Source: a virus | Length of the DNA: 43,214 nucleotides | IMG/VR virus record: IMGVR_UViG_3300010413_000128 | Coordinates: 1 to 43,214 of that record | Strand: one strand, 5' to 3' | Shown here: positions 1 through 43,214 of the stretch, piece after piece | Layout: every line of letters starts with the position of its first letter | Position numbering within the stretch: position 1 is the first letter of the stretch | Made by a program: the position numbers and the translations under genes | Notes under the pieces: generated by a model | Database searches by the model: none | The model's input: only the letters and a program-made list of their open reading frames with translations | Told to the model about the DNA's origin: nothing

Positions 1-486
1 ATAGTATTCCCATGTTATAGTCCATACACCTGCGCCTTGAGTACCTATTGTTAAATCTAATTTAGTAAATGCAAATGATCCGCCGAAATAATAAGCATCA
101 TTCACAGCGGGCGCAGCAGGTAATAATGTCATATCATTTGTAGTTGAATAATATAAAGAAGCTGTCGTTTCATCAGTAAAAGCACCACCATCATCTGCAA
201 TGGCAGCAGATAAAACAAGTTTGACATAAGTGGCCGTACTTTTAGGGCCAAGTATAATATTCCCCTTGTTGGTGGTGTCTATATTTTGGCCGCTGGAATA
301 CCTTAGAGTCTCTTTATAATCACCCTGCCCAAAACCATTAACCCAATCGGTTTGTTCAAAAAACTTGTCTGATTGGATATCTATGTCATAGAGCTTGGTA
401 ACTTGCCAGTCCTTTTGGTCTTTACTATCTCTGTATAAATCTAATGATTTAGTAGTACTGCCTATTGTTAATTTAATGTCACCCAT
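1..486 (-). CDS. Structural/tail-associated protein, C-terminus cut by window edge
   Basis: The frame is open from the ATG at 486 (MGDIKLTIGSTTKSLDLY) to base 1, 162 codons without a stop, so the gene continues past the left edge. The product is rich in Thr, Gly and Asp with predicted beta character and ends in the window with a GVWTITWEYY segment; such composition is common in phage tail or baseplate-decorating proteins. It follows the beta-helix gene by about 16 nt, so it probably belongs to the same late transcript. I do not recognise a specific family. Confidence 0.7.
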   Translation of the reverse strand, partial: MGDIKLTIGSTTKSLDLYRDSKDQKDWQVTKLYDIDIQSDKFFEQTDWVNGFGQGDYKETLRYSSGQNIDTTNKGNIILGPKSTATYVKLVLSAAIADDGGAFTDETTASLYYSTTNDMTLLPAAPAVNDAYYFGGSFAFTKLDLTIGTQGAGVWTITWEYY

Positions 487-502
487 ATCAATCACTCACT
501 AT

Positions 503-2113
503 TTAAGCTGTATTATACGCGTAATGAACTATTACTTTTATCTCTCCAGTACCCGTTTTCCCCCCCGCTGTGCCTACTGTCATAATATGCCCCTTAGACA
601 TAGTGCCTACTGTCATGTCTGCCAAGACATATCTTTTTATATAGCCTAATGCCTTAGATACTTCTGAGGTGGCATTGAAGTAATAATTGTCATCTAGTGC
701 TACACTAGCGTAATATCTTCCAATTCTTATATCTACCCCTGCGTCAGCACTGGAGGCTTCCGTATAAACAAATTCAATCATAGTTATAACTAATGCACAC
801 GGTGCTACAAATAAGTCTACATCTGAAGCCGCGCCAGATAAATCTAAAGCACTGGACATTATATTGTAATCATATGTGTTATTAGTACCGACAGGATTAA
901 CCCCATAAGATGTGTTTCCATAACATATATTCCCTATTATCTTATTATAATCAGCACTAGTTCCTGTCTGTACCCCATATTTCTGTGTAGCAGAACCACC
1001 TTGGTCATCTATACACAGATTGCCTTGTATTAAATTATATAAAGCACTTGCTCCTGCTACTTCTATACCAGCCGATGAAGCAACGGTAACAGAATTTCTA
1101 GCTTCGCAATTAACAACCTGGCAATAACCTGTATTGTTGATATAGAAACCATGCCTTTTGCTACCTATCGATTTACAACCATTGAAGATTACTTTTGCAG
1201 CACTTGTATTAAAACCATCCCATTCCTTGGTATCTATCGCTGTGCAATGAGTGAATATAGTACCCACTGCATCAGAGAGAAATCCATGACCAGAACTGTC
1301 ATCTGCTTCGTTAGCTGCTTCTATTACAGTGCAACCAGATACCTCACAATAAGTTGCCCCCGTGTATACTTGAATACCATGAAAAGCGCCTCTATAGGTT
1401 GTACAATCTTTGACATGTATTCTCGCGCCGTTGATTACAATATTTGCTCCATTTATAGCACTACCTGGGGCACTTCCCGCTCCACTATATTCAGCGTAAA
1501 CCCCAATAATTTCACAATCTGAATTACTGGTGCCTGTGATATTTATATTGTGGTGATATGCACCAGTAAGGGATGCTCTTATAATTTTACTATGTGTCAC
1601 CTTTTGCCATCTTATACCATGAACATCTGCGGTTTGCTTAGCGCCATTAAAATCAAGTATTCCCCCAACAATTTCCAGATAGCTGTTTCCTGAGGCTGTG
1701 TCTGAGTTCACAATACCATGACAATTAGCACCATCGGCAATAGCAATATAAGCCTCTGTCAAATCAAGCCTTGTATATGAATCCATTGAAATAGCTGCTC
1801 CTGTAGTAAAAGAGCCTATTAGTTTAACTGTCTCTATATTTGCCCTACTTGATGTAAGAGCATCTATAGCTAAATTTATCTCTACTTCATCGTCTGCATT
1901 ACTGCATAATTGTACCCTATCCCCTAATAATGCTTTGGCATCTAATGCTTGCTGTCTTATTGATAAAGGAGCATTATTACCTATAACCAAAGCGCTACAA
2001 CCATACAGTGCTAATCCTAATCTATTGTCACCAATCATATTTAATATATGATCTATTAATAATGGTTGATTTAATATGCCGCCATGAACTAAAGAATATC
2101 CCTTATTCATCAT
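503..2113 (-). CDS. Right-handed beta-helix tail spike-like protein
   Basis: 536 aa. Residues roughly 100-430 show the short repeating pattern of parallel beta-helix proteins (pectate-lyase fold), with many 'N/G-x-I/V-x-N/G' turns such as NCHGIVNS, GHGFLSD, RHGFYINN and SYGVNPVG. The last ~110 residues form a separate beta-rich domain (VAPCALVITMIEFVYTE onward) of the kind seen at fibre tips or as trimerisation domains. In phages such proteins bind or cleave surface polysaccharide; that enzymatic role is inference. The start ATG overlaps the stop of the upstream propeller gene (TAATG), so the two are translationally coupled. Confidence 0.8.
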   Translation of the reverse strand: MMNKGYSLVHGGILNQPLLIDHILNMIGDNRLGLALYGCSALVIGNNAPLSIRQQALDAKALLGDRVQLCSNADDEVEINLAIDALTSSRANIETVKLIGSFTTGAAISMDSYTRLDLTEAYIAIADGANCHGIVNSDTASGNSYLEIVGGILDFNGAKQTADVHGIRWQKVTHSKIIRASLTGAYHHNINITGTSNSDCEIIGVYAEYSGAGSAPGSAINGANIVINGARIHVKDCTTYRGAFHGIQVYTGATYCEVSGCTVIEAANEADDSSGHGFLSDAVGTIFTHCTAIDTKEWDGFNTSAAKVIFNGCKSIGSKRHGFYINNTGYCQVVNCEARNSVTVASSAGIEVAGASALYNLIQGNLCIDDQGGSATQKYGVQTGTSADYNKIIGNICYGNTSYGVNPVGTNNTYDYNIMSSALDLSGAASDVDLFVAPCALVITMIEFVYTEASSADAGVDIRIGRYYASVALDDNYYFNATSEVSKALGYIKRYVLADMTVGTMSKGHIMTVGTAGGKTGTGEIKVIVHYAYNTA

Positions 2114-4728
2114 TAAATTTGTATACTGATAGACTTCATTGCATATTTACTTCTGCGAGTTTTACACTCCATAGCCCAATTATCATATTGTTTTTTCCAT
2201 TCGGATTTATCTTGATCAGGGCTTGAATTCATACGTAATCCACATAGATATTTTGCAGCTTCGGCTATTATTATCTGGCCTTCCTTATTAATATCATCTA
2301 TCTCTGTAGTTACAGCAGTTGCACCTCCATAAGTAGATACAGGGGTTGTAAGATGGCCCATTCCTACTATCTCAAATCTTGTGCCATCAATGTAATCATT
2401 ATCAAAATGTAATCTGCCATTAGGCTGAATACTCCAATCATCTATAAGTACCTTTAATGGATTTGGTTCAGGGGTGGTATCACTGGCGTCAGCTCCTATG
2501 AGGCGATACACTTGCATTGGTCTATCTTTATACAAATCCAAATGGTCTATTGCATATTCATATTTACCACCCGCTATAGCATGAGCTTTATCCACATATG
2601 CATCAGCAGATGCAGTATCGTAGTAGATATAGAAACCTAATCCAGTAGGATTATCGGATATCGTATGAGTAACTTTCATAAGTCTCCATGTGCCATCACC
2701 AGGATGATATACCTTACTTGAACTTGTGTGGTCTGTGTGATTCCCGTATGTAGTGGTTACGCCGTCTGATACTGCCAAGCATAATTCACTCGTTCCAGCA
2801 GTCCTCCCCCAACAATAGAAGTTCACTGTTTTACCTGCCATCTGCCACAGATCATAGTTATCATTAGCAGAGCCAGTTAATAACTGTGAAATAGAACCAG
2901 CAGAACCAGATGAGGAAAACTTACAGGATGATTCATTTGACCTGCCGAATACATAATATGTAGACGATTGTGTTGCAGTGAGTGTGTCTAACGTCCAGTT
3001 ATCAGGGTAAGTAGTCTGACTCCATTTCTCAAAATCTCCGTTAATCAACCAGTCACCAAATACAATACTTCGGTCTTGTATCTCTTTATAAACATGTGGA
3101 ATAGCTGCCTTACACCCATGAACTATAGCTTGTTCCTTTTCTGCCCTAGAAAACTTTCTATGTATTTCATAGGTATCTCCATTAGCTATACCGGCAGTAA
3201 AAGGATATGAGCTTGATACCAATATTGTATAAGTAGCTGTAGTAAGTGAGCTTATAACTCTTTCTTCTCCTTCGGGGGCAACACTAGCACCACCCGCATC
3301 TGTTTTTATATAAAGATAAGATGGTTGATCACCCGAAGAACCGTCACTAACCCAATCGCTCTGTTTCTCTATTAGCGCTGTATCTACAAGTGTGTAAGTA
3401 GGATTAGTGGCATTAGTATCTGCCGTTCCTTCAAACCAGTCATCTATTTGTTTTGATAATGCTGTTACTAAATCGTCCATCATGTCCTCCCCTGTTGCCT
3501 GTGGATTTGTAACATAAGCATTGCTACTATCCATAGCATAAAAATAACCATTTGTTCCGTCTATAAACACCAACTGCAAATCGCTGGTATAATCTTCAGG
3601 TACTATCGGATGTCTGCAACTGCTGGTATTCAGCGTAGCTGATAATGACCATACTGTGCCATTGAATGCATACTTACACAATTGAAAAGTAGCATTAGTT
3701 ACATATGCTATTATGGAGCTATTGCTTGTTGGTATTAGGTCGCCATCAGAATACCCATCAACAGAGTCCTGGTACGCATCACAGATAGTGTATTGTGAAC
3801 TCCAAGCACTTCCCGTCCAATGTATATGCTTCATAGATGCCGCAGAATCCGTAGTAGTTTCTAAGGAAAATAACAAATATGGATAACCATTACTATCTAA
3901 TCTTATACAAGGCCCATAGGTTCCTACTTTATAATCTGCTGAGTTGACTACTAAACAATCAGCAAAATCTGTATTCTGATTTATTATGGTACTCGAAGTC
4001 AATTCTGTCCCATCCATTTGATATACTTTGCCATCGCCTAAGTCCATATAAGCATGATATATATTCCTACGCATCTCATCATAGCTAGCACCATAATCAT
4101 CATTATCATAATCATACCAATGCCAAGCCAGATGTATACGTTCATTAGTAGAGTCATAGGCTACATTTCCCAGATAAGTTCTATCACTGGCATCTTGTAT
4201 ATTGATAATTTCTGTTGTTGCTGACCATGAAGTGGAAGTTCCATTAGGTGTAGCAGTCTGGTAATGCAAATCACCATTTGTACCTCTGAAGAAGTGATAC
4301 AAAGTACCATCACTTATCTTCAATAATTTTGGATATGTATGAGCCTCAGTTCCAGCAAGTACATTGCCCATATTAGTCCACTTAGTAATATTCATTGGAT
4401 ATGTTGATACATGATAACGTGGCTCAGTTGCCTCTCCGTGAGTCCCAAATACTACATGAATATATCCATCATCATCTATAATCATACCAGGCGCACCATG
4501 TGAATCATCATCCAGCCGGTTTGAACCTATCCATACAGGAGTTGCCCATTTAGTAGCAGAGGGATTATAGGTTGTGATAAAAGGATCGCACTCATAAGGG
4601 TCTGTTGTGTCCTGTTTGTATTGCCATAGGAAATAGTAACTACCACTATAATAAATAGCATTGGGCCAATTCTGTACCCCATATGTACTGGATGAATCTA
4701 GGTTGTCGGCAAAGTATTCAATTGCCAT
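2113..4728 (-). CDS. BNR_4-like beta-propeller tail fibre with carbohydrate-binding-like domain
   Basis: 871 aa. The N-terminal ~400 residues resemble BNR_4-type propellers: HGAPGMIIDDDGYIHVVFG near residue 75, followed by blades with YHVSTYP, LHYQTATP and YPYLLFSLE. Around residues 575-740 a jelly-roll-like segment starts NGDFEKWSQTTYPDNW, typical of CBM-like glycan-binding domains. Catalytic sialidase-style Asp boxes (SxDxGxTW) are not obvious, so binding rather than hydrolysis is the safer call. It lies in the tail-fibre end of the late operon directly before the beta-helix spike, suggesting a pair of receptor-recognition proteins. Confidence 0.75.
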   Translation of the reverse strand: MAIEYFADNLDSSSTYGVQNWPNAIYYSGSYYFLWQYKQDTTDPYECDPFITTYNPSATKWATPVWIGSNRLDDDSHGAPGMIIDDDGYIHVVFGTHGEATEPRYHVSTYPMNITKWTNMGNVLAGTEAHTYPKLLKISDGTLYHFFRGTNGDLHYQTATPNGTSTSWSATTEIINIQDASDRTYLGNVAYDSTNERIHLAWHWYDYDNDDYGASYDEMRRNIYHAYMDLGDGKVYQMDGTELTSSTIINQNTDFADCLVVNSADYKVGTYGPCIRLDSNGYPYLLFSLETTTDSAASMKHIHWTGSAWSSQYTICDAYQDSVDGYSDGDLIPTSNSSIIAYVTNATFQLCKYAFNGTVWSLSATLNTSSCRHPIVPEDYTSDLQLVFIDGTNGYFYAMDSSNAYVTNPQATGEDMMDDLVTALSKQIDDWFEGTADTNATNPTYTLVDTALIEKQSDWVSDGSSGDQPSYLYIKTDAGGASVAPEGEERVISSLTTATYTILVSSSYPFTAGIANGDTYEIHRKFSRAEKEQAIVHGCKAAIPHVYKEIQDRSIVFGDWLINGDFEKWSQTTYPDNWTLDTLTATQSSTYYVFGRSNESSCKFSSSGSAGSISQLLTGSANDNYDLWQMAGKTVNFYCWGRTAGTSELCLAVSDGVTTTYGNHTDHTSSSKVYHPGDGTWRLMKVTHTISDNPTGLGFYIYYDTASADAYVDKAHAIAGGKYEYAIDHLDLYKDRPMQVYRLIGADASDTTPEPNPLKVLIDDWSIQPNGRLHFDNDYIDGTRFEIVGMGHLTTPVSTYGGATAVTTEIDDINKEGQIIIAEAAKYLCGLRMNSSPDQDKSEWKKQYDNWAMECKTRRSKYAMKSISIQI

Positions 4729-4737
4729 ATTAATCTC

Positions 4738-5214
4738 CTAAAATACAATCACCCTTGGTATAAAAGTCGCGGCCGCTGGCGTTTCTCCTGTCATATAAAG
4801 TGATATAGTACGTGGGGTTGCCCAACTGTATGCAACTGCTGTGCAAGGAATATTGTCTCCCGACTTATACCAGTACCCGTCTGCTCCTGATAAATCTCTT
4901 TCGAGTGAACCTGAGTTTTGTACATAACACCCTGCGTAATCCCCAGTTACTACATTGAGGCTAACGGATATAGCATGTTCTCCAGCAGCATATCCCCCAG
5001 CCGTTGTCTCGTCATCCCTTGTCGTCGTTATATTATTACTACCATCCTCCGTACAAGTAGCTACATCGAAATTACCAGAGTTAGCTGAAAAATAAACAGT
5101 AACAGTATCAATAGTGCCGCTATCATTTGCGGGGTTCTCCTTGGCAACCAGAGAGAACCCCCCGACATTACTTCCCCTATCTAATGAGGCTGGCCCTAAG
5201 TCAATAGCCCCCAA
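4738..5214 (-). CDS. Small structural protein, beta-rich
   Basis: 158 aa, starting MGAIDLGPASLDRGSNVGG and ending in IPRVIVF. Composition is rich in Ser, Thr, Gly and Asp, with alternating beta-strand pattern and no signal peptide or membrane segment. It abuts the next upstream gene exactly (stop at 5215) and precedes the large propeller gene by 9 nt. Location in the fibre cluster suggests a tail-tip or fibre accessory protein. The family is not recognised. Confidence 0.65.
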   Translation of the reverse strand: MGAIDLGPASLDRGSNVGGFSLVAKENPANDSGTIDTVTVYFSANSGNFDVATCTEDGSNNITTTRDDETTAGGYAAGEHAISVSLNVVTGDYAGCYVQNSGSLERDLSGADGYWYKSGDNIPCTAVAYSWATPRTISLYMTGETPAAATFIPRVIVF

Positions 5215-5547
5215 TTATTTCTCCTCTTTAATCTCTACGCCTTCTAAATGGCTGAGTTGTGCAGCCTTATCAAAGACAGCCCTGAACTGTGCTACTAGTT
5301 TCGGTAACACCTCTCTACCTGTGGCTAATATCTCTACTTCGGTAACATCAGCATCAAAGTTATAATCTACGCCTTTGATTGTATGTAATATCTTTTTACC
5401 AGTCGGAACACCATCTATAATCTCATCCCTAAGAAACTCGTTGTATTCAGGGTCGCCAACTTCGGGATAAAGATTAAAATGCACAGCTATCTTACCCTTT
5501 CCATCTCTTAGCCATGCTCTTGGTTTCGGGCTAATCGTTAATTTCAT
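5215..5547 (-). CDS. Hypothetical protein in tail-fibre cluster
   Basis: 110 aa from the preferred ATG at 5547 (MKLTISPKPRAWLRDG), which has a good ribosome-binding site (AGGGGGAT) just upstream. The frame extends 15 codons further upstream, but that would overlap the preceding gene. Charged and soluble, with no recognised motif; the C-terminus is acidic/basic (EGVEIKEEK). It sits between the fibre gene at 5556 and the structural gene at 4738. Function unknown. Confidence 0.65.
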   Translation of the reverse strand: MKLTISPKPRAWLRDGKGKIAVHFNLYPEVGDPEYNEFLRDEIIDGVPTGKKILHTIKGVDYNFDADVTEVEILATGREVLPKLVAQFRAVFDKAAQLSHLEGVEIKEEK

Positions 5548-5555
5548 AAATCCCC

Positions 5556-6464
5556 CTATGGTAACTGCGCTGTAATCTGGACATCGAGCCAAGTAGTGCC
5601 TGTTCCTGCTCCGTCAATATCGATACGTAATCTATCACCTGTAGTTAAGTCGTCCTCTGCTGTATCAATAACAGCAGGTGTAGCAGCATCTTTACTGTCT
5701 TTCTCATTGGCATCTATTGTGAGAGCGGTACTAAGAACATCGGCAGTTTGGGTAAGATTGTGGATCATTATAGTTACTGCACCTGTGCCAGCAACCATAT
5801 TCGCAGCCACTTCTATAATGTTCCAACCGTTCATGTAAGATGGTATTCGTGGGAAGTAAGCCTTGCCATCTCCGCTGGTTAAAGCAGTTGAATCGTTAAC
5901 TAGTACCGACATTGTTCGTTTACCGTATGCGCTACCAGCCAAACCATCAGGACTTACAGCTCTGGTAGCATCTGTCCCTGTGGTGGTTTCGGCTGCGGTA
6001 GCTATTTCTACTTTACCTGCTGTTGTAGTCGAAGAAGCAGATACCGCAGCATCGACATTACCCGATGATAATGTACCTACCGTTGTGATATTAGCAGAGC
6101 CAACCCATGTACTAATTGCTGTGTTTTCTACATTATTTAAGGATAGGTCTGTTTTAGTTTCTGTATAACTACGACCTTCAATAGTGTCAGCATCAGTAAA
6201 CTTGGCAAAATCATTGGCTACAGGAGTACCGCTGGTGTCAACTGTTCCACTACCAGCAGCAGCTAGTTCAGATAGCGTCTTTGTTCCTGTTACAGCATCG
6301 GTAAAGGTGAGGTTATTAGAACCATCCTTGTCTATATAGGTAGTAGCATTGTCTACTTCAAGACGGGGTACACGTATATTATCCCCATCAATAGGTTCTT
6401 TGTAAGTACCTTGGTCAGACCATTGTGGATTCGGAGATGAATTAACAATTCCGCCATTGGTCAT
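5556..6464 (-). CDS. Phage tail fibre protein
   Basis: 302 aa. The middle (about residues 95-185) has the classic fibre shaft signature: TDLSLNNVENTAIS, then TTTAGKVEIATAAETTTGTDATRAVSPDGLAGS, written here in parts as 'TTAGKVEIATAAET' and 'TRAVSPDGLAGS'. These elements recur in many siphovirus and podovirus side-tail fibres. The C-terminal ~110 residues are a globular beta domain (KAYFPRIPSYMNGWNI onward) seen at the end of many phage structural proteins. It is likely a trimeric host-recognition or shaft protein. The start is 1 nt after the upstream stop, so translation is probably coupled. Confidence 0.85.
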   Translation of the reverse strand: MTNGGIVNSSPNPQWSDQGTYKEPIDGDNIRVPRLEVDNATTYIDKDGSNNLTFTDAVTGTKTLSELAAAGSGTVDTSGTPVANDFAKFTDADTIEGRSYTETKTDLSLNNVENTAISTWVGSANITTVGTLSSGNVDAAVSASSTTTAGKVEIATAAETTTGTDATRAVSPDGLAGSAYGKRTMSVLVNDSTALTSGDGKAYFPRIPSYMNGWNIIEVAANMVAGTGAVTIMIHNLTQTADVLSTALTIDANEKDSKDAATPAVIDTAEDDLTTGDRLRIDIDGAGTGTTWLDVQITAQLP

Positions 6465-7238
6465 CTAGTACTCCATTGCATACGTTAAATATAAGGTTTT
6501 AGAACCTACGGCATCGTAATATTCTAAGCAACCAGAATTATCTCTATTTATATTGTAAGAGATATCTGTATCTGCCTGAAACCACCCGGCGGGATAAGTT
6601 GTCGCATCTTCTAATATAGCCACTTCATCTAAAGTAGTAGATGAATCAACTTGGGCGCTCACCTGAAACCTGATTCCATATAATTTATCCAACTTAGCCA
6701 AAGAAGGAAGATTGCTTATGGTTGCTCCAGGAAATAAATCGCTGAGAAAGGCAGATTGCCATACTGAAGGAACTGTCCACGTAATTGCTCCGTCTATTGC
6801 AAGGCAAGCCCCGCCACTGGCAGAACCGTCTGTTATACTTACATCAATCCAGGATCCTGCCCAATAATATCCGGACATCACCGATGCAGTACCATTGGCT
6901 GAATCTACATCTACCCATATACCACCAAAAGGCTCTTTGCAAAATACATACCAGTAATTACCATTAGCGGCTGTATTCAATGAACTTAGTGTAACCGAAG
7001 TAGACGTTGACTTGTCGGTAGCTTCTGTGGTGTAATCTGTAAATGTAACCTCGTTATCTGCTGTCTTGCAACACAATATTAATGGAGGTGCTAATTGCAT
7101 CCTCCAGTCTCCACTACAATTAGTTATGATGCTGTGTGTTCCTGTTGGTATAGTAGTCGCTATTCTAGTTGTAGCAGTTGTTTTAGATTCTCCATAAAAT
7201 TTTCTTACTGGAGCAGTAAATGTTATAACTTTAGGCAT
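6465..7238 (-). CDS. Structural protein, tail-fibre region
   Basis: 257 aa (MPKVITFTAPVRKFYGESK). Beta-rich with many Thr and Ser, aromatic-rich strands (WYVFCKEPFGGIWVDV), and a C-terminus ending LYLTYAMEY. The start has a TAGGAGT Shine-Dalgarno. It is next to the tail fibre gene and likely part of the distal tail. No family recognised. Confidence 0.65.
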   Translation of the reverse strand: MPKVITFTAPVRKFYGESKTTATTRIATTIPTGTHSIITNCSGDWRMQLAPPLILCCKTADNEVTFTDYTTEATDKSTSTSVTLSSLNTAANGNYWYVFCKEPFGGIWVDVDSANGTASVMSGYYWAGSWIDVSITDGSASGGACLAIDGAITWTVPSVWQSAFLSDLFPGATISNLPSLAKLDKLYGIRFQVSAQVDSSTTLDEVAILEDATTYPAGWFQADTDISYNINRDNSGCLEYYDAVGSKTLYLTYAMEY

Positions 7239-7248
7239 TTCAATACTC

Positions 7249-7554
7249 CTAAATGCTTATTTGTTTATTACCTGATTTCGTATATGGAAGAGAAGCATGA
7301 TTTGCCTGAATGTACTTAGTCAAACCTTCCATCTCTTTATTCTTATCTGTTAACTTATTTCTTAGTTCAATTAATGTACTCTCTGCCTCTTCTATCCTTA
7401 ATTGAACATTATTTAATCTTTCGATTTCCTTTCTATCCTTCTCTACTCCCTGGCTAATACGACTGATCTCACCAGAGAGGTATTCTATTTCCCCCTGTAC
7501 TATAAAACTATCAGCAATAGCATCCCTTAACTTATCCCTATCACTTTTTGCCAT
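7249..7554 (-). CDS. Coiled-coil hypothetical protein
   Basis: 101 aa. Nearly the whole chain (about residues 5-85) is helical and heptad-like, e.g. RISQGVEKDRKEIERL and ESTLIELRNKLTDKNKE, so it should form a coiled coil. The start overlaps the end of the upstream 208-aa gene by 14 nt. It may be a chaperone or structural spacer in virion assembly; function unknown. Confidence 0.65.
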   Translation of the reverse strand: MAKSDRDKLRDAIADSFIVQGEIEYLSGEISRISQGVEKDRKEIERLNNVQLRIEEAESTLIELRNKLTDKNKEMEGLTKYIQANHASLPYTKSGNKQISI

Positions 7555-8167
7555 TTTTTCTACCTCTCTTTACTTTTGGTGGTTTTAGATTAGGTGACTC
7601 ATAAATAGGCGGTATTTCTTCTTCGTGGATCACTTGTGGTACCTGATCCCTGTCCAATAACCCTCTAAATAAATTCTGCTGTTCCAATTTCTCCGTTTGT
7701 TTTCTATCTAATTCTATTGCCTCCCATTCCATCTTATGACGTTTCTGCATGTGCCTCATCACTTGGAACTGATTGGTTAGATTAGATTTTTGGCATAAAG
7801 CCAACCCCATAGAATCATACTTTTCTCTGTTGGGATTATCTTTATGTAGTAGACATTTATATGTACCTCTATTTGGCCTAAATCCAGGATCACGCGTGGT
7901 AAATACTAAAGAACCATCTTCACGTCTTTTTCTTAGTTGCATAGGCAGCATATTATAATTTGTCAGGCTTACATCACCTGTGCGGGTGTCATACATTTTC
8001 ACGTACCCTGCACTTGATACTTTACCTACCATTGGCGGCACTTCATCTTCGCCTTTGGTAATAATACTATTACCAGTCAGTTCCCCTGGTTCAGGAACTT
8101 TTTCCACATCCCTCATTAATTCTTCTAATAACGCTGTGTTTTCATTTTCTACTATGGTGTCCTCCAT
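7541..8167 (-). CDS. Putative zinc-binding virion-region protein
   Basis: 208 aa from ATG 8167 (MEDTIVENENTALLEEL), chosen for its GAAAGGAG ribosome-binding site; the open frame continues upstream but would overlap the neighbour. A Cys/His cluster in the middle (YKCLLHKDNP, then LALCQKSN, then RHMQKRHKMEW) resembles a single C2H2-like zinc site. The C-terminus is very basic (KPPKVKRGRKNGKK), suggesting nucleic-acid binding. It is unusual to find such a protein among tail genes. Confidence 0.6.
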   Translation of the reverse strand: MEDTIVENENTALLEELMRDVEKVPEPGELTGNSIITKGEDEVPPMVGKVSSAGYVKMYDTRTGDVSLTNYNMLPMQLRKRREDGSLVFTTRDPGFRPNRGTYKCLLHKDNPNREKYDSMGLALCQKSNLTNQFQVMRHMQKRHKMEWEAIELDRKQTEKLEQQNLFRGLLDRDQVPQVIHEEEIPPIYESPNLKPPKVKRGRKNGKK

Positions 8168-8177
8168 AACTCTCCTT

Positions 8178-8534
8178 TCAGTTAGTTCCCGTTTGCCATG
8201 CTTCTTTAATATTGTCACATTGTACTAATTCCCGCTTATCGAAACTAGGCTTAAATCTCAATTGATCCGCTATCTCCATAAGCTCGGCTACAGTATGCTC
8301 TATCCAGTATCTACCGTTATCAAAAGCACCTCCTGGTATTCTGAATTGGTCATGCTTAAACCACTTAGATAACCCCATATCTTTTCGATATTCAGTTGGT
8401 TTATCGTCACGCATCACATAGATTATTTGATAACGATGAAAGCCTTTACTGCCTGGTGATTGAAGATTCATTTCATATAATCCCAAGCAAGGTTCGTCTT
8501 TATCTATATAATGCGTTCCGAATAAGATATTCAT
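8178..8534 (-). CDS. Hypothetical protein
   Basis: 118 aa starting MNILFGTHYIDKDEPCLGLYE. Mixed alpha/beta, soluble, with no recognised motif. Its ATG overlaps the stop of the upstream 54-aa coiled-coil gene (ATGA), indicating coupled translation. It lies between structural genes in the late operon. Function not assigned. Confidence 0.6.
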   Translation of the reverse strand: MNILFGTHYIDKDEPCLGLYEMNLQSPGSKGFHRYQIIYVMRDDKPTEYRKDMGLSKWFKHDQFRIPGGAFDNGRYWIEHTVAELMEIADQLRFKPSFDKRELVQCDNIKEAWQTGTN

Positions 8535-8695
8535 TCCGGGTTATCCTCCAGCATCCTTATGACAATCCTATGCTCACCCTGAAGTCTAATCATCTCTGTG
8601 GTTATTTCATTAACTTGCGATTGTAATTGTTTTCTTTGTGCCTCTAGTTGACTAAACTTATGCTCTATCTCATCTTTGGTTTCTTCTAGTATCAC
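8531..8695 (-). CDS. Small coiled-coil protein with GTG start
   Basis: 54 aa, read as M/V-ILEETKDEIEHKFSQLEAQ and ending RMLEDNPE. The GTG start at 8695 forms a GTGA overlap with the stop of the upstream gene, has an AAGGAG ribosome-binding site at about 8701-8706, and the gene ends in an ATGA overlap with the next. Residues 1-45 are helical with heptad periodicity. These perfect junctions on both sides support a real small gene. Confidence 0.65.
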   Translation of the reverse strand: MILEETKDEIEHKFSQLEAQRKQLQSQVNEITTEMIRLQGEHRIVIRMLEDNPE

Positions 8696-9099
8696 AACTC
8701 TCCTTTATAATTTCTTATTTTTATACCTTTCTGCTCCATTCGCTTCTGTAGCCATTTGGGAGGATTGCCTAATATATATGTTTTTTCTTCGATAGTGCCA
8801 TCTGGTAATACCTTCTTTGTTACATGTTCACTATCGCAATCCCATTCCCATGTCGGCTCAAAGTCCATAGCAAAAAAGAATGTACCTGAAGGCAGCCCCG
8901 CCAGTTCTTCTACCTTCTTAGCTAAACAGCATAATCGAATCTCAATTCCCGTTCCTAAAGCACTGTGTCTTTTGCGATGAACATAAGTTAATTCGCAATC
9001 ACAAGTTCTCCTATCACGGGCTATAAAGTCTTCTTCTGTAGGAAGAACAAGACCAGCAAGTAACTCTTCAGCCTCGTTTTTAATATTTAATTTCTGCAT
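8692..9099 (-). CDS. Hypothetical protein with Cys pairs
   Basis: 135 aa (MQKLNIKNEAEELLAGL). It has CDCELTYVHRKRH near residue 33 and RLCCLAKK near residue 55, possibly a metal site, then a Trp-rich segment (FEPTWEWDCDSEH) and a basic C-terminus. The gene ends in the GTGA junction with the next gene. Not recognised. It is positioned just downstream of an abundant-type structural gene. Confidence 0.6.
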   Translation of the reverse strand: MQKLNIKNEAEELLAGLVLPTEEDFIARDRRTCDCELTYVHRKRHSALGTGIEIRLCCLAKKVEELAGLPSGTFFFAMDFEPTWEWDCDSEHVTKKVLPDGTIEEKTYILGNPPKWLQKRMEQKGIKIRNYKGEL

Positions 9100-9107
9100 T
9101 TTCCCTC

Positions 9108-10238
9108 CTACGTACCTAAACTATCGGTTGTCCCGTCAGCATGTAGAAAGTCCAAGCTATCACCAGCATCAGGTGTGTATAAGGCCAGTGAATTAGTTAG
9201 TGTACCAGCAGGATCAGTTCCCCCATCCTCTATACCAATCCAGTTTTGACCAGCGGTAGTACCAGGGGTTGCTCTTACACCTACATACAGTGTTTTCCCA
9301 TCTGCTACATCCACATCTCCAGAGAAAGTGGTTTTCTGCGCCGTATCCATAGTGGCTGCCAGTGTTAATGTCTCACCGCCATCTGCTGTGGTGTAGAACT
9401 CGATAGAACCAGGCATATCACCTGCGCCTACCGTTCCGTTAATAACAAACTCGATAGCCCCTACAGGGGATTCAAAGTCTGCACCGTCAGAAGCATAGGC
9501 TATGATAGAACCACATACTTCATTATCAGCAACAGCCGTTGTTGCTACCTGTGTAGCTGCTCCACCTTTTACTAAGCATAGTTTTGGTGAAACTGTCCTG
9601 TCGTTAGTAGTACTGCATGTAGCGGCAACAATAGCACCTCCAGCAAAAGCCGCCCCAACACCAATAGCCTGTACTTCAGGAATTAAATTTGTTGACCCAT
9701 CTCCGTTAGACAATGTTAATTGTGATGTGCTGCCAATATTAAGACCAGTGCCAGTAGCTATGGTAACATCCCCACCAGCTATAGCTAAGGCATTAGTGCC
9801 GTGAGTTAGTGTTACATCACCACCATTAAAGTTAATAACACCGCCATTGTCTAGGAATAAATCTGAGAAGTTCAGCGCTGATGTCCCTAAAGCCACTCCA
9901 TCCGTTGTAGTTGGGTATATAGCTGTAGCTGATATCTCTAAATAATTAGTCCCGCCAATACCGAAGTTAATAGCAGTAGCACCATAGCAGTCTATATTTG
10001 CATCTGTGTCATCATGCCATATCTTAATATAGTCAGTTGGTGCATTACTTGAGGAACAATGAATTAGTAGTGTTGGATCACTATATGCACTTACATTCAT
10101 ATCCAGAGCAGCATCAGCAGGGTCAAATATATGACATGCCAAACTAGCATCATGGACTCCTATACCGAATGTGGGGTTTGAGGCATCGCCTCGAAGTTGC
10201 TTAAAACCGCCTTTCCAGGCTGGGTTATTTAACGCCAT
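9108..10238 (-). CDS. Structural protein (fibre/decoration-like)
   Basis: 376 aa starting MALNNPAWKGGFKQLRGD. Rich in Gly, Ala, Thr and Asp with serial short beta repeats (GGDVTLTHGTNALAIAGG, 'TGTGLNIGSTSQLTLSNG'), the style of phage capsid fibres or collar/tail decoration proteins. Its strong ribosome-binding site (TAGGAGG) lies at the edge of a hairpin in a structured leader, suggesting regulated and probably high expression. Specific virion location is not determined. Confidence 0.7.
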   Translation of the reverse strand: MALNNPAWKGGFKQLRGDASNPTFGIGVHDASLACHIFDPADAALDMNVSAYSDPTLLIHCSSSNAPTDYIKIWHDDTDANIDCYGATAINFGIGGTNYLEISATAIYPTTTDGVALGTSALNFSDLFLDNGGVINFNGGDVTLTHGTNALAIAGGDVTIATGTGLNIGSTSQLTLSNGDGSTNLIPEVQAIGVGAAFAGGAIVAATCSTTNDRTVSPKLCLVKGGAATQVATTAVADNEVCGSIIAYASDGADFESPVGAIEFVINGTVGAGDMPGSIEFYTTADGGETLTLAATMDTAQKTTFSGDVDVADGKTLYVGVRATPGTTAGQNWIGIEDGGTDPAGTLTNSLALYTPDAGDSLDFLHADGTTDSLGT

Positions 10239-10247
10239 TCTTTCTAC

Positions 10248-10308
10248 CTCCTATAGATGTTGCATGGGCAACACCTGAATCTATAGGCGGTTTTAAGGAT
10301 AAGCCGCC
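10248..10308 (-). promoter_or_regulatory. Leader with two mutually exclusive hairpins
   Basis: In the 85-nt gap before the 376-aa gene, read leftward, a first hairpin pairs GGCGG (plus 10304-10308) with CCGCC (10286-10290). A second pairs CCTATAGA (10280-10287) with TCTATAGG (10250-10257), with an inner 6-bp stem TGTTGC/GCAACA around an ATGG loop (10258-10273). The two share bases 10286-10287, so they compete. The Shine-Dalgarno AGGAGG begins within the 3' arm of the second hairpin. This is a possible translational or transcriptional switch; no ligand or regulator is implied. Confidence 0.5.
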
Positions 10309-10323
10309 AAACCTATTTTTATT

Positions 10324-11076
10324 CTATGCGTTCCAGTCTCGGTTAGCTTCTACTAAAATGTAATCAACATCCCCAATGGCGAATTCAGTAGTATTAGCCG
10401 CAAAAGCCACTACAGCAGCCATATCAGAAGTAGTCGAAGCAGCACCAGAAACAGATTTCTTCAAGACACCATCTACATAAAACTCAGCATTACCATCCTT
10501 AGATATCTCTATTCGGAGTACCTGCCACTCTCCAGCAGTTGGCCCTACATCCAAATCCTGATCCGCCGCAGTAGTAGTTGCTGTCGCACTTCCACCTTTA
10601 TAGACAGCATGCCACTCAGTTGCACTAGCCGTCAGTTCATTACTAAAGTAAAAGCCAACTAGATCAGCTACACATGTAAATGTAGTTGCCGAAGCATTAA
10701 TTATGATGTCTTCAAGCTGCTCATCAAAAGTCAAGATACTCGTAAAGCCTACAAATATCTCTTTTGTGTCGAGATCAGGAATTTGAAGCCTTGCCTCTAG
10801 GATAAGAGGCCCCATTAGAGCAACATCGAACATTAATGAAGTCCCAACGAATGTGGTGTCTGCATCAGTATTACCACTGGTTAGGGTAGCAGAACCGCTC
10901 AGTGGGGCAGTTGTGCTTTCAACAATTCCAGTATCATTATCCTCAAACCCTTCACCACCAGCAAAGAACTGGCCTAAGTTCAAGAAATCTGTGGTTTCCG
11001 TTACTGCTGAGTGAAATCCAGTGAAGTCCTCAAACAGACATATCTTCCCACGCTCACCTTGATGATTAATAGTCAT
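10324..11076 (-). CDS. Virion structural protein, lectin-like fold candidate
   Basis: 250 aa. It begins MTINHQGERGKICLFEDFTGFH. The second half (about 160-245) has a LamG/concanavalin-type pattern: WQVLRIEISKDGNAEFYVDG, then a beta strand ending IGDVDYILVEANRDWNA. 'FEDF-TG' openings are familiar from metagenomic phage proteins encoded beside the capsid gene. It follows the major capsid and HNH genes, so a head decoration or head fibre role is plausible. Confidence 0.65.
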   Translation of the reverse strand: MTINHQGERGKICLFEDFTGFHSAVTETTDFLNLGQFFAGGEGFEDNDTGIVESTTAPLSGSATLTSGNTDADTTFVGTSLMFDVALMGPLILEARLQIPDLDTKEIFVGFTSILTFDEQLEDIIINASATTFTCVADLVGFYFSNELTASATEWHAVYKGGSATATTTAADQDLDVGPTAGEWQVLRIEISKDGNAEFYVDGVLKKSVSGAASTTSDMAAVVAFAANTTEFAIGDVDYILVEANRDWNA

Positions 11077-11283
11077 TTAACTCTCCTTTAGAAGCTGTAG
11101 CTCCTTTTCTAAATTTTGTATTCTCTCCCTGTAGGGAGCTGTTACCTTACCTACATCGTTTCTTGGCACACAGGCTAGATTCTCAATACGTGTGTCGTCC
11201 ATATTACCGTTCATACAGTGAACAACCCATTTTTTAGGTATTTTCCCTCTCTCCTTTGTCCATACCTCACGATGCTTTAGCAT
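11077..11283 (-). CDS. Degenerate HNH-type homing endonuclease remnant
   Basis: 68 aa. LKHREVWTKERGKIPKK, then WVVHCMNGNMDDTRIENLACVP, matches the core of HNH_3 nucleases. The catalytic-type His is kept (H22), but the usual second His is Cys (C23), the Asn of the usual 'DNRIENL' is Thr (T31), and the final His is absent. The tail (about residues 50-68) is a coiled coil. No clear Shine-Dalgarno precedes the ATG. It sits between the major capsid gene and a structural gene, a classic location for free-standing homing nucleases; it may be inactive. Confidence 0.65.
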   Translation of the reverse strand: MLKHREVWTKERGKIPKKWVVHCMNGNMDDTRIENLACVPRNDVGKVTAPYRERIQNLEKELQLLKES

Positions 11284-11290
11284 ATATTAA

Positions 11291-12166
11291 TTATGATGTA
11301 GGCGCAGTTGCGTCACTCGCAATCTCATATAGCCAATTCCCAGAACTCCTCTCGCCATAGGCATACTCATCATAGTGGTACAGCTTTGTAGCCCCACCAC
11401 CTATATTTTCAGCCCTAACAGGCACAGTCCTCGGTGAACGGCCTTGTACTAATACAAGTGCTTCTTTAGCAAACACCCCACCTTTAGCATCATCACTTGA
11501 GTCAATAGATATATTCCCATCTTCATATATCATTGCCCCACCTATTTGGCCCCTGAATCCTTCAGCAAACACCCTGGCGGTCATCCCTTCAGGTATAACA
11601 TAAGTACCTACACCTGCAATTATTTCATCATAGATATCCTTTATCTGGTATCCATGAAGTACACAGTAGTATGGCGCGTTACCAGGTTCAGTAGTGTTGC
11701 TACTTATTCTAACAACACCAGCGGAAATATATCCGCTTGTAAGAGTAACTCCTGCTCCGCATAATTGCGTGGTTGCACCATCTATTGCCGTTAACCCATC
11801 CTCATCCTTTTTTCTTTGAACTGCGTTTTGAGCAAGAGAGCCGATCTTTGCGTAGGCATTTTTAGATATCCGATTAGCCACCCTATCCGTAATAACAGTC
11901 TCAATACCGACCACAGTCGGAGTTACGGTCAGTAAACTATCAGAAAGTTGCTGCGGATTGTCTAGTTCTGTAGTTTCTGTGATAGCCTGTGCGGTTATTT
12001 GATCCATAGATACTTCATTCCAGGAAAGACCAATACCTTCACCTAAAGTAACCTTATCACATAACTGAGGAACAACCCCTTCTTGCTCTCTTACTATTCG
12101 TGCAGAACCTATTACAGTTGGTAGACTATCTGCCAACGAGCTAGTAGTAGTATTCCCAACAGTCAT
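11291..12166 (-). CDS. Major capsid protein (HK97-fold candidate)
   Basis: 291 aa starting MTVGNTTTSSLADSLPTVIG. The layout matches phage major capsid proteins of this size: helical N-arm (SARIVREQEGVVPQL), an EIDNPQQL-like E-loop region, a spine helix (VANRISKNAYAKIGSLAQ), then 'DGATTQLCGAGV', and a C-terminal segment with ARVFAEGFRGQIGGAMIYED and GVFAKEALVLVQGR. It follows the scaffold-like gene by 12 nt, the usual order. No N-terminal delta domain or protease is visible, so scaffolding is presumably by the separate upstream gene. Confidence 0.85.
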   Translation of the reverse strand: MTVGNTTTSSLADSLPTVIGSARIVREQEGVVPQLCDKVTLGEGIGLSWNEVSMDQITAQAITETTELDNPQQLSDSLLTVTPTVVGIETVITDRVANRISKNAYAKIGSLAQNAVQRKKDEDGLTAIDGATTQLCGAGVTLTSGYISAGVVRISSNTTEPGNAPYYCVLHGYQIKDIYDEIIAGVGTYVIPEGMTARVFAEGFRGQIGGAMIYEDGNISIDSSDDAKGGVFAKEALVLVQGRSPRTVPVRAENIGGGATKLYHYDEYAYGERSSGNWLYEIASDATAPTS

Positions 12167-12178
12167 TTTTTTACTCCT

Positions 12179-12937
12179 TTATGCACTTATTATCTTTCGT
12201 GCTTTTTCTATATTTTCCTTTGTCGCAGGTAATTCCCCACTATTCCATTTGTTTAAAAAGTCAGCGTCAGAACTTCCTGCTATTCCTGATGGAGATGAAA
12301 ATGCATCCGATCCTACACCAACCGCCTTCTTAAGATTAGCTAATTCGGTTTCAAGCCTTTCGATTTCAGGGTCTTTCTTCACTTTTCCTCCCGTTGCTTC
12401 ACCTTTGGCTATTTTCAGTGCTTCTTTCATTAACCTGCTACGCAAGTCTCTGTTATCCCTAGCTCCCTTAGCAGCCTCAGTCAATCTATCGTCTTTAGGG
12501 TCTACCCCTAAATCAGATATATCTGCCGCTAAATCAGCTACAAACTTCCTTTGAGCTTCAGCAAGTTCTCTCTGTTTTCTTTCCTCTGCTTCCCTCTCCT
12601 CATAAGTCTGTAGCTTACTTCTGGTCTGAACACTGTCTAGCCTTCCAGTAAAATCAGGGTCATCTCCATATTCGCTACTCAAACCTTTAACAGTAGCTTC
12701 CGCAGCTTTCCGCTTGCGGGTTTCTTCTGCAAGTTGCTTTAGCGCAGCAGACTCATTAGCTACTGCCCTATCTTTCTCACTCTGAAATGTCCTAAGTTGC
12801 TTTTCGTATGAATCTAGCCTTTTTAGAATCTCAGCCTGGCCAACTTGCTCAGGTTTGGTTTCGGATGCTGCTGGCTGTTGCTCAGCCTCACCACTTGGTA
12901 CTTCCTGTACCTCTGTGTTTTGTTCTTGGTCGTCCAC
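12179..12937 (-). CDS. Scaffold protein
   Basis: About 252 aa. The preferred start is GTG at 12937 (VDDQEQNTEVQEV), six nt after AGGAGAG; TTG at 12940 is in frame but too close to it. Composition is typical of phage scaffolds: very rich in Glu, Lys, Ala and Gln, long coiled-coil helices (residues ~35-150, e.g. EEREAEERKQRELAEAQRK), a flexible Ser/Gly linker and a C-terminal NKWNSGELPATKENIEKA segment. It lies directly upstream of the capsid gene and downstream of a terminator. Confidence 0.8.
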   Translation of the reverse strand: MDDQEQNTEVQEVPSGEAEQQPAASETKPEQVGQAEILKRLDSYEKQLRTFQSEKDRAVANESAALKQLAEETRKRKAAEATVKGLSSEYGDDPDFTGRLDSVQTRSKLQTYEEREAEERKQRELAEAQRKFVADLAADISDLGVDPKDDRLTEAAKGARDNRDLRSRLMKEALKIAKGEATGGKVKKDPEIERLETELANLKKAVGVGSDAFSSPSGIAGSSDADFLNKWNSGELPATKENIEKARKIISA

Positions 12938-12979
12938 CAATCACTCTCCTTTCGATAGCCTTGGCTACCAAAATATAAT

Positions 12980-13017
12980 AAAAAAAGAGGCGACAAGGAT
13001 TTCTCCTAAATCGCCTC
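12980..13017 (-). terminator. Rho-independent terminator
   Basis: Read leftward: GAGGCGA, TTT, AGGA, GAAA loop, TCCT, TG, TCGCCTC, then seven T. The outer 7-bp stem is plus 13011-13017 with 12987-12993, there is an inner 4-bp stem, and the T run is at 12980-12986. It separates the portal/internal-protein genes from the scaffold/capsid gene. It is either a partial terminator tuning stoichiometry or the end of one transcript, which would need a new promoter close by. Confidence 0.85.
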
Positions 13018-13058
13018 CGTTTTTCGGTCAGCTACGTTATTTAGTTGTTAAAGTTCTA

Positions 13059-13199
13059 TTATAGAGATACCCACTCCTGAGTATCGCTATCAAAATATTC
13101 TAAAGTAATCACCTCTTGTTCTGGTAGTAAATTAAACCTGAAACCAGTAATCGGCTCGCTTGTACCTATACTACCATCATCTAAAAAGTAATATATCAT
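13059..13199 (-). CDS. Small hypothetical protein (46 aa)
   Basis: Starts MIYYFLDDGSIGTSEPITG and ends SDTQEWVSL. It has an AAGGGTG ribosome-binding site four nt upstream of the ATG. It lies just before the terminator, as the last gene of its transcript segment. Acidic, probably beta-rich; no family recognised. Confidence 0.55.
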   Translation of the reverse strand: MIYYFLDDGSIGTSEPITGFRFNLLPEQEVITLEYFDSDTQEWVSL

Positions 13200-13231
13200 C
13201 GCACACCCTTAATTATTTATGAAATAATGTA

Positions 13232-13405
13232 TCACTTCACACTCTCTATAGCGTTCACTACTCTAAATGGTTTCCCGTCTTGTACTTGTATCGTTATCTC
13301 ACAGAATTTACAGTTATTCCAAACCACCGACTTCCGCAATAACTCCAGTAACATAATTTCCTTCTTACTAACATCATACACTATATTGTCAACTATAGTT
13401 TCCAT
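13232..13405 (-). CDS. Small hypothetical protein (57 aa)
   Basis: Starts METIVDNIVYDVSKKEIM and ends VVNAIESVK. It contains a Cys pair NNCKFCEI near residue 34, possibly a CxxC metal site. Its ATG is one nucleotide after the stop of the 849-aa gene, so it is probably translated by coupling despite a weak Shine-Dalgarno. Function unknown. Confidence 0.55.
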   Translation of the reverse strand: METIVDNIVYDVSKKEIMLLELLRKSVVWNNCKFCEITIQVQDGKPFRVVNAIESVK

Positions 13406-13406
13406 C

Positions 13407-15956
13407 TTACTGATTAACCAGCTTCAGCGCTGCTTTAATATCAGGGTTGGATAATAACATCTGTTGTTTCTGTCTGGCTATCTGCTCCCTTATCCTGAGT
13501 ATCATAGGGTACTGCCTTTGTATCTGGAGGGCTAATGTTTTATTAGTTTTCTTCAAGACATTAATTTGCTCTGCTATAGCTTCCAGTTCGGGGTACTGCT
13601 CCCAAGCTTTTTCAGTGATTTCATTGTAAGGTTTTACTATTTTAAGTGCCTCTTTATACTCACTTGTATTCCATAGTTCATCAGGGATATTGAACTTTTG
13701 GCTAAGTTGCTGTCTCGCTGCTAAAGCTTCATCAGGATATGTAATTACTCCTACACCTAATGCGGCTGGAGAAGCTATCAATCCACCTATCGCTCCTTGG
13801 TCATTTATAGCATCTATTAAATCCTGTACGAATAAAGGTACTAGGCGGTTATATGCTTGAGCGTCTATATCCCCTATATCTTCTCCCATATATGACTCAC
13901 CTTTAAAGATGTCCCAAAATAATCCCGTAGCAGGCGCTAGTTTACTTTGTGCGAATCTATATATAACCTCATCCCTGTTAAGATTTTGTATTTCTTTTAT
14001 AGATGTAAGTCTTTGTGCGGTTGTTAGTTGCGCTAAGAATCTGGAATATTGGGCATATCCTGTCCAAATATCAAGTCTCGTATCTCCTATCTTTATCTTA
14101 CCAAAATCAGATGAAAGTGGGTTGGCATTAATTGAAGCACCTGCTAATTTGGCCATAGTAAGTAAAGTAGTACCTGCTCCTAGAAATGCAGCCATCTGTT
14201 TCATAGCTTCTTTACGAACCAATTTAGGCGTATTTGGATTAAGTAATATTGCAGGCCATTGTAATCTTGAAGCCACAAGACGGGGAGAAAAGAATACTGC
14301 ATTGAGCGCTGGCCCCATATTCCCGCTTGTCATAGCTCCTATACTACCCCGCCCAGAAGCTACATTAACAAGATTAGCCAGTCCTTTTAAATCCTGATCG
14401 GTAATAGGTATACCTGACTTAGCCACAACATTATCAAATACTTGCCTTGTGTGGTGATAGGATTCAGAACGTAAATCATTTAATACTGTAATATAAGCCC
14501 TTTCTGACCTTCTGATTCCAGGTATATGTCTGGATAGTTTAGACATGAAAGCCTCTTCACTTTTGCTTAATGTACCGTTTAAAGGAGCATGATACCCCCC
14601 ATGCTCTATATATTCCATAAAATAAGGCCGTTCGCGGATTATATCATCCATTATCATTGCATGTTTTTCGGAAATGAATGATTTAACCATATCTTTGAAT
14701 ACACGGCCTACAGTACCTACCTTACCAGCAGTAGTTAATCTCGTAGTGAGAATACCACCCTGTCTCAACATACCTGATAAATCATAAGCAGATATTACAG
14801 CACGTGGCAGATTAGCGATATCAAGGAATTGCGATAATTTACCTGCCTTCTCCAACTCTTGTATAGAAGATGTGAATTCTGGCCCTAATGCTTCCTCTAA
14901 TAATCTCATCCTGCTCTCTACAGGAACCTTGCCTTCTAATACTAATTCCTCCATCGCTTTAGTAGCATTATATTGGTCATAATGCAAATTTTTATTTATC
15001 TTACGATTCCTGAGAGGTTTATAATCATAGCCATGAAGCCAGTTCATTATCTCATTACCCTCAGATTCGTTAAGGCCAGTCCATCCCCATTTACCAGTAG
15101 CCCCAGAGATACCTCTCTCAATATCATAAGCGCCAGCCATAGATTGTTCCCATATCCTCAACTTTTCGGACGCAGTAGCAGTTTTTGGTAATGTCGCTAT
15201 TCTTGATTGTGCTATAGTTTCACGTTGTGCCCGTTTAGTTGAAAGTTCTTCTGATATCTCCTTAATTCTACCTTTAGTTTGCTTCATTATATCCTGTAAT
15301 TTAGCCACAGATTCAGGAGTTTCTTTTGATATGGATAATTTAGCAGGTAACTCGAATTTCTTCATAAATTCAGGAGCGAGTTTACCCAATGCCCTTGATG
15401 GAGCAGTTTCTATAGCAGATACACCCGCTCCTAGTTTAGTTAGTGCTTCGGCCGTACTTTCAGCTCCAAGTACCTTTGCTCCTATACTCGCTCCTTTAAA
15501 CGGCTCAGAAAAAGGAACTAAATATGTTGGGTTAGCTGTTTCCAATAATCCTTTAAAATATTTTGGATACTTTGTTTCCTCGTATTCTTTTCTGGCACGA
15601 CTTAAATTACCGGTTCCAGCAACTATATCAGACCCTATATACCCGCCAGGATTAGCGTTAAATGCCAATGTTTTCAACATTCTTTCCCATAAAGGAGTTT
15701 CGCTTTTATTAAATACCTGTGTTTCCTGCGGTAAATAAACTTTTTCCCAGGGATAATCTACTACATCAAATACCTTGCCTACGCCTTTTAATACATCACC
15801 CACAACTGGAGTTTCCCCAACCCTTGCAAGTGCCTGTTCCCACCAGGAAGGTTCACCTGTTTGTGTTTGTATAGAAGAACCACGTGCATTAACAGCAACT
15901 CTTCCTCTTTGATGCTGTTCTCTTACTCTTTTTACTACTTCAGGGTCTAATGGCAT
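13407..15956 (-). CDS. Large internal virion / polyvalent-type protein
   Basis: 849 aa. The N-terminal ~200 residues have many amphipathic, small-residue helices (VGDVLKGVGKVFDVVDYPW). Residues ~205-280 are coiled coil. The C-terminal half contains FGKIKIGDTRLDIWTGYAQY, a segment I associate with LPD38-like domains of large polyvalent phage proteins, preceded by 'ALNAVFFSPRLVASRLQ', also characteristic of that family. Such proteins are packaged and often injected with DNA. No tape-measure protein is visible, so an ejection-protein role is attractive. It ends in a coiled coil (EQINVLKKTNKTLALQIQ). Confidence 0.7.
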   Translation of the reverse strand: MPLDPEVVKRVREQHQRGRVAVNARGSSIQTQTGEPSWWEQALARVGETPVVGDVLKGVGKVFDVVDYPWEKVYLPQETQVFNKSETPLWERMLKTLAFNANPGGYIGSDIVAGTGNLSRARKEYEETKYPKYFKGLLETANPTYLVPFSEPFKGASIGAKVLGAESTAEALTKLGAGVSAIETAPSRALGKLAPEFMKKFELPAKLSISKETPESVAKLQDIMKQTKGRIKEISEELSTKRAQRETIAQSRIATLPKTATASEKLRIWEQSMAGAYDIERGISGATGKWGWTGLNESEGNEIMNWLHGYDYKPLRNRKINKNLHYDQYNATKAMEELVLEGKVPVESRMRLLEEALGPEFTSSIQELEKAGKLSQFLDIANLPRAVISAYDLSGMLRQGGILTTRLTTAGKVGTVGRVFKDMVKSFISEKHAMIMDDIIRERPYFMEYIEHGGYHAPLNGTLSKSEEAFMSKLSRHIPGIRRSERAYITVLNDLRSESYHHTRQVFDNVVAKSGIPITDQDLKGLANLVNVASGRGSIGAMTSGNMGPALNAVFFSPRLVASRLQWPAILLNPNTPKLVRKEAMKQMAAFLGAGTTLLTMAKLAGASINANPLSSDFGKIKIGDTRLDIWTGYAQYSRFLAQLTTAQRLTSIKEIQNLNRDEVIYRFAQSKLAPATGLFWDIFKGESYMGEDIGDIDAQAYNRLVPLFVQDLIDAINDQGAIGGLIASPAALGVGVITYPDEALAARQQLSQKFNIPDELWNTSEYKEALKIVKPYNEITEKAWEQYPELEAIAEQINVLKKTNKTLALQIQRQYPMILRIREQIARQKQQMLLSNPDIKAALKLVNQ

Positions 15957-15957
15957 T

Positions 15958-17463
15958 TTATCTATACCCGTAACTTAATCCTGTCCTCGCTACTGGAGGT
16001 TGTGCTTCATAAGATTTCTTTAATAAATCTTCCCAATCATAACCTAGTCCCTCGGTTAATTCCCTGAACTGAGTATAATCATTTGAGGATAAATTCTGAA
16101 GATTACCCCATGTTGGCGTAGCTGCCAAACCATATTGCTGTTGAGGGTTAATATCTCTTCCATATTGTCCAGCGCCTATACCCTGAAAATAACTGGCCAC
16201 TGGCTCTGCTACCTGTTTTGTATATTGAGAACCTATATTCTGGCCAGCTTGCTTTAATTGTCTGTTAAGTTGTGCAGATTCCCACCAGTTCTCAGGATCA
16301 TTCGCCCATGCATAACTGCCATAAACCGCAGGATTACTAAGTTCCTCCGCAGTCATATTGCGTATCTGCCACTCACCGATGGCGGGATTCCATTCTGCTG
16401 TCTTACCATAGCCAGTATCAAGAAATCCAGGCTGTGGTGTGGTAGGATATTGCATGGCATTTAGATAATAACTATATCTCTCGGCAGGTGTCATGCTCTC
16501 TGCGCCAGGTAGGTTCTGAGCAGCCCATACATCTGCTGCTGTATCTCCTAATTCATATGTTGCTGGCTGATTGCTTAGATAATCATTATATATTTGATAT
16601 CTTTCTACAGGAGTTAGTTGCTGCCATGCTTCTTCCCCGAATGTTGAAACTCCCCAATCATACATCGGGTTTCCCTCCCCACTTGTAGGATATGTAGCTT
16701 GATAATTAGGATTCTCTTTTATTGCCCATGTCTCATTACCGTTATCATCTACTATCTTGTACTTCAGGTATTGGTCACTTTTGAAATTACCATCCTCATC
16801 ATAAGCTTCTGGATATACGTTCTTCAGCCACATATCATTATAATCAATGATATTATCCTCGCTAGTAGTCATGGTTGTGGAAGGCAAAACATTGCTATTT
16901 ATACCAGATGGCGCAGACGGCATAGCTGATTCACCGCTTAAATCAGTAGTGCCATTATTTGTAGCTTCTAATGCATAATTTCTCAATTCAGGTGTTGTGG
17001 TATAACCTAATTCTATGAGATAATCGGCCATCATACTTTCAGGCAATGTATTTACATCTAATCTCGCCCCTGTTTGATTTCTAAGTTCTTGTACTAATTT
17101 TTGTGCCACTTCATCCCATAGGTTATCAGGGTCTAATCCCATATCACTAATCCATGCTTTAGCTATAGTATTCATGGCATTAGTTACATTTCTCTCTGTA
17201 TTTGTATAATCAGGTGAATTAACCCTTGTGACATAACTATAGTAATCTCTTGCAGCACTGTGAAGATTTTTATATGAACTTATTTCATCCATATTAAAAT
17301 ATTGTTCCAGTACATCTCTGGTTTGTGATTCATTAATACCAAATAATGAAGGCAATTCTTTATTTATAGCCATTTCCAGATATCTCTTTATATCTGATGC
17401 CATACCACTACTATCACTTAATAAATCTTGTACTGCCTGATCTAATGTGTACCCTTCAGCCAT
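15958..17463 (-). CDS. Internal virion-associated hypothetical protein
   Basis: 501 aa. The N-terminus is helical (MAEGYTLDQAVQDLLSDS), the middle is Asn/Thr/Ser-rich and low complexity, and the second half has many Tyr, Trp, Pro and Gln (WGVSTFGEEAWQQLTPVERY, repeated theme 'xLTPxERYxxYxxxL' near residues 280 and 335). The repeated TPxERY motif is seen directly. Its position between the portal and the large virion protein suggests a head-internal or injected component. The Shine-Dalgarno is supplied by the last codons of the upstream gene. Confidence 0.6.
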   Translation of the reverse strand: MAEGYTLDQAVQDLLSDSSGMASDIKRYLEMAINKELPSLFGINESQTRDVLEQYFNMDEISSYKNLHSAARDYYSYVTRVNSPDYTNTERNVTNAMNTIAKAWISDMGLDPDNLWDEVAQKLVQELRNQTGARLDVNTLPESMMADYLIELGYTTTPELRNYALEATNNGTTDLSGESAMPSAPSGINSNVLPSTTMTTSEDNIIDYNDMWLKNVYPEAYDEDGNFKSDQYLKYKIVDDNGNETWAIKENPNYQATYPTSGEGNPMYDWGVSTFGEEAWQQLTPVERYQIYNDYLSNQPATYELGDTAADVWAAQNLPGAESMTPAERYSYYLNAMQYPTTPQPGFLDTGYGKTAEWNPAIGEWQIRNMTAEELSNPAVYGSYAWANDPENWWESAQLNRQLKQAGQNIGSQYTKQVAEPVASYFQGIGAGQYGRDINPQQQYGLAATPTWGNLQNLSSNDYTQFRELTEGLGYDWEDLLKKSYEAQPPVARTGLSYGYR

Positions 17464-17464
17464 C

Positions 17465-17746
17465 TTATACCTCCTCCAGTCTCTTTACTTCCTCTTCCAT
17501 CTTTGTCACACCCTCATCCCTTTTCTTAATCTTCCAGTTCTGGTAACTGTCTTGCTGCCCATAAATAGCATTTGCCTTCTGGAAGTCCTCTGTAGTCCAT
17601 TCATCATACTTCTTCCCCAATAACTTCTCAGGACTACCAAAATCCTTTAAAGGTTCTATCTCTTCCTTGATTATCTCCTCAAGTATCTCAAGATGTTCTT
17701 TTAGAACCTCGTCTATTATATCGGTAAACTCGTTCTTTATTTCCAT
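17465..17746 (-). CDS. Small acidic helical protein, head region
   Basis: 93 aa starting MEIKNEFTDIIDEVLKEHLE. Almost entirely helical and charged, ending EEEVKRLEEV. The terminal LEEV codons (CTGGAGGAGGT) double as the ribosome-binding site of the next gene. The ATG overlaps the last base of the portal stop. Possibly an assembly or connector accessory protein; not assigned. Confidence 0.6.
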   Translation of the reverse strand: MEIKNEFTDIIDEVLKEHLEILEEIIKEEIEPLKDFGSPEKLLGKKYDEWTTEDFQKANAIYGQQDSYQNWKIKKRDEGVTKMEEEVKRLEEV

Positions 17747-19572
17747 TATCTGTAGGCTCCTCTTGCCCCACCTCCACCTTTTCCCTGAGTCGGGGACATC
17801 GGCGTTTGGCTTCTGTTCTGAGCCATCTTATTCTGTAAATCTTCAGCCGAACCAGGCATAGCTCTTTGAGTCATATCGGGGTTCATTGTGCCCATCTGCT
17901 GCTGTTGCGGAGGTTGACCCATCTGGTTCTGTCCTAATTGCGGGGCAGCGCCAGCCAGCACAGCTTCAGCACCAAGTAATTCAACAACCGCCTGTTGTGC
18001 CTTGGTTGCCGCTACTTTAGCCAATGGTTCAAGTATGGCGGGGTGTTGCTTCCAGAATTCTTTTATCATCCTTCTGTCTACAAGGTCTGCATCTATATTG
18101 CTCATCTGCTCCCTTGCTGTTTTGGGGTCAATGAGCCTGGCTGCCAGTTGCCTTTCCAGGTCATCATGCCTTCTGTATTCATCTTCAGGGGACACGGGGG
18201 CAAACTCTACCGAGTAATAACAAGGAGGTTTGATTTTATCCTTCTTAATATAATCATCAACTACACCGCCGTCTCTTGTCCTTGCCGACACCCTGATATT
18301 TCCTGGTATTACATCTGCTGCCAGTTTAGCGCATTTCTCCAGTACATCGGCCGTCCTGTTAGGGAAAGTCTGCTCGGCATGTTTAATCCTTGTGGATGCC
18401 TCAGCAGCCATCATCCTCTGGTGTGCCCCAGACCTGACTCCCGCATCATTCTCACCTTTCATCGTCCTTGGTGCTCCATGTTCGGCTAAAAGGTCGTGAC
18501 ATGCAGCCCAAAAGCTGAATAACTGGTCTGGCGGAGCCATATGCTGGTATTCCTGAAACTCTACGCCGTCAGGCAGTATGTCAGCACCGCCAAATTTATC
18601 TTTTAATTCGGTTAAATTGGCATTTTCACCTTTAAGAATAATCCTTGGCCATGCATTTTTCTTTAAGACGATGTTATAAATAGAGAAACTTGCCGATTCC
18701 GCTATCAATAAGTCCTGAACATATCTTAGCAACCCGACATATTTCTTTGACATATCCCCCTGTTTATCAAGCTTACCTAATCCTGAGTTAAATATCGTAT
18801 ACGGCAAGAAACCATAGCCGTGATAATCCCAACCAGTCCTGGTCTTAATGATAGGCTCTCCGTCAATAAGTTCGCAGTGCTTTTCCCTGTCCCAATAAGA
18901 GATATGTGTTACGTAATCGTTTTCCTTTCTATCTTTAGGATTATGAAATTTCTTGAACATTCTAGCCTTCATCCAGTGATATTCATTAATCTCAATTATA
19001 TGGTCTGTTTCCCTTGTATCTGGATCGGGGTAGACGTTATAGGGGTGGATAGAGGATATCCTGATAGGCAGGCTTTTCCCTGTTTCCTCCTGCCACTTCT
19101 CTATCCTCGCTGTATACGATTCATCTGATTCACCTTCATCTCTGACAGGTTTATCAGGCCACAGGTCAGCAATCCAGAGTGTCCTTAAAACACCCACCCC
19201 GTGAAGCCAGTAATGCCTTGCGGTAGTCCACCAGGGGCTAATCTCGCTGTCCCTGTTGGTCATATAGATAATCCCCTGACCAAGCAAGCGCTCCATCTTG
19301 GTTTCTTCAGTTCCTTCTTTAGAGGGATTACTCTTATTAACCATAACACGGGCATTTGTTACATTTGTGTGGTTGGTATATGTATCAACCATATCCCTGC
19401 CAGTGGAAAGCACCAGGGCATTTTTAAGATGTTCGTTTGGAAGTCCCAATTTCGCCTTAAAAGCCAGTTCATCGAACTGGTCATCCAGATCAAAGGCGGC
19501 ATTACGCTTTCCATATATATCGTCTTTATAATACTTTGCCAGTTCTTCTATCTCATCTATCTTAATTTTCAT
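17746..19572 (-). CDS. Portal protein
   Basis: 608 aa, within the normal range for podovirus-like portals. Features include an N-terminal helical region, PWWTTARHYWLHGVGVLRTLW near residue 115, ISSIHPYNVYPDPDTRETDHI (wing/clip region, here split by position ~195-215), and a long C-terminal helical stem and crown ending in a Gln/Gly/Pro-rich tail (QMGQPPQQQQMGTMN). It follows TerL by 9 nt, the standard order. It should form the dodecameric DNA-entry ring. Confidence 0.85.
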   Translation of the reverse strand: MKIKIDEIEELAKYYKDDIYGKRNAAFDLDDQFDELAFKAKLGLPNEHLKNALVLSTGRDMVDTYTNHTNVTNARVMVNKSNPSKEGTEETKMERLLGQGIIYMTNRDSEISPWWTTARHYWLHGVGVLRTLWIADLWPDKPVRDEGESDESYTARIEKWQEETGKSLPIRISSIHPYNVYPDPDTRETDHIIEINEYHWMKARMFKKFHNPKDRKENDYVTHISYWDREKHCELIDGEPIIKTRTGWDYHGYGFLPYTIFNSGLGKLDKQGDMSKKYVGLLRYVQDLLIAESASFSIYNIVLKKNAWPRIILKGENANLTELKDKFGGADILPDGVEFQEYQHMAPPDQLFSFWAACHDLLAEHGAPRTMKGENDAGVRSGAHQRMMAAEASTRIKHAEQTFPNRTADVLEKCAKLAADVIPGNIRVSARTRDGGVVDDYIKKDKIKPPCYYSVEFAPVSPEDEYRRHDDLERQLAARLIDPKTAREQMSNIDADLVDRRMIKEFWKQHPAILEPLAKVAATKAQQAVVELLGAEAVLAGAAPQLGQNQMGQPPQQQQMGTMNPDMTQRAMPGSAEDLQNKMAQNRSQTPMSPTQGKGGGGARGAYR

Positions 19573-19581
19573 CCACTACTC

Positions 19582-21108
19582 CTACACAAATGTCAATGTT
19601 TCTATAGATTTTACCTGCGGGGCATTATTGAGGGGCACTTTTTCGGCAAGATACAAGGCTTCTCCTGCCATAGTCGGGTAATCGTCATGCCTTCCAGCCA
19701 TAGCCTCCAGCCTCGATTCTCTCTTCCCTGTCGGGTCAACATACCAGATAATGTCATAAAACTGCTTTAGCCCTTCCGCATTATAGACAACCAACTGGTT
19801 ATTGTTGATTGCAGACAATAATTTACCCCATATAAGTTTCCTTATGGGGTCATTCACATGAATACCTATCTTTGTCCTCTTATCGTCATAATATATCCAG
19901 TTACGGTATCCCATACTAATTGCATGGTCGATTAATGATTTACCCCACTCGTTATCTTCAGGCCCCCATTTTGGTTTTCCAAACACCTCCAGTAATTTCA
20001 CAGACCAGTAGGCAAAGTCATTTATCTGCAACCTGTTGGTGAATATATCAGCCACTATCTCTTTTGTCCTCACATCCATTATACCAGTAGCATGATAGTC
20101 CTTTCCTACACCATGAGCCGTGTCTGAAGCCGCTACATAAGTCCTCCCGGGAACATAATCTTTATATATACGGCATATCATGGGGTTGAGGTCTGGGTAT
20201 TTACCATTCAAGTCCAACGGCCTCCTTGTCTCATCCATCATCCTGTCAAGTATATTAAGGTCGAAGGCAGATATTTCCTGAACAGGGGATAGTGCCTCTT
20301 CGATACTGCGGGGATAATTCTGCTGCATGTAAAGATCGGGGGTAAGCCCGTCCAGTTCATCATCGGGGGTATTGAGTTTTGTCTTTTCATACCACTCCTC
20401 ATCCCTCCCTGGCCTGACGTTATAAGGGTAAAACAAAGGCACAAAATCACCCACCTTATCATAATGCGCCTGTTTGAATATCTTTTTAGCATATGTATTG
20501 GGCTTTCTTTTATCGACAGTAAAGCATCCTATCCATTGACCTCCAGAAGAGTCAATCGTTGGCCTTGCATTAAGAAAGTTAGAGGCGGCAAACGGGTGAT
20601 ATTCCCATTCATCGGCTATAATCACACTGGCTGCTTCCCCGACACCCGCTGACTCGGTTGCCGCAAAAGCCTTGATATGAGACCCCAGTCCTCTAAACTC
20701 CAACTCTTCAGCGCTATCTTTCTTCAATGGAAACTTCATAAACGGAGGCAATTGCTCCCATATCCTCCTGCACTTGGCTAATAGTTCCCAACACTCCTTC
20801 TCCCCTTTAGAGAACATCAAGATATTAGCACTGTCTTTTGTTATAGCCATCCACAACGCATAGGCAGCTAATATCCACGATACCCCGGCCTGCCTCGGCT
20901 TGAGGATGACAATAAACCTTGAGTGAAGAAAATGCCAAGTAATTTCTACCAAATGAGGCCAGAACTCAAATGGAATAGCCCCACCTTTATTCCCCATTAC
21001 CGTAGCTGGCTCAACTATCTTCGCATATGTCTTGAGAAAATAAATTAAACTCTTTTTCACCAGAGCATATTCTAAAAGCTGTTCCTCTTTAGTAAGTGTT
21101 TTGGTCAA
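19582..21108 (-). CDS. terL: Terminase large subunit (TerL)
   Basis: 508 aa. The ATPase domain has a Walker A-like KPRQAGVSW at about residues 70-78 and Walker B VIIADEWE at 162-169 (catalytic Glu after Asp). The RNase H-like nuclease domain shows acidic residues at AASDTAHG (D329), PEDNEW (E384/D385) and GRHDDYP (D475/D476). It packages DNA into the prohead through the portal encoded next door. The likely small subunit is the DUF5681 gene at 22987-23358, separated from it by several small genes. Confidence 0.92.
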   Translation of the reverse strand: MTKTLTKEEQLLEYALVKKSLIYFLKTYAKIVEPATVMGNKGGAIPFEFWPHLVEITWHFLHSRFIVILKPRQAGVSWILAAYALWMAITKDSANILMFSKGEKECWELLAKCRRIWEQLPPFMKFPLKKDSAEELEFRGLGSHIKAFAATESAGVGEAASVIIADEWEYHPFAASNFLNARPTIDSSGGQWIGCFTVDKRKPNTYAKKIFKQAHYDKVGDFVPLFYPYNVRPGRDEEWYEKTKLNTPDDELDGLTPDLYMQQNYPRSIEEALSPVQEISAFDLNILDRMMDETRRPLDLNGKYPDLNPMICRIYKDYVPGRTYVAASDTAHGVGKDYHATGIMDVRTKEIVADIFTNRLQINDFAYWSVKLLEVFGKPKWGPEDNEWGKSLIDHAISMGYRNWIYYDDKRTKIGIHVNDPIRKLIWGKLLSAINNNQLVVYNAEGLKQFYDIIWYVDPTGKRESRLEAMAGRHDDYPTMAGEALYLAEKVPLNNAPQVKSIETLTFV

Positions 21109-21111
21109 CCG

Positions 21112-21348
21112 CTACCTCTCGCATATAGTATCATTGCAAGCGAACCATATGGTAGTGTTATAAGGGTATTCAGAGTATGTCGTGGTTATAGAAGGCATTG
21201 CTATATAAGCATCGTCACTAACCTCAACCCAGCCCTTCCCTAGACAACCATGACACTCTCTATCAAATTCAGCTTTTATGTGGCCTTCAGTAATACTTTC
21301 TAATACTTTACCCTTTCCATCGCAAACTGGGCATAATACAGCTTTCAT
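21112..21348 (-). CDS. DnaJ-type zinc-finger small protein
   Basis: 78 aa. Two CxxCxGxG-like motifs are present: CPVCDGKG near residue 6 and CHGCLGKGW near residue 33, the zinc-binding pattern of DnaJ cysteine-rich domains. No J domain is present. Such stand-alone zinc proteins are frequent near terminases in phage genomes; the role is unknown. Its ATG overlaps the stop of the upstream 45-aa gene (ATGA). Confidence 0.7.
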
Positions 21349-21482
21349 TTCTTCCTCTTTCTGCTTTTACCAGCCTTACTCATAGCAATGGCGACTGCCT
21401 GCTTCTGTGGTTTACCCGCGTGCATCTCTCTTCGAATATTCTGGCTAATAACTTCCTTGCTTTTACCTTTCTTTAACGGCAT
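21345..21482 (-). CDS. Small basic phage protein (DUF6496-like)
   Basis: 45 aa: [19 protein letters not shown] through [13 protein letters not shown]. The '[17 protein letters not shown]' opening and '[15 protein letters not shown]' core are a widespread small phage protein family. Very basic, so it may bind nucleic acid. It overlaps the upstream gene by about 10 nt and the downstream gene by ATGA. The function of the family is not established. Confidence 0.75.
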
Positions 21483-21667
21483 CTGTACCTCCTTACAAGC
21501 ACATTTTCATAACCAGCTATACCAGTATAAGGATATATATAATACGGCTTCGATACAGTCTCATATACATCCACAGCACCCCAAGGCCATGTATGAACTA
21601 ATACATTAGGTGGTATTTTAAAAGTATGACCCCATTTACCACTATAAGTGCTAACTGGTTTATCCAT
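21473..21667 (-). CDS. Small hypothetical protein (64 aa)
   Basis: Starts at ATG 21667 ([18 protein letters not shown]), chosen over an in-frame GTG two codons upstream because AGGAGG sits five nt before it. Rich in Tyr, Pro and Trp, with a basic end VLVRRYRCR. Family not recognised. Confidence 0.55.
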
Positions 21668-21742
21668 AATCACCTCCTATGGCTCGTTTCCCACCCGCAC
21701 CTTATAAAGATTCTATGAGCCATTCGTCCCTCTGATTAGCCT

Positions 21743-21943
21743 TTATATATCAATATCATCCTCATATTCTATTACATAATATGTGTAATACTCCACATTC
21801 GGGTCAGTAATATATACAAAGTAATATAGATATTCTATGTCGTAATACCAGTTAACCGTATATCCGCTTAATATACTTTTCAGTCTTGACACACAACCAG
21901 CAACCTGTTCATCTGTAGCCAGTTTTTTGTCACATTCAGCCAT
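21743..21943 (-). CDS. Small hypothetical protein, Tyr-rich
   Basis: 66 aa (MAECDKKLATDEQVAGCVS). The C-terminal half is strikingly Tyr-rich and acidic (YYDIEYLYYFVYITD, ending YEDDIDI). It overlaps the end of the upstream 125-aa gene by 8 nt. No known domain. Confidence 0.5.
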   Translation of the reverse strand: MAECDKKLATDEQVAGCVSRLKSILSGYTVNWYYDIEYLYYFVYITDPNVEYYTYYVIEYEDDIDI

Positions 21944-22313
21944 CCCTTAATATCCTCTCGGCCTCCGCTATTATCTCGCCATCAGCGTTAACCAACTTAG
22001 ACCCTGGTTGACTGGCATCATAAATCAACCGCAAGTCGGTCTTTATCCTCTCCATTTCCTCGCAAGCCCTTGTCTCCGCCAACCTCAACCTCTCTAAATA
22101 CTTCCCAGGAATAACCACCCTCTCCATAGCCTGATCCAAAGAACTACACCTCATAAAACACTTCCCACCGCCATTAGCCATAGATACCAATATAGACACA
22201 TGAGGATAATCGTATGTCGGCCTGTATATAGATACCGTGCAAGCAGTCCAGTAACCACCCTGATACGGGTCTTGCCACTCCCACCTTGCCCACGCTAGCT
22301 TAGACTTTCTCAT
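21936..22313 (-). CDS. Hypothetical protein (125 aa)
   Basis: Starts MRKSKLAWARWEWQDPYQGG. The N-terminal half is beta-rich and aromatic; the C-terminal half is helical (YLERLRLAETRACEEMERI). Soluble, no recognised motif. It lies three nt downstream of the 42-aa gene's stop. Function unknown. Confidence 0.55.
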   Translation of the reverse strand: MRKSKLAWARWEWQDPYQGGYWTACTVSIYRPTYDYPHVSILVSMANGGGKCFMRCSSLDQAMERVVIPGKYLERLRLAETRACEEMERIKTDLRLIYDASQPGSKLVNADGEIIAEAERILRDG

Positions 22314-22316
22314 TTC

Positions 22317-22445
22317 TTAACTGTACTTTGCTTTATAATCTACTGCTGCCCAATAACCTAATCCCTTAGTCCCATTATTAATACGTCTCTCAATAGTTCT
22401 CTTTAATTCCACCTGATCTTTAATATTCCTTAACCCTTTACTCAT
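22317..22445 (-). CDS. Small hypothetical protein (42 aa)
   Basis: MSKGLRNIKDQVELKRTIE, ending AAVDYKAKYS. It has a TTAGGAG ribosome-binding site about nine nt before the ATG. Basic and helical at the start. It is the first well-supported gene of the late leftward block after the sparse 22446-22986 stretch. Confidence 0.5.
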   Translation of the reverse strand: MSKGLRNIKDQVELKRTIERRINNGTKGLGYWAAVDYKAKYS

Positions 22446-22482
22446 TTATAATCTCCTAACTTTACAATTTGTTAAAATATTA

Positions 22483-22584
22483 TTACTTATAGTCTATACT
22501 ATTGTCTAAGAGAACCACGTCCTCAATCACGCTAGTGCTTAACCTTAATTCATGCATAACACCACCTTGTACTCCCCCCACCAT
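22483..22584 (-). CDS. Possible tiny ORF (33 aa)
   Basis: Reads MVGGVQGGVMHELRLSTS and ends VLLDNSIDYK. A weak GTGAGG precedes the ATG. It lies in the 540-nt stretch between annotated genes. Codon use looks acceptable but the ORF is short and unrecognised. Confidence 0.3.
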   Translation of the reverse strand: MVGGVQGGVMHELRLSTSVIEDVVLLDNSIDYK

Positions 22585-22645
22585 AACCTCACCACCACTA
22601 TCATTAAACTAGGGTTTGTCCGAGTCTGGATGTATCTCATTATGT

Positions 22646-22828
22646 CTACCTAGTGTATAGTGCGTAATCTTTGTATAAGTTTCTTAAATACGTCTTACTA
22701 TGTTTAACAGGCGAATAGACCAATTTCCTCTTACTATCTTTATTTACTTCCATACTTCTTAAAAAATATTCCTGCATAGGTGTCTACTCTACCATATGTA
22801 CTTTCTTCATATACTCTAATATATCCAT
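22646..22828 (-). pseudogene. Small ORF interrupted by an in-frame amber codon
   Basis: The excellent ribosome-binding site TAAGGAGG precedes ATG 22828. It reads MDILEYMKKVHMVE, then TAG (22784-22786), then stays open for 45 codons (TPMQEYFLRSMEVNKDSKR to KDYALYTR) before a second TAG. The post-amber part is protein-like (basic, helical). Either a nonsense mutation has split a ~60-aa gene, or the downstream ATG (MQEYFLRS) is used separately, though it has no good ribosome-binding site. TAG is used as a normal stop elsewhere here, so global recoding is unlikely. Confidence 0.5.
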
Positions 22829-22850
22829 ACTACCTCCTTATGTTAAGTTG

Positions 22851-22952
22851 TTATACGAAACTATAAAATTTTCTTGAGGTCTTCACAATGTATTCAAGAC
22901 CAATTTCCAAAACCAAGTCACTTCCTATATTAATCGTATGTGGTATATTCAT
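22851..22952 (-). CDS. Possible tiny ORF (33 aa)
   Basis: Reads MNIPHTINIGSDLVLEIG and ends SRKFYSFV. No good Shine-Dalgarno precedes the ATG, but it ends just before the strong TAAGGAGG of the next ORF. A 6-bp inverted repeat (GGTCTT with AAGACC) lies inside it. Low confidence. Confidence 0.3.
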   Translation of the reverse strand: MNIPHTINIGSDLVLEIGLEYIVKTSRKFYSFV

Positions 22953-22986
22953 TGGTTCAGTTCGCGAAACTACACTTTTGCGAATA

Positions 22987-23358
22987 CTATTCACTCGTAA
23001 ACTCCCCGTCAATCGTGTTATTATCCTTACCAGCGGCCAGAAACAGCTCCTTTTCCATTAATTCCAACTCTTTCAGGCGGGTTGCCAGGAGTTCAGGGGA
23101 GATAGTTAGCTCCTGTTCGATCTTTCCAGAGACATCCATCGCTTGCTTGGGCTTTCCATAAAGTTGTTCGTAGACAAAGATAGCTACAGTCTTATCATTA
23201 TTATCAAGAGCATGTTCAATAACATCTACGGCTTTTTGTTCAAGGGCTTTAAGTAGCTCTGTTTTAGGGGAAACAGGTCTGCCATTAGGATTACCTGACT
23301 GGCCTGGTTTCCAAAGGTGAGAGGGTTTGTTGCCTGTTTGTTTAACAGAGGTAGTCAT
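22987..23358 (-). CDS. Small terminase subunit candidate (DUF5681)
   Basis: 123 aa. The N-terminus has WKPGQSGNPNGRP at about residues 16-28, the hallmark of DUF5681 proteins, which are commonly encoded beside terminases and act, or are presumed to act, as DNA-recognition small subunits. The rest is helical (ELLKALEQKAVDVIEHALD and LLATRLKELELMEKELF). It opens the leftward late block, right after the divergent control region. The small-terminase role is inferred from family and context. Confidence 0.7.
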   Translation of the reverse strand: MTTSVKQTGNKPSHLWKPGQSGNPNGRPVSPKTELLKALEQKAVDVIEHALDNNDKTVAIFVYEQLYGKPKQAMDVSGKIEQELTISPELLATRLKELELMEKELFLAAGKDNNTIDGEFTSE

Positions 23359-23385
23359 AAGCCATACCTAATTAATCTTAGCATA

Positions 23386-23396
23386 CATTGTCAATG
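23386..23396 (-). promoter_or_regulatory. Possible leftward -35 within an 11-bp dyad
   Basis: The leftward strand has TTGACA (plus 23389-23394) embedded in the perfect dyad CATTG-A-CAATG (23386-23396), upstream of the DUF5681 gene. No convincing -10 lies 16-18 nt downstream, so promoter activity would need help from an activator or a phage factor. Confidence 0.35.
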
Positions 23397-23455
23397 CACA
23401 GGTAATAGTCCGAAAGGATTAACCCGAAAGTGTTAGTGAGAAACAACACTAATTG

Positions 23456-23493
23456 ATACCAAACAGGTATTGACAAGGTATAACCACAGTGGT
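23456..23493 (+). promoter_or_regulatory. Operator-like dyads over the rightward promoter
   Basis: ATACC-AAACA-GGTAT (23456-23470) abuts the -35, and ACCAC-A-GTGGT (23483-23493) lies in the spacer up to the -10. Both are perfect inverted repeats. Placement over the core promoter is typical of repressor sites. The regulator is not known; the XRE, excisionase-like and ribbon-helix-helix proteins encoded here are candidates. Confidence 0.55.
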
Positions 23494-23498
23494 ATTAT
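23470..23498 (+). promoter_or_regulatory. Near-consensus sigma70 promoter, rightward
   Basis: TTGACA at 23470-23475, a 17-nt spacer, and TATTAT at 23493-23498 (5 of 6 match to TATAAT). It stands 18 nt before the start of the first rightward gene. This is the clearest rightward promoter in the window. Confidence 0.8.
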
Positions 23499-23515
23499 GT
23501 TGGTGGAGGTGAGAA

Positions 23516-23758
23516 ATGGAATACAACGGACACAGAAGTTGGAACTCTTGGAATATAGCTTTATGGATAGGTAATGATGAACCATTATACAGATTCGCTA
23601 TAGATTGTTTGAGAAGGCCGACATTAAAAGGAAGGAAGCCGACACTTAAACAGGCCACCATCAGATTTATGAGGGATATGGGTGGTAGTAGGACTCCAGA
23701 CGGTGCTATTTATAATACTACTAGTGTTAGAGAGGCATTAGCTGGGCTAGATGAGTAA
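23516..23758 (+). CDS. Small conserved phage protein (DUF7249-like)
   Basis: 80 aa. It has the 'NGxxSWNxWNIALWIGNDEPLY' type N-terminus (here HRSWNSWNIALWIGNDEP), a pattern recurring in many phage and some archaeal-virus proteins. A GGAGGTGAG ribosome-binding site is directly upstream. It is the first gene of the rightward island, so it may be expressed early. The function of the family is not known. Confidence 0.7.
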   Translation: MEYNGHRSWNSWNIALWIGNDEPLYRFAIDCLRRPTLKGRKPTLKQATIRFMRDMGGSRTPDGAIYNTTSVREALAGLDE

Positions 23759-23788
23759 GTAGTCTAATTAAATAAATAGAGGTGAGAT

Positions 23789-23830
23789 ATGAAATTCAGA
23801 CTTGTGCCACATCTAGTACATCCTGGCTAA
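23789..23830 (+). CDS. 13-codon leader-like peptide
   Basis: ATG at 23789 reads MKFRLVPHLVHPG then TAA, after a strong ribosome-binding site (AGAGGTGAGAT). No protein family is expected at this length. It could be a leader peptide or a decayed gene start. It is listed because of the ribosome-binding site and its position between two rightward genes. Confidence 0.35.
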   Translation: MKFRLVPHLVHPG

Positions 23831-23850
23831 TCTGAATTGAGGAGGGCTTT

Positions 23851-24009
23851 ATGATCCAGATACACTCCAAACTAAGGACAATCATAGTTGAAGAGGAGGA
23901 CAAAGACGACGAGATAGACAAGGCTTTGTGTGTAGTGATGTATTTGCAAGCCAAGGGATTCTCTCCCTGGGTGAGCGATGAGACAATAATAGGATTTAAG
24001 GGGGACTAA
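23851..24009 (+). CDS. Small acidic hypothetical protein (52 aa)
   Basis: MIQIHSKLRTIIVEEEDKDD, then a helix (IDKALCVVMYLQAKG) and FSPWVSDETIIGFKGD. GGAGGG is seven nt upstream. It is in the rightward operon between the 13-codon ORF and the next gene. Not recognised. Confidence 0.55.
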   Translation: MIQIHSKLRTIIVEEEDKDDEIDKALCVVMYLQAKGFSPWVSDETIIGFKGD

Positions 24010-24015
24010 GATAGA

Positions 24016-24192
24016 ATGAGCAACACGACAAAAGTTATTTTAGAGTTAAGATGTGGATGCATTGAATTACTAGAGAAGCCTAAAAATCTTGTGATATTCG
24101 TGAGGGATTATGATATCCAAGAGGTAGATTCGGATACTAAGTATAATCTAGACGGGGAACCTTATAGCGAATATATTTATGAGAAGGAATAA
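24016..24192 (+). CDS. Small hypothetical protein (58 aa)
   Basis: MSNTTKVILELRCGCIELLE, ending EPYSEYIYEKE. It starts 6 nt after the preceding stop, with a GGGGGAC element serving as Shine-Dalgarno. Beta-strand-rich and acidic C-terminus, no motif beyond a CGC pair. Confidence 0.55.
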   Translation: MSNTTKVILELRCGCIELLEKPKNLVIFVRDYDIQEVDSDTKYNLDGEPYSEYIYEKE

Positions 24193-24202
24193 AGGAGGAC
24201 TA

Positions 24203-24586
24203 ATGGAACACTCAAAGACGCCTTGGGAAACAAACCAAATAGAAATTATAAAAGTTGGTGAGGATTGTATAGATATAGCTAGATGTTTTTATGAAAACGA
24301 TAGGTCACATTGGTCATCTATATATAAACCGACTTATAAACAGGCCGAAGCCAACGCCCAGTTCATCGTCAAGTGCGTGAACAGCCACGAGATGTTGGTT
24401 GAGGCTTGTAAAGCAGCTATTGAATACGATAATGTCATAAGAAATGCAGCTACTCGCTCCCAAAGTTGCGATAAGTGTGGGTGCTGCTACATAGAAGATG
24501 ACGATATGGATGATCTTTACATGAAGTGGATGTCTAAAGCCAGGCAGGCCCTGACGGAACTGGAGGAGCCATGCGAAAGAAGTTAA
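24203..24586 (+). CDS. Paralogue of the 107-aa MEHS-TPW protein
   Basis: 127 aa from ATG 24203 (MEHSKTPWETNQIEIIKVG), preceded by AAAGGAGG; the longer frame adds eight codons without a better start. It shares with the leftward gene at 40794-41117 the opening MEHSxTPW, the central ANAQFIVKxVNxHExL and an ELEE end, so the two are divergent paralogues. This copy adds a possible zinc cluster SCDKCGCCYIED near residue 88. This framework is widespread in phage small proteins; function unknown. Confidence 0.7.
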   Translation: MEHSKTPWETNQIEIIKVGEDCIDIARCFYENDRSHWSSIYKPTYKQAEANAQFIVKCVNSHEMLVEACKAAIEYDNVIRNAATRSQSCDKCGCCYIEDDDMDDLYMKWMSKARQALTELEEPCERS

Positions 24587-24714
24587 TCTTAAACGTGGAA
24601 GAGGAACTATACGAAACCATACGGCAACTTGCCGCAGAAGATGGCAGGTCAATGAATAGCTGGTGTCATAGAGTGCTGGCTATGAAGGTTAGAGAGATTG
24701 AGAAAGGGGGATAA
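24571..24714 (+). CDS. Ribbon-helix-helix (Arc/CopG-like) DNA-binding protein
   Basis: 47 aa: KKLILNVEEELYETIRQL gives the beta strand and helix 1, then AEDGRSMNSWCHRVLAMKV gives the turn and helix 2, the classic RHH order. It overlaps the end of the previous gene by 16 nt, whose last codons provide GGAGGAG as its ribosome-binding site. RHH proteins dimerise and bind operators through the N-terminal strand. A candidate regulator of this island. Confidence 0.75.
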   Translation: MRKKLILNVEEELYETIRQLAAEDGRSMNSWCHRVLAMKVREIEKGG

Positions 24715-24854
24715 TGAAACTAATCACTCTTATAATAATTGCTCTATGTTCAATAACATATTTTGTGGTTGGCAGACCTTTTGTGGGATTAATGCTACTC
24801 GGAATACTAGGAATGGTTATATCAGCATTTTGCATGGCACAAGATGAAGATTAA
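24714..24854 (+). CDS. Small two-TM membrane protein
   Basis: 46 aa. Two hydrophobic segments, roughly residues 3-19 (LITLIIIALCSITYFVV) and 24-41 (VGLMLLGILGMVISAFC), separated by a short GRPF turn; acidic tail QDED. The start overlaps the previous stop (TAATG). Size and topology fit a hairpin holin or inner-membrane effector, but no lysin lies next to it, so this is unproven. Confidence 0.55.
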   Translation: MKLITLIIIALCSITYFVVGRPFVGLMLLGILGMVISAFCMAQDED

Positions 24855-24874
24855 TATCTAAACTTATATAAATC

Positions 24875-24902
24875 AGGGGGCTTCGTGCCCCCTCTGTTTT
24901 TC
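24875..24902 (+). terminator. Rho-independent terminator of the rightward island
   Basis: AGGGGGC (24875-24881), loop TTCGT, GCCCCCT (24887-24893), then CTGTTTTTC. It lies 20 nt after the last rightward gene. The opposite strand lacks a U tract, so it works mainly rightward. Confidence 0.85.
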
Positions 24903-24977
24903 ACCCCTCTAACCTCTTAGCAATGGAAGTATATTACCCAACCCCCTGCCGCCTGACTTTCATTCGTAAGAAATCGC

Positions 24978-25175
24978 TTACAGGGGCATATCAACGGGTT
25001 GGCTCCCCTTAAACCTCTTCTTATTCTCCCGGTGATAACCGAAGGCATACTTGTTATCACATCCCATGTCAAAATAGTTCTTAGCCTCTTGAGTTGCCCC
25101 GCACTTCCGGCAAGTGCCTTTAGAGGTCACACCATTTGAGGTCGGGAAGTACCAGTGGTGGCAGCACTTAGACAT
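24978..25175 (-). CDS. Zinc-ribbon small protein
   Basis: 65 aa. KCCHHWYFPTSNG followed by GTCRKCGATQEAKN gives a CC/H...CxxC arrangement expected to bind zinc. The 'H-W-x-x-x-x-x-N-G' plus 'G-x-C-x-x-C-G' layout recurs in short phage proteins. It is the last gene of the leftward early block, facing the rightward terminator. Function unknown. Confidence 0.65.
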   Translation of the reverse strand: MSKCCHHWYFPTSNGVTSKGTCRKCGATQEAKNYFDMGCDNKYAFGYHRENKKRFKGSQPVDMPL

Positions 25176-25179
25176 ATCT

Positions 25180-25269
25180 CTATCCGGGTATTACTGGTAA
25201 ACACTCGCCTGCTACACAGAATACGATTATCACAGCTATCAGTACCGCGATTGCTAAGATTCTAATCAT
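25180..25269 (-). CDS. Tiny single-TM protein (29 aa)
   Basis: MIRILAIAVLIAVIIVFCVAG then ECLPVIPG. A hydrophobic helix spans residues 3-20. AGGAGG is five nt upstream; the start overlaps the end of the upstream gene by 8 nt. Possible membrane peptide or lysis-related; unassigned. Confidence 0.5.
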   Translation of the reverse strand: MIRILAIAVLIAVIIVFCVAGECLPVIPG

Positions 25270-25579
25270 TTGAGCCTCCTTCTATTTTCATGCGGAAATT
25301 AGATGTTCGATTCCCTGCTTTCCCATCTTTATTAAGTACATTACCAATTATCCTCCATTCATAGTCATCTTTATATCCATCCTTGCCGAGGATCACCCTA
25401 GTAACTTTCATCTTTTGCCCCTCATATGAAGCATACCAACCATGCCCATCTATAACTACTATATCACCAACTTTAATAGGGCATAAGGTTTCGATTATCT
25501 TCTTCTTTATATCCTCTATGTCATCCTGTGCTTGTTTTAAAGCTATATTGGCTGCCTTTAAATCATCAAATAAACCCAT
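25262..25579 (-). CDS. Hypothetical protein with coiled coil and SH3-like part
   Basis: 105 aa from ATG 25579 (MGLFDDLKAANIALKQAQDD), preferred for its AAGGGGGG ribosome-binding site. Residues 1-35 form a coiled coil; residues ~38-70 (IKVGDIVVIDGHGWYAS, KMKVTRVILGKDG) look like a small beta-barrel. Function not known. Confidence 0.6.
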   Translation of the reverse strand: MGLFDDLKAANIALKQAQDDIEDIKKKIIETLCPIKVGDIVVIDGHGWYASYEGQKMKVTRVILGKDGYKDDYEWRIIGNVLNKDGKAGNRTSNFRMKIEGGSND

Positions 25580-25596
25580 CTCTAACCCCCCTTCTC

Positions 25597-25716
25597 TCAC
25601 TCGTTGTTTAAGCCAGCTCGGTAAGCCCCTGGCTGTTGCCCAGTATGAATCGGGCAATTATGTCTTGATGCATTACTAAGATAGCAAGTACATTGAAGAT
25701 CAGATGCCAATCTCAC
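25597..25716 (-). CDS. Small Cys/His protein with GTG start
   Basis: 39 aa starting at GTG 25716, about six nt after the upstream stop with AAAGGGGG nearby. It contains CTCYLSNASRHNCPIH, a C-x-C...H-x-C-x-x-H pattern typical of short phage zinc peptides. The longer upstream reading would overlap the neighbouring gene. Start choice is uncertain. Confidence 0.5.
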   Translation of the reverse strand: MRLASDLQCTCYLSNASRHNCPIHTGQQPGAYRAGLNNE

Positions 25717-25721
25717 AACTA

Positions 25722-26162
25722 TCACCCCCTTTCTACCCACTCTGAGCCTGACCAGTGCTTGTTGTGTAGTTCGTGCATGACGAAGGCGATCCATAGTTGC
25801 TCAAATGATTGAAATTGAGCTATATATGAGTAATGCTCTGGTCGCATTTCACATACACCATTTACCCACCATTTCCCTGCAACAAAATCCTTGAATTTAC
25901 CCCATATAAACCAAGGAGAATTAAATATATGAGGATCAACCATCCCCTGCAACTGATCCTGACGGGGAAGCCAGATAGACCCCTCACCAACATCACTAGG
26001 ACAGGATGTCCCAAATAAGTGAGGCTTACTATCATCCTTTTCTACTATATGTCTCCCAAAATAAATACTACATGGAAAATCATATTCACCACTTGGCCTT
26101 AACCCCTGAATTTCAGGACAATCAACCATCTTTACAAAAGTCTCATCTTCGTACCAGTTCAT
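25722..26162 (-). CDS. Hypothetical phage protein (146 aa)
   Basis: Starts MNWYEDETFVKMVDCPEIQG. The C-terminal part SFEQLWIAFVMHELHNKHW is a recurring element at the end of small phage proteins. Trp-rich and soluble. The ribosome-binding site lies in the LEVKE codons of the upstream gene (CTGGAGG). No function known. Confidence 0.6.
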   Translation of the reverse strand: MNWYEDETFVKMVDCPEIQGLRPSGEYDFPCSIYFGRHIVEKDDSKPHLFGTSCPSDVGEGSIWLPRQDQLQGMVDPHIFNSPWFIWGKFKDFVAGKWWVNGVCEMRPEHYSYIAQFQSFEQLWIAFVMHELHNKHWSGSEWVERG

Positions 26163-26485
26163 TCTTTTACCTCCAGTGTCTTCAGTGCTGCTTCGGAGAT
26201 TATGGCAGGGGTTAAGTTCATCAGTATCTCATAGGCAGTAGCCCCATTTAGTTTACACACTGCGACTGTAAATGCATAACGTGTTGCTGGTGACAAGGTT
26301 TTCACCCTCTCCAAAATCATCCCCGCATCATTCCACTTTTCGAAAGGGTTCCAATTAGGAGATGCTTGGCGAGCCATTATATTACCCTTTTTTATCCAAT
26401 TCCATTTGGTATTATTATCGTATTCATACTTATGCCACCCCATCAGCTCCTCAGCCAGCCTCTCAATCTGCTCTGTTCGGTTCAT
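26159..26485 (-). CDS. ABA-sandwich-like phage protein
   Basis: 108 aa. WNPFEKWNDAGMILERVKT near residue 45 and a C-terminal 'PAIISEAALKTLE' helix fit the BC1872/ABA-sandwich family of small phage proteins (typical core 'W-N-P-x-x-x-x-x-D-A-W'). It overlaps both neighbours by 4 nt (ATGA). Function of this family is not established. Confidence 0.55.
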   Translation of the reverse strand: MNRTEQIERLAEELMGWHKYEYDNNTKWNWIKKGNIMARQASPNWNPFEKWNDAGMILERVKTLSPATRYAFTVAVCKLNGATAYEILMNLTPAIISEAALKTLEVKE

Positions 26486-26685
26486 TCCTTCACCTTATCA
26501 CATTGACATGATTGCAGTTTTACTTCCCATCGGTCACCAAATCTGGGCTCTACAGTGCAACCCTTGAAAAGCCACTCCCCTAATAATTTGCCTGCCTCTT
26601 TCCTCTCGGTACGATCTATATCCATCGCTCCTGTTATTCTCCCACACAAACATACGGCCACAAATCCTGTAGGTTTCTTACTCAT
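26482..26685 (-). CDS. Small hypothetical protein with Cys residues
   Basis: 67 aa: MSKKPTGFVAVCLCGRITG... with CLC near residue 12 and SCQC near the C-terminus, a possible metal site. The ATG overlaps the stop of the RNA ligase gene (ATGA), whose EEKEAE end provides the AGGAGG. Function unknown. Confidence 0.55.
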   Translation of the reverse strand: MSKKPTGFVAVCLCGRITGAMDIDRTERKEAGKLLGEWLFKGCTVEPRFGDRWEVKLQSCQCDKVKE

Positions 26686-27620
26686 TCTGCCTCCTTCTCT
26701 TCCGAACTGTGGCTATCATCAGGATTGTCGATAAATTCCGAAGCCATTAACTTATCTTTATACCACTCAGGTAAACCAGCCGTGATACCACGCTCTATTT
26801 GTTTCCAGAAGTGATTGAATAACTTGTCTTTTATCTCTGCCTCACATTCTTCCTTAGTATCCTGTTTCACGGCATTAATTAAAGACCCTATATCTCTTGG
26901 TGTACCTTCAATAGTACCTAATTCTGTTAGATGCTGAACTGCCTTATGCCACCGTGATTCTGTGCGATACTGTTCTATGAGCAACTGAGTAAAGTCTTTC
27001 CCGCTATTATGTGATGCCTTCCATTCCTTGTTATGCACTTCTTTAAATACTTCGGATACAAATTTGCCAACAGCAAACTTCTTATCATCGGTAAATAAGT
27101 TGTAGTTCTTAATAACAAAACCCTCTATTTTCTGCCCACCTAATATAGATGTTGTATCAAGAAGACCTTTTAGTTCATCTACTATGTTAATCTTACCTTG
27201 AAATAATCGTGGTACTACTTCTAATCCTATTGAGTCCGCTATTTGTGCCTTTTGTTCATAGTCTATATAATCTTCCTCATCCACCATAACATCGAATAGT
27301 ATTAAATTATTACGTGGTACTCGATCATATGCCAATGAGTTATGCTTAGGTTTATTTAAATACTCACAGCGGTACACCCATCCTGGAACTAATTTACTCG
27401 CTATACTTAATACATATTCTACTGCTGTATTAAACATCTTTTCTGGCGCATCTGTATATATCTCAGCACCTTTACTACGGCATTGTAAATCACCATTTAT
27501 TAACCCGAATGAGAATTGAGAACCGTCAATCTTTTCCTCAATTAATACCTCCGAATCTGTTATACCTTTAATCTGCCTATGTCCTATTGCATAAACCTTT
27601 GGATAAGAACTAAGTTTCAT
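26682..27620 (-). CDS. RNA ligase (Rnl2-like nucleotidyltransferase)
   Basis: 312 aa from ATG 27620 (MKLSSYPKVYAIGHRQIKG), with AAGGAGG upstream. Covalent nucleotidyltransferase motifs: motif I EEKIDGSQF with nucleophile Lys at residue 30, CRSKG at 47-51, RCEYL at 84-88, motif IV EGFVIKN at 166-172 and motif V FAVGKFVS with Lys186. Such enzymes adenylate and seal RNA nicks, as in tRNA repair by T4 phage. A separate helical C-terminal domain follows. No polynucleotide kinase is seen nearby. Confidence 0.85.
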   Translation of the reverse strand: MKLSSYPKVYAIGHRQIKGITDSEVLIEEKIDGSQFSFGLINGDLQCRSKGAEIYTDAPEKMFNTAVEYVLSIASKLVPGWVYRCEYLNKPKHNSLAYDRVPRNNLILFDVMVDEEDYIDYEQKAQIADSIGLEVVPRLFQGKINIVDELKGLLDTTSILGGQKIEGFVIKNYNLFTDDKKFAVGKFVSEVFKEVHNKEWKASHNSGKDFTQLLIEQYRTESRWHKAVQHLTELGTIEGTPRDIGSLINAVKQDTKEECEAEIKDKLFNHFWKQIERGITAGLPEWYKDKLMASEFIDNPDDSHSSEEKEAE

Positions 27621-27647
27621 ACTTCCTCCTTGATTCATCATCCCCCC

Positions 27648-28321
27648 TCATCTAAGACCTTCTTGGGTTGTATTTAGATATTCCATCAGATACTTGCCTA
27701 TATATTCCGTGTAAGCAGGGGGAATAGATTCTGATAACTCTTTTCCTGTCATCCATTGTATACCCATAGCATCTCGCCACTCATTTGTACCACCATTCTT
27801 GAATCCATCCCGCTTTGATGAACCACCGGGGTGGCCTGTAACCTGATGATATTTACCATCACCAATATGGCCTGTATGTTTCTCATGAGAGGGTACAAGT
27901 AATAGAAAATTAGTTTCAAATAATCTATGCCGGAACACTCCAAGATTAAACATAGTTCCACAAAGCATAGATGGCTCTATTAATTCCTTCTTTGCTGTAT
28001 ATATATTCTCTATAACGTATGGCCTGTATGTACTCCTAAATATATATCTAGTGGGAGCTATTAAATCAGGATGTGATAAATAAGTTCCCATTTGTTTTGC
28101 TCCATTGCTATATCTCTGACACGGCGGACTTGCATGATAAGCGTCAAACCCCTCTAATGGATACTCCAAAGCATCCGCCTGGTGAAACTCGAAGGGGAAA
28201 TGTGGCTGTGGTTTAATATCCACACCTACCACTTCAAAGCCAGCCCTGTGATATCCCATAGCAGCGCCACCAGTCAGGCGCCGCAGAATAGATCAAGTAA
28301 TCTAGGTCTATTCTTTGGCAT
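27648..28321 (-). pseudogene. C5-cytosine DNA methyltransferase, split by 5-nt insertion in motif I
   Basis: The start at ATG 28321 with GGAGG eight nt upstream reads MPKNRPRLLDLFCGA then TGA. Removing five bases (TGACT, plus 28272-28276) restores FCGAGGAAMGYHRAGF, the canonical motif I, in frame with the remaining 203-aa ORF (27648-28259). That part has motif IV SPPCQRYSNGAK with the catalytic Cys, a motif VI-like VIENIYTAK, FRHRLFE, and a C-terminal AMGIQWMTGKELSESIPPAY. As it stands, the cofactor-binding loop is not translated from the visible start, so this is a recent pseudogene, an assembly error, or recoded. Confidence 0.75.
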
Positions 28322-28388
28322 TTGGCATCACCTCCTTTTTTCTAGCATACCAGCGCTTGCAAAGCTCGTCTATTTCTTCCTGGCTCAT
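28308..28388 (-). CDS. 26-aa ORF between dnaB and the methyltransferase
   Basis: MSQEEIDELCKRWYARKKEV, ending PNAKE. Its ATG forms a TAATG overlap with the dnaB stop. Its AAAAAGGAGGTG codons carry the ribosome-binding site for the methyltransferase start, so it may act mainly as a coupling ORF. Confidence 0.45.
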   Translation of the reverse strand: MSQEEIDELCKRWYARKKEVMPNAKE

Positions 28389-29698
28389 TACTCTACAGCC
28401 ATATCCACATGACTCGATATCTCTGGCTTCCAGGTTAATTTCACACATCCCGGTTCTCCTATTTGGCCTATTTGCCTGATCTTCGGCACATAAAGGCGAG
28501 TGACGTTTTTCTCCTCGTTCTTCTTATAAACACTAGGCCGGTGAATGAGGATGATGATATCCGCATCCTGCTCTATATCGCCGGATTCTTTAAGGTCTGA
28601 CATCCGAGGTCGCTTATCTTCCCGGGATTCCAGATCCCGGTTTAATTGTGCCGCTGCCAGTACCACGATATCTAATTCTTTAGCTAATCTTTTCATAGTC
28701 CGGCTGATGTAACCAACACGCTCCCGGATGTTTGAACCATACTCCCGGCTCACCGTGTCGGCGATCAATTGAATATAATCCAAAATGAGGATATCCAACC
28801 CCAAGGTATTCTTCAGTACCCGGGCTCGGTTAACTATCTTCGAGATTGTCACTGGTTCTTTTAGCCAATAACTATCCAGTTTTGTAATAATATCTAATGC
28901 CCCAACCAACAAGCCTTCTGGTATTCCTTCTGATCGTTGTTCTTTTACCGGGACACCGGTTAATATTGCTAGTTCCCTTTCATTCCATTCGTTTATTCCC
29001 ATCTCAGCGCTGGCTATCATAACTGAGTATCCAAAGCGCCCTAGAAATAAACCGGTCTCCAATAATACTTGACTCTTACCCATACCGGGCCGGGCGCCGG
29101 TTATTACCAGATTTCCCCGATTCATACCGCCGATTAGCGCTGTCAAATCCCGGTATGGGAAGTCAATAACGCCGGTTTGTCCCGCATCAGCCCGGCGGCG
29201 CTCTATATTTCTCCGGATTAACCCGGCGCGGGCCGGGGCATCTATAATATCCTCCGATGAGACCGGCTCCACCTTGCTCAATATTTGCTGTGCGTCCATA
29301 AAAAGAGCGGCGCTATCTCCGGATCCATCATACCCTTTAGCGGCAATTTGTCCGGCCGCTTGGATTATCCGGCGCTGGTATGCTTTCTGCGCTACTATCT
29401 TAGCGTAGTGTTCCGCATATATAGACACCGGCGTCTTGTAAGACAATTCAGATAAATAAGCGTGGCCACCAACCATTTCCAGCCGACCTTTATTCGATAA
29501 GGCTAGTGACACCGTAACCTGATCTATTGCCGGATAAACACTCTCTATTGCCTCAAACACAAATTGATTAACCTCTCGATAGAAGTCGTCTTTTGATAGT
29601 ATCCCCCTGACATCCAGTAGGCATTCCGGGTCTATAAGTAATGACCCCAAAACTGCCTCCTCAGCCTCAATACTGTGTGGTGGTAGTTGATCCATCAT
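28388..29698 (-). CDS. dnaB: Replicative DNA helicase DnaB-like
   Basis: 436 aa from ATG 29698, which forms an ATGA overlap with the upstream gene and yields the standard DnaB opening (MMDQLPPHSIEAEEAVLGS). The frame extends 21 codons further, but those starts (GTG 29761, ATG 29743) have weaker ribosome-binding sites. Walker A GARPGMGKS at 201-209; Walker B region LDILILDYIQLI around 301-312; a QLNRDLESREDKRP element follows. It unwinds the phage replication fork. It is next to the replisome organizer, the usual pairing. Confidence 0.9.
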   Translation of the reverse strand: MMDQLPPHSIEAEEAVLGSLLIDPECLLDVRGILSKDDFYREVNQFVFEAIESVYPAIDQVTVSLALSNKGRLEMVGGHAYLSELSYKTPVSIYAEHYAKIVAQKAYQRRIIQAAGQIAAKGYDGSGDSAALFMDAQQILSKVEPVSSEDIIDAPARAGLIRRNIERRRADAGQTGVIDFPYRDLTALIGGMNRGNLVITGARPGMGKSQVLLETGLFLGRFGYSVMIASAEMGINEWNERELAILTGVPVKEQRSEGIPEGLLVGALDIITKLDSYWLKEPVTISKIVNRARVLKNTLGLDILILDYIQLIADTVSREYGSNIRERVGYISRTMKRLAKELDIVVLAAAQLNRDLESREDKRPRMSDLKESGDIEQDADIIILIHRPSVYKKNEEKNVTRLYVPKIRQIGQIGEPGCVKLTWKPEISSHVDMAVE

Positions 29699-30405
29699 CT
29701 TCCTGTGTAGGGTTGCTCCTCTGGGTTCTTGTCTTTCAGGCATAATCTTTTTTCTCTGCACATCTTTAATCTATTCAAAAATGTAGCTTTCATACTCTTG
29801 ATATCTTTTTTACGATCACTCCAATAATAAACAAATTCTTTTGCAGCCTCTTCCAAGTTGATATCACTAAACCTATTCTCAATATCAGGTATCCATCCGT
29901 TATCGATCTTAAAAGTTTTAAAATCCAGAAGAATTTGACACCATAATGGGGTATCGATACCGCCTGACTCTGACTCTGACTCTGACTCTGACTCTGACAT
30001 CGATACGTTATCGATACGGTATTCATACGGTATTGATAGGGTATGGTTATGTTTTAAATACTGTTTTATAAGGTCTGGATAGTGTATATCTTCCAAGTTC
30101 TTAGCTACTGCTATGAAGAATTTAGGACTATGAGCCTGATGTTTAAGGAATTGCTTTACCCATACTATTTGTTTATCAGGGTAATATTCAATATCCATAG
30201 GTTTTAGTTCATCAAACAAATTTAATACCTCTTCCTGAGACAATCCGGTATCAAAGGATATTTGCTTTGGACTTATTTTAAACATTCCAGCTTGGTTCCC
30301 TCTGAATGTGGTGCATAAATAAATGAATAACAGTTTCCCTTGAATTGATATGTCTGCAAAATCGAGATTAGACCAAAGACCTGTGTCTATTCCTCGTTGT
30401 GGCAT
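29695..30405 (-). CDS. Replication initiation / replisome organizer protein
   Basis: 236 aa. The N-terminal ~100 residues resemble phage replisome-organizer winged-helix domains (GLWSNLDFADISIQGKLLF, QISFDTGLSQEEVLNLFDEL). A low-complexity Ser-Glu linker (SESESESESE, about residues 136-146) joins a C-terminal helical part (EAAKEFVYYWSDRKKDIKS) similar in style to DnaD-like helicase-loading domains. It likely recruits the DnaB helicase encoded directly downstream. Overlaps dnaB by ATGA. Confidence 0.75.
   Translation of the reverse strand: MPQRGIDTGLWSNLDFADISIQGKLLFIYLCTTFRGNQAGMFKISPKQISFDTGLSQEEVLNLFDELKPMDIEYYPDKQIVWVKQFLKHQAHSPKFFIAVAKNLEDIHYPDLIKQYLKHNHTLSIPYEYRIDNVSMSESESESESESGGIDTPLWCQILLDFKTFKIDNGWIPDIENRFSDINLEEAAKEFVYYWSDRKKDIKSMKATFLNRLKMCREKRLCLKDKNPEEQPYTGR
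29965..29998. repeat. Hexanucleotide tandem repeat (TGACTC), 5.7 copies
   Basis: Five full TGACTC units plus TGAC, inside the replisome organizer gene. On the coding strand it encodes the Ser-Glu repeat linker. Copy changes would keep the frame. Confidence 0.95.
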
Positions 30406-30582
30406 TTAAAGACCTTTCAATCTATCTATTTCGCTCTTTGGTATTGCCCGGTAGGCACCTACTTTCACGGCGATGATATCACCCTTCTCCACCCAGCGAT
30501 GTAAGGTCATCCGGCTAATACCAAGCAGTCTAGCAGCTTCCTTCATTTGGAGTAGATTATTGTTTTCAAACTCTAATTTCAT
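30406..30582 (-). CDS. Excisionase-type helix-turn-helix protein
   Basis: 58 aa: LLQMKEAARLLGISRMTLHRW then VEKGDIIAVKVGAYRAIPKSEIDRL. This is the MerR/excisionase winged HTH layout with recognition helix near residues 22-32. GGAG sits seven nt before the ATG. Found just upstream of the replication genes; it could regulate them or bind the origin. Without an integrase here, an excision role is unsupported. Confidence 0.8.
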   Translation of the reverse strand: MKLEFENNNLLQMKEAARLLGISRMTLHRWVEKGDIIAVKVGAYRAIPKSEIDRLKGL

Positions 30583-30627
30583 GTGACTCCTGTATCATAT
30601 CAATGTAACACCATCCTCCCCTACCTG

Positions 30628-30641
30628 TCAATAGATACCTA
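30628..30641. repeat. 14-bp direct repeat, left copy
   Basis: TCAATAGATACCTA at 30628-30641, identical to 31476-31489. This copy contains the stop codon of the radical SAM gene. Confidence 0.8.
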
Positions 30642-31469
30642 TCCGACAAATTCAGCATAAGGTATTTTACTAAGCCAATTTTGCCGGCACCAATAGTGCT
30701 GAAAACGCTTCATTTCTTGAACAGTCCAACCTTTTGCTATATAATTATCCTTTTCTAGCGCATTAAGTGGTTGATATCTTTGTAGATATGGTTTGATCCC
30801 CTTAGCTTTTATTGCCTCTGCTCGGTATAATGCATCTTCAGGAGTATCATTGAAGCCAAAAAGAATATAACAACCTATTCGGCTTCTAGGAAATCCCGCA
30901 ATCAATAGGCGATCAATTGCATCCATAGTAATTGTTTCATCTTCTATATTATCAAAGGCGAATCTAAGTTTAGGTAATGTCAAATCTTGTAATCTTTCTA
31001 TATGATGATTAGTTAGTAATCTAGCATCCAACCCCTGATTAAAATCTACTGCTCTAAATATTTTGATCTTATCAATAACATTATTAAAGTGTTTTATACT
31101 AGCTGCCAGTAAATTGTTATCGCATATTATCGGAGCTGGTATCCAGTCTTGTAATTCTCGAAAGGAACCTTCTGTTTTTGGGACAGCACAGAATCTACAC
31201 TGATTTATACAACCCCTTGTCGTAAATGTGGCATCTGGATTATGTTTCCCAAGTGGTAAAGGAGACATGTCTCCACCCACCTCGTCTGCTACATCATAGA
31301 GGTATTCTGGCATTAAACTAACCGCTGGCCCACCAACCCATACTGTTCTTCCAGACTCCTTATACCATTGGCATAATGTATGGGCTTTTGGTAAATGCCA
31401 GGTAAATACCACAGAAATGCATACTATCTCCTCTTCTCTCCAATGTATTATCGATTTACTCCAACTCAT
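30639..31469 (-). CDS. Phage radical SAM protein
   Basis: 276 aa. TTRGCINQCRFCAVPKTEG gives the CxxxCxxC cluster (C87, C91, C94) for the 4Fe-4S/SAM site. Upstream VWVGGPAVSLMPEYLYDV resembles the end of a B12-binding-like region. Later elements include AVDFNQGLDARLLTNHHIE and YILFGFNDTPEDALYRAEA. The same ordered motifs occur in a radical SAM family common in phages, whose substrate is unknown. It is bracketed by a 14-bp direct repeat, suggesting cassette insertion. Confidence 0.85.
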   Translation of the reverse strand: MSWSKSIIHWREEEIVCISVVFTWHLPKAHTLCQWYKESGRTVWVGGPAVSLMPEYLYDVADEVGGDMSPLPLGKHNPDATFTTRGCINQCRFCAVPKTEGSFRELQDWIPAPIICDNNLLAASIKHFNNVIDKIKIFRAVDFNQGLDARLLTNHHIERLQDLTLPKLRFAFDNIEDETITMDAIDRLLIAGFPRSRIGCYILFGFNDTPEDALYRAEAIKAKGIKPYLQRYQPLNALEKDNYIAKGWTVQEMKRFQHYWCRQNWLSKIPYAEFVG

Positions 31470-31475
31470 TTTTTA

Positions 31476-31489
31476 TCAATAGATACCTA
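31476..31489. repeat. 14-bp direct repeat, right copy
   Basis: Second copy of TCAATAGATACCTA, six nt upstream of the radical SAM start codon. Together the copies bracket exactly that gene. Confidence 0.8.
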
Positions 31490-31524
31490 AGTCCATCGGT
31501 ATAGTATTGATTCATACTCTCCCC

Positions 31525-31537
31525 CTAGGTTATCTCC
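31525..31537. repeat. 13-bp direct repeat, left copy
   Basis: CTAGGTTATCTCC at 31525-31537, repeated at 32041-32053. On the coding strand both read GGAGATAACCTAG, giving the shared C-terminal EIT and stop of two adjacent genes. Confidence 0.75.
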
Positions 31538-32040
31538 ATGTTACCTTGTACTTTCCTCTCTACTGTGACTATGGTGTCATTATGGGCACGGCCATGACAT
31601 ACAAGTAGTATCTCTATAATTTCAAAGCCATGTGTTTTCCCCATCCCTATAGAGTTCCAACCAAAGCTAATAGCCATCCCTCCAACCTTTATAATCTCTC
31701 TTATTACTGGCCTAAGACCACCATAATTCAATTCCATACCTGTTACCGGCAAACCAATAGAATCATATAATTCTTTAAGTTGCCTTAGTGAATATGGTGG
31801 ATCAAATAGTATACCCTCATAATAACCATTCAGATTATTTAAATACTCCGAGGCATCTATATGGCTTTTGGCACTGGATGATGGGTCTAGATCATTAGTA
31901 AACTCGGCAGGACTATACATACCGGCAAAGGGATCAACCCACCCCTTACCATCGCCAACATACCGAGACAATAATTCAGCAATAGGCTTGATGGTGAATG
32001 TCCACTTATTAGGCATAGCCCACACTCTATTGATTATCAT
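31525..32040 (-). CDS. DPPY-type DNA N-methyltransferase
   Basis: 171 aa. VDPFAGMYSPAEFTNDLDP near residue 36 is a SAM-binding FxG-type loop followed by an acidic residue; GILFDPPYSLRQLKELY near residue 77 is the catalytic DPPY motif of amino-methyltransferases. It is shorter than a full restriction methylase and has no evident specificity domain. It could modify phage DNA against host restriction. It follows a 54-aa Cys-rich gene with no gap and ends in the same short sequence as that gene. Confidence 0.75.
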   Translation of the reverse strand: MIINRVWAMPNKWTFTIKPIAELLSRYVGDGKGWVDPFAGMYSPAEFTNDLDPSSSAKSHIDASEYLNNLNGYYEGILFDPPYSLRQLKELYDSIGLPVTGMELNYGGLRPVIREIIKVGGMAISFGWNSIGMGKTHGFEIIEILLVCHGRAHNDTIVTVERKVQGNMEIT

Positions 32041-32053
32041 CTAGGTTATCTCC
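32041..32053. repeat. 13-bp direct repeat, right copy
   Basis: Second copy of CTAGGTTATCTCC, at the end of the 54-aa gene and directly before the methyltransferase start. Confidence 0.75.
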
Positions 32054-32205
32054 TTCATGAAGGGCTTTATGGCCTCGATGATCTGGTCTATTTCATGGGG
32101 ACATAAACATTGTGATATAAGACAATATTCCTCTGTGCATCTATCAACATCAGGACACTCTTTAAATCTTATTTGGCTTAATCTCTCCTTCAACTCTTCA
32201 CTCAT
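32041..32205 (-). CDS. Small Cys-rich protein (54 aa)
   Basis: MSEELKERLSQIRFKECPDV then RCTEEYCLISQCLCPHEID: five Cys and a His, probably a zinc or Fe-S site. It has a GGAGGCCAGCC ribosome-binding region. Its stop is immediately followed by the methyltransferase ATG. Not recognised. Confidence 0.6.
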   Translation of the reverse strand: MSEELKERLSQIRFKECPDVDRCTEEYCLISQCLCPHEIDQIIEAIKPFMKEIT

Positions 32206-32218
32206 GGCTGGCCTCCTT

Positions 32219-32524
32219 TTACAAATTATATACTGTCACAGTCTTACACCCACTATTAAACTTTTCTAATATGTAATCACTATTTCTCCAATATCTTAAA
32301 TCTAGTCCTTTACAAACAGGGCATTGATTAATGGAGTGCATAACAATGGAGTCCCCGCGATCAACTTTTACTCTGTAACCCACATCAATCAAAACCTCAT
32401 TATGGATTTTGCAAGCTGGTATACTCTTAACTTCATGTTTAGTATAGATTTCACCACATGCACATTCCACTTGGTGACAATTTGGGACTGGTTTATATAT
32501 AGTCTCAATTATAGATAAAATCAT
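32219..32524 (-). CDS. Putative zinc-binding protein (101 aa)
   Basis: Cys/His pairs VECACGEIYTKHEVK, IPACKIHNE and INQCPVCKGLDL suggest one or two zinc sites. It begins MILSIIETIYKPVPNCHQ. No further family assignment. Part of a run of small Cys-rich genes at 32-33.5 kb. Confidence 0.6.
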   Translation of the reverse strand: MILSIIETIYKPVPNCHQVECACGEIYTKHEVKSIPACKIHNEVLIDVGYRVKVDRGDSIVMHSINQCPVCKGLDLRYWRNSDYILEKFNSGCKTVTVYNL

Positions 32525-32545
32525 CTCTCACACTCCTCCACCGAC

Positions 32546-32653
32546 TTATAGCAGGCTGTTTTGTGGTCTGTAACTTGCTACTATATCCTTAATTAGTACA
32601 TACCTGAACCCCGCAAACTCCAGCAGCTTATCATTCATCGCCTTCTGGTTCAT
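32546..32653 (-). CDS. 35-aa fragment resembling the N-terminus of ABA-sandwich proteins
   Basis: MNQKAMNDKLLEFAGFRYV... The 'MNDKLLEFAGFR' start is typical of longer phage proteins (BC1872-like), but this one stops after 35 residues, so it may be a truncated remnant. ATGA overlap with the upstream stop. Confidence 0.45.
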   Translation of the reverse strand: MNQKAMNDKLLEFAGFRYVLIKDIVASYRPQNSLL

Positions 32654-32991
32654 TTAGTTGCTCTTCTGGCTATATTGTAACAATCTAAACAAATAGCCTC
32701 ATTTTGATAAGATAATATACCTGTCTTATTTTTACATTTGCAACATTTAATCCCTCTTCTAATTTTTTTTGCACATTTTATACACCAAAATGAGTTAGCT
32801 ACTCTTTCATATATACCACAGTTGTGACATATTGTTTCTAAAGGGTTTTTAACTGTTCGGACTCCACAAGTTTTACAATAACTTCCATTATAGCTAGTAT
32901 ATGTCCCTTTACTTTCACTATACTCAAGATTTTTAGATATTTGTTTTAATGTTGGTGTTTTACAAACAGGGCATATATTATTATGTTCCAT
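32650..32991 (-). CDS. Multi-zinc-ribbon protein
   Basis: 113 aa from ATG 32991 (MEHNNICPVCKTPTLKQ), selected for GGAAGGAGG. Six Cys pairs occur along the chain: CPVC, CKTC, CHNC, CIKC, CCKC and CLDC, so about three zinc ribbons. It overlaps its upstream neighbour by 11 nt. Possibly nucleic-acid binding; function unknown. Confidence 0.65.
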   Translation of the reverse strand: MEHNNICPVCKTPTLKQISKNLEYSESKGTYTSYNGSYCKTCGVRTVKNPLETICHNCGIYERVANSFWCIKCAKKIRRGIKCCKCKNKTGILSYQNEAICLDCYNIARRATK

Positions 32992-33217
32992 CTTCGACCT
33001 CCTTCCCAAACTGTTGCCATATCTCCACAGGAATATAGACATACTTGCTCTCTGGAAATGTAGCATAAACGTGCCTCTCCAACTCATCAAATATCTTTTT
33101 CGCCTGGGCTTTGGCGATGATTCTACTCCCAGGAATTCTCTTCCTTGGTAATTCTTCAGGTTTAATACCCCATTCTGTAGCTAAAGCATTGTATATTTCA
33201 TCATCCTTCAGTAACAT
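32981..33217 (-). CDS. Hypothetical protein (78 aa)
   Basis: MLLKDDEIYNALATEWGIKP... with a basic middle (RKRIPGSRIIAKAQAKK) and PVEIWQQFGKEVEDGT at the end. Mostly helical. Its start overlaps the upstream gene by 17 nt. Not recognised. Confidence 0.55.
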   Translation of the reverse strand: MLLKDDEIYNALATEWGIKPEELPRKRIPGSRIIAKAQAKKIFDELERHVYATFPESKYVYIPVEIWQQFGKEVEDGT

Positions 33218-33521
33218 GACCGTCCTCCTTCCACAGCTCTGAGAGGGCTTTTGCTAACTCCTCTCGAATCGCTTTGTATTGGTCTGCTTCATTTATCCAA
33301 TCCCTAACATAACCTGAGCGTGGTTTTCTACAGTAAGCCTCCCGTTCTTTGAACCACTCAACCACCCACTCTCCAAACTCCTTGTAGGCTTTGAGGGTGG
33401 CTTTGTGTAAGTCCATCTTGCTAAACCTCTTATCAACGTTGCCACAATATTTACACACAGTGATATTGGTATATATAGGAGCGTGTTGACATCCCTCACA
33501 CGGATTCTTAGGTAATTCCAT
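33201..33521 (-). CDS. Zinc-ribbon hypothetical protein (106 aa)
   Basis: The N-terminus has CEGCQHAPIYTNITVCKYCGN, two CxxC pairs. The rest is helical and Trp/Glu-rich (FGEWVVEWFKEREAYCRK). GGAGGAC precedes the ATG. Function unknown. Confidence 0.6.
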   Translation of the reverse strand: MELPKNPCEGCQHAPIYTNITVCKYCGNVDKRFSKMDLHKATLKAYKEFGEWVVEWFKEREAYCRKPRSGYVRDWINEADQYKAIREELAKALSELWKEDGHVTEG

Positions 33522-33586
33522 TAGTCCTCCTTAGGTTTGGATTTGTCTAGACATTTGTCCACTGTTTTAGATATGATTTGCATACT

Positions 33587-34034
33587 TCATGTCCAATGGT
33601 TTGTCCATAGGGTTATCTCAGTATTTGCTCTATCTTGGCGGCCAGAGTTGGACTTCGATGCCCTTCTCTTTAGCCCATGCATACCATCTACCAAGTAAAA
33701 GGTACTTGGGCCATCGTATTTCTTAGTCCTGTATTTAAAATCTACAACTATTTTGAATTTCTTGTTCTTAGAGAGATAAAAAGGCACTTGATACTCCAAG
33801 TCAAATATCTCCCCTCCCTTCTCTAAGAGGCACAACTGCTCTCCCCGTTCACGCTCTAGCTTCGAGTCGAAAGTGCGTTGGCAGAGTTCCGACCAGCAGC
33901 GCTTGGCCTTGAATTTAGCCTCTCTAAACTCGAAGTTATTGCATAGCTCTGGAGTACATGTCTTTACTTCTTCGGGCTTTAGTATTATTGAAGTAGACTT
34001 ACATCTTGCCTAGATGTTTACACTTATGAGCCAT
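33587..34034 (-). pseudogene. Decayed DUF1064-like gene with frameshifts
   Basis: From ATG 34034 (GAGGTGA upstream) it reads MAHKCKHLGKM then TAA. One base on, the frame continues KSTSIILKPEEVKTCTPEL and on to RTFDSKLERERGEQLCLLE, then GGEIFDLEYQVPFYLS, which is the N-terminal core of DUF1064 phage proteins. That frame ends at 33587 without the usual 'EDVKG' region, while another frame carries a protein-like tail, WAKEKGIEVQLWPPR, to TAG at 33630. No normal start serves the main frame except TTG 33835. At least one frameshift and probably an internal deletion. Confidence 0.6.
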
Positions 34035-34074
34035 TATTCACCTCATCAAGGATCTGGCGGGCTGGTTTAGTCAT
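34024..34074 (-). CDS. 16-aa ORF before the DUF1064-like remnant
   Basis: MTKPARQILDEVNNGS, with ATGA overlap to the upstream stop. Its last codons contain the ribosome-binding site of the next start. Possible coupling ORF or gene remnant. Confidence 0.3.
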   Translation of the reverse strand: MTKPARQILDEVNNGS

Positions 34075-34361
34075 TCAATCACCACCTTGCGCCAGTTGGC
34101 TAAAATCATGTCTTGTTGGCGGCTGTATCTATTTGGTGGTATTGCCCCCTCATTCACAACTGCGACACGGTGTGTGCCGACCTCGGTGGAGAGGATTTGA
34201 CGGGCCCTATCTTCCCATTGTGCCTTACCAGAAGGCGGCAACTGCTCATATGGCATCTGGTCAACTTTTTCATATGGTTTTAGTACCTCTGTTACGATAA
34301 TTAATACTTGGTCATATATTTGCCTCGCTGCTTCCTCGACTATCTTCTCATATTCAGTCAT
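34071..34361 (-). CDS. Hypothetical helical protein (96 aa)
   Basis: MTEYEKIVEEAARQIYDQVL..., then 'WEDRARQIL', ending ILANWRKVVIE. Mostly alpha-helical and soluble. AGGAGGTAAC sits before the ATG. The 'PYEQLPPSGKAQWEDRARQIL' type of segment, here at residues 37-57, is familiar from phage small proteins; function unknown. Confidence 0.6.
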   Translation of the reverse strand: MTEYEKIVEEAARQIYDQVLIIVTEVLKPYEKVDQMPYEQLPPSGKAQWEDRARQILSTEVGTHRVAVVNEGAIPPNRYSRQQDMILANWRKVVIE

Positions 34362-34370
34362 GTTACCTCC

Positions 34371-34574
34371 TTAATCCCAAGCTGATTCAATAAACTTATC
34401 CCAAATATCTCTAGGGATAATGGCCACATCATCTGTAACAGTAGCTTTCTTTGCTAAAGCCCTGACTGATAATCTGGCTTGAGCCTTTGCAGCCTTTAAT
34501 GCTAACATATTCTTTGTGGTATATTCATTATCCAAATAATCTATCTGCTCAGCGGTGAATATAAATTCAGTCAT
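34371..34574 (-). CDS. Hypothetical protein (67 aa)
   Basis: From ATG 34574 (MTEFIFTAEQIDYLDNEYT), with AGGAGG upstream; the longer frame adds 17 codons that overlap the neighbour. Ala/Lys-rich middle helix (LALKAAKAQARLSVRALAKK). Not recognised. Confidence 0.55.
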   Translation of the reverse strand: MTEFIFTAEQIDYLDNEYTTKNMLALKAAKAQARLSVRALAKKATVTDDVAIIPRDIWDKFIESAWD

Positions 34575-35061
34575 ATTGCCTCCTACTTTCATAACACCAG
34601 TACCACTTCCCCTCTTCCTGCTCAACCCTCACACTGGTAATCTCCCACCTGTCCTTCCGAGCAGCCCACTTGGGCATCGTTGCAGGGGACATTCGATAAC
34701 AAGATGCACAAGTATCTAAATAATGGATATGTTCTTCATTCCCATATGTATGTAGTAAAGCTTTAAAAGGATCATTGCATTCAGGCGGATAAAACCAATC
34801 AGCCTTTATAGGCCAAGCATATCTTCTATCATCCCCTAATATCGTATCTGGTATTCCAGTGAATTTTACATATGATTCCCTCAACCAGACCACATCCCCG
34901 ACTTGGTAGGGCGGAACTCTGCCTCCGTAATCTTTCCTGAAAGCTTTATAATAGCATTTATCCATCTCATCAGGTTGGTCTTTGAGAAGCAACCTAAACC
35001 TTCCACTTTCAAGGAATAGCTTAACCTGTGCGTCTTTGAGGATCAGTCCTTTTTCTCGCAT
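34567..35061 (-). CDS. ASCH-like phage protein
   Basis: 164 aa from ATG 35061 (MREKGLILKDAQVKLFLES), preceded by GGAGGAG. YQVGDVVWLRESYVKF near residue 50, then MSPATMPKWAARKDRWEITSV near residue 125, match the pattern of ASCH-domain-like phage proteins ('GDxLWVRE...MPRWASR'). ASCH folds bind RNA or modified nucleotides; the role here is inferred. Cys pair TCASCYRM lies between. Confidence 0.65.
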   Translation of the reverse strand: MREKGLILKDAQVKLFLESGRFRLLLKDQPDEMDKCYYKAFRKDYGGRVPPYQVGDVVWLRESYVKFTGIPDTILGDDRRYAWPIKADWFYPPECNDPFKALLHTYGNEEHIHYLDTCASCYRMSPATMPKWAARKDRWEITSVRVEQEEGKWYWCYESRRQYD

Positions 35062-35315
35062 GGCTCCTCCAATTCGTTCGCCATCCCACATAAGATATTA
35101 TGTATCCGTATATCTTCGTCACTCATACAAGTATCCTGCGCTATTAATCCTAGGATATGGTCTGGCTTAGTAATTTCATCTGCCTTCTCCCTCAACCACC
35201 GAGCAAAGGCTTGAATGATTTGGCCTGTTAATATCTCACAGCCATTGATTGTATAGAGTTTATCGTCTGCCTCCGGTGAGGATAACAGCTTGACTATCTT
35301 TTCCTTTAGTTCCAT
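35043..35315 (-). CDS. Hypothetical helical protein (90 aa)
   Basis: MELKEKIVKLLSSPEADDKL... ending MANELEEPCEKKD. Start ATG 35315 overlaps the previous stop (TGATG). Its ELEEP codons contain GGAGGAGCC, the ribosome-binding site for the ASCH-like gene, which overlaps it by 19 nt. Function unknown. Confidence 0.6.
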   Translation of the reverse strand: MELKEKIVKLLSSPEADDKLYTINGCEILTGQIIQAFARWLREKADEITKPDHILGLIAQDTCMSDEDIRIHNILCGMANELEEPCEKKD

Positions 35316-35434
35316 CACTCCTCCAATTCCTTAGCCATAATAACGACTGGCTTACCTTCTTTTATTAACTTTTCTATGATTTCTTTAGATAGCACCTTTG
35401 ACCCATCGCCAACTATAATAATCTTCTTTTCCAT
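35315..35434 (-). CDS. Small protein (39 aa)
   Basis: MEKKIIIVGDGSKVLSKEII... with a short beta strand and GDG turn followed by helices, ending VVIMAKELEE. AAAGGAGTGAG precedes it. First gene after the structured element. It resembles the first strand-turn-helix of a Rossmann fold, but it is too short to assign. Confidence 0.55.
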   Translation of the reverse strand: MEKKIIIVGDGSKVLSKEIIEKLIKEGKPVVIMAKELEE

Positions 35435-35445
35435 CTCACTCCTTT

Positions 35446-35608
35446 CTTACTGAGGGGGACTAGACTTTCCCTTAATTAATGAGTTTCCCACATCGATAGA
35501 TAGGATTCCTTATGAGGTCTTGCCTCTGCCTAACTTCTCGCTCATTCCCACCGATGACTAATCCCCCCTCAGTAAGCCCCGATGCTTTCCTCGCCTTACA
35601 TCGGGGCT
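35446..35608 (-). other. Inverted-repeat element plus long hairpin (RNA or MITE-like)
   Basis: CTTACTGAGGGGG (35446-35458) pairs perfectly with CCCCCTCAGTAAG (35564-35576); pairing extends inward with ACTAG/CTAAT-type bases and one bulge. Immediately after it, AGCCCCGATG (35575-35584) pairs with CATCGGGGCT (35599-35608), a perfect 10-bp stem with a 14-nt loop. Inside are smaller pairings (GAGG-CAAGA-CCTC, CATCG/CGATG, AATGAG/CTCATT). The 200-nt gap 35435-35634 has no convincing ORF. Candidates are a structured leader RNA, a small phage RNA, or a miniature inverted-repeat element. Confidence 0.6.
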
Positions 35609-35634
35609 GGACTTCACCTAAGGATACCTCCTTT

Positions 35635-35874
35635 CTAATCCACTACAGGATCATAAGTTTGTTCAAAGATATCTGGCTTACAAGGATAGAATTCTCCTTT
35701 GACACCTTTGATTATCCAATCCATAGGGCTAGCCGTTAGGGCGCCTTCAAGGGTAGCTACTAGAAGAGTCCCATCCCTAAACTCGGCATCGCCTCCGACA
35801 AATTCCTCTATCTCATCAAAGTTGCCATTAAACTGTATTGCCTCTATCTCCACTGGTTTCTTTCTGTACTTCAT
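35635..35874 (-). CDS. Conserved small phage protein, MKYRKKP family
   Basis: 79 aa from ATG 35874 with AAAGGAGGTGAG. '[17 protein letters not shown]' at the start and [19 protein letters not shown] near residue 55 are the two hallmarks of a family found in very many phages. Compact beta-rich fold expected. Its role is not known. Confidence 0.75.
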
Positions 35875-35891
35875 TCTCACCTCCTTTCTAT

Positions 35892-36074
35892 TTATTCCTC
35901 CTCTGAGGGATCTGAATAAAAATCATCCTCATCGTCGTGCCCCTCATAACCATCGCAATCAGGTTTTAAATAATGATTACATCTCATTACATATCTAGGT
36001 AGATCATGGCAACAATCTTCAATGTCACCGCCACAATAACAAGTTTGACCACAGTCAGGGCATGTATGAGCCAT
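35892..36074 (-). CDS. Small zinc-binding phage protein
   Basis: 60 aa from ATG 36074 ([20 protein letters not shown]), with GGAAGGAGAGG upstream. CPDC, CYC, CCHD and CNHYL give a dense Cys/His cluster; the tail is very acidic ([14 protein letters not shown]). The [14 protein letters not shown] start recurs in phage genomes. Function unknown. Confidence 0.65.
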
Positions 36075-36310
36075 CCCTCTCCTTCCTTTCATGGCGGCGG
36101 GGCTGCCATCTTTTACTGGATTCCTTGAACGACAGGCATTAACTATCATCCGCTGTGTAATAGACACCCCGCCACCTACTCTATGGCAGTCTTCCACCCT
36201 AAATTCGAGCTACCCTTACCAGAGGTCAACTTATCATTAGACCTATCCCACACGATAATCCCAAACCACAATTTGGGTGTGGTAGCTCCCACCTCGACTG
36301 CCAGTTGAGC
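36075..36310. other. Gap with no supported gene
   Basis: About 235 nt between the zinc protein and the dockerin-like frame. The only notable content is an open leftward frame from 36310 to TAG at 36176 (includes TPKLWFGIIVWDRSND), which is in phase with the dockerin-like frame beyond its TAG but has no ribosome-binding site or ATG. I see no hairpin terminator. Confidence 0.4.
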
Positions 36311-36463
36311 CTATAGACCTGCTATTATTCTCTCCAAGAGAGTAAGGTGTCTAGTAGTGATCTCGCCCTCTGCAATAGACTCCGCACCGATTGTCGGCTC
36401 AACAATACCAGCGATAATAAGCACAAGCATATCAATATCAGACTGATCAATAGTCGTATCTCC
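36311..36463 (-). pseudogene. Out-of-frame dockerin-like extension of the cohesin gene
   Basis: One base off the cohesin frame, just after the T6 run at 36465-36470, an open frame reads GDTTIDQSDIDMLVLIIAG, then IVEPTIGAESIAEGE and TTRHLTLLERIIAGL before TAG. Two 'xxDIxxLxxIIAG(I/L)' halves separated by a Pro linker mimic type I dockerin duplicated segments, although the Ca-binding Asp/Asn positions are degenerate. If the T run were five, cohesin and dockerin would be one protein of about 183 aa. Confidence 0.6.
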
Positions 36464-36863
36464 GAAAAAAGACGGTATCAGCACCACTCCATCCTGCAGA
36501 TATCTCTATCGCATAGCAGTCATTGATAAACCCATTATCTATGTCGATGGTGATATTACCGTCATCCAGTGCCTTGAATCGTAGTGTTGCCAGTGTCCCG
36601 TCACCAGTTATCCCTTCTTGAATTCCTTCTACATTGACTACCACTCTGATGTCTTCACCGTAGTTAGGATTGACTATGGCTATCGGTATTGTGTGGCCTC
36701 CGATTTCTCCGGCAAAGGTGTCGATATAGTTTGCCTTGTCTCTTGGTATGCTTATGTCGAACTGTCCTGCATCGAAGTTTGTCACCCCTGTGACGTGAAC
36801 TACAACATCAAACTCCTGTCCAATCTCTACTTGCTGTGGTACTTCTAAAGTAATGTCTGCCAT
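36447..36863 (-). CDS. Cohesin-domain protein
   Basis: 138 aa. Begins MADITLEVPQQVEIGQEFDV, then VTGVTNFDAGQFDISIP, IRVVVNVEGIQEGITGDG and TLATLRFKALDDGNITI: the beta-sandwich order and GxGTLATLxFKA motif of cohesin domains. AAGGAGG precedes the ATG. No signal peptide. Cohesins bind dockerins in cellulosome and other anaerobe/archaeal systems, so on a phage it could be an adhesion or fibre-docking module. The visible frame ends FFRRYDY after a T6 run. Confidence 0.8.
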   Translation of the reverse strand: MADITLEVPQQVEIGQEFDVVVHVTGVTNFDAGQFDISIPRDKANYIDTFAGEIGGHTIPIAIVNPNYGEDIRVVVNVEGIQEGITGDGTLATLRFKALDDGNITIDIDNGFINDCYAIEISAGWSGADTVFFRRYDY

Positions 36864-36872
36864 GATTCCTCC

Positions 36873-37130
36873 TTAATAAGTGAATACTCGGTGTTGCCCC
36901 ATAACCTGTTCTTGAATAGTCAACTCTTTTATCTCGCCTAGTTCGACAAGCCGATCTATACAAGCCAGTTGATCCCAACTATCCCCACTAAACCCCATCG
37001 TAGCCTCTTGCATCCTGAAAGCACCTGCCGTTTTCAATAAAGCCTTAGCTTTATCCCTGATTGCTAAGAACATCACTTGTCCTGATTCAGTGAATAAGTT
37101 AGCTCTTTGTGTTTGGTAATTATATGCCAT
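36873..37130 (-). CDS. Conserved small phage protein (85 aa)
   Basis: MAYNYQTQRANLFTESGQVM, then LLKTAGAFRMQEATMGFSGDSWDQL (residues ~32-56, quoted in part) and CIDRLVELGEIKEL. This set of motifs recurs in phage proteins of the same length. TAAGGAGG precedes the ATG. It looks like a winged-helix-like small protein; role unknown. Confidence 0.7.
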   Translation of the reverse strand: MAYNYQTQRANLFTESGQVMFLAIRDKAKALLKTAGAFRMQEATMGFSGDSWDQLACIDRLVELGEIKELTIQEQVMGQHRVFTY

Positions 37131-37174
37131 AATTCCTCCTTATGTTTGAAAGTCATATAATGCAGGGCTTACTC

Positions 37175-37387
37175 CTATTGATCGTAGAGCATATCCACTA
37201 ATTCTTTAGTAGTTAATTTATAAGCTTTAGCTATTTTAGGTATTGCTTTGACCCTAGGGATTCCTCCACGTTCCATATTACTTATGACAGTCATTGAAAA
37301 ACAAGATTTTTTAGCCATATCCTCTTGTGATTTACCTAAAGCCATTCGTATCCTCATTAATTTCTCTCCTGAATTGTGTCTTTTCAT
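37175..37387 (-). CDS. XRE-family helix-turn-helix regulator
   Basis: 70 aa from ATG 37387 (MKRHNSGEKLMRIRMALGKS). The HTH occupies residues ~9-63: QEDMAKKSCFSMTVISNME is helix 2-turn-helix 3, and KAIPKIAKAYKLTTKELVD completes the Cro/C1 fold. The upstream GGGAGAGGG is an acceptable ribosome-binding site. A candidate repressor for the phage switch, though no partner operator was proven. Confidence 0.8.
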   Translation of the reverse strand: MKRHNSGEKLMRIRMALGKSQEDMAKKSCFSMTVISNMERGGIPRVKAIPKIAKAYKLTTKELVDMLYDQ

Positions 37388-37401
37388 TTTCCCTCTCCCT
37401 T

Positions 37402-37503
37402 CTAATTTCTGTGTAGCATTCCCCATAATGACCAGCAAGTAATTGCTCCGATTAAAGGAAACGTATAGAGTATCGGTATTTCATATTCCCTTGCTTCCGT
37501 CAT
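37402..37503 (-). CDS. Possible tiny membrane protein (33 aa)
   Basis: MTEAREYEIPILYTFPLIG then AITCWSLWGMLHRN; one hydrophobic helix near residues 9-28. Weak ribosome-binding site. It fills the gap between the XRE gene and the pentapeptide gene. Low confidence. Confidence 0.35.
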   Translation of the reverse strand: MTEAREYEIPILYTFPLIGAITCWSLWGMLHRN

Positions 37504-37555
37504 CGGGTCTACTATCCACAACCATTAAGACCAAATCCGTTTTCAGTTCCTATCT

Positions 37556-38128
37556 CTAACATATCTCCTCCCACTTCTTTAGCTTCTTTAGCCATTCATC
37601 AAAACCAGCGTTAGCTAGTTTCTTGGCTATAGATTTAACGGTTGAGTGCTTAAACATAGTCTTAATATTGCCCCAACAAGGCATACGGACTATTATCTGT
37701 CCTATTACTGCCCATTCAGCTTGGGTGAATAAGGTTATTTCTTGTCTTCTCACTACTTCAGAAAAGAAGTAATGAGAGTTTTGATAGCCTTTTGCGCCTC
37801 CGAGATCAGCGCCTTCGAGATAAGCGCCTTCGAGATAAGCGCCTTCGAGATCAGCGCCTTCGAGATAAGCGCCTCCGAGATAAGCGCCTCTGAGATCAGC
37901 GCCTCTGAGATCAGCGCCTCCGAGATCAGCGCCTCCGAGATCAGCGCCTTCGAGATAAGCGCCTTCGAGATCAGCGCCTTCGAGATAAGCGCCTCCGAGA
38001 TAAGCGCCTCTGAGATCAGCGCCTCTGAGATCAGCGCCTCTATTCTTCTCCATGCACTCTTTAAGACTCTCATACTCCCCTGAAACAATAACTTTACCTG
38101 TAAACCTACGTTTGATCTCGATTAACAT
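37556..38128 (-). CDS. Pentapeptide-repeat protein
   Basis: 190 aa. N-terminal strand-rich opener ([19 protein letters not shown]), then about 16 repeats of A(D/Y)L(R/G/E)G from residue ~30, which form a right-handed quadrilateral beta-helix, then a globular C-terminus ([19 protein letters not shown] to [12 protein letters not shown]). DNA-mimic roles are known for some family members (Qnr, MfpA) but cannot be assumed. The array contains a 120-nt duplicated block. Confidence 0.85.
37800..38039. repeat. 16 tandem 15-bp units in two 120-bp blocks
   Basis: Units of the form (t/c)(c/t)gagat(a/c)agcgcct. Units 1-8 and 9-16 agree at seven of eight positions (only 2 versus 10 differ), so the array grew by duplication of an eight-unit block. 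Confidence 0.9.
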
Positions 38129-38147
38129 ACATGCACGACCTTTCCTG

Positions 38148-38801
38148 TTAATTGGATAACCTCTTTAGTTCTTTATGAAGGCTGTGTATCTTTAATAAGG
38201 ATAGAAAAGCCTCCCAGGCCATATCAAGTTCAGACAATCCTAAATACTTATGAGTGAAGCTGGCATAATCCTTATCTATTCTAAGAATGTGAACACCATC
38301 TTCAATATAAGAGCCAGGATAATTTTCATTCCATAACATCCTATAAGCCCCTAATTGGATTATCATATCCTCATAAATAGCATTACCACTCTTCCAATCA
38401 AATAGTGCTATCTTCCCATTAATTCTTGCTATGCAATCAGGTGTACCGCCAAATCGGAATACCTCTGATATCAAATGAGGCTCAGTATCTATGACCTCGA
38501 ATTTAACATTGTCTTTCCATTGTAAGAAGTTTAGAAAAGCTGTCTCTGCTTTTTCAACTAATGGCTTATCATATTCTTCTACTGGATATAATATACCTTT
38601 AATATTAGCTTCGATTAAGGCATGTGCTATCGTACCAGCATCAGCCGCTTTAGTAGAGGTATCTTTGTAATCTCTTCCCTCGCAACCTTCCTTCCAAGCC
38701 CAATGCATAAGCTGTCTTTTATTCCAGCCTAAATCACCTAAGATAGTAGTCACACCAGGCAATCGTTCACCTTTGCTATTCTTATAAGGTATTGTTGGCA
38801 T
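38148..38801 (-). CDS. PD-(D/E)XK nuclease (RecB/Cas4-like)
   Basis: 217 aa from ATG 38801 ([20 protein letters not shown]), TAATG-coupled to the upstream gene. [13 protein letters not shown] near residue 55 (conserved His), [22 protein letters not shown] near residue 117-138 gives the D...DxK active site, followed by [11 protein letters not shown] (QxxxY motif). These are the motifs of phage RecB-like exonucleases. Likely works with the neighbour in recombination or end resection. Confidence 0.8.
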
Positions 38802-39739
38802 TATTCTATCTCTCTCCAATTCGGCCCTGTGTAGCTATTCAGCCTCGCATATTCCTCTATGGTGTCTAAGGCTGTTTCTTCGGTATCCTTCCAATCATTA
38901 GGTTGCTTCACCTTCAGAGCCTTAGATACCTCTGCTACATCCTTAAGCCCCATCTTACCAGCTAGTTTAGTGACTTTGCCCCAATTGATCTGGTTATCAC
39001 CATTAGCAGGCTTCTCTTGCTTCGGCTTGGTTTCCTTCTTGAGTTTTGCTTCCTGTTTCTGTTGTTCGCCATTACTATCAGGAGCAACTTCGAAGCTACC
39101 ATCAATAACCATATCCTCGATATCTTGAGTAAACAGTTCAGACAGCCTACCGGCACTTAATGAAGCATCCACTAAAGCCCTCTTCTTCGCCATCTTTAGG
39201 ATAGTATTAACCTGGCTATAAATATCCTCATTCTCTACTTTCCCTGTCTTCTGGCTCTCTATAACAGGATCGCCATCCTTCCATTTAGCACCACAACCAC
39301 CACGCTTCCCGAAACATATCCAACCACCACCATATTGCTCTTTGCCCTTAATAATAGCCTCTGCTCCACATTCAGGGCATTTCTTTTTGGCTTCACGCCA
39401 TCGGTACTTAGCTTCCATACTATTACATTCACCCATCCCCTCGGAGATAGTCACTCCATTGCCCACAGATACCAATGAACACTTGATAAGATAGCGGAAG
39501 AACGGTTTATTCCAGTCCTCTTGTCTGTCCATAATCTCATACTGATCTGCTAACCCTAAGAGTTTTGCTATCTTCTCTGCCCCTGGCTTTAGTAGAGTGG
39601 GTTTAGATGTCCCAGGAATCACTCCATAGTCGTGATCCTTCCTCATCTGAGAATGAACTATCTCTTGGAATTGGTGAATTGCTACAAACGCCTGTTGTGT
39701 CGCTGTCTTATCTGGTAATACCGTCAATTGTGTTTCCAT
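38801..39739 (-). CDS. Recombination/annealase-like phage protein with zinc ribbon
   Basis: 312 aa from ATG 39739 (METQLTVLPDKTATQQAFV), with AGGAGG upstream. DHDYGVIPGTSKPTLLKPGAEKI near residue 36 (quoted in part: YGVIPGTSKPTLLKPG), a CPECGAEAI...CFGKRGGCGAKW zinc site near 121-150, 'NTILKMAKKRALVDASLSAG' near 182, then a low-complexity Lys/Glu/Gln linker and a small C-terminal helical domain. This family is found in many phages beside nucleases; I infer a single-strand annealing role but cannot name the family securely. Confidence 0.6.
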   Translation of the reverse strand: METQLTVLPDKTATQQAFVAIHQFQEIVHSQMRKDHDYGVIPGTSKPTLLKPGAEKIAKLLGLADQYEIMDRQEDWNKPFFRYLIKCSLVSVGNGVTISEGMGECNSMEAKYRWREAKKKCPECGAEAIIKGKEQYGGGWICFGKRGGCGAKWKDGDPVIESQKTGKVENEDIYSQVNTILKMAKKRALVDASLSAGRLSELFTQDIEDMVIDGSFEVAPDSNGEQQKQEAKLKKETKPKQEKPANGDNQINWGKVTKLAGKMGLKDVAEVSKALKVKQPNDWKDTEETALDTIEEYARLNSYTGPNWREIE

Positions 39740-39752
39740 CACTTAACCTCCT

Positions 39753-39929
39753 CTATTTATTATTCACCCAACCAGCGTCTACTGGCTCAGGCTCAGGGTC
39801 GATGAACCTGTCAAAGTCAGCACTGAGCCATGCTTCGATATCAAGTCGTGTGACCTTCCTCTCGGTCTGTTCATCTCCCCACTTGGCTAGAGCTTGCATT
39901 ATCATATTGGTAGCTTCTTCGAGTCTCAT
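39753..39929 (-). CDS. Small hypothetical protein (58 aa)
   Basis: MRLEEATNMIMQALAKWGDE, then EAWLSADFDRFIDPEPEPV. AGGAGG precedes the ATG. Helical, acidic. It comes just before the annealase-like gene. Not recognised. Confidence 0.55.
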   Translation of the reverse strand: MRLEEATNMIMQALAKWGDEQTERKVTRLDIEAWLSADFDRFIDPEPEPVDAGWVNNK

Positions 39930-39940
39930 TTTAATACCTC

Positions 39941-40096
39941 CTATTGTCTCTCCTTGTAGGCACTGTAAAAACCTGTCTCCTCTTCCACTCTAGCCTGATA
40001 CCCCTCATGCCATGCTAGCCAGCAGGGGTTCTCAACAGTCATATGCTCAGGTTCTACCGAGTCATCTGGTATGTACCGCTGATATGGACACTTCAT
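39941..40096 (-). CDS. Small hypothetical protein (51 aa)
   Basis: MKCPYQRYIPDDSVEPEHMT then NPCWLAWHEGYQARVEEE. Start TAATG-coupled to the Ala-rich gene whose KKEE end supplies AGGAGGA. Two Cys residues. Function unknown. Confidence 0.55.
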   Translation of the reverse strand: MKCPYQRYIPDDSVEPEHMTVENPCWLAWHEGYQARVEEETGFYSAYKERQ

Positions 40097-40794
40097 TATT
40101 CCTCCTTCTTATCTACAACAGACTTAATAATAGGTAAAATATCAATACCTGATGCCTTTGCTGCTGCCTCTGCTGCCCATTCTGCTGCCCTTGCTGCCCT
40201 TGCTGCTGCCCATGCTGCTGCCCATGCTGCCTCTGCTGCCCTTGCTGCTGCCCATGCTGCTGCCCATGCTGCCTCTGCTGCCCTTGCTGCTGCCCATGCT
40301 GCTGCCCATGCTGCCCTTGCTGCCCATGCTGCTGCCCATGCTGCCCTTGCTGCCCTTGCTGCCCATGCTGCCCCCCTTGCTGTCCCTTCAGAACGATCAG
40401 TGTTATTAATCCACCCATGCGCCCAATTAACAAAAGATGCTTCGTCGTAGTCTTCAAGAGCGATACGAATAGCTATCTCTACTCGCTGTTCTGTAGTTAT
40501 CACAGGTAAAGGGATTTGTTTTATAGTTGTGAGTGATTTCATGCCTATTTTCAACCTATCATCTTCTATCCTCCGACACTTAGTTTCACACTCCCATAGA
40601 TGGGCAGTCTCCAGGTCATAATCGCCATGTATTCGGTTACAAAATATGGCTAGCAACGGGTCACGATAGGCGTGGATAAGTGATCCCGAACACAGGATAT
40701 ACCCACTGGCTTTAGCGGAGTGTTTAACCCCTTCTCCCCATTGCATATCACCATGTGTTTGGTCTTTTTCATCCGTTAGTTTGTATACTTTCAT
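40096..40794 (-). CDS. Ala/Trp-repeat protein with DUF7666-like N-terminus
   Basis: 232 aa from ATG 40794 (MKVYKLTDEKDQTHGDMQW), overlapping the upstream stop (TGATG). The first ~90 residues are globular: an opening 'MKVYKxTD' and SLIHAYRDPLLAIFCN fit the DUF7666-like phage domain. Residues ~140-215 are a tandem run of WAAAWAARAA-type units that would form a long amphipathic Ala helix with regularly spaced Trp and Arg. Such Ala/Trp repeats are known in phage proteins but have no defined role. Confidence 0.7.
   Translation of the reverse strand: MKVYKLTDEKDQTHGDMQWGEGVKHSAKASGYILCSGSLIHAYRDPLLAIFCNRIHGDYDLETAHLWECETKCRRIEDDRLKIGMKSLTTIKQIPLPVITTEQRVEIAIRIALEDYDEASFVNWAHGWINNTDRSEGTARGAAWAARAARAAWAAAWAARAAWAAAWAAARAAEAAWAAAWAAARAAEAAWAAAWAAARAARAAEWAAEAAAKASGIDILPIIKSVVDKKEE
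40157..40380. repeat. Ala/Trp-coding tandem repeat
   Basis: A GC-rich run of tgctgccc(a/t)tgctgc-like units in phase with codons for Ala, Trp and Arg in the leftward gene. Long open frames on the other five frames here are artefacts of the repeat. Boundaries approximate. Confidence 0.85.
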
Positions 40795-41117
40795 CATTCC
40801 TCCAGTTCCGCCAGGGCTTGTTGTGTTTCTATGTACAACAAGTTCTGTTGCTGATTTAGGCTTCCCTCTACGGTTAATACGTTGTCTAATATTATCAAAG
40901 TATGCGCCGCTAATTTAGCTAGCCTCTCGTGGTTGTTCACCGCCTTGACGATGAACTGGGCGTTGGCTTTGGATTCCTCTTTTTCACCATAACATTCACA
41001 TACTACTAAACCATATTCACCATTACCATTATTAATTTCTTCAGCATCTAATACCATAGAAAATACGCCATTGTTTTTAGTCTTAGATAATTTCCAAGGT
41101 GTCTCTGAGTGTTCCAT
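40794..41117 (-). CDS. MEHS-TPW family protein, leftward paralogue
   Basis: 107 aa: MEHSETPWKLSKTKNNGVFS, then SKANAQFIVKAVNNHERLA, ending ALAELEE. Shares its opening, core and end with the rightward gene at 24203-24586, but lacks that copy's Cys cluster. AAGGAGGACTA precedes the ATG in both. Function unknown. Confidence 0.7.
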   Translation of the reverse strand: MEHSETPWKLSKTKNNGVFSMVLDAEEINNGNGEYGLVVCECYGEKEESKANAQFIVKAVNNHERLAKLAAHTLIILDNVLTVEGSLNQQQNLLYIETQQALAELEE

Positions 41118-41136
41118 TAGTCCTCCTTCTTTTTAC

Positions 41137-41187
41137 CTAATAGGCACACCAAATTCTCCAGATTAGATATCTGAGACGTTTGCACAT
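41137..41187 (-). CDS. Possible 16-aa ORF
   Basis: MCKRLRYLIWRIWCAY after GGAGTGAGCC. Basic and aromatic. Too short to judge; listed because it has a ribosome-binding site and fills the gap between two genes. Confidence 0.25.
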   Translation of the reverse strand: MCKRLRYLIWRIWCAY

Positions 41188-41190
41188 GGC

Positions 41191-41556
41191 TCACTCCTTC
41201 CTTACTTCCCTCAACCACTCAGTTAAGACATTCTTTGCATAATCAATAGGTAAGTCATATACCCATTCAGGCGGGTACTCCTCTTTGTCGTCATACTCCG
41301 CACAGTCAAAGCAAGCGTGGGGAAGCTTACTCCCCTTGAGGCAAGTCTCCAGGGTCATACAACCGTCTGTTCGGATGCCTATTTTGAACTCATAGCCCAA
41401 TTTGCAAGAGACTTTGCCGTCCAAGACCTGTGCCTTGAAGCAATCAAATGTAAGACGCTGATTGTATCTACGCTTCCTTGCCCTCATCTTGGCTAGTTCC
41501 TCATCTTCGGGAGCCGAGAACATGCCATGATAGCGGATGGTTGATTGTTTAGGCAT
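41191..41556 (-). CDS. Cys-containing hypothetical protein (121 aa)
   Basis: From ATG 41556 (MPKQSTIRYHGMFSAPEDEE), with AAGGAC upstream. Cys residues at FDCFKAQ, VSCKLGYEF, DGCMTLETCLKGSK and HACFDCAEYDD suggest metal binding. Overlaps the end of the upstream pentapeptide gene by 8 nt. Not recognised. Confidence 0.6.
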   Translation of the reverse strand: MPKQSTIRYHGMFSAPEDEELAKMRARKRRYNQRLTFDCFKAQVLDGKVSCKLGYEFKIGIRTDGCMTLETCLKGSKLPHACFDCAEYDDKEEYPPEWVYDLPIDYAKNVLTEWLREVRKE

Positions 41557-42310
41557 TGGAGTCCTTCGGTAATAGATTCCCTTTCCAATCACACTCCCCT
41601 ATCTTACGGCATTTACTTACTCGGAATTTACCATCGGAGGCTACGGGGCAAACAGCATCCTTTGTATTGAAAGAAAACATTAAGAGTCTATCGCTGTCTC
41701 TCCTCTTTTCACTCAAGCACCAGGCAAAAGTGGCTAAGTTTACACCAGCCCCACATTGGACGAATATATCTGTATCTATATCTTTGACTTTGAATCTAGT
41801 GCCATCTAAATAATTTATTCCACCGTAGTGAATACCATAACCATCTTCATCAACTATCTTATAAGCTCTGGCTGTGCCCTTATGGTCAGGAACTATCCCG
41901 ATATACGCCAGCCAGTTTATTCCATCCAACATACAATTTTGCAGGTCAGCCTCTTGCAGGTCAACCCCTCGCAGGTTAGCCTCTTGCAGGTCAACCCCTC
42001 GCAGGTTAGCCCCTCGCAGGTTAGCCCCTCGCAGGTCAGCCCCTTGCAGGTCAGCCTCTTGCAGGTCAACCCCTCGCAGGTCAGCCCATCGCAGGTTAGC
42101 CTCTCGCAGGTCAGCCTCTTGCAGGTCAGCCCCTCGCAGGTCAGCCCATCGCAGGTTAGCCCATCGCAGGTCAGCCTCTTGCAGGTTAGCCTCTTGCAGG
42201 TCAGCCTCTTGCAGGTAAGCCCCTCGCAGGTCAGCCCGTTGCCCCCCCTCTTCCTTGCATCGCCATTTCCAATGCTTTTGTAATATCTCTTTTAGTTCAA
42301 CGTCTTCCAC
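41549..42310 (-). CDS. Second pentapeptide-repeat protein
   Basis: 253 aa, GTG start at 42310 with AGGAGGA five nt upstream. After a short helical start (ELKEILQKHWKWRCKEEGG) come about 20 repeats of A(D/N)L(Q/R)(E/G/W) from residue ~25 to 125, then a ~125-residue C-terminal domain containing GINWLAYIGIVPDHKGTARAY and DIFVQCGAGVNLATFAWC. The second domain occurs with pentapeptide repeats in several phage proteins. It is distinct in sequence from the 37556 gene's tail. Confidence 0.85.
   Translation of the reverse strand: MEDVELKEILQKHWKWRCKEEGGQRADLRGAYLQEADLQEANLQEADLRWANLRWADLRGADLQEADLREANLRWADLRGVDLQEADLQGADLRGANLRGANLRGVDLQEANLRGVDLQEADLQNCMLDGINWLAYIGIVPDHKGTARAYKIVDEDGYGIHYGGINYLDGTRFKVKDIDTDIFVQCGAGVNLATFAWCLSEKRRDSDRLLMFSFNTKDAVCPVASDGKFRVSKCRKIGECDWKGNLLPKDSNA
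41941..42240. repeat. 20 tandem 15-bp pentapeptide-coding units
   Basis: Units such as gcaggtcagcctctt and gcaggttagcccctc, 300 nt in all, inside the pentapeptide gene. Variation is at third and adjacent bases, giving Q/R, D/N, E/G/W alternation. Confidence 0.9.
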
Positions 42311-42337
42311 TATTCCTCCTTCACTCGACTTCGTCTT

Positions 42338-42484
42338 TTAATCGCTCAAAGATTCTTCAATTCTATTCATCTTGATAGCCTTTTCGATAACCTTTTCTGC
42401 CCATTCAGTTATCGTTAAACCTTCAAGTGAAGCCGCCGATTTAGCCAGCCTGTGAATTTCATCACTAACACGTATTACTTGCAT
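42338..42484 (-). CDS. Ribbon-helix-helix regulator (Arc/CopG-like)
   Basis: 48 aa: MQVIRVSDEIHRLAKSAASLE then GLTITEWAEKVIEKAIKM. Beta strand, helix, 'G-L-T-I-T-E-W' turn and second helix fit RHH. AAAGGATG precedes the ATG. It is the first gene after the strong leftward promoter, whose flanks carry a perfect 9-bp inverted repeat, so autoregulation is likely. Confidence 0.8.
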   Translation of the reverse strand: MQVIRVSDEIHRLAKSAASLEGLTITEWAEKVIEKAIKMNRIEESLSD

Positions 42485-42498
42485 ATCACCATCCTTTA

Positions 42499-42550
42499 TG
42501 TAGAATAGATATAGTATACTACTTTTGTTACTTTTGTCAAGTATTCTACA
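42499..42550. promoter_or_regulatory. 9-bp inverted repeats flanking the promoter
   Basis: TGTAGAATA (42499-42507) and TATTCTACA (42542-42550) are perfect inverse copies placed just outside the -10 and -35. This is a plausible operator pair for the RHH protein. Confidence 0.6.
42513..42540 (-). promoter_or_regulatory. Strong leftward sigma70-like promoter
   Basis: Read leftward: TTGACA (plus 42535-42540), a 16-nt spacer, TATACT (42513-42518). It stands about 30 nt before the RHH start and probably drives the early leftward operon. Confidence 0.8.
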
Positions 42551-42681
42551 AAAACTAATAATATTTTTAGAAAATGTAAAGTTAGAGGGTTTTAAAAGTG
42601 GGGCTTCTAGGCTCAGGGTAATGGGATTGTATAGGCTACTAGGCTATCGCTTGACTTTTACGAGTGGAAAATCGCATACAG
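42551..42681. other. Gap upstream of the promoter
   Basis: 130 nt, AT-rich next to the promoter. Contains short direct repeats (AGGCTACTAGGCTA) but no convincing gene, terminator or tRNA. Confidence 0.4.
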
Positions 42682-42813
42682 CTATGTTTCTAATGGCGGG
42701 GATTGCTGGAAGGTCTCAAAGTCTCCGCCATATCCACAAATCGAACATTGCTCATATTCATAAGGGACTATGGCCTCGACCTTGTATTGATAGTGGCATC
42801 GGGGGCACATCAT
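42682..42813 (-). CDS. Small zinc-ribbon protein (43 aa)
   Basis: MMCPRCHYQYKVEAIVPYE then EQCSICGYGGDFETF: CPRC...CSIC, a complete zinc ribbon. The ATG lies one nt after the stop of the coiled-coil gene. Possibly an accessory RNA/DNA-binding peptide. Confidence 0.6.
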   Translation of the reverse strand: MMCPRCHYQYKVEAIVPYEYEQCSICGYGGDFETFQQSPPLET

Positions 42814-42814
42814 A

Positions 42815-42958
42815 TTAAAGATTTTGTACCCCATTATATTTGTCTTCCTGCTTGCGGTTCATATCAGCAGCAATATAAATCTGGAGCCTCCCTCTTAGCT
42901 CCTCTTTTTCCTTGCGGAGCTTTTCAATTTCATCTTCAAGTTCTTTAATTGTCTTCAT
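42815..42958 (-). CDS. Small coiled-coil protein (47 aa)
   Basis: MKTIKELEDEIEKLRKEKE, then LRGRLQIYIAADMNRKQED. Heptads in residues 1-28. Weak AAGAGA ribosome-binding site. It overlaps the 13-codon ORF. Function unknown. Confidence 0.55.
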   Translation of the reverse strand: MKTIKELEDEIEKLRKEKEELRGRLQIYIAADMNRKQEDKYNGVQNL

Positions 42959-42986
42959 TCTCTTGAGTACTACGGGGAAGGCTCAT
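42945..42986 (-). CDS. 13-codon ORF
   Basis: MSLPRSTQENEDN, preceded by the good ribosome-binding site GGAGGTGTGGCG, and overlapping the next start. May be a leader or only help translation of the next gene. Confidence 0.3.
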   Translation of the reverse strand: MSLPRSTQENEDN

Positions 42987-42997
42987 CGCCACACCTC

Positions 42998-43213
42998 CTA
43001 TTGTGTAAGATACCTTATCAAATCATTTATCTGATCTGAAAGATATATTAGACCAGCCATTGTACCTAATGTCAATAAGCCACATATGATAACAGCAAGC
43101 TTTTGCCCCCAGGGCGGGAGTTGGCAAAATATCCTGCTTAACAATCTATCTTGATTGCCTTGAATAACTAACTGATTGGCTTTTAGTTCAGCAACCGTAC
43201 CATTAAGTTCTTT
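42998..43213 (-). CDS. XhlA-like membrane protein, N-terminus beyond window
   Basis: The last 71 residues of a gene whose start lies past the right edge. KELNGTVAELKANQLVIQG is coiled coil; QLPPWGQKLAVIICGLLTLG is followed by a hydrophobic segment ending ...GLIYLSDQI, one or two membrane passes. This coil-then-TM layout resembles XhlA/BhlA-type phage membrane proteins linked to lysis. Assignment tentative. Confidence 0.55.
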   Translation of the reverse strand, partial: KELNGTVAELKANQLVIQGNQDRLLSRIFCQLPPWGQKLAVIICGLLTLGTMAGLIYLSDQINDLIRYLTQ

Positions 43214-43214
43214 C

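Follow-up and report, generated by a model that had tools for sequence, protein, structure and literature searches.

Bacteria and archaea use cohesins as docking modules. Single cohesins outside any scaffoldin are represented by the non-cellulosomal cohesins of Archaeoglobus fulgidus (2xdh) and Clostridium perfringens (2jh2, 2vo8), and the gene described here resembles them in encoding one such module, with the same predicted β-sandwich over residues 1–124. Unlike these proteins, it is encoded by a phage, is without an evident signal peptide or anchor, and has about 12–20% structural-alignment identity to them; no close sequence relative was found. The highest structural Z scores of the phage cohesin (11.5–12.0) were obtained with cellulosomal type I cohesin-dockerin pairs (1ohz, 2ccl, 1anu). 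In contrast to those pairs, the tail that follows the phage cohesin is without most calcium ligands and without a curated dockerin match, and no catalytic partner is seen alongside. ANME archaea have proteins in which cohesins are combined with a dockerin in a context other than cellulose degradation (PMC9012536); those proteins are cellular and contain up to five cohesins, whereas the phage gene is a short open reading frame (ORF) with a frame break. The same paper mentions a phage contig only in passing. The break can further be compared with +1 ribosomal shifting at UUU_Ynn (argI, YopN-TyeA and the influenza PA-X cassette), with which it shares the tetranucleotide class and the +1 direction; in contrast to these cases, the phage site is a candidate that an indel may have produced incidentally.

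The chief finding is that a phage carries a lone cohesin-fold gene, which is unusual; a switch between two products, the identity of the tail as a dockerin, and fibre building are not established. The features concerned are listed in Table 1.

Table 1. Location of the main features in the window, that is, the whole 43,214-base record analysed
Feature	Position	Strand	Basis or remark
Cohesin-fold ORF, 138 aa, ATG start	36447–36863	minus	Pfam PF00963 and AF2 model matches
TGA stop of the cohesin frame	36447–36449	minus	Sequence
T6 run (A6 on the plus strand), GUC UUU UUU CGG in the cohesin frame	36465–36470	minus	Candidate site of an indel and of a +1 ribosomal shift (UUU_CGG)
+1-frame coding tail, 51 codons and TAG	36311–36466	minus	Codon usage; custom dockerin HMM; weakly dockerin-like helical hairpin
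Alternative separate overlapping gene, 57 aa, GTG start, SD-like AGGA	36311–36484	minus	SD energy
Upstream 85-aa gene	36873–37130	minus	Stop 9 nt before the cohesin ATG
Capsid protein	11291–12166	minus	68 relatives in viral contigs, identity up to 78%

The cohesin-fold gene

The cohesin ORF is preceded by a strong Shine-Dalgarno (SD) sequence (AAGGAGGA, −11.1 kcal/mol). Its 138-residue product matches PF00963 with 24.1 bits and an E-value of 4.6e-5, exactly at the curated cut-off of 24.1; joined or alternative readings of the ORF scored 22.9–24.2 bits, and the score in the genome search, 22.5 bits, was under the cut-off. The AlphaFold2 (AF2) model, calculated from the single sequence, has a pLDDT of 58.7 and a pTM of 0.58. 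Foldseek returned cohesins as the best matches to this model, led by the non-cellulosomal cohesin of A. fulgidus, and in a second structural alignment the first 22 rows were all cohesins, with Z scores of 10.5–12.0. Among the matches listed from a viral structure library, none was under an E-value of 1e-3, which is not evidence of absence. The cohesin domain claimed in the preliminary description is therefore borne out by the profile match at its cut-off and by a model whose first matches, with Z scores of up to 12.0, are cohesins, and on this predicted structure and profile the 138-aa ORF is a real cohesin fold. The predicted fold spans about residues 1–124 (aligned residues 1 to 123–124). 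Since it is complete before the T run, the frame break leaves it undamaged, and truncation of the protein would be tolerable.

Phage setting and distribution

The window corresponds to the virus record IMGVR_UViG_3300010413_000128 and encodes a phage terminase, a replicative helicase and an exonuclease. Alignment of the capsid protein against species genomes and genome contigs gave zero matches and so did not identify a host. Homologues of an RNA ligase (26682–27641), a radical SAM protein (30639–31469) and a DNA methyltransferase (31525–32040), all on the minus strand, were recognized with PHROGs. Two pentapeptide-repeat-like proteins with repeated A[DY]L[RE]G units are also encoded on the minus strand (37556–38128 and 41549–42310); opposite the former, the other strand also contains long open frames (37742–38083). 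In Rfam, all families stayed below threshold across the window. Near the cohesin gene, promoter-like sites occur in chance number, and three terminator-like sites were found against 1.4 expected, which do not mark the ends of the gene.

The 85-aa gene immediately upstream has six relatives in other phages, with 54–63% identity, none of which (0/6) is followed by a cohesin. Its family is common to diverse phages, and one phage record (L090) contains two copies with identical protein sequence, at 7–264 and 946–1203, about 0.7 kb apart. A cohesin is likewise absent from the phages related in the early region. Neither a cohesin nor a dockerin was detectable in 48 phage records that share the capsid or terminase, many of which are fragments. 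Searches of viral and genome contigs, phages and plasmids detected no relative of the cohesin, of the tail or of the joined protein, the viral and genome scans being able to reach close relatives only. Cohesin-dockerin fusions, which the preliminary description proposed to look for in related phages, were thus not encountered, as no homologue was found in either fused or split form. A search with a consensus cohesin retrieved cellular cohesins on 12 plasmid records and, among 50,697 phage records, one marginal, unannotated match. Cohesins are thus almost absent from the phage collection searched. The earlier remark that docking modules on a phage would be unusual holds for the cohesin, which looks like single-gene cargo.

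Two further loci came to light in these searches. A 963-aa protein encoded at 1201–4092 of a 33-kb viral contig (L084) contains YGDANGDGIIDLTDAALV and then DGYITATDAQAI, that is, dockerin-like calcium loops on a virus. On the haloarchaeal plasmid NZ_CP100467.1 (213142–217043), an S8 protease with a terminal dockerin-like pair is encoded directly before a short cohesin gene, and the two may represent a trans pair that occurs naturally in archaea.

The frame break and the coding tail

On the sense strand, the cohesin ORF ends with GTC TTT TTT CGG AGA TAC GAC TAT TGA, the stop lying seven codons after GTC. From 36505 onwards the +1 frame is open; it reads FGDTTIDQ...IIAGL* from the T run and ends with a TAG at 36311–36313; one T fewer would join cohesin and tail into a protein of 183 aa. 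This layout had been outlined before, and both its coordinates and its arithmetic are right. Runs of at least six A or T are rare in the genes of this phage, with 0.019 expected per 60 nt. The longest A/T run of the window is a T8 on the plus strand (A8 in the sense strand) at 32763–32770, inside the minus-strand ORF 32650–33090, and is a likelier slippage site than the T6 run. No frame splits were found elsewhere in the 17 kb covered by relatives, which indicates that the sequence is not generally broken.

Codon usage was scored with a table trained on 19 long genes of this phage. The tail reaches +0.231 bits/codon, compared with a mean of 0.267 (sd 0.122) for phage genes and −0.535 for off-frame segments of the same strand, none of which scores as high. 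Reverse frames over the tail score below zero, and opposite-strand stretches elsewhere can reach 0.2–0.4. The tail is a true coding sequence. The switch point between the two frames is most likely at 36464–36479, overlapping the T run, and positions near 36494 score about 5 bits lower. A junction further upstream (residues ...ISADGVVLIPSFFGD) was considered because it would result in a typical last cohesin strand; codon usage is about 5 bits against it, the Pfam score did not improve, and it was rejected. By the same measure, the top 45-codon score of the window (1.0) belongs to an open stretch on the plus strand at 40019–40447, opposite the minus-strand gene 40096–40797 (0.8), and is probably a composition effect.

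The preliminary description regarded the tail as a dockerin-like duplication. Part of this holds, as the tail is coding and ranks first among 400 open stretches of the window (6.6 versus 3.6 bits) with a home-made dockerin profile built from 11 dockerin domains; the tail itself scored 7.2 bits against this profile, and one of 2784 shuffles was as good. The rest is less well borne out: the duplication within the tail is weak (p about 0.03 by shuffling), and the tail is below every curated threshold, as Pfam, NCBIfam and the PDB gave no match, and PF00404 (cut-off 22.9 bits) gave nothing at E≤10 in the Pfam scan or the genome search. Type I dockerins are recognized here by a pair of calcium-binding loops carrying D/N at positions 1, 3, 5 and 12. 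Read by eye against the dockerin alignment behind the custom profile, these positions are V, F, D and D in the first repeat, which keeps two of the four ligands, and E, I, E and H in the second, which keeps none in canonical form. Prediction of the joined 183-aa protein, which had been suggested as a check, gave one clear helix in the tail (residues 167–182), with a tail pLDDT of about 30–40; this low value says little because AF2 was run without an alignment. At most, the tail may be called "dockerin-like, degenerate". That it is instead an unrelated short helical extension is a lesser but serious possibility, compatible with any mechanism of the frame break: the missing curated matches, the single clear helix and the ligand positions agree with such an extension, and its rank in the custom profile and its place directly after a cohesin argue against it. 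The self-complementary docking modules and fibre building that had been envisaged find no support in any result obtained here, because the tail is without most dockerin calcium ligands.

Explanations of the frame break

We infer that the two frames were once a single gene of about 183 codons, which would have encoded a cohesin-fold protein with a C-terminal degenerate dockerin-like hairpin, and that a single-base insertion in or beside the T run put the tail out of frame in the sequenced copy. The insertion may have arisen naturally by mutation; an error of assembly is less likely. This indel is favoured over the other readings of the break, with a confidence somewhat short of even. It is consistent with a tail that scores as a coding frame where its neighbouring frames do not, with a codon-usage switch point at the T run, a kind of run seldom seen in these genes, with a cohesin fold that is complete before the break, and with a tail that resembles a module often accompanying cohesins and comes first in the dockerin profile. 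A genome-wide prokaryotic survey, which also counts in favour of an indel, attributed the majority of unclustered frame transitions to sequencing errors, recent indels or overlapping genes, with those at 3' ends leaning towards indels (PMC3711429). Single-gene ancestry is nevertheless unproven because no intact relative was found, and the lack of a second frame split in the relative-covered 17 kb speaks against a sequence that is error-prone in general. Nor would a random indel require the exact UUU_CGG context, UUU_CGN being expected 0.0018 times in the 20-codon zone and occurring once elsewhere among 11,403 codon pairs of the phage. The same context is, on the other hand, what suggests programmed or leaky +1 frameshifting, by which some ribosomes would make a 183-aa cohesin-tail protein and others the cohesin alone, the P-site tRNA-Phe slipping from UUU to UUC as the A site stands at CGG, an infrequent codon (25 of the 309 Arg codons among the training genes). 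UUU_Ynn has been described as a sequence on which bacterial ribosomes shift by +1 with particular ease even when no stop is adjacent, and the minimal influenza A cassette is UCC_UUU_CGU (PMC5009743); UUU_CGG belongs to this shift-prone class, has the correct direction and lies inside the switch zone. However, insertion of a T into TTT-TTC-GG makes the identical motif automatically, which is in keeping with the indel, and the motif was picked after the site had been seen. Rather than in the A site, the stop lies five codons beyond the T run, no homologue was found that would show conservation of the site and both frames, the downstream RNA fold is no stronger than that of shuffles (z +2.00 and +0.39), and the sequence contains no SD-like stimulator within a few nucleotides upstream. 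Frameshift stimulators are usual, not universal. On balance, +1 shifting, including the tRNA-Phe slip that it would involve, is possible but unlikely.

Two other arrangements would yield the tail without ribosomal shifting. The tail could be a 57-aa protein of its own, started at the GTG at 36484 and translated by coupling with the cohesin gene, so that a cohesin and a small helical partner would act in trans. An AGGA 7 nt before this GTG has an SD energy of −6.5 kcal/mol, near the median of about −7 for genes of the phage, and neighbouring ORFs elsewhere overlap by about 40 nt (for example at 5556–5592 and 8178–8218). An equally good SD is found, though, at 10% of internal NTG codons, GTG is rare among the starts scored, and a codon-usage switch at 36464–36479 is better than one at 36484–36494 by about 5 bits, although true overlaps could show the same; we regard a separate gene as improbable. 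Slippage of RNA polymerase or reversible T5/T6 switching, which the preliminary description offered as the source of both cohesin and cohesin-dockerin products, is very unlikely, and polymerase slippage fits less well than a +1 ribosomal shift at UUU_CGG. The homopolymer does lie at the switch point, and a GC-containing hairpin could form 5' of it, yet the upstream fold is ordinary (z −0.59) and six Ts are short for phase variation. For the E. coli enzyme, no slippage was detectable below seven Ts, which makes slippage at T6 unlikely for a cellular polymerase; a T7-type polymerase can slip on four Ts, and a stem-loop-assisted case on T6–T9 is cited in the same work (PMC6260861). No T7-type polymerase was seen among the named proteins of the phage.

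With an indel in a once-single gene as the preferred reading, the present gene would mainly yield the 138-aa protein, an intact cohesin fold with about 15 extra residues. As this protein is without an evident signal peptide, it would act in the infected cell or be freed at lysis. By analogy with other cohesins, we infer that its binding partner may be a helical host protein of the dockerin type or else its own tail. Should +1 shifting at UUU_CGG operate instead, the gene might yield cohesin in free form and cohesin bearing a dockerin-derived tail that does not depend on calcium, in a set ratio of capped and self-linking units, a scheme that we consider improbable. If a +1 shift does operate, the proportion of docking-competent forms would be set by recoding, which would be a rare case. 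A cohesin borne by a phage suggests that phages may exploit or jam the surface scaffolds of their hosts.
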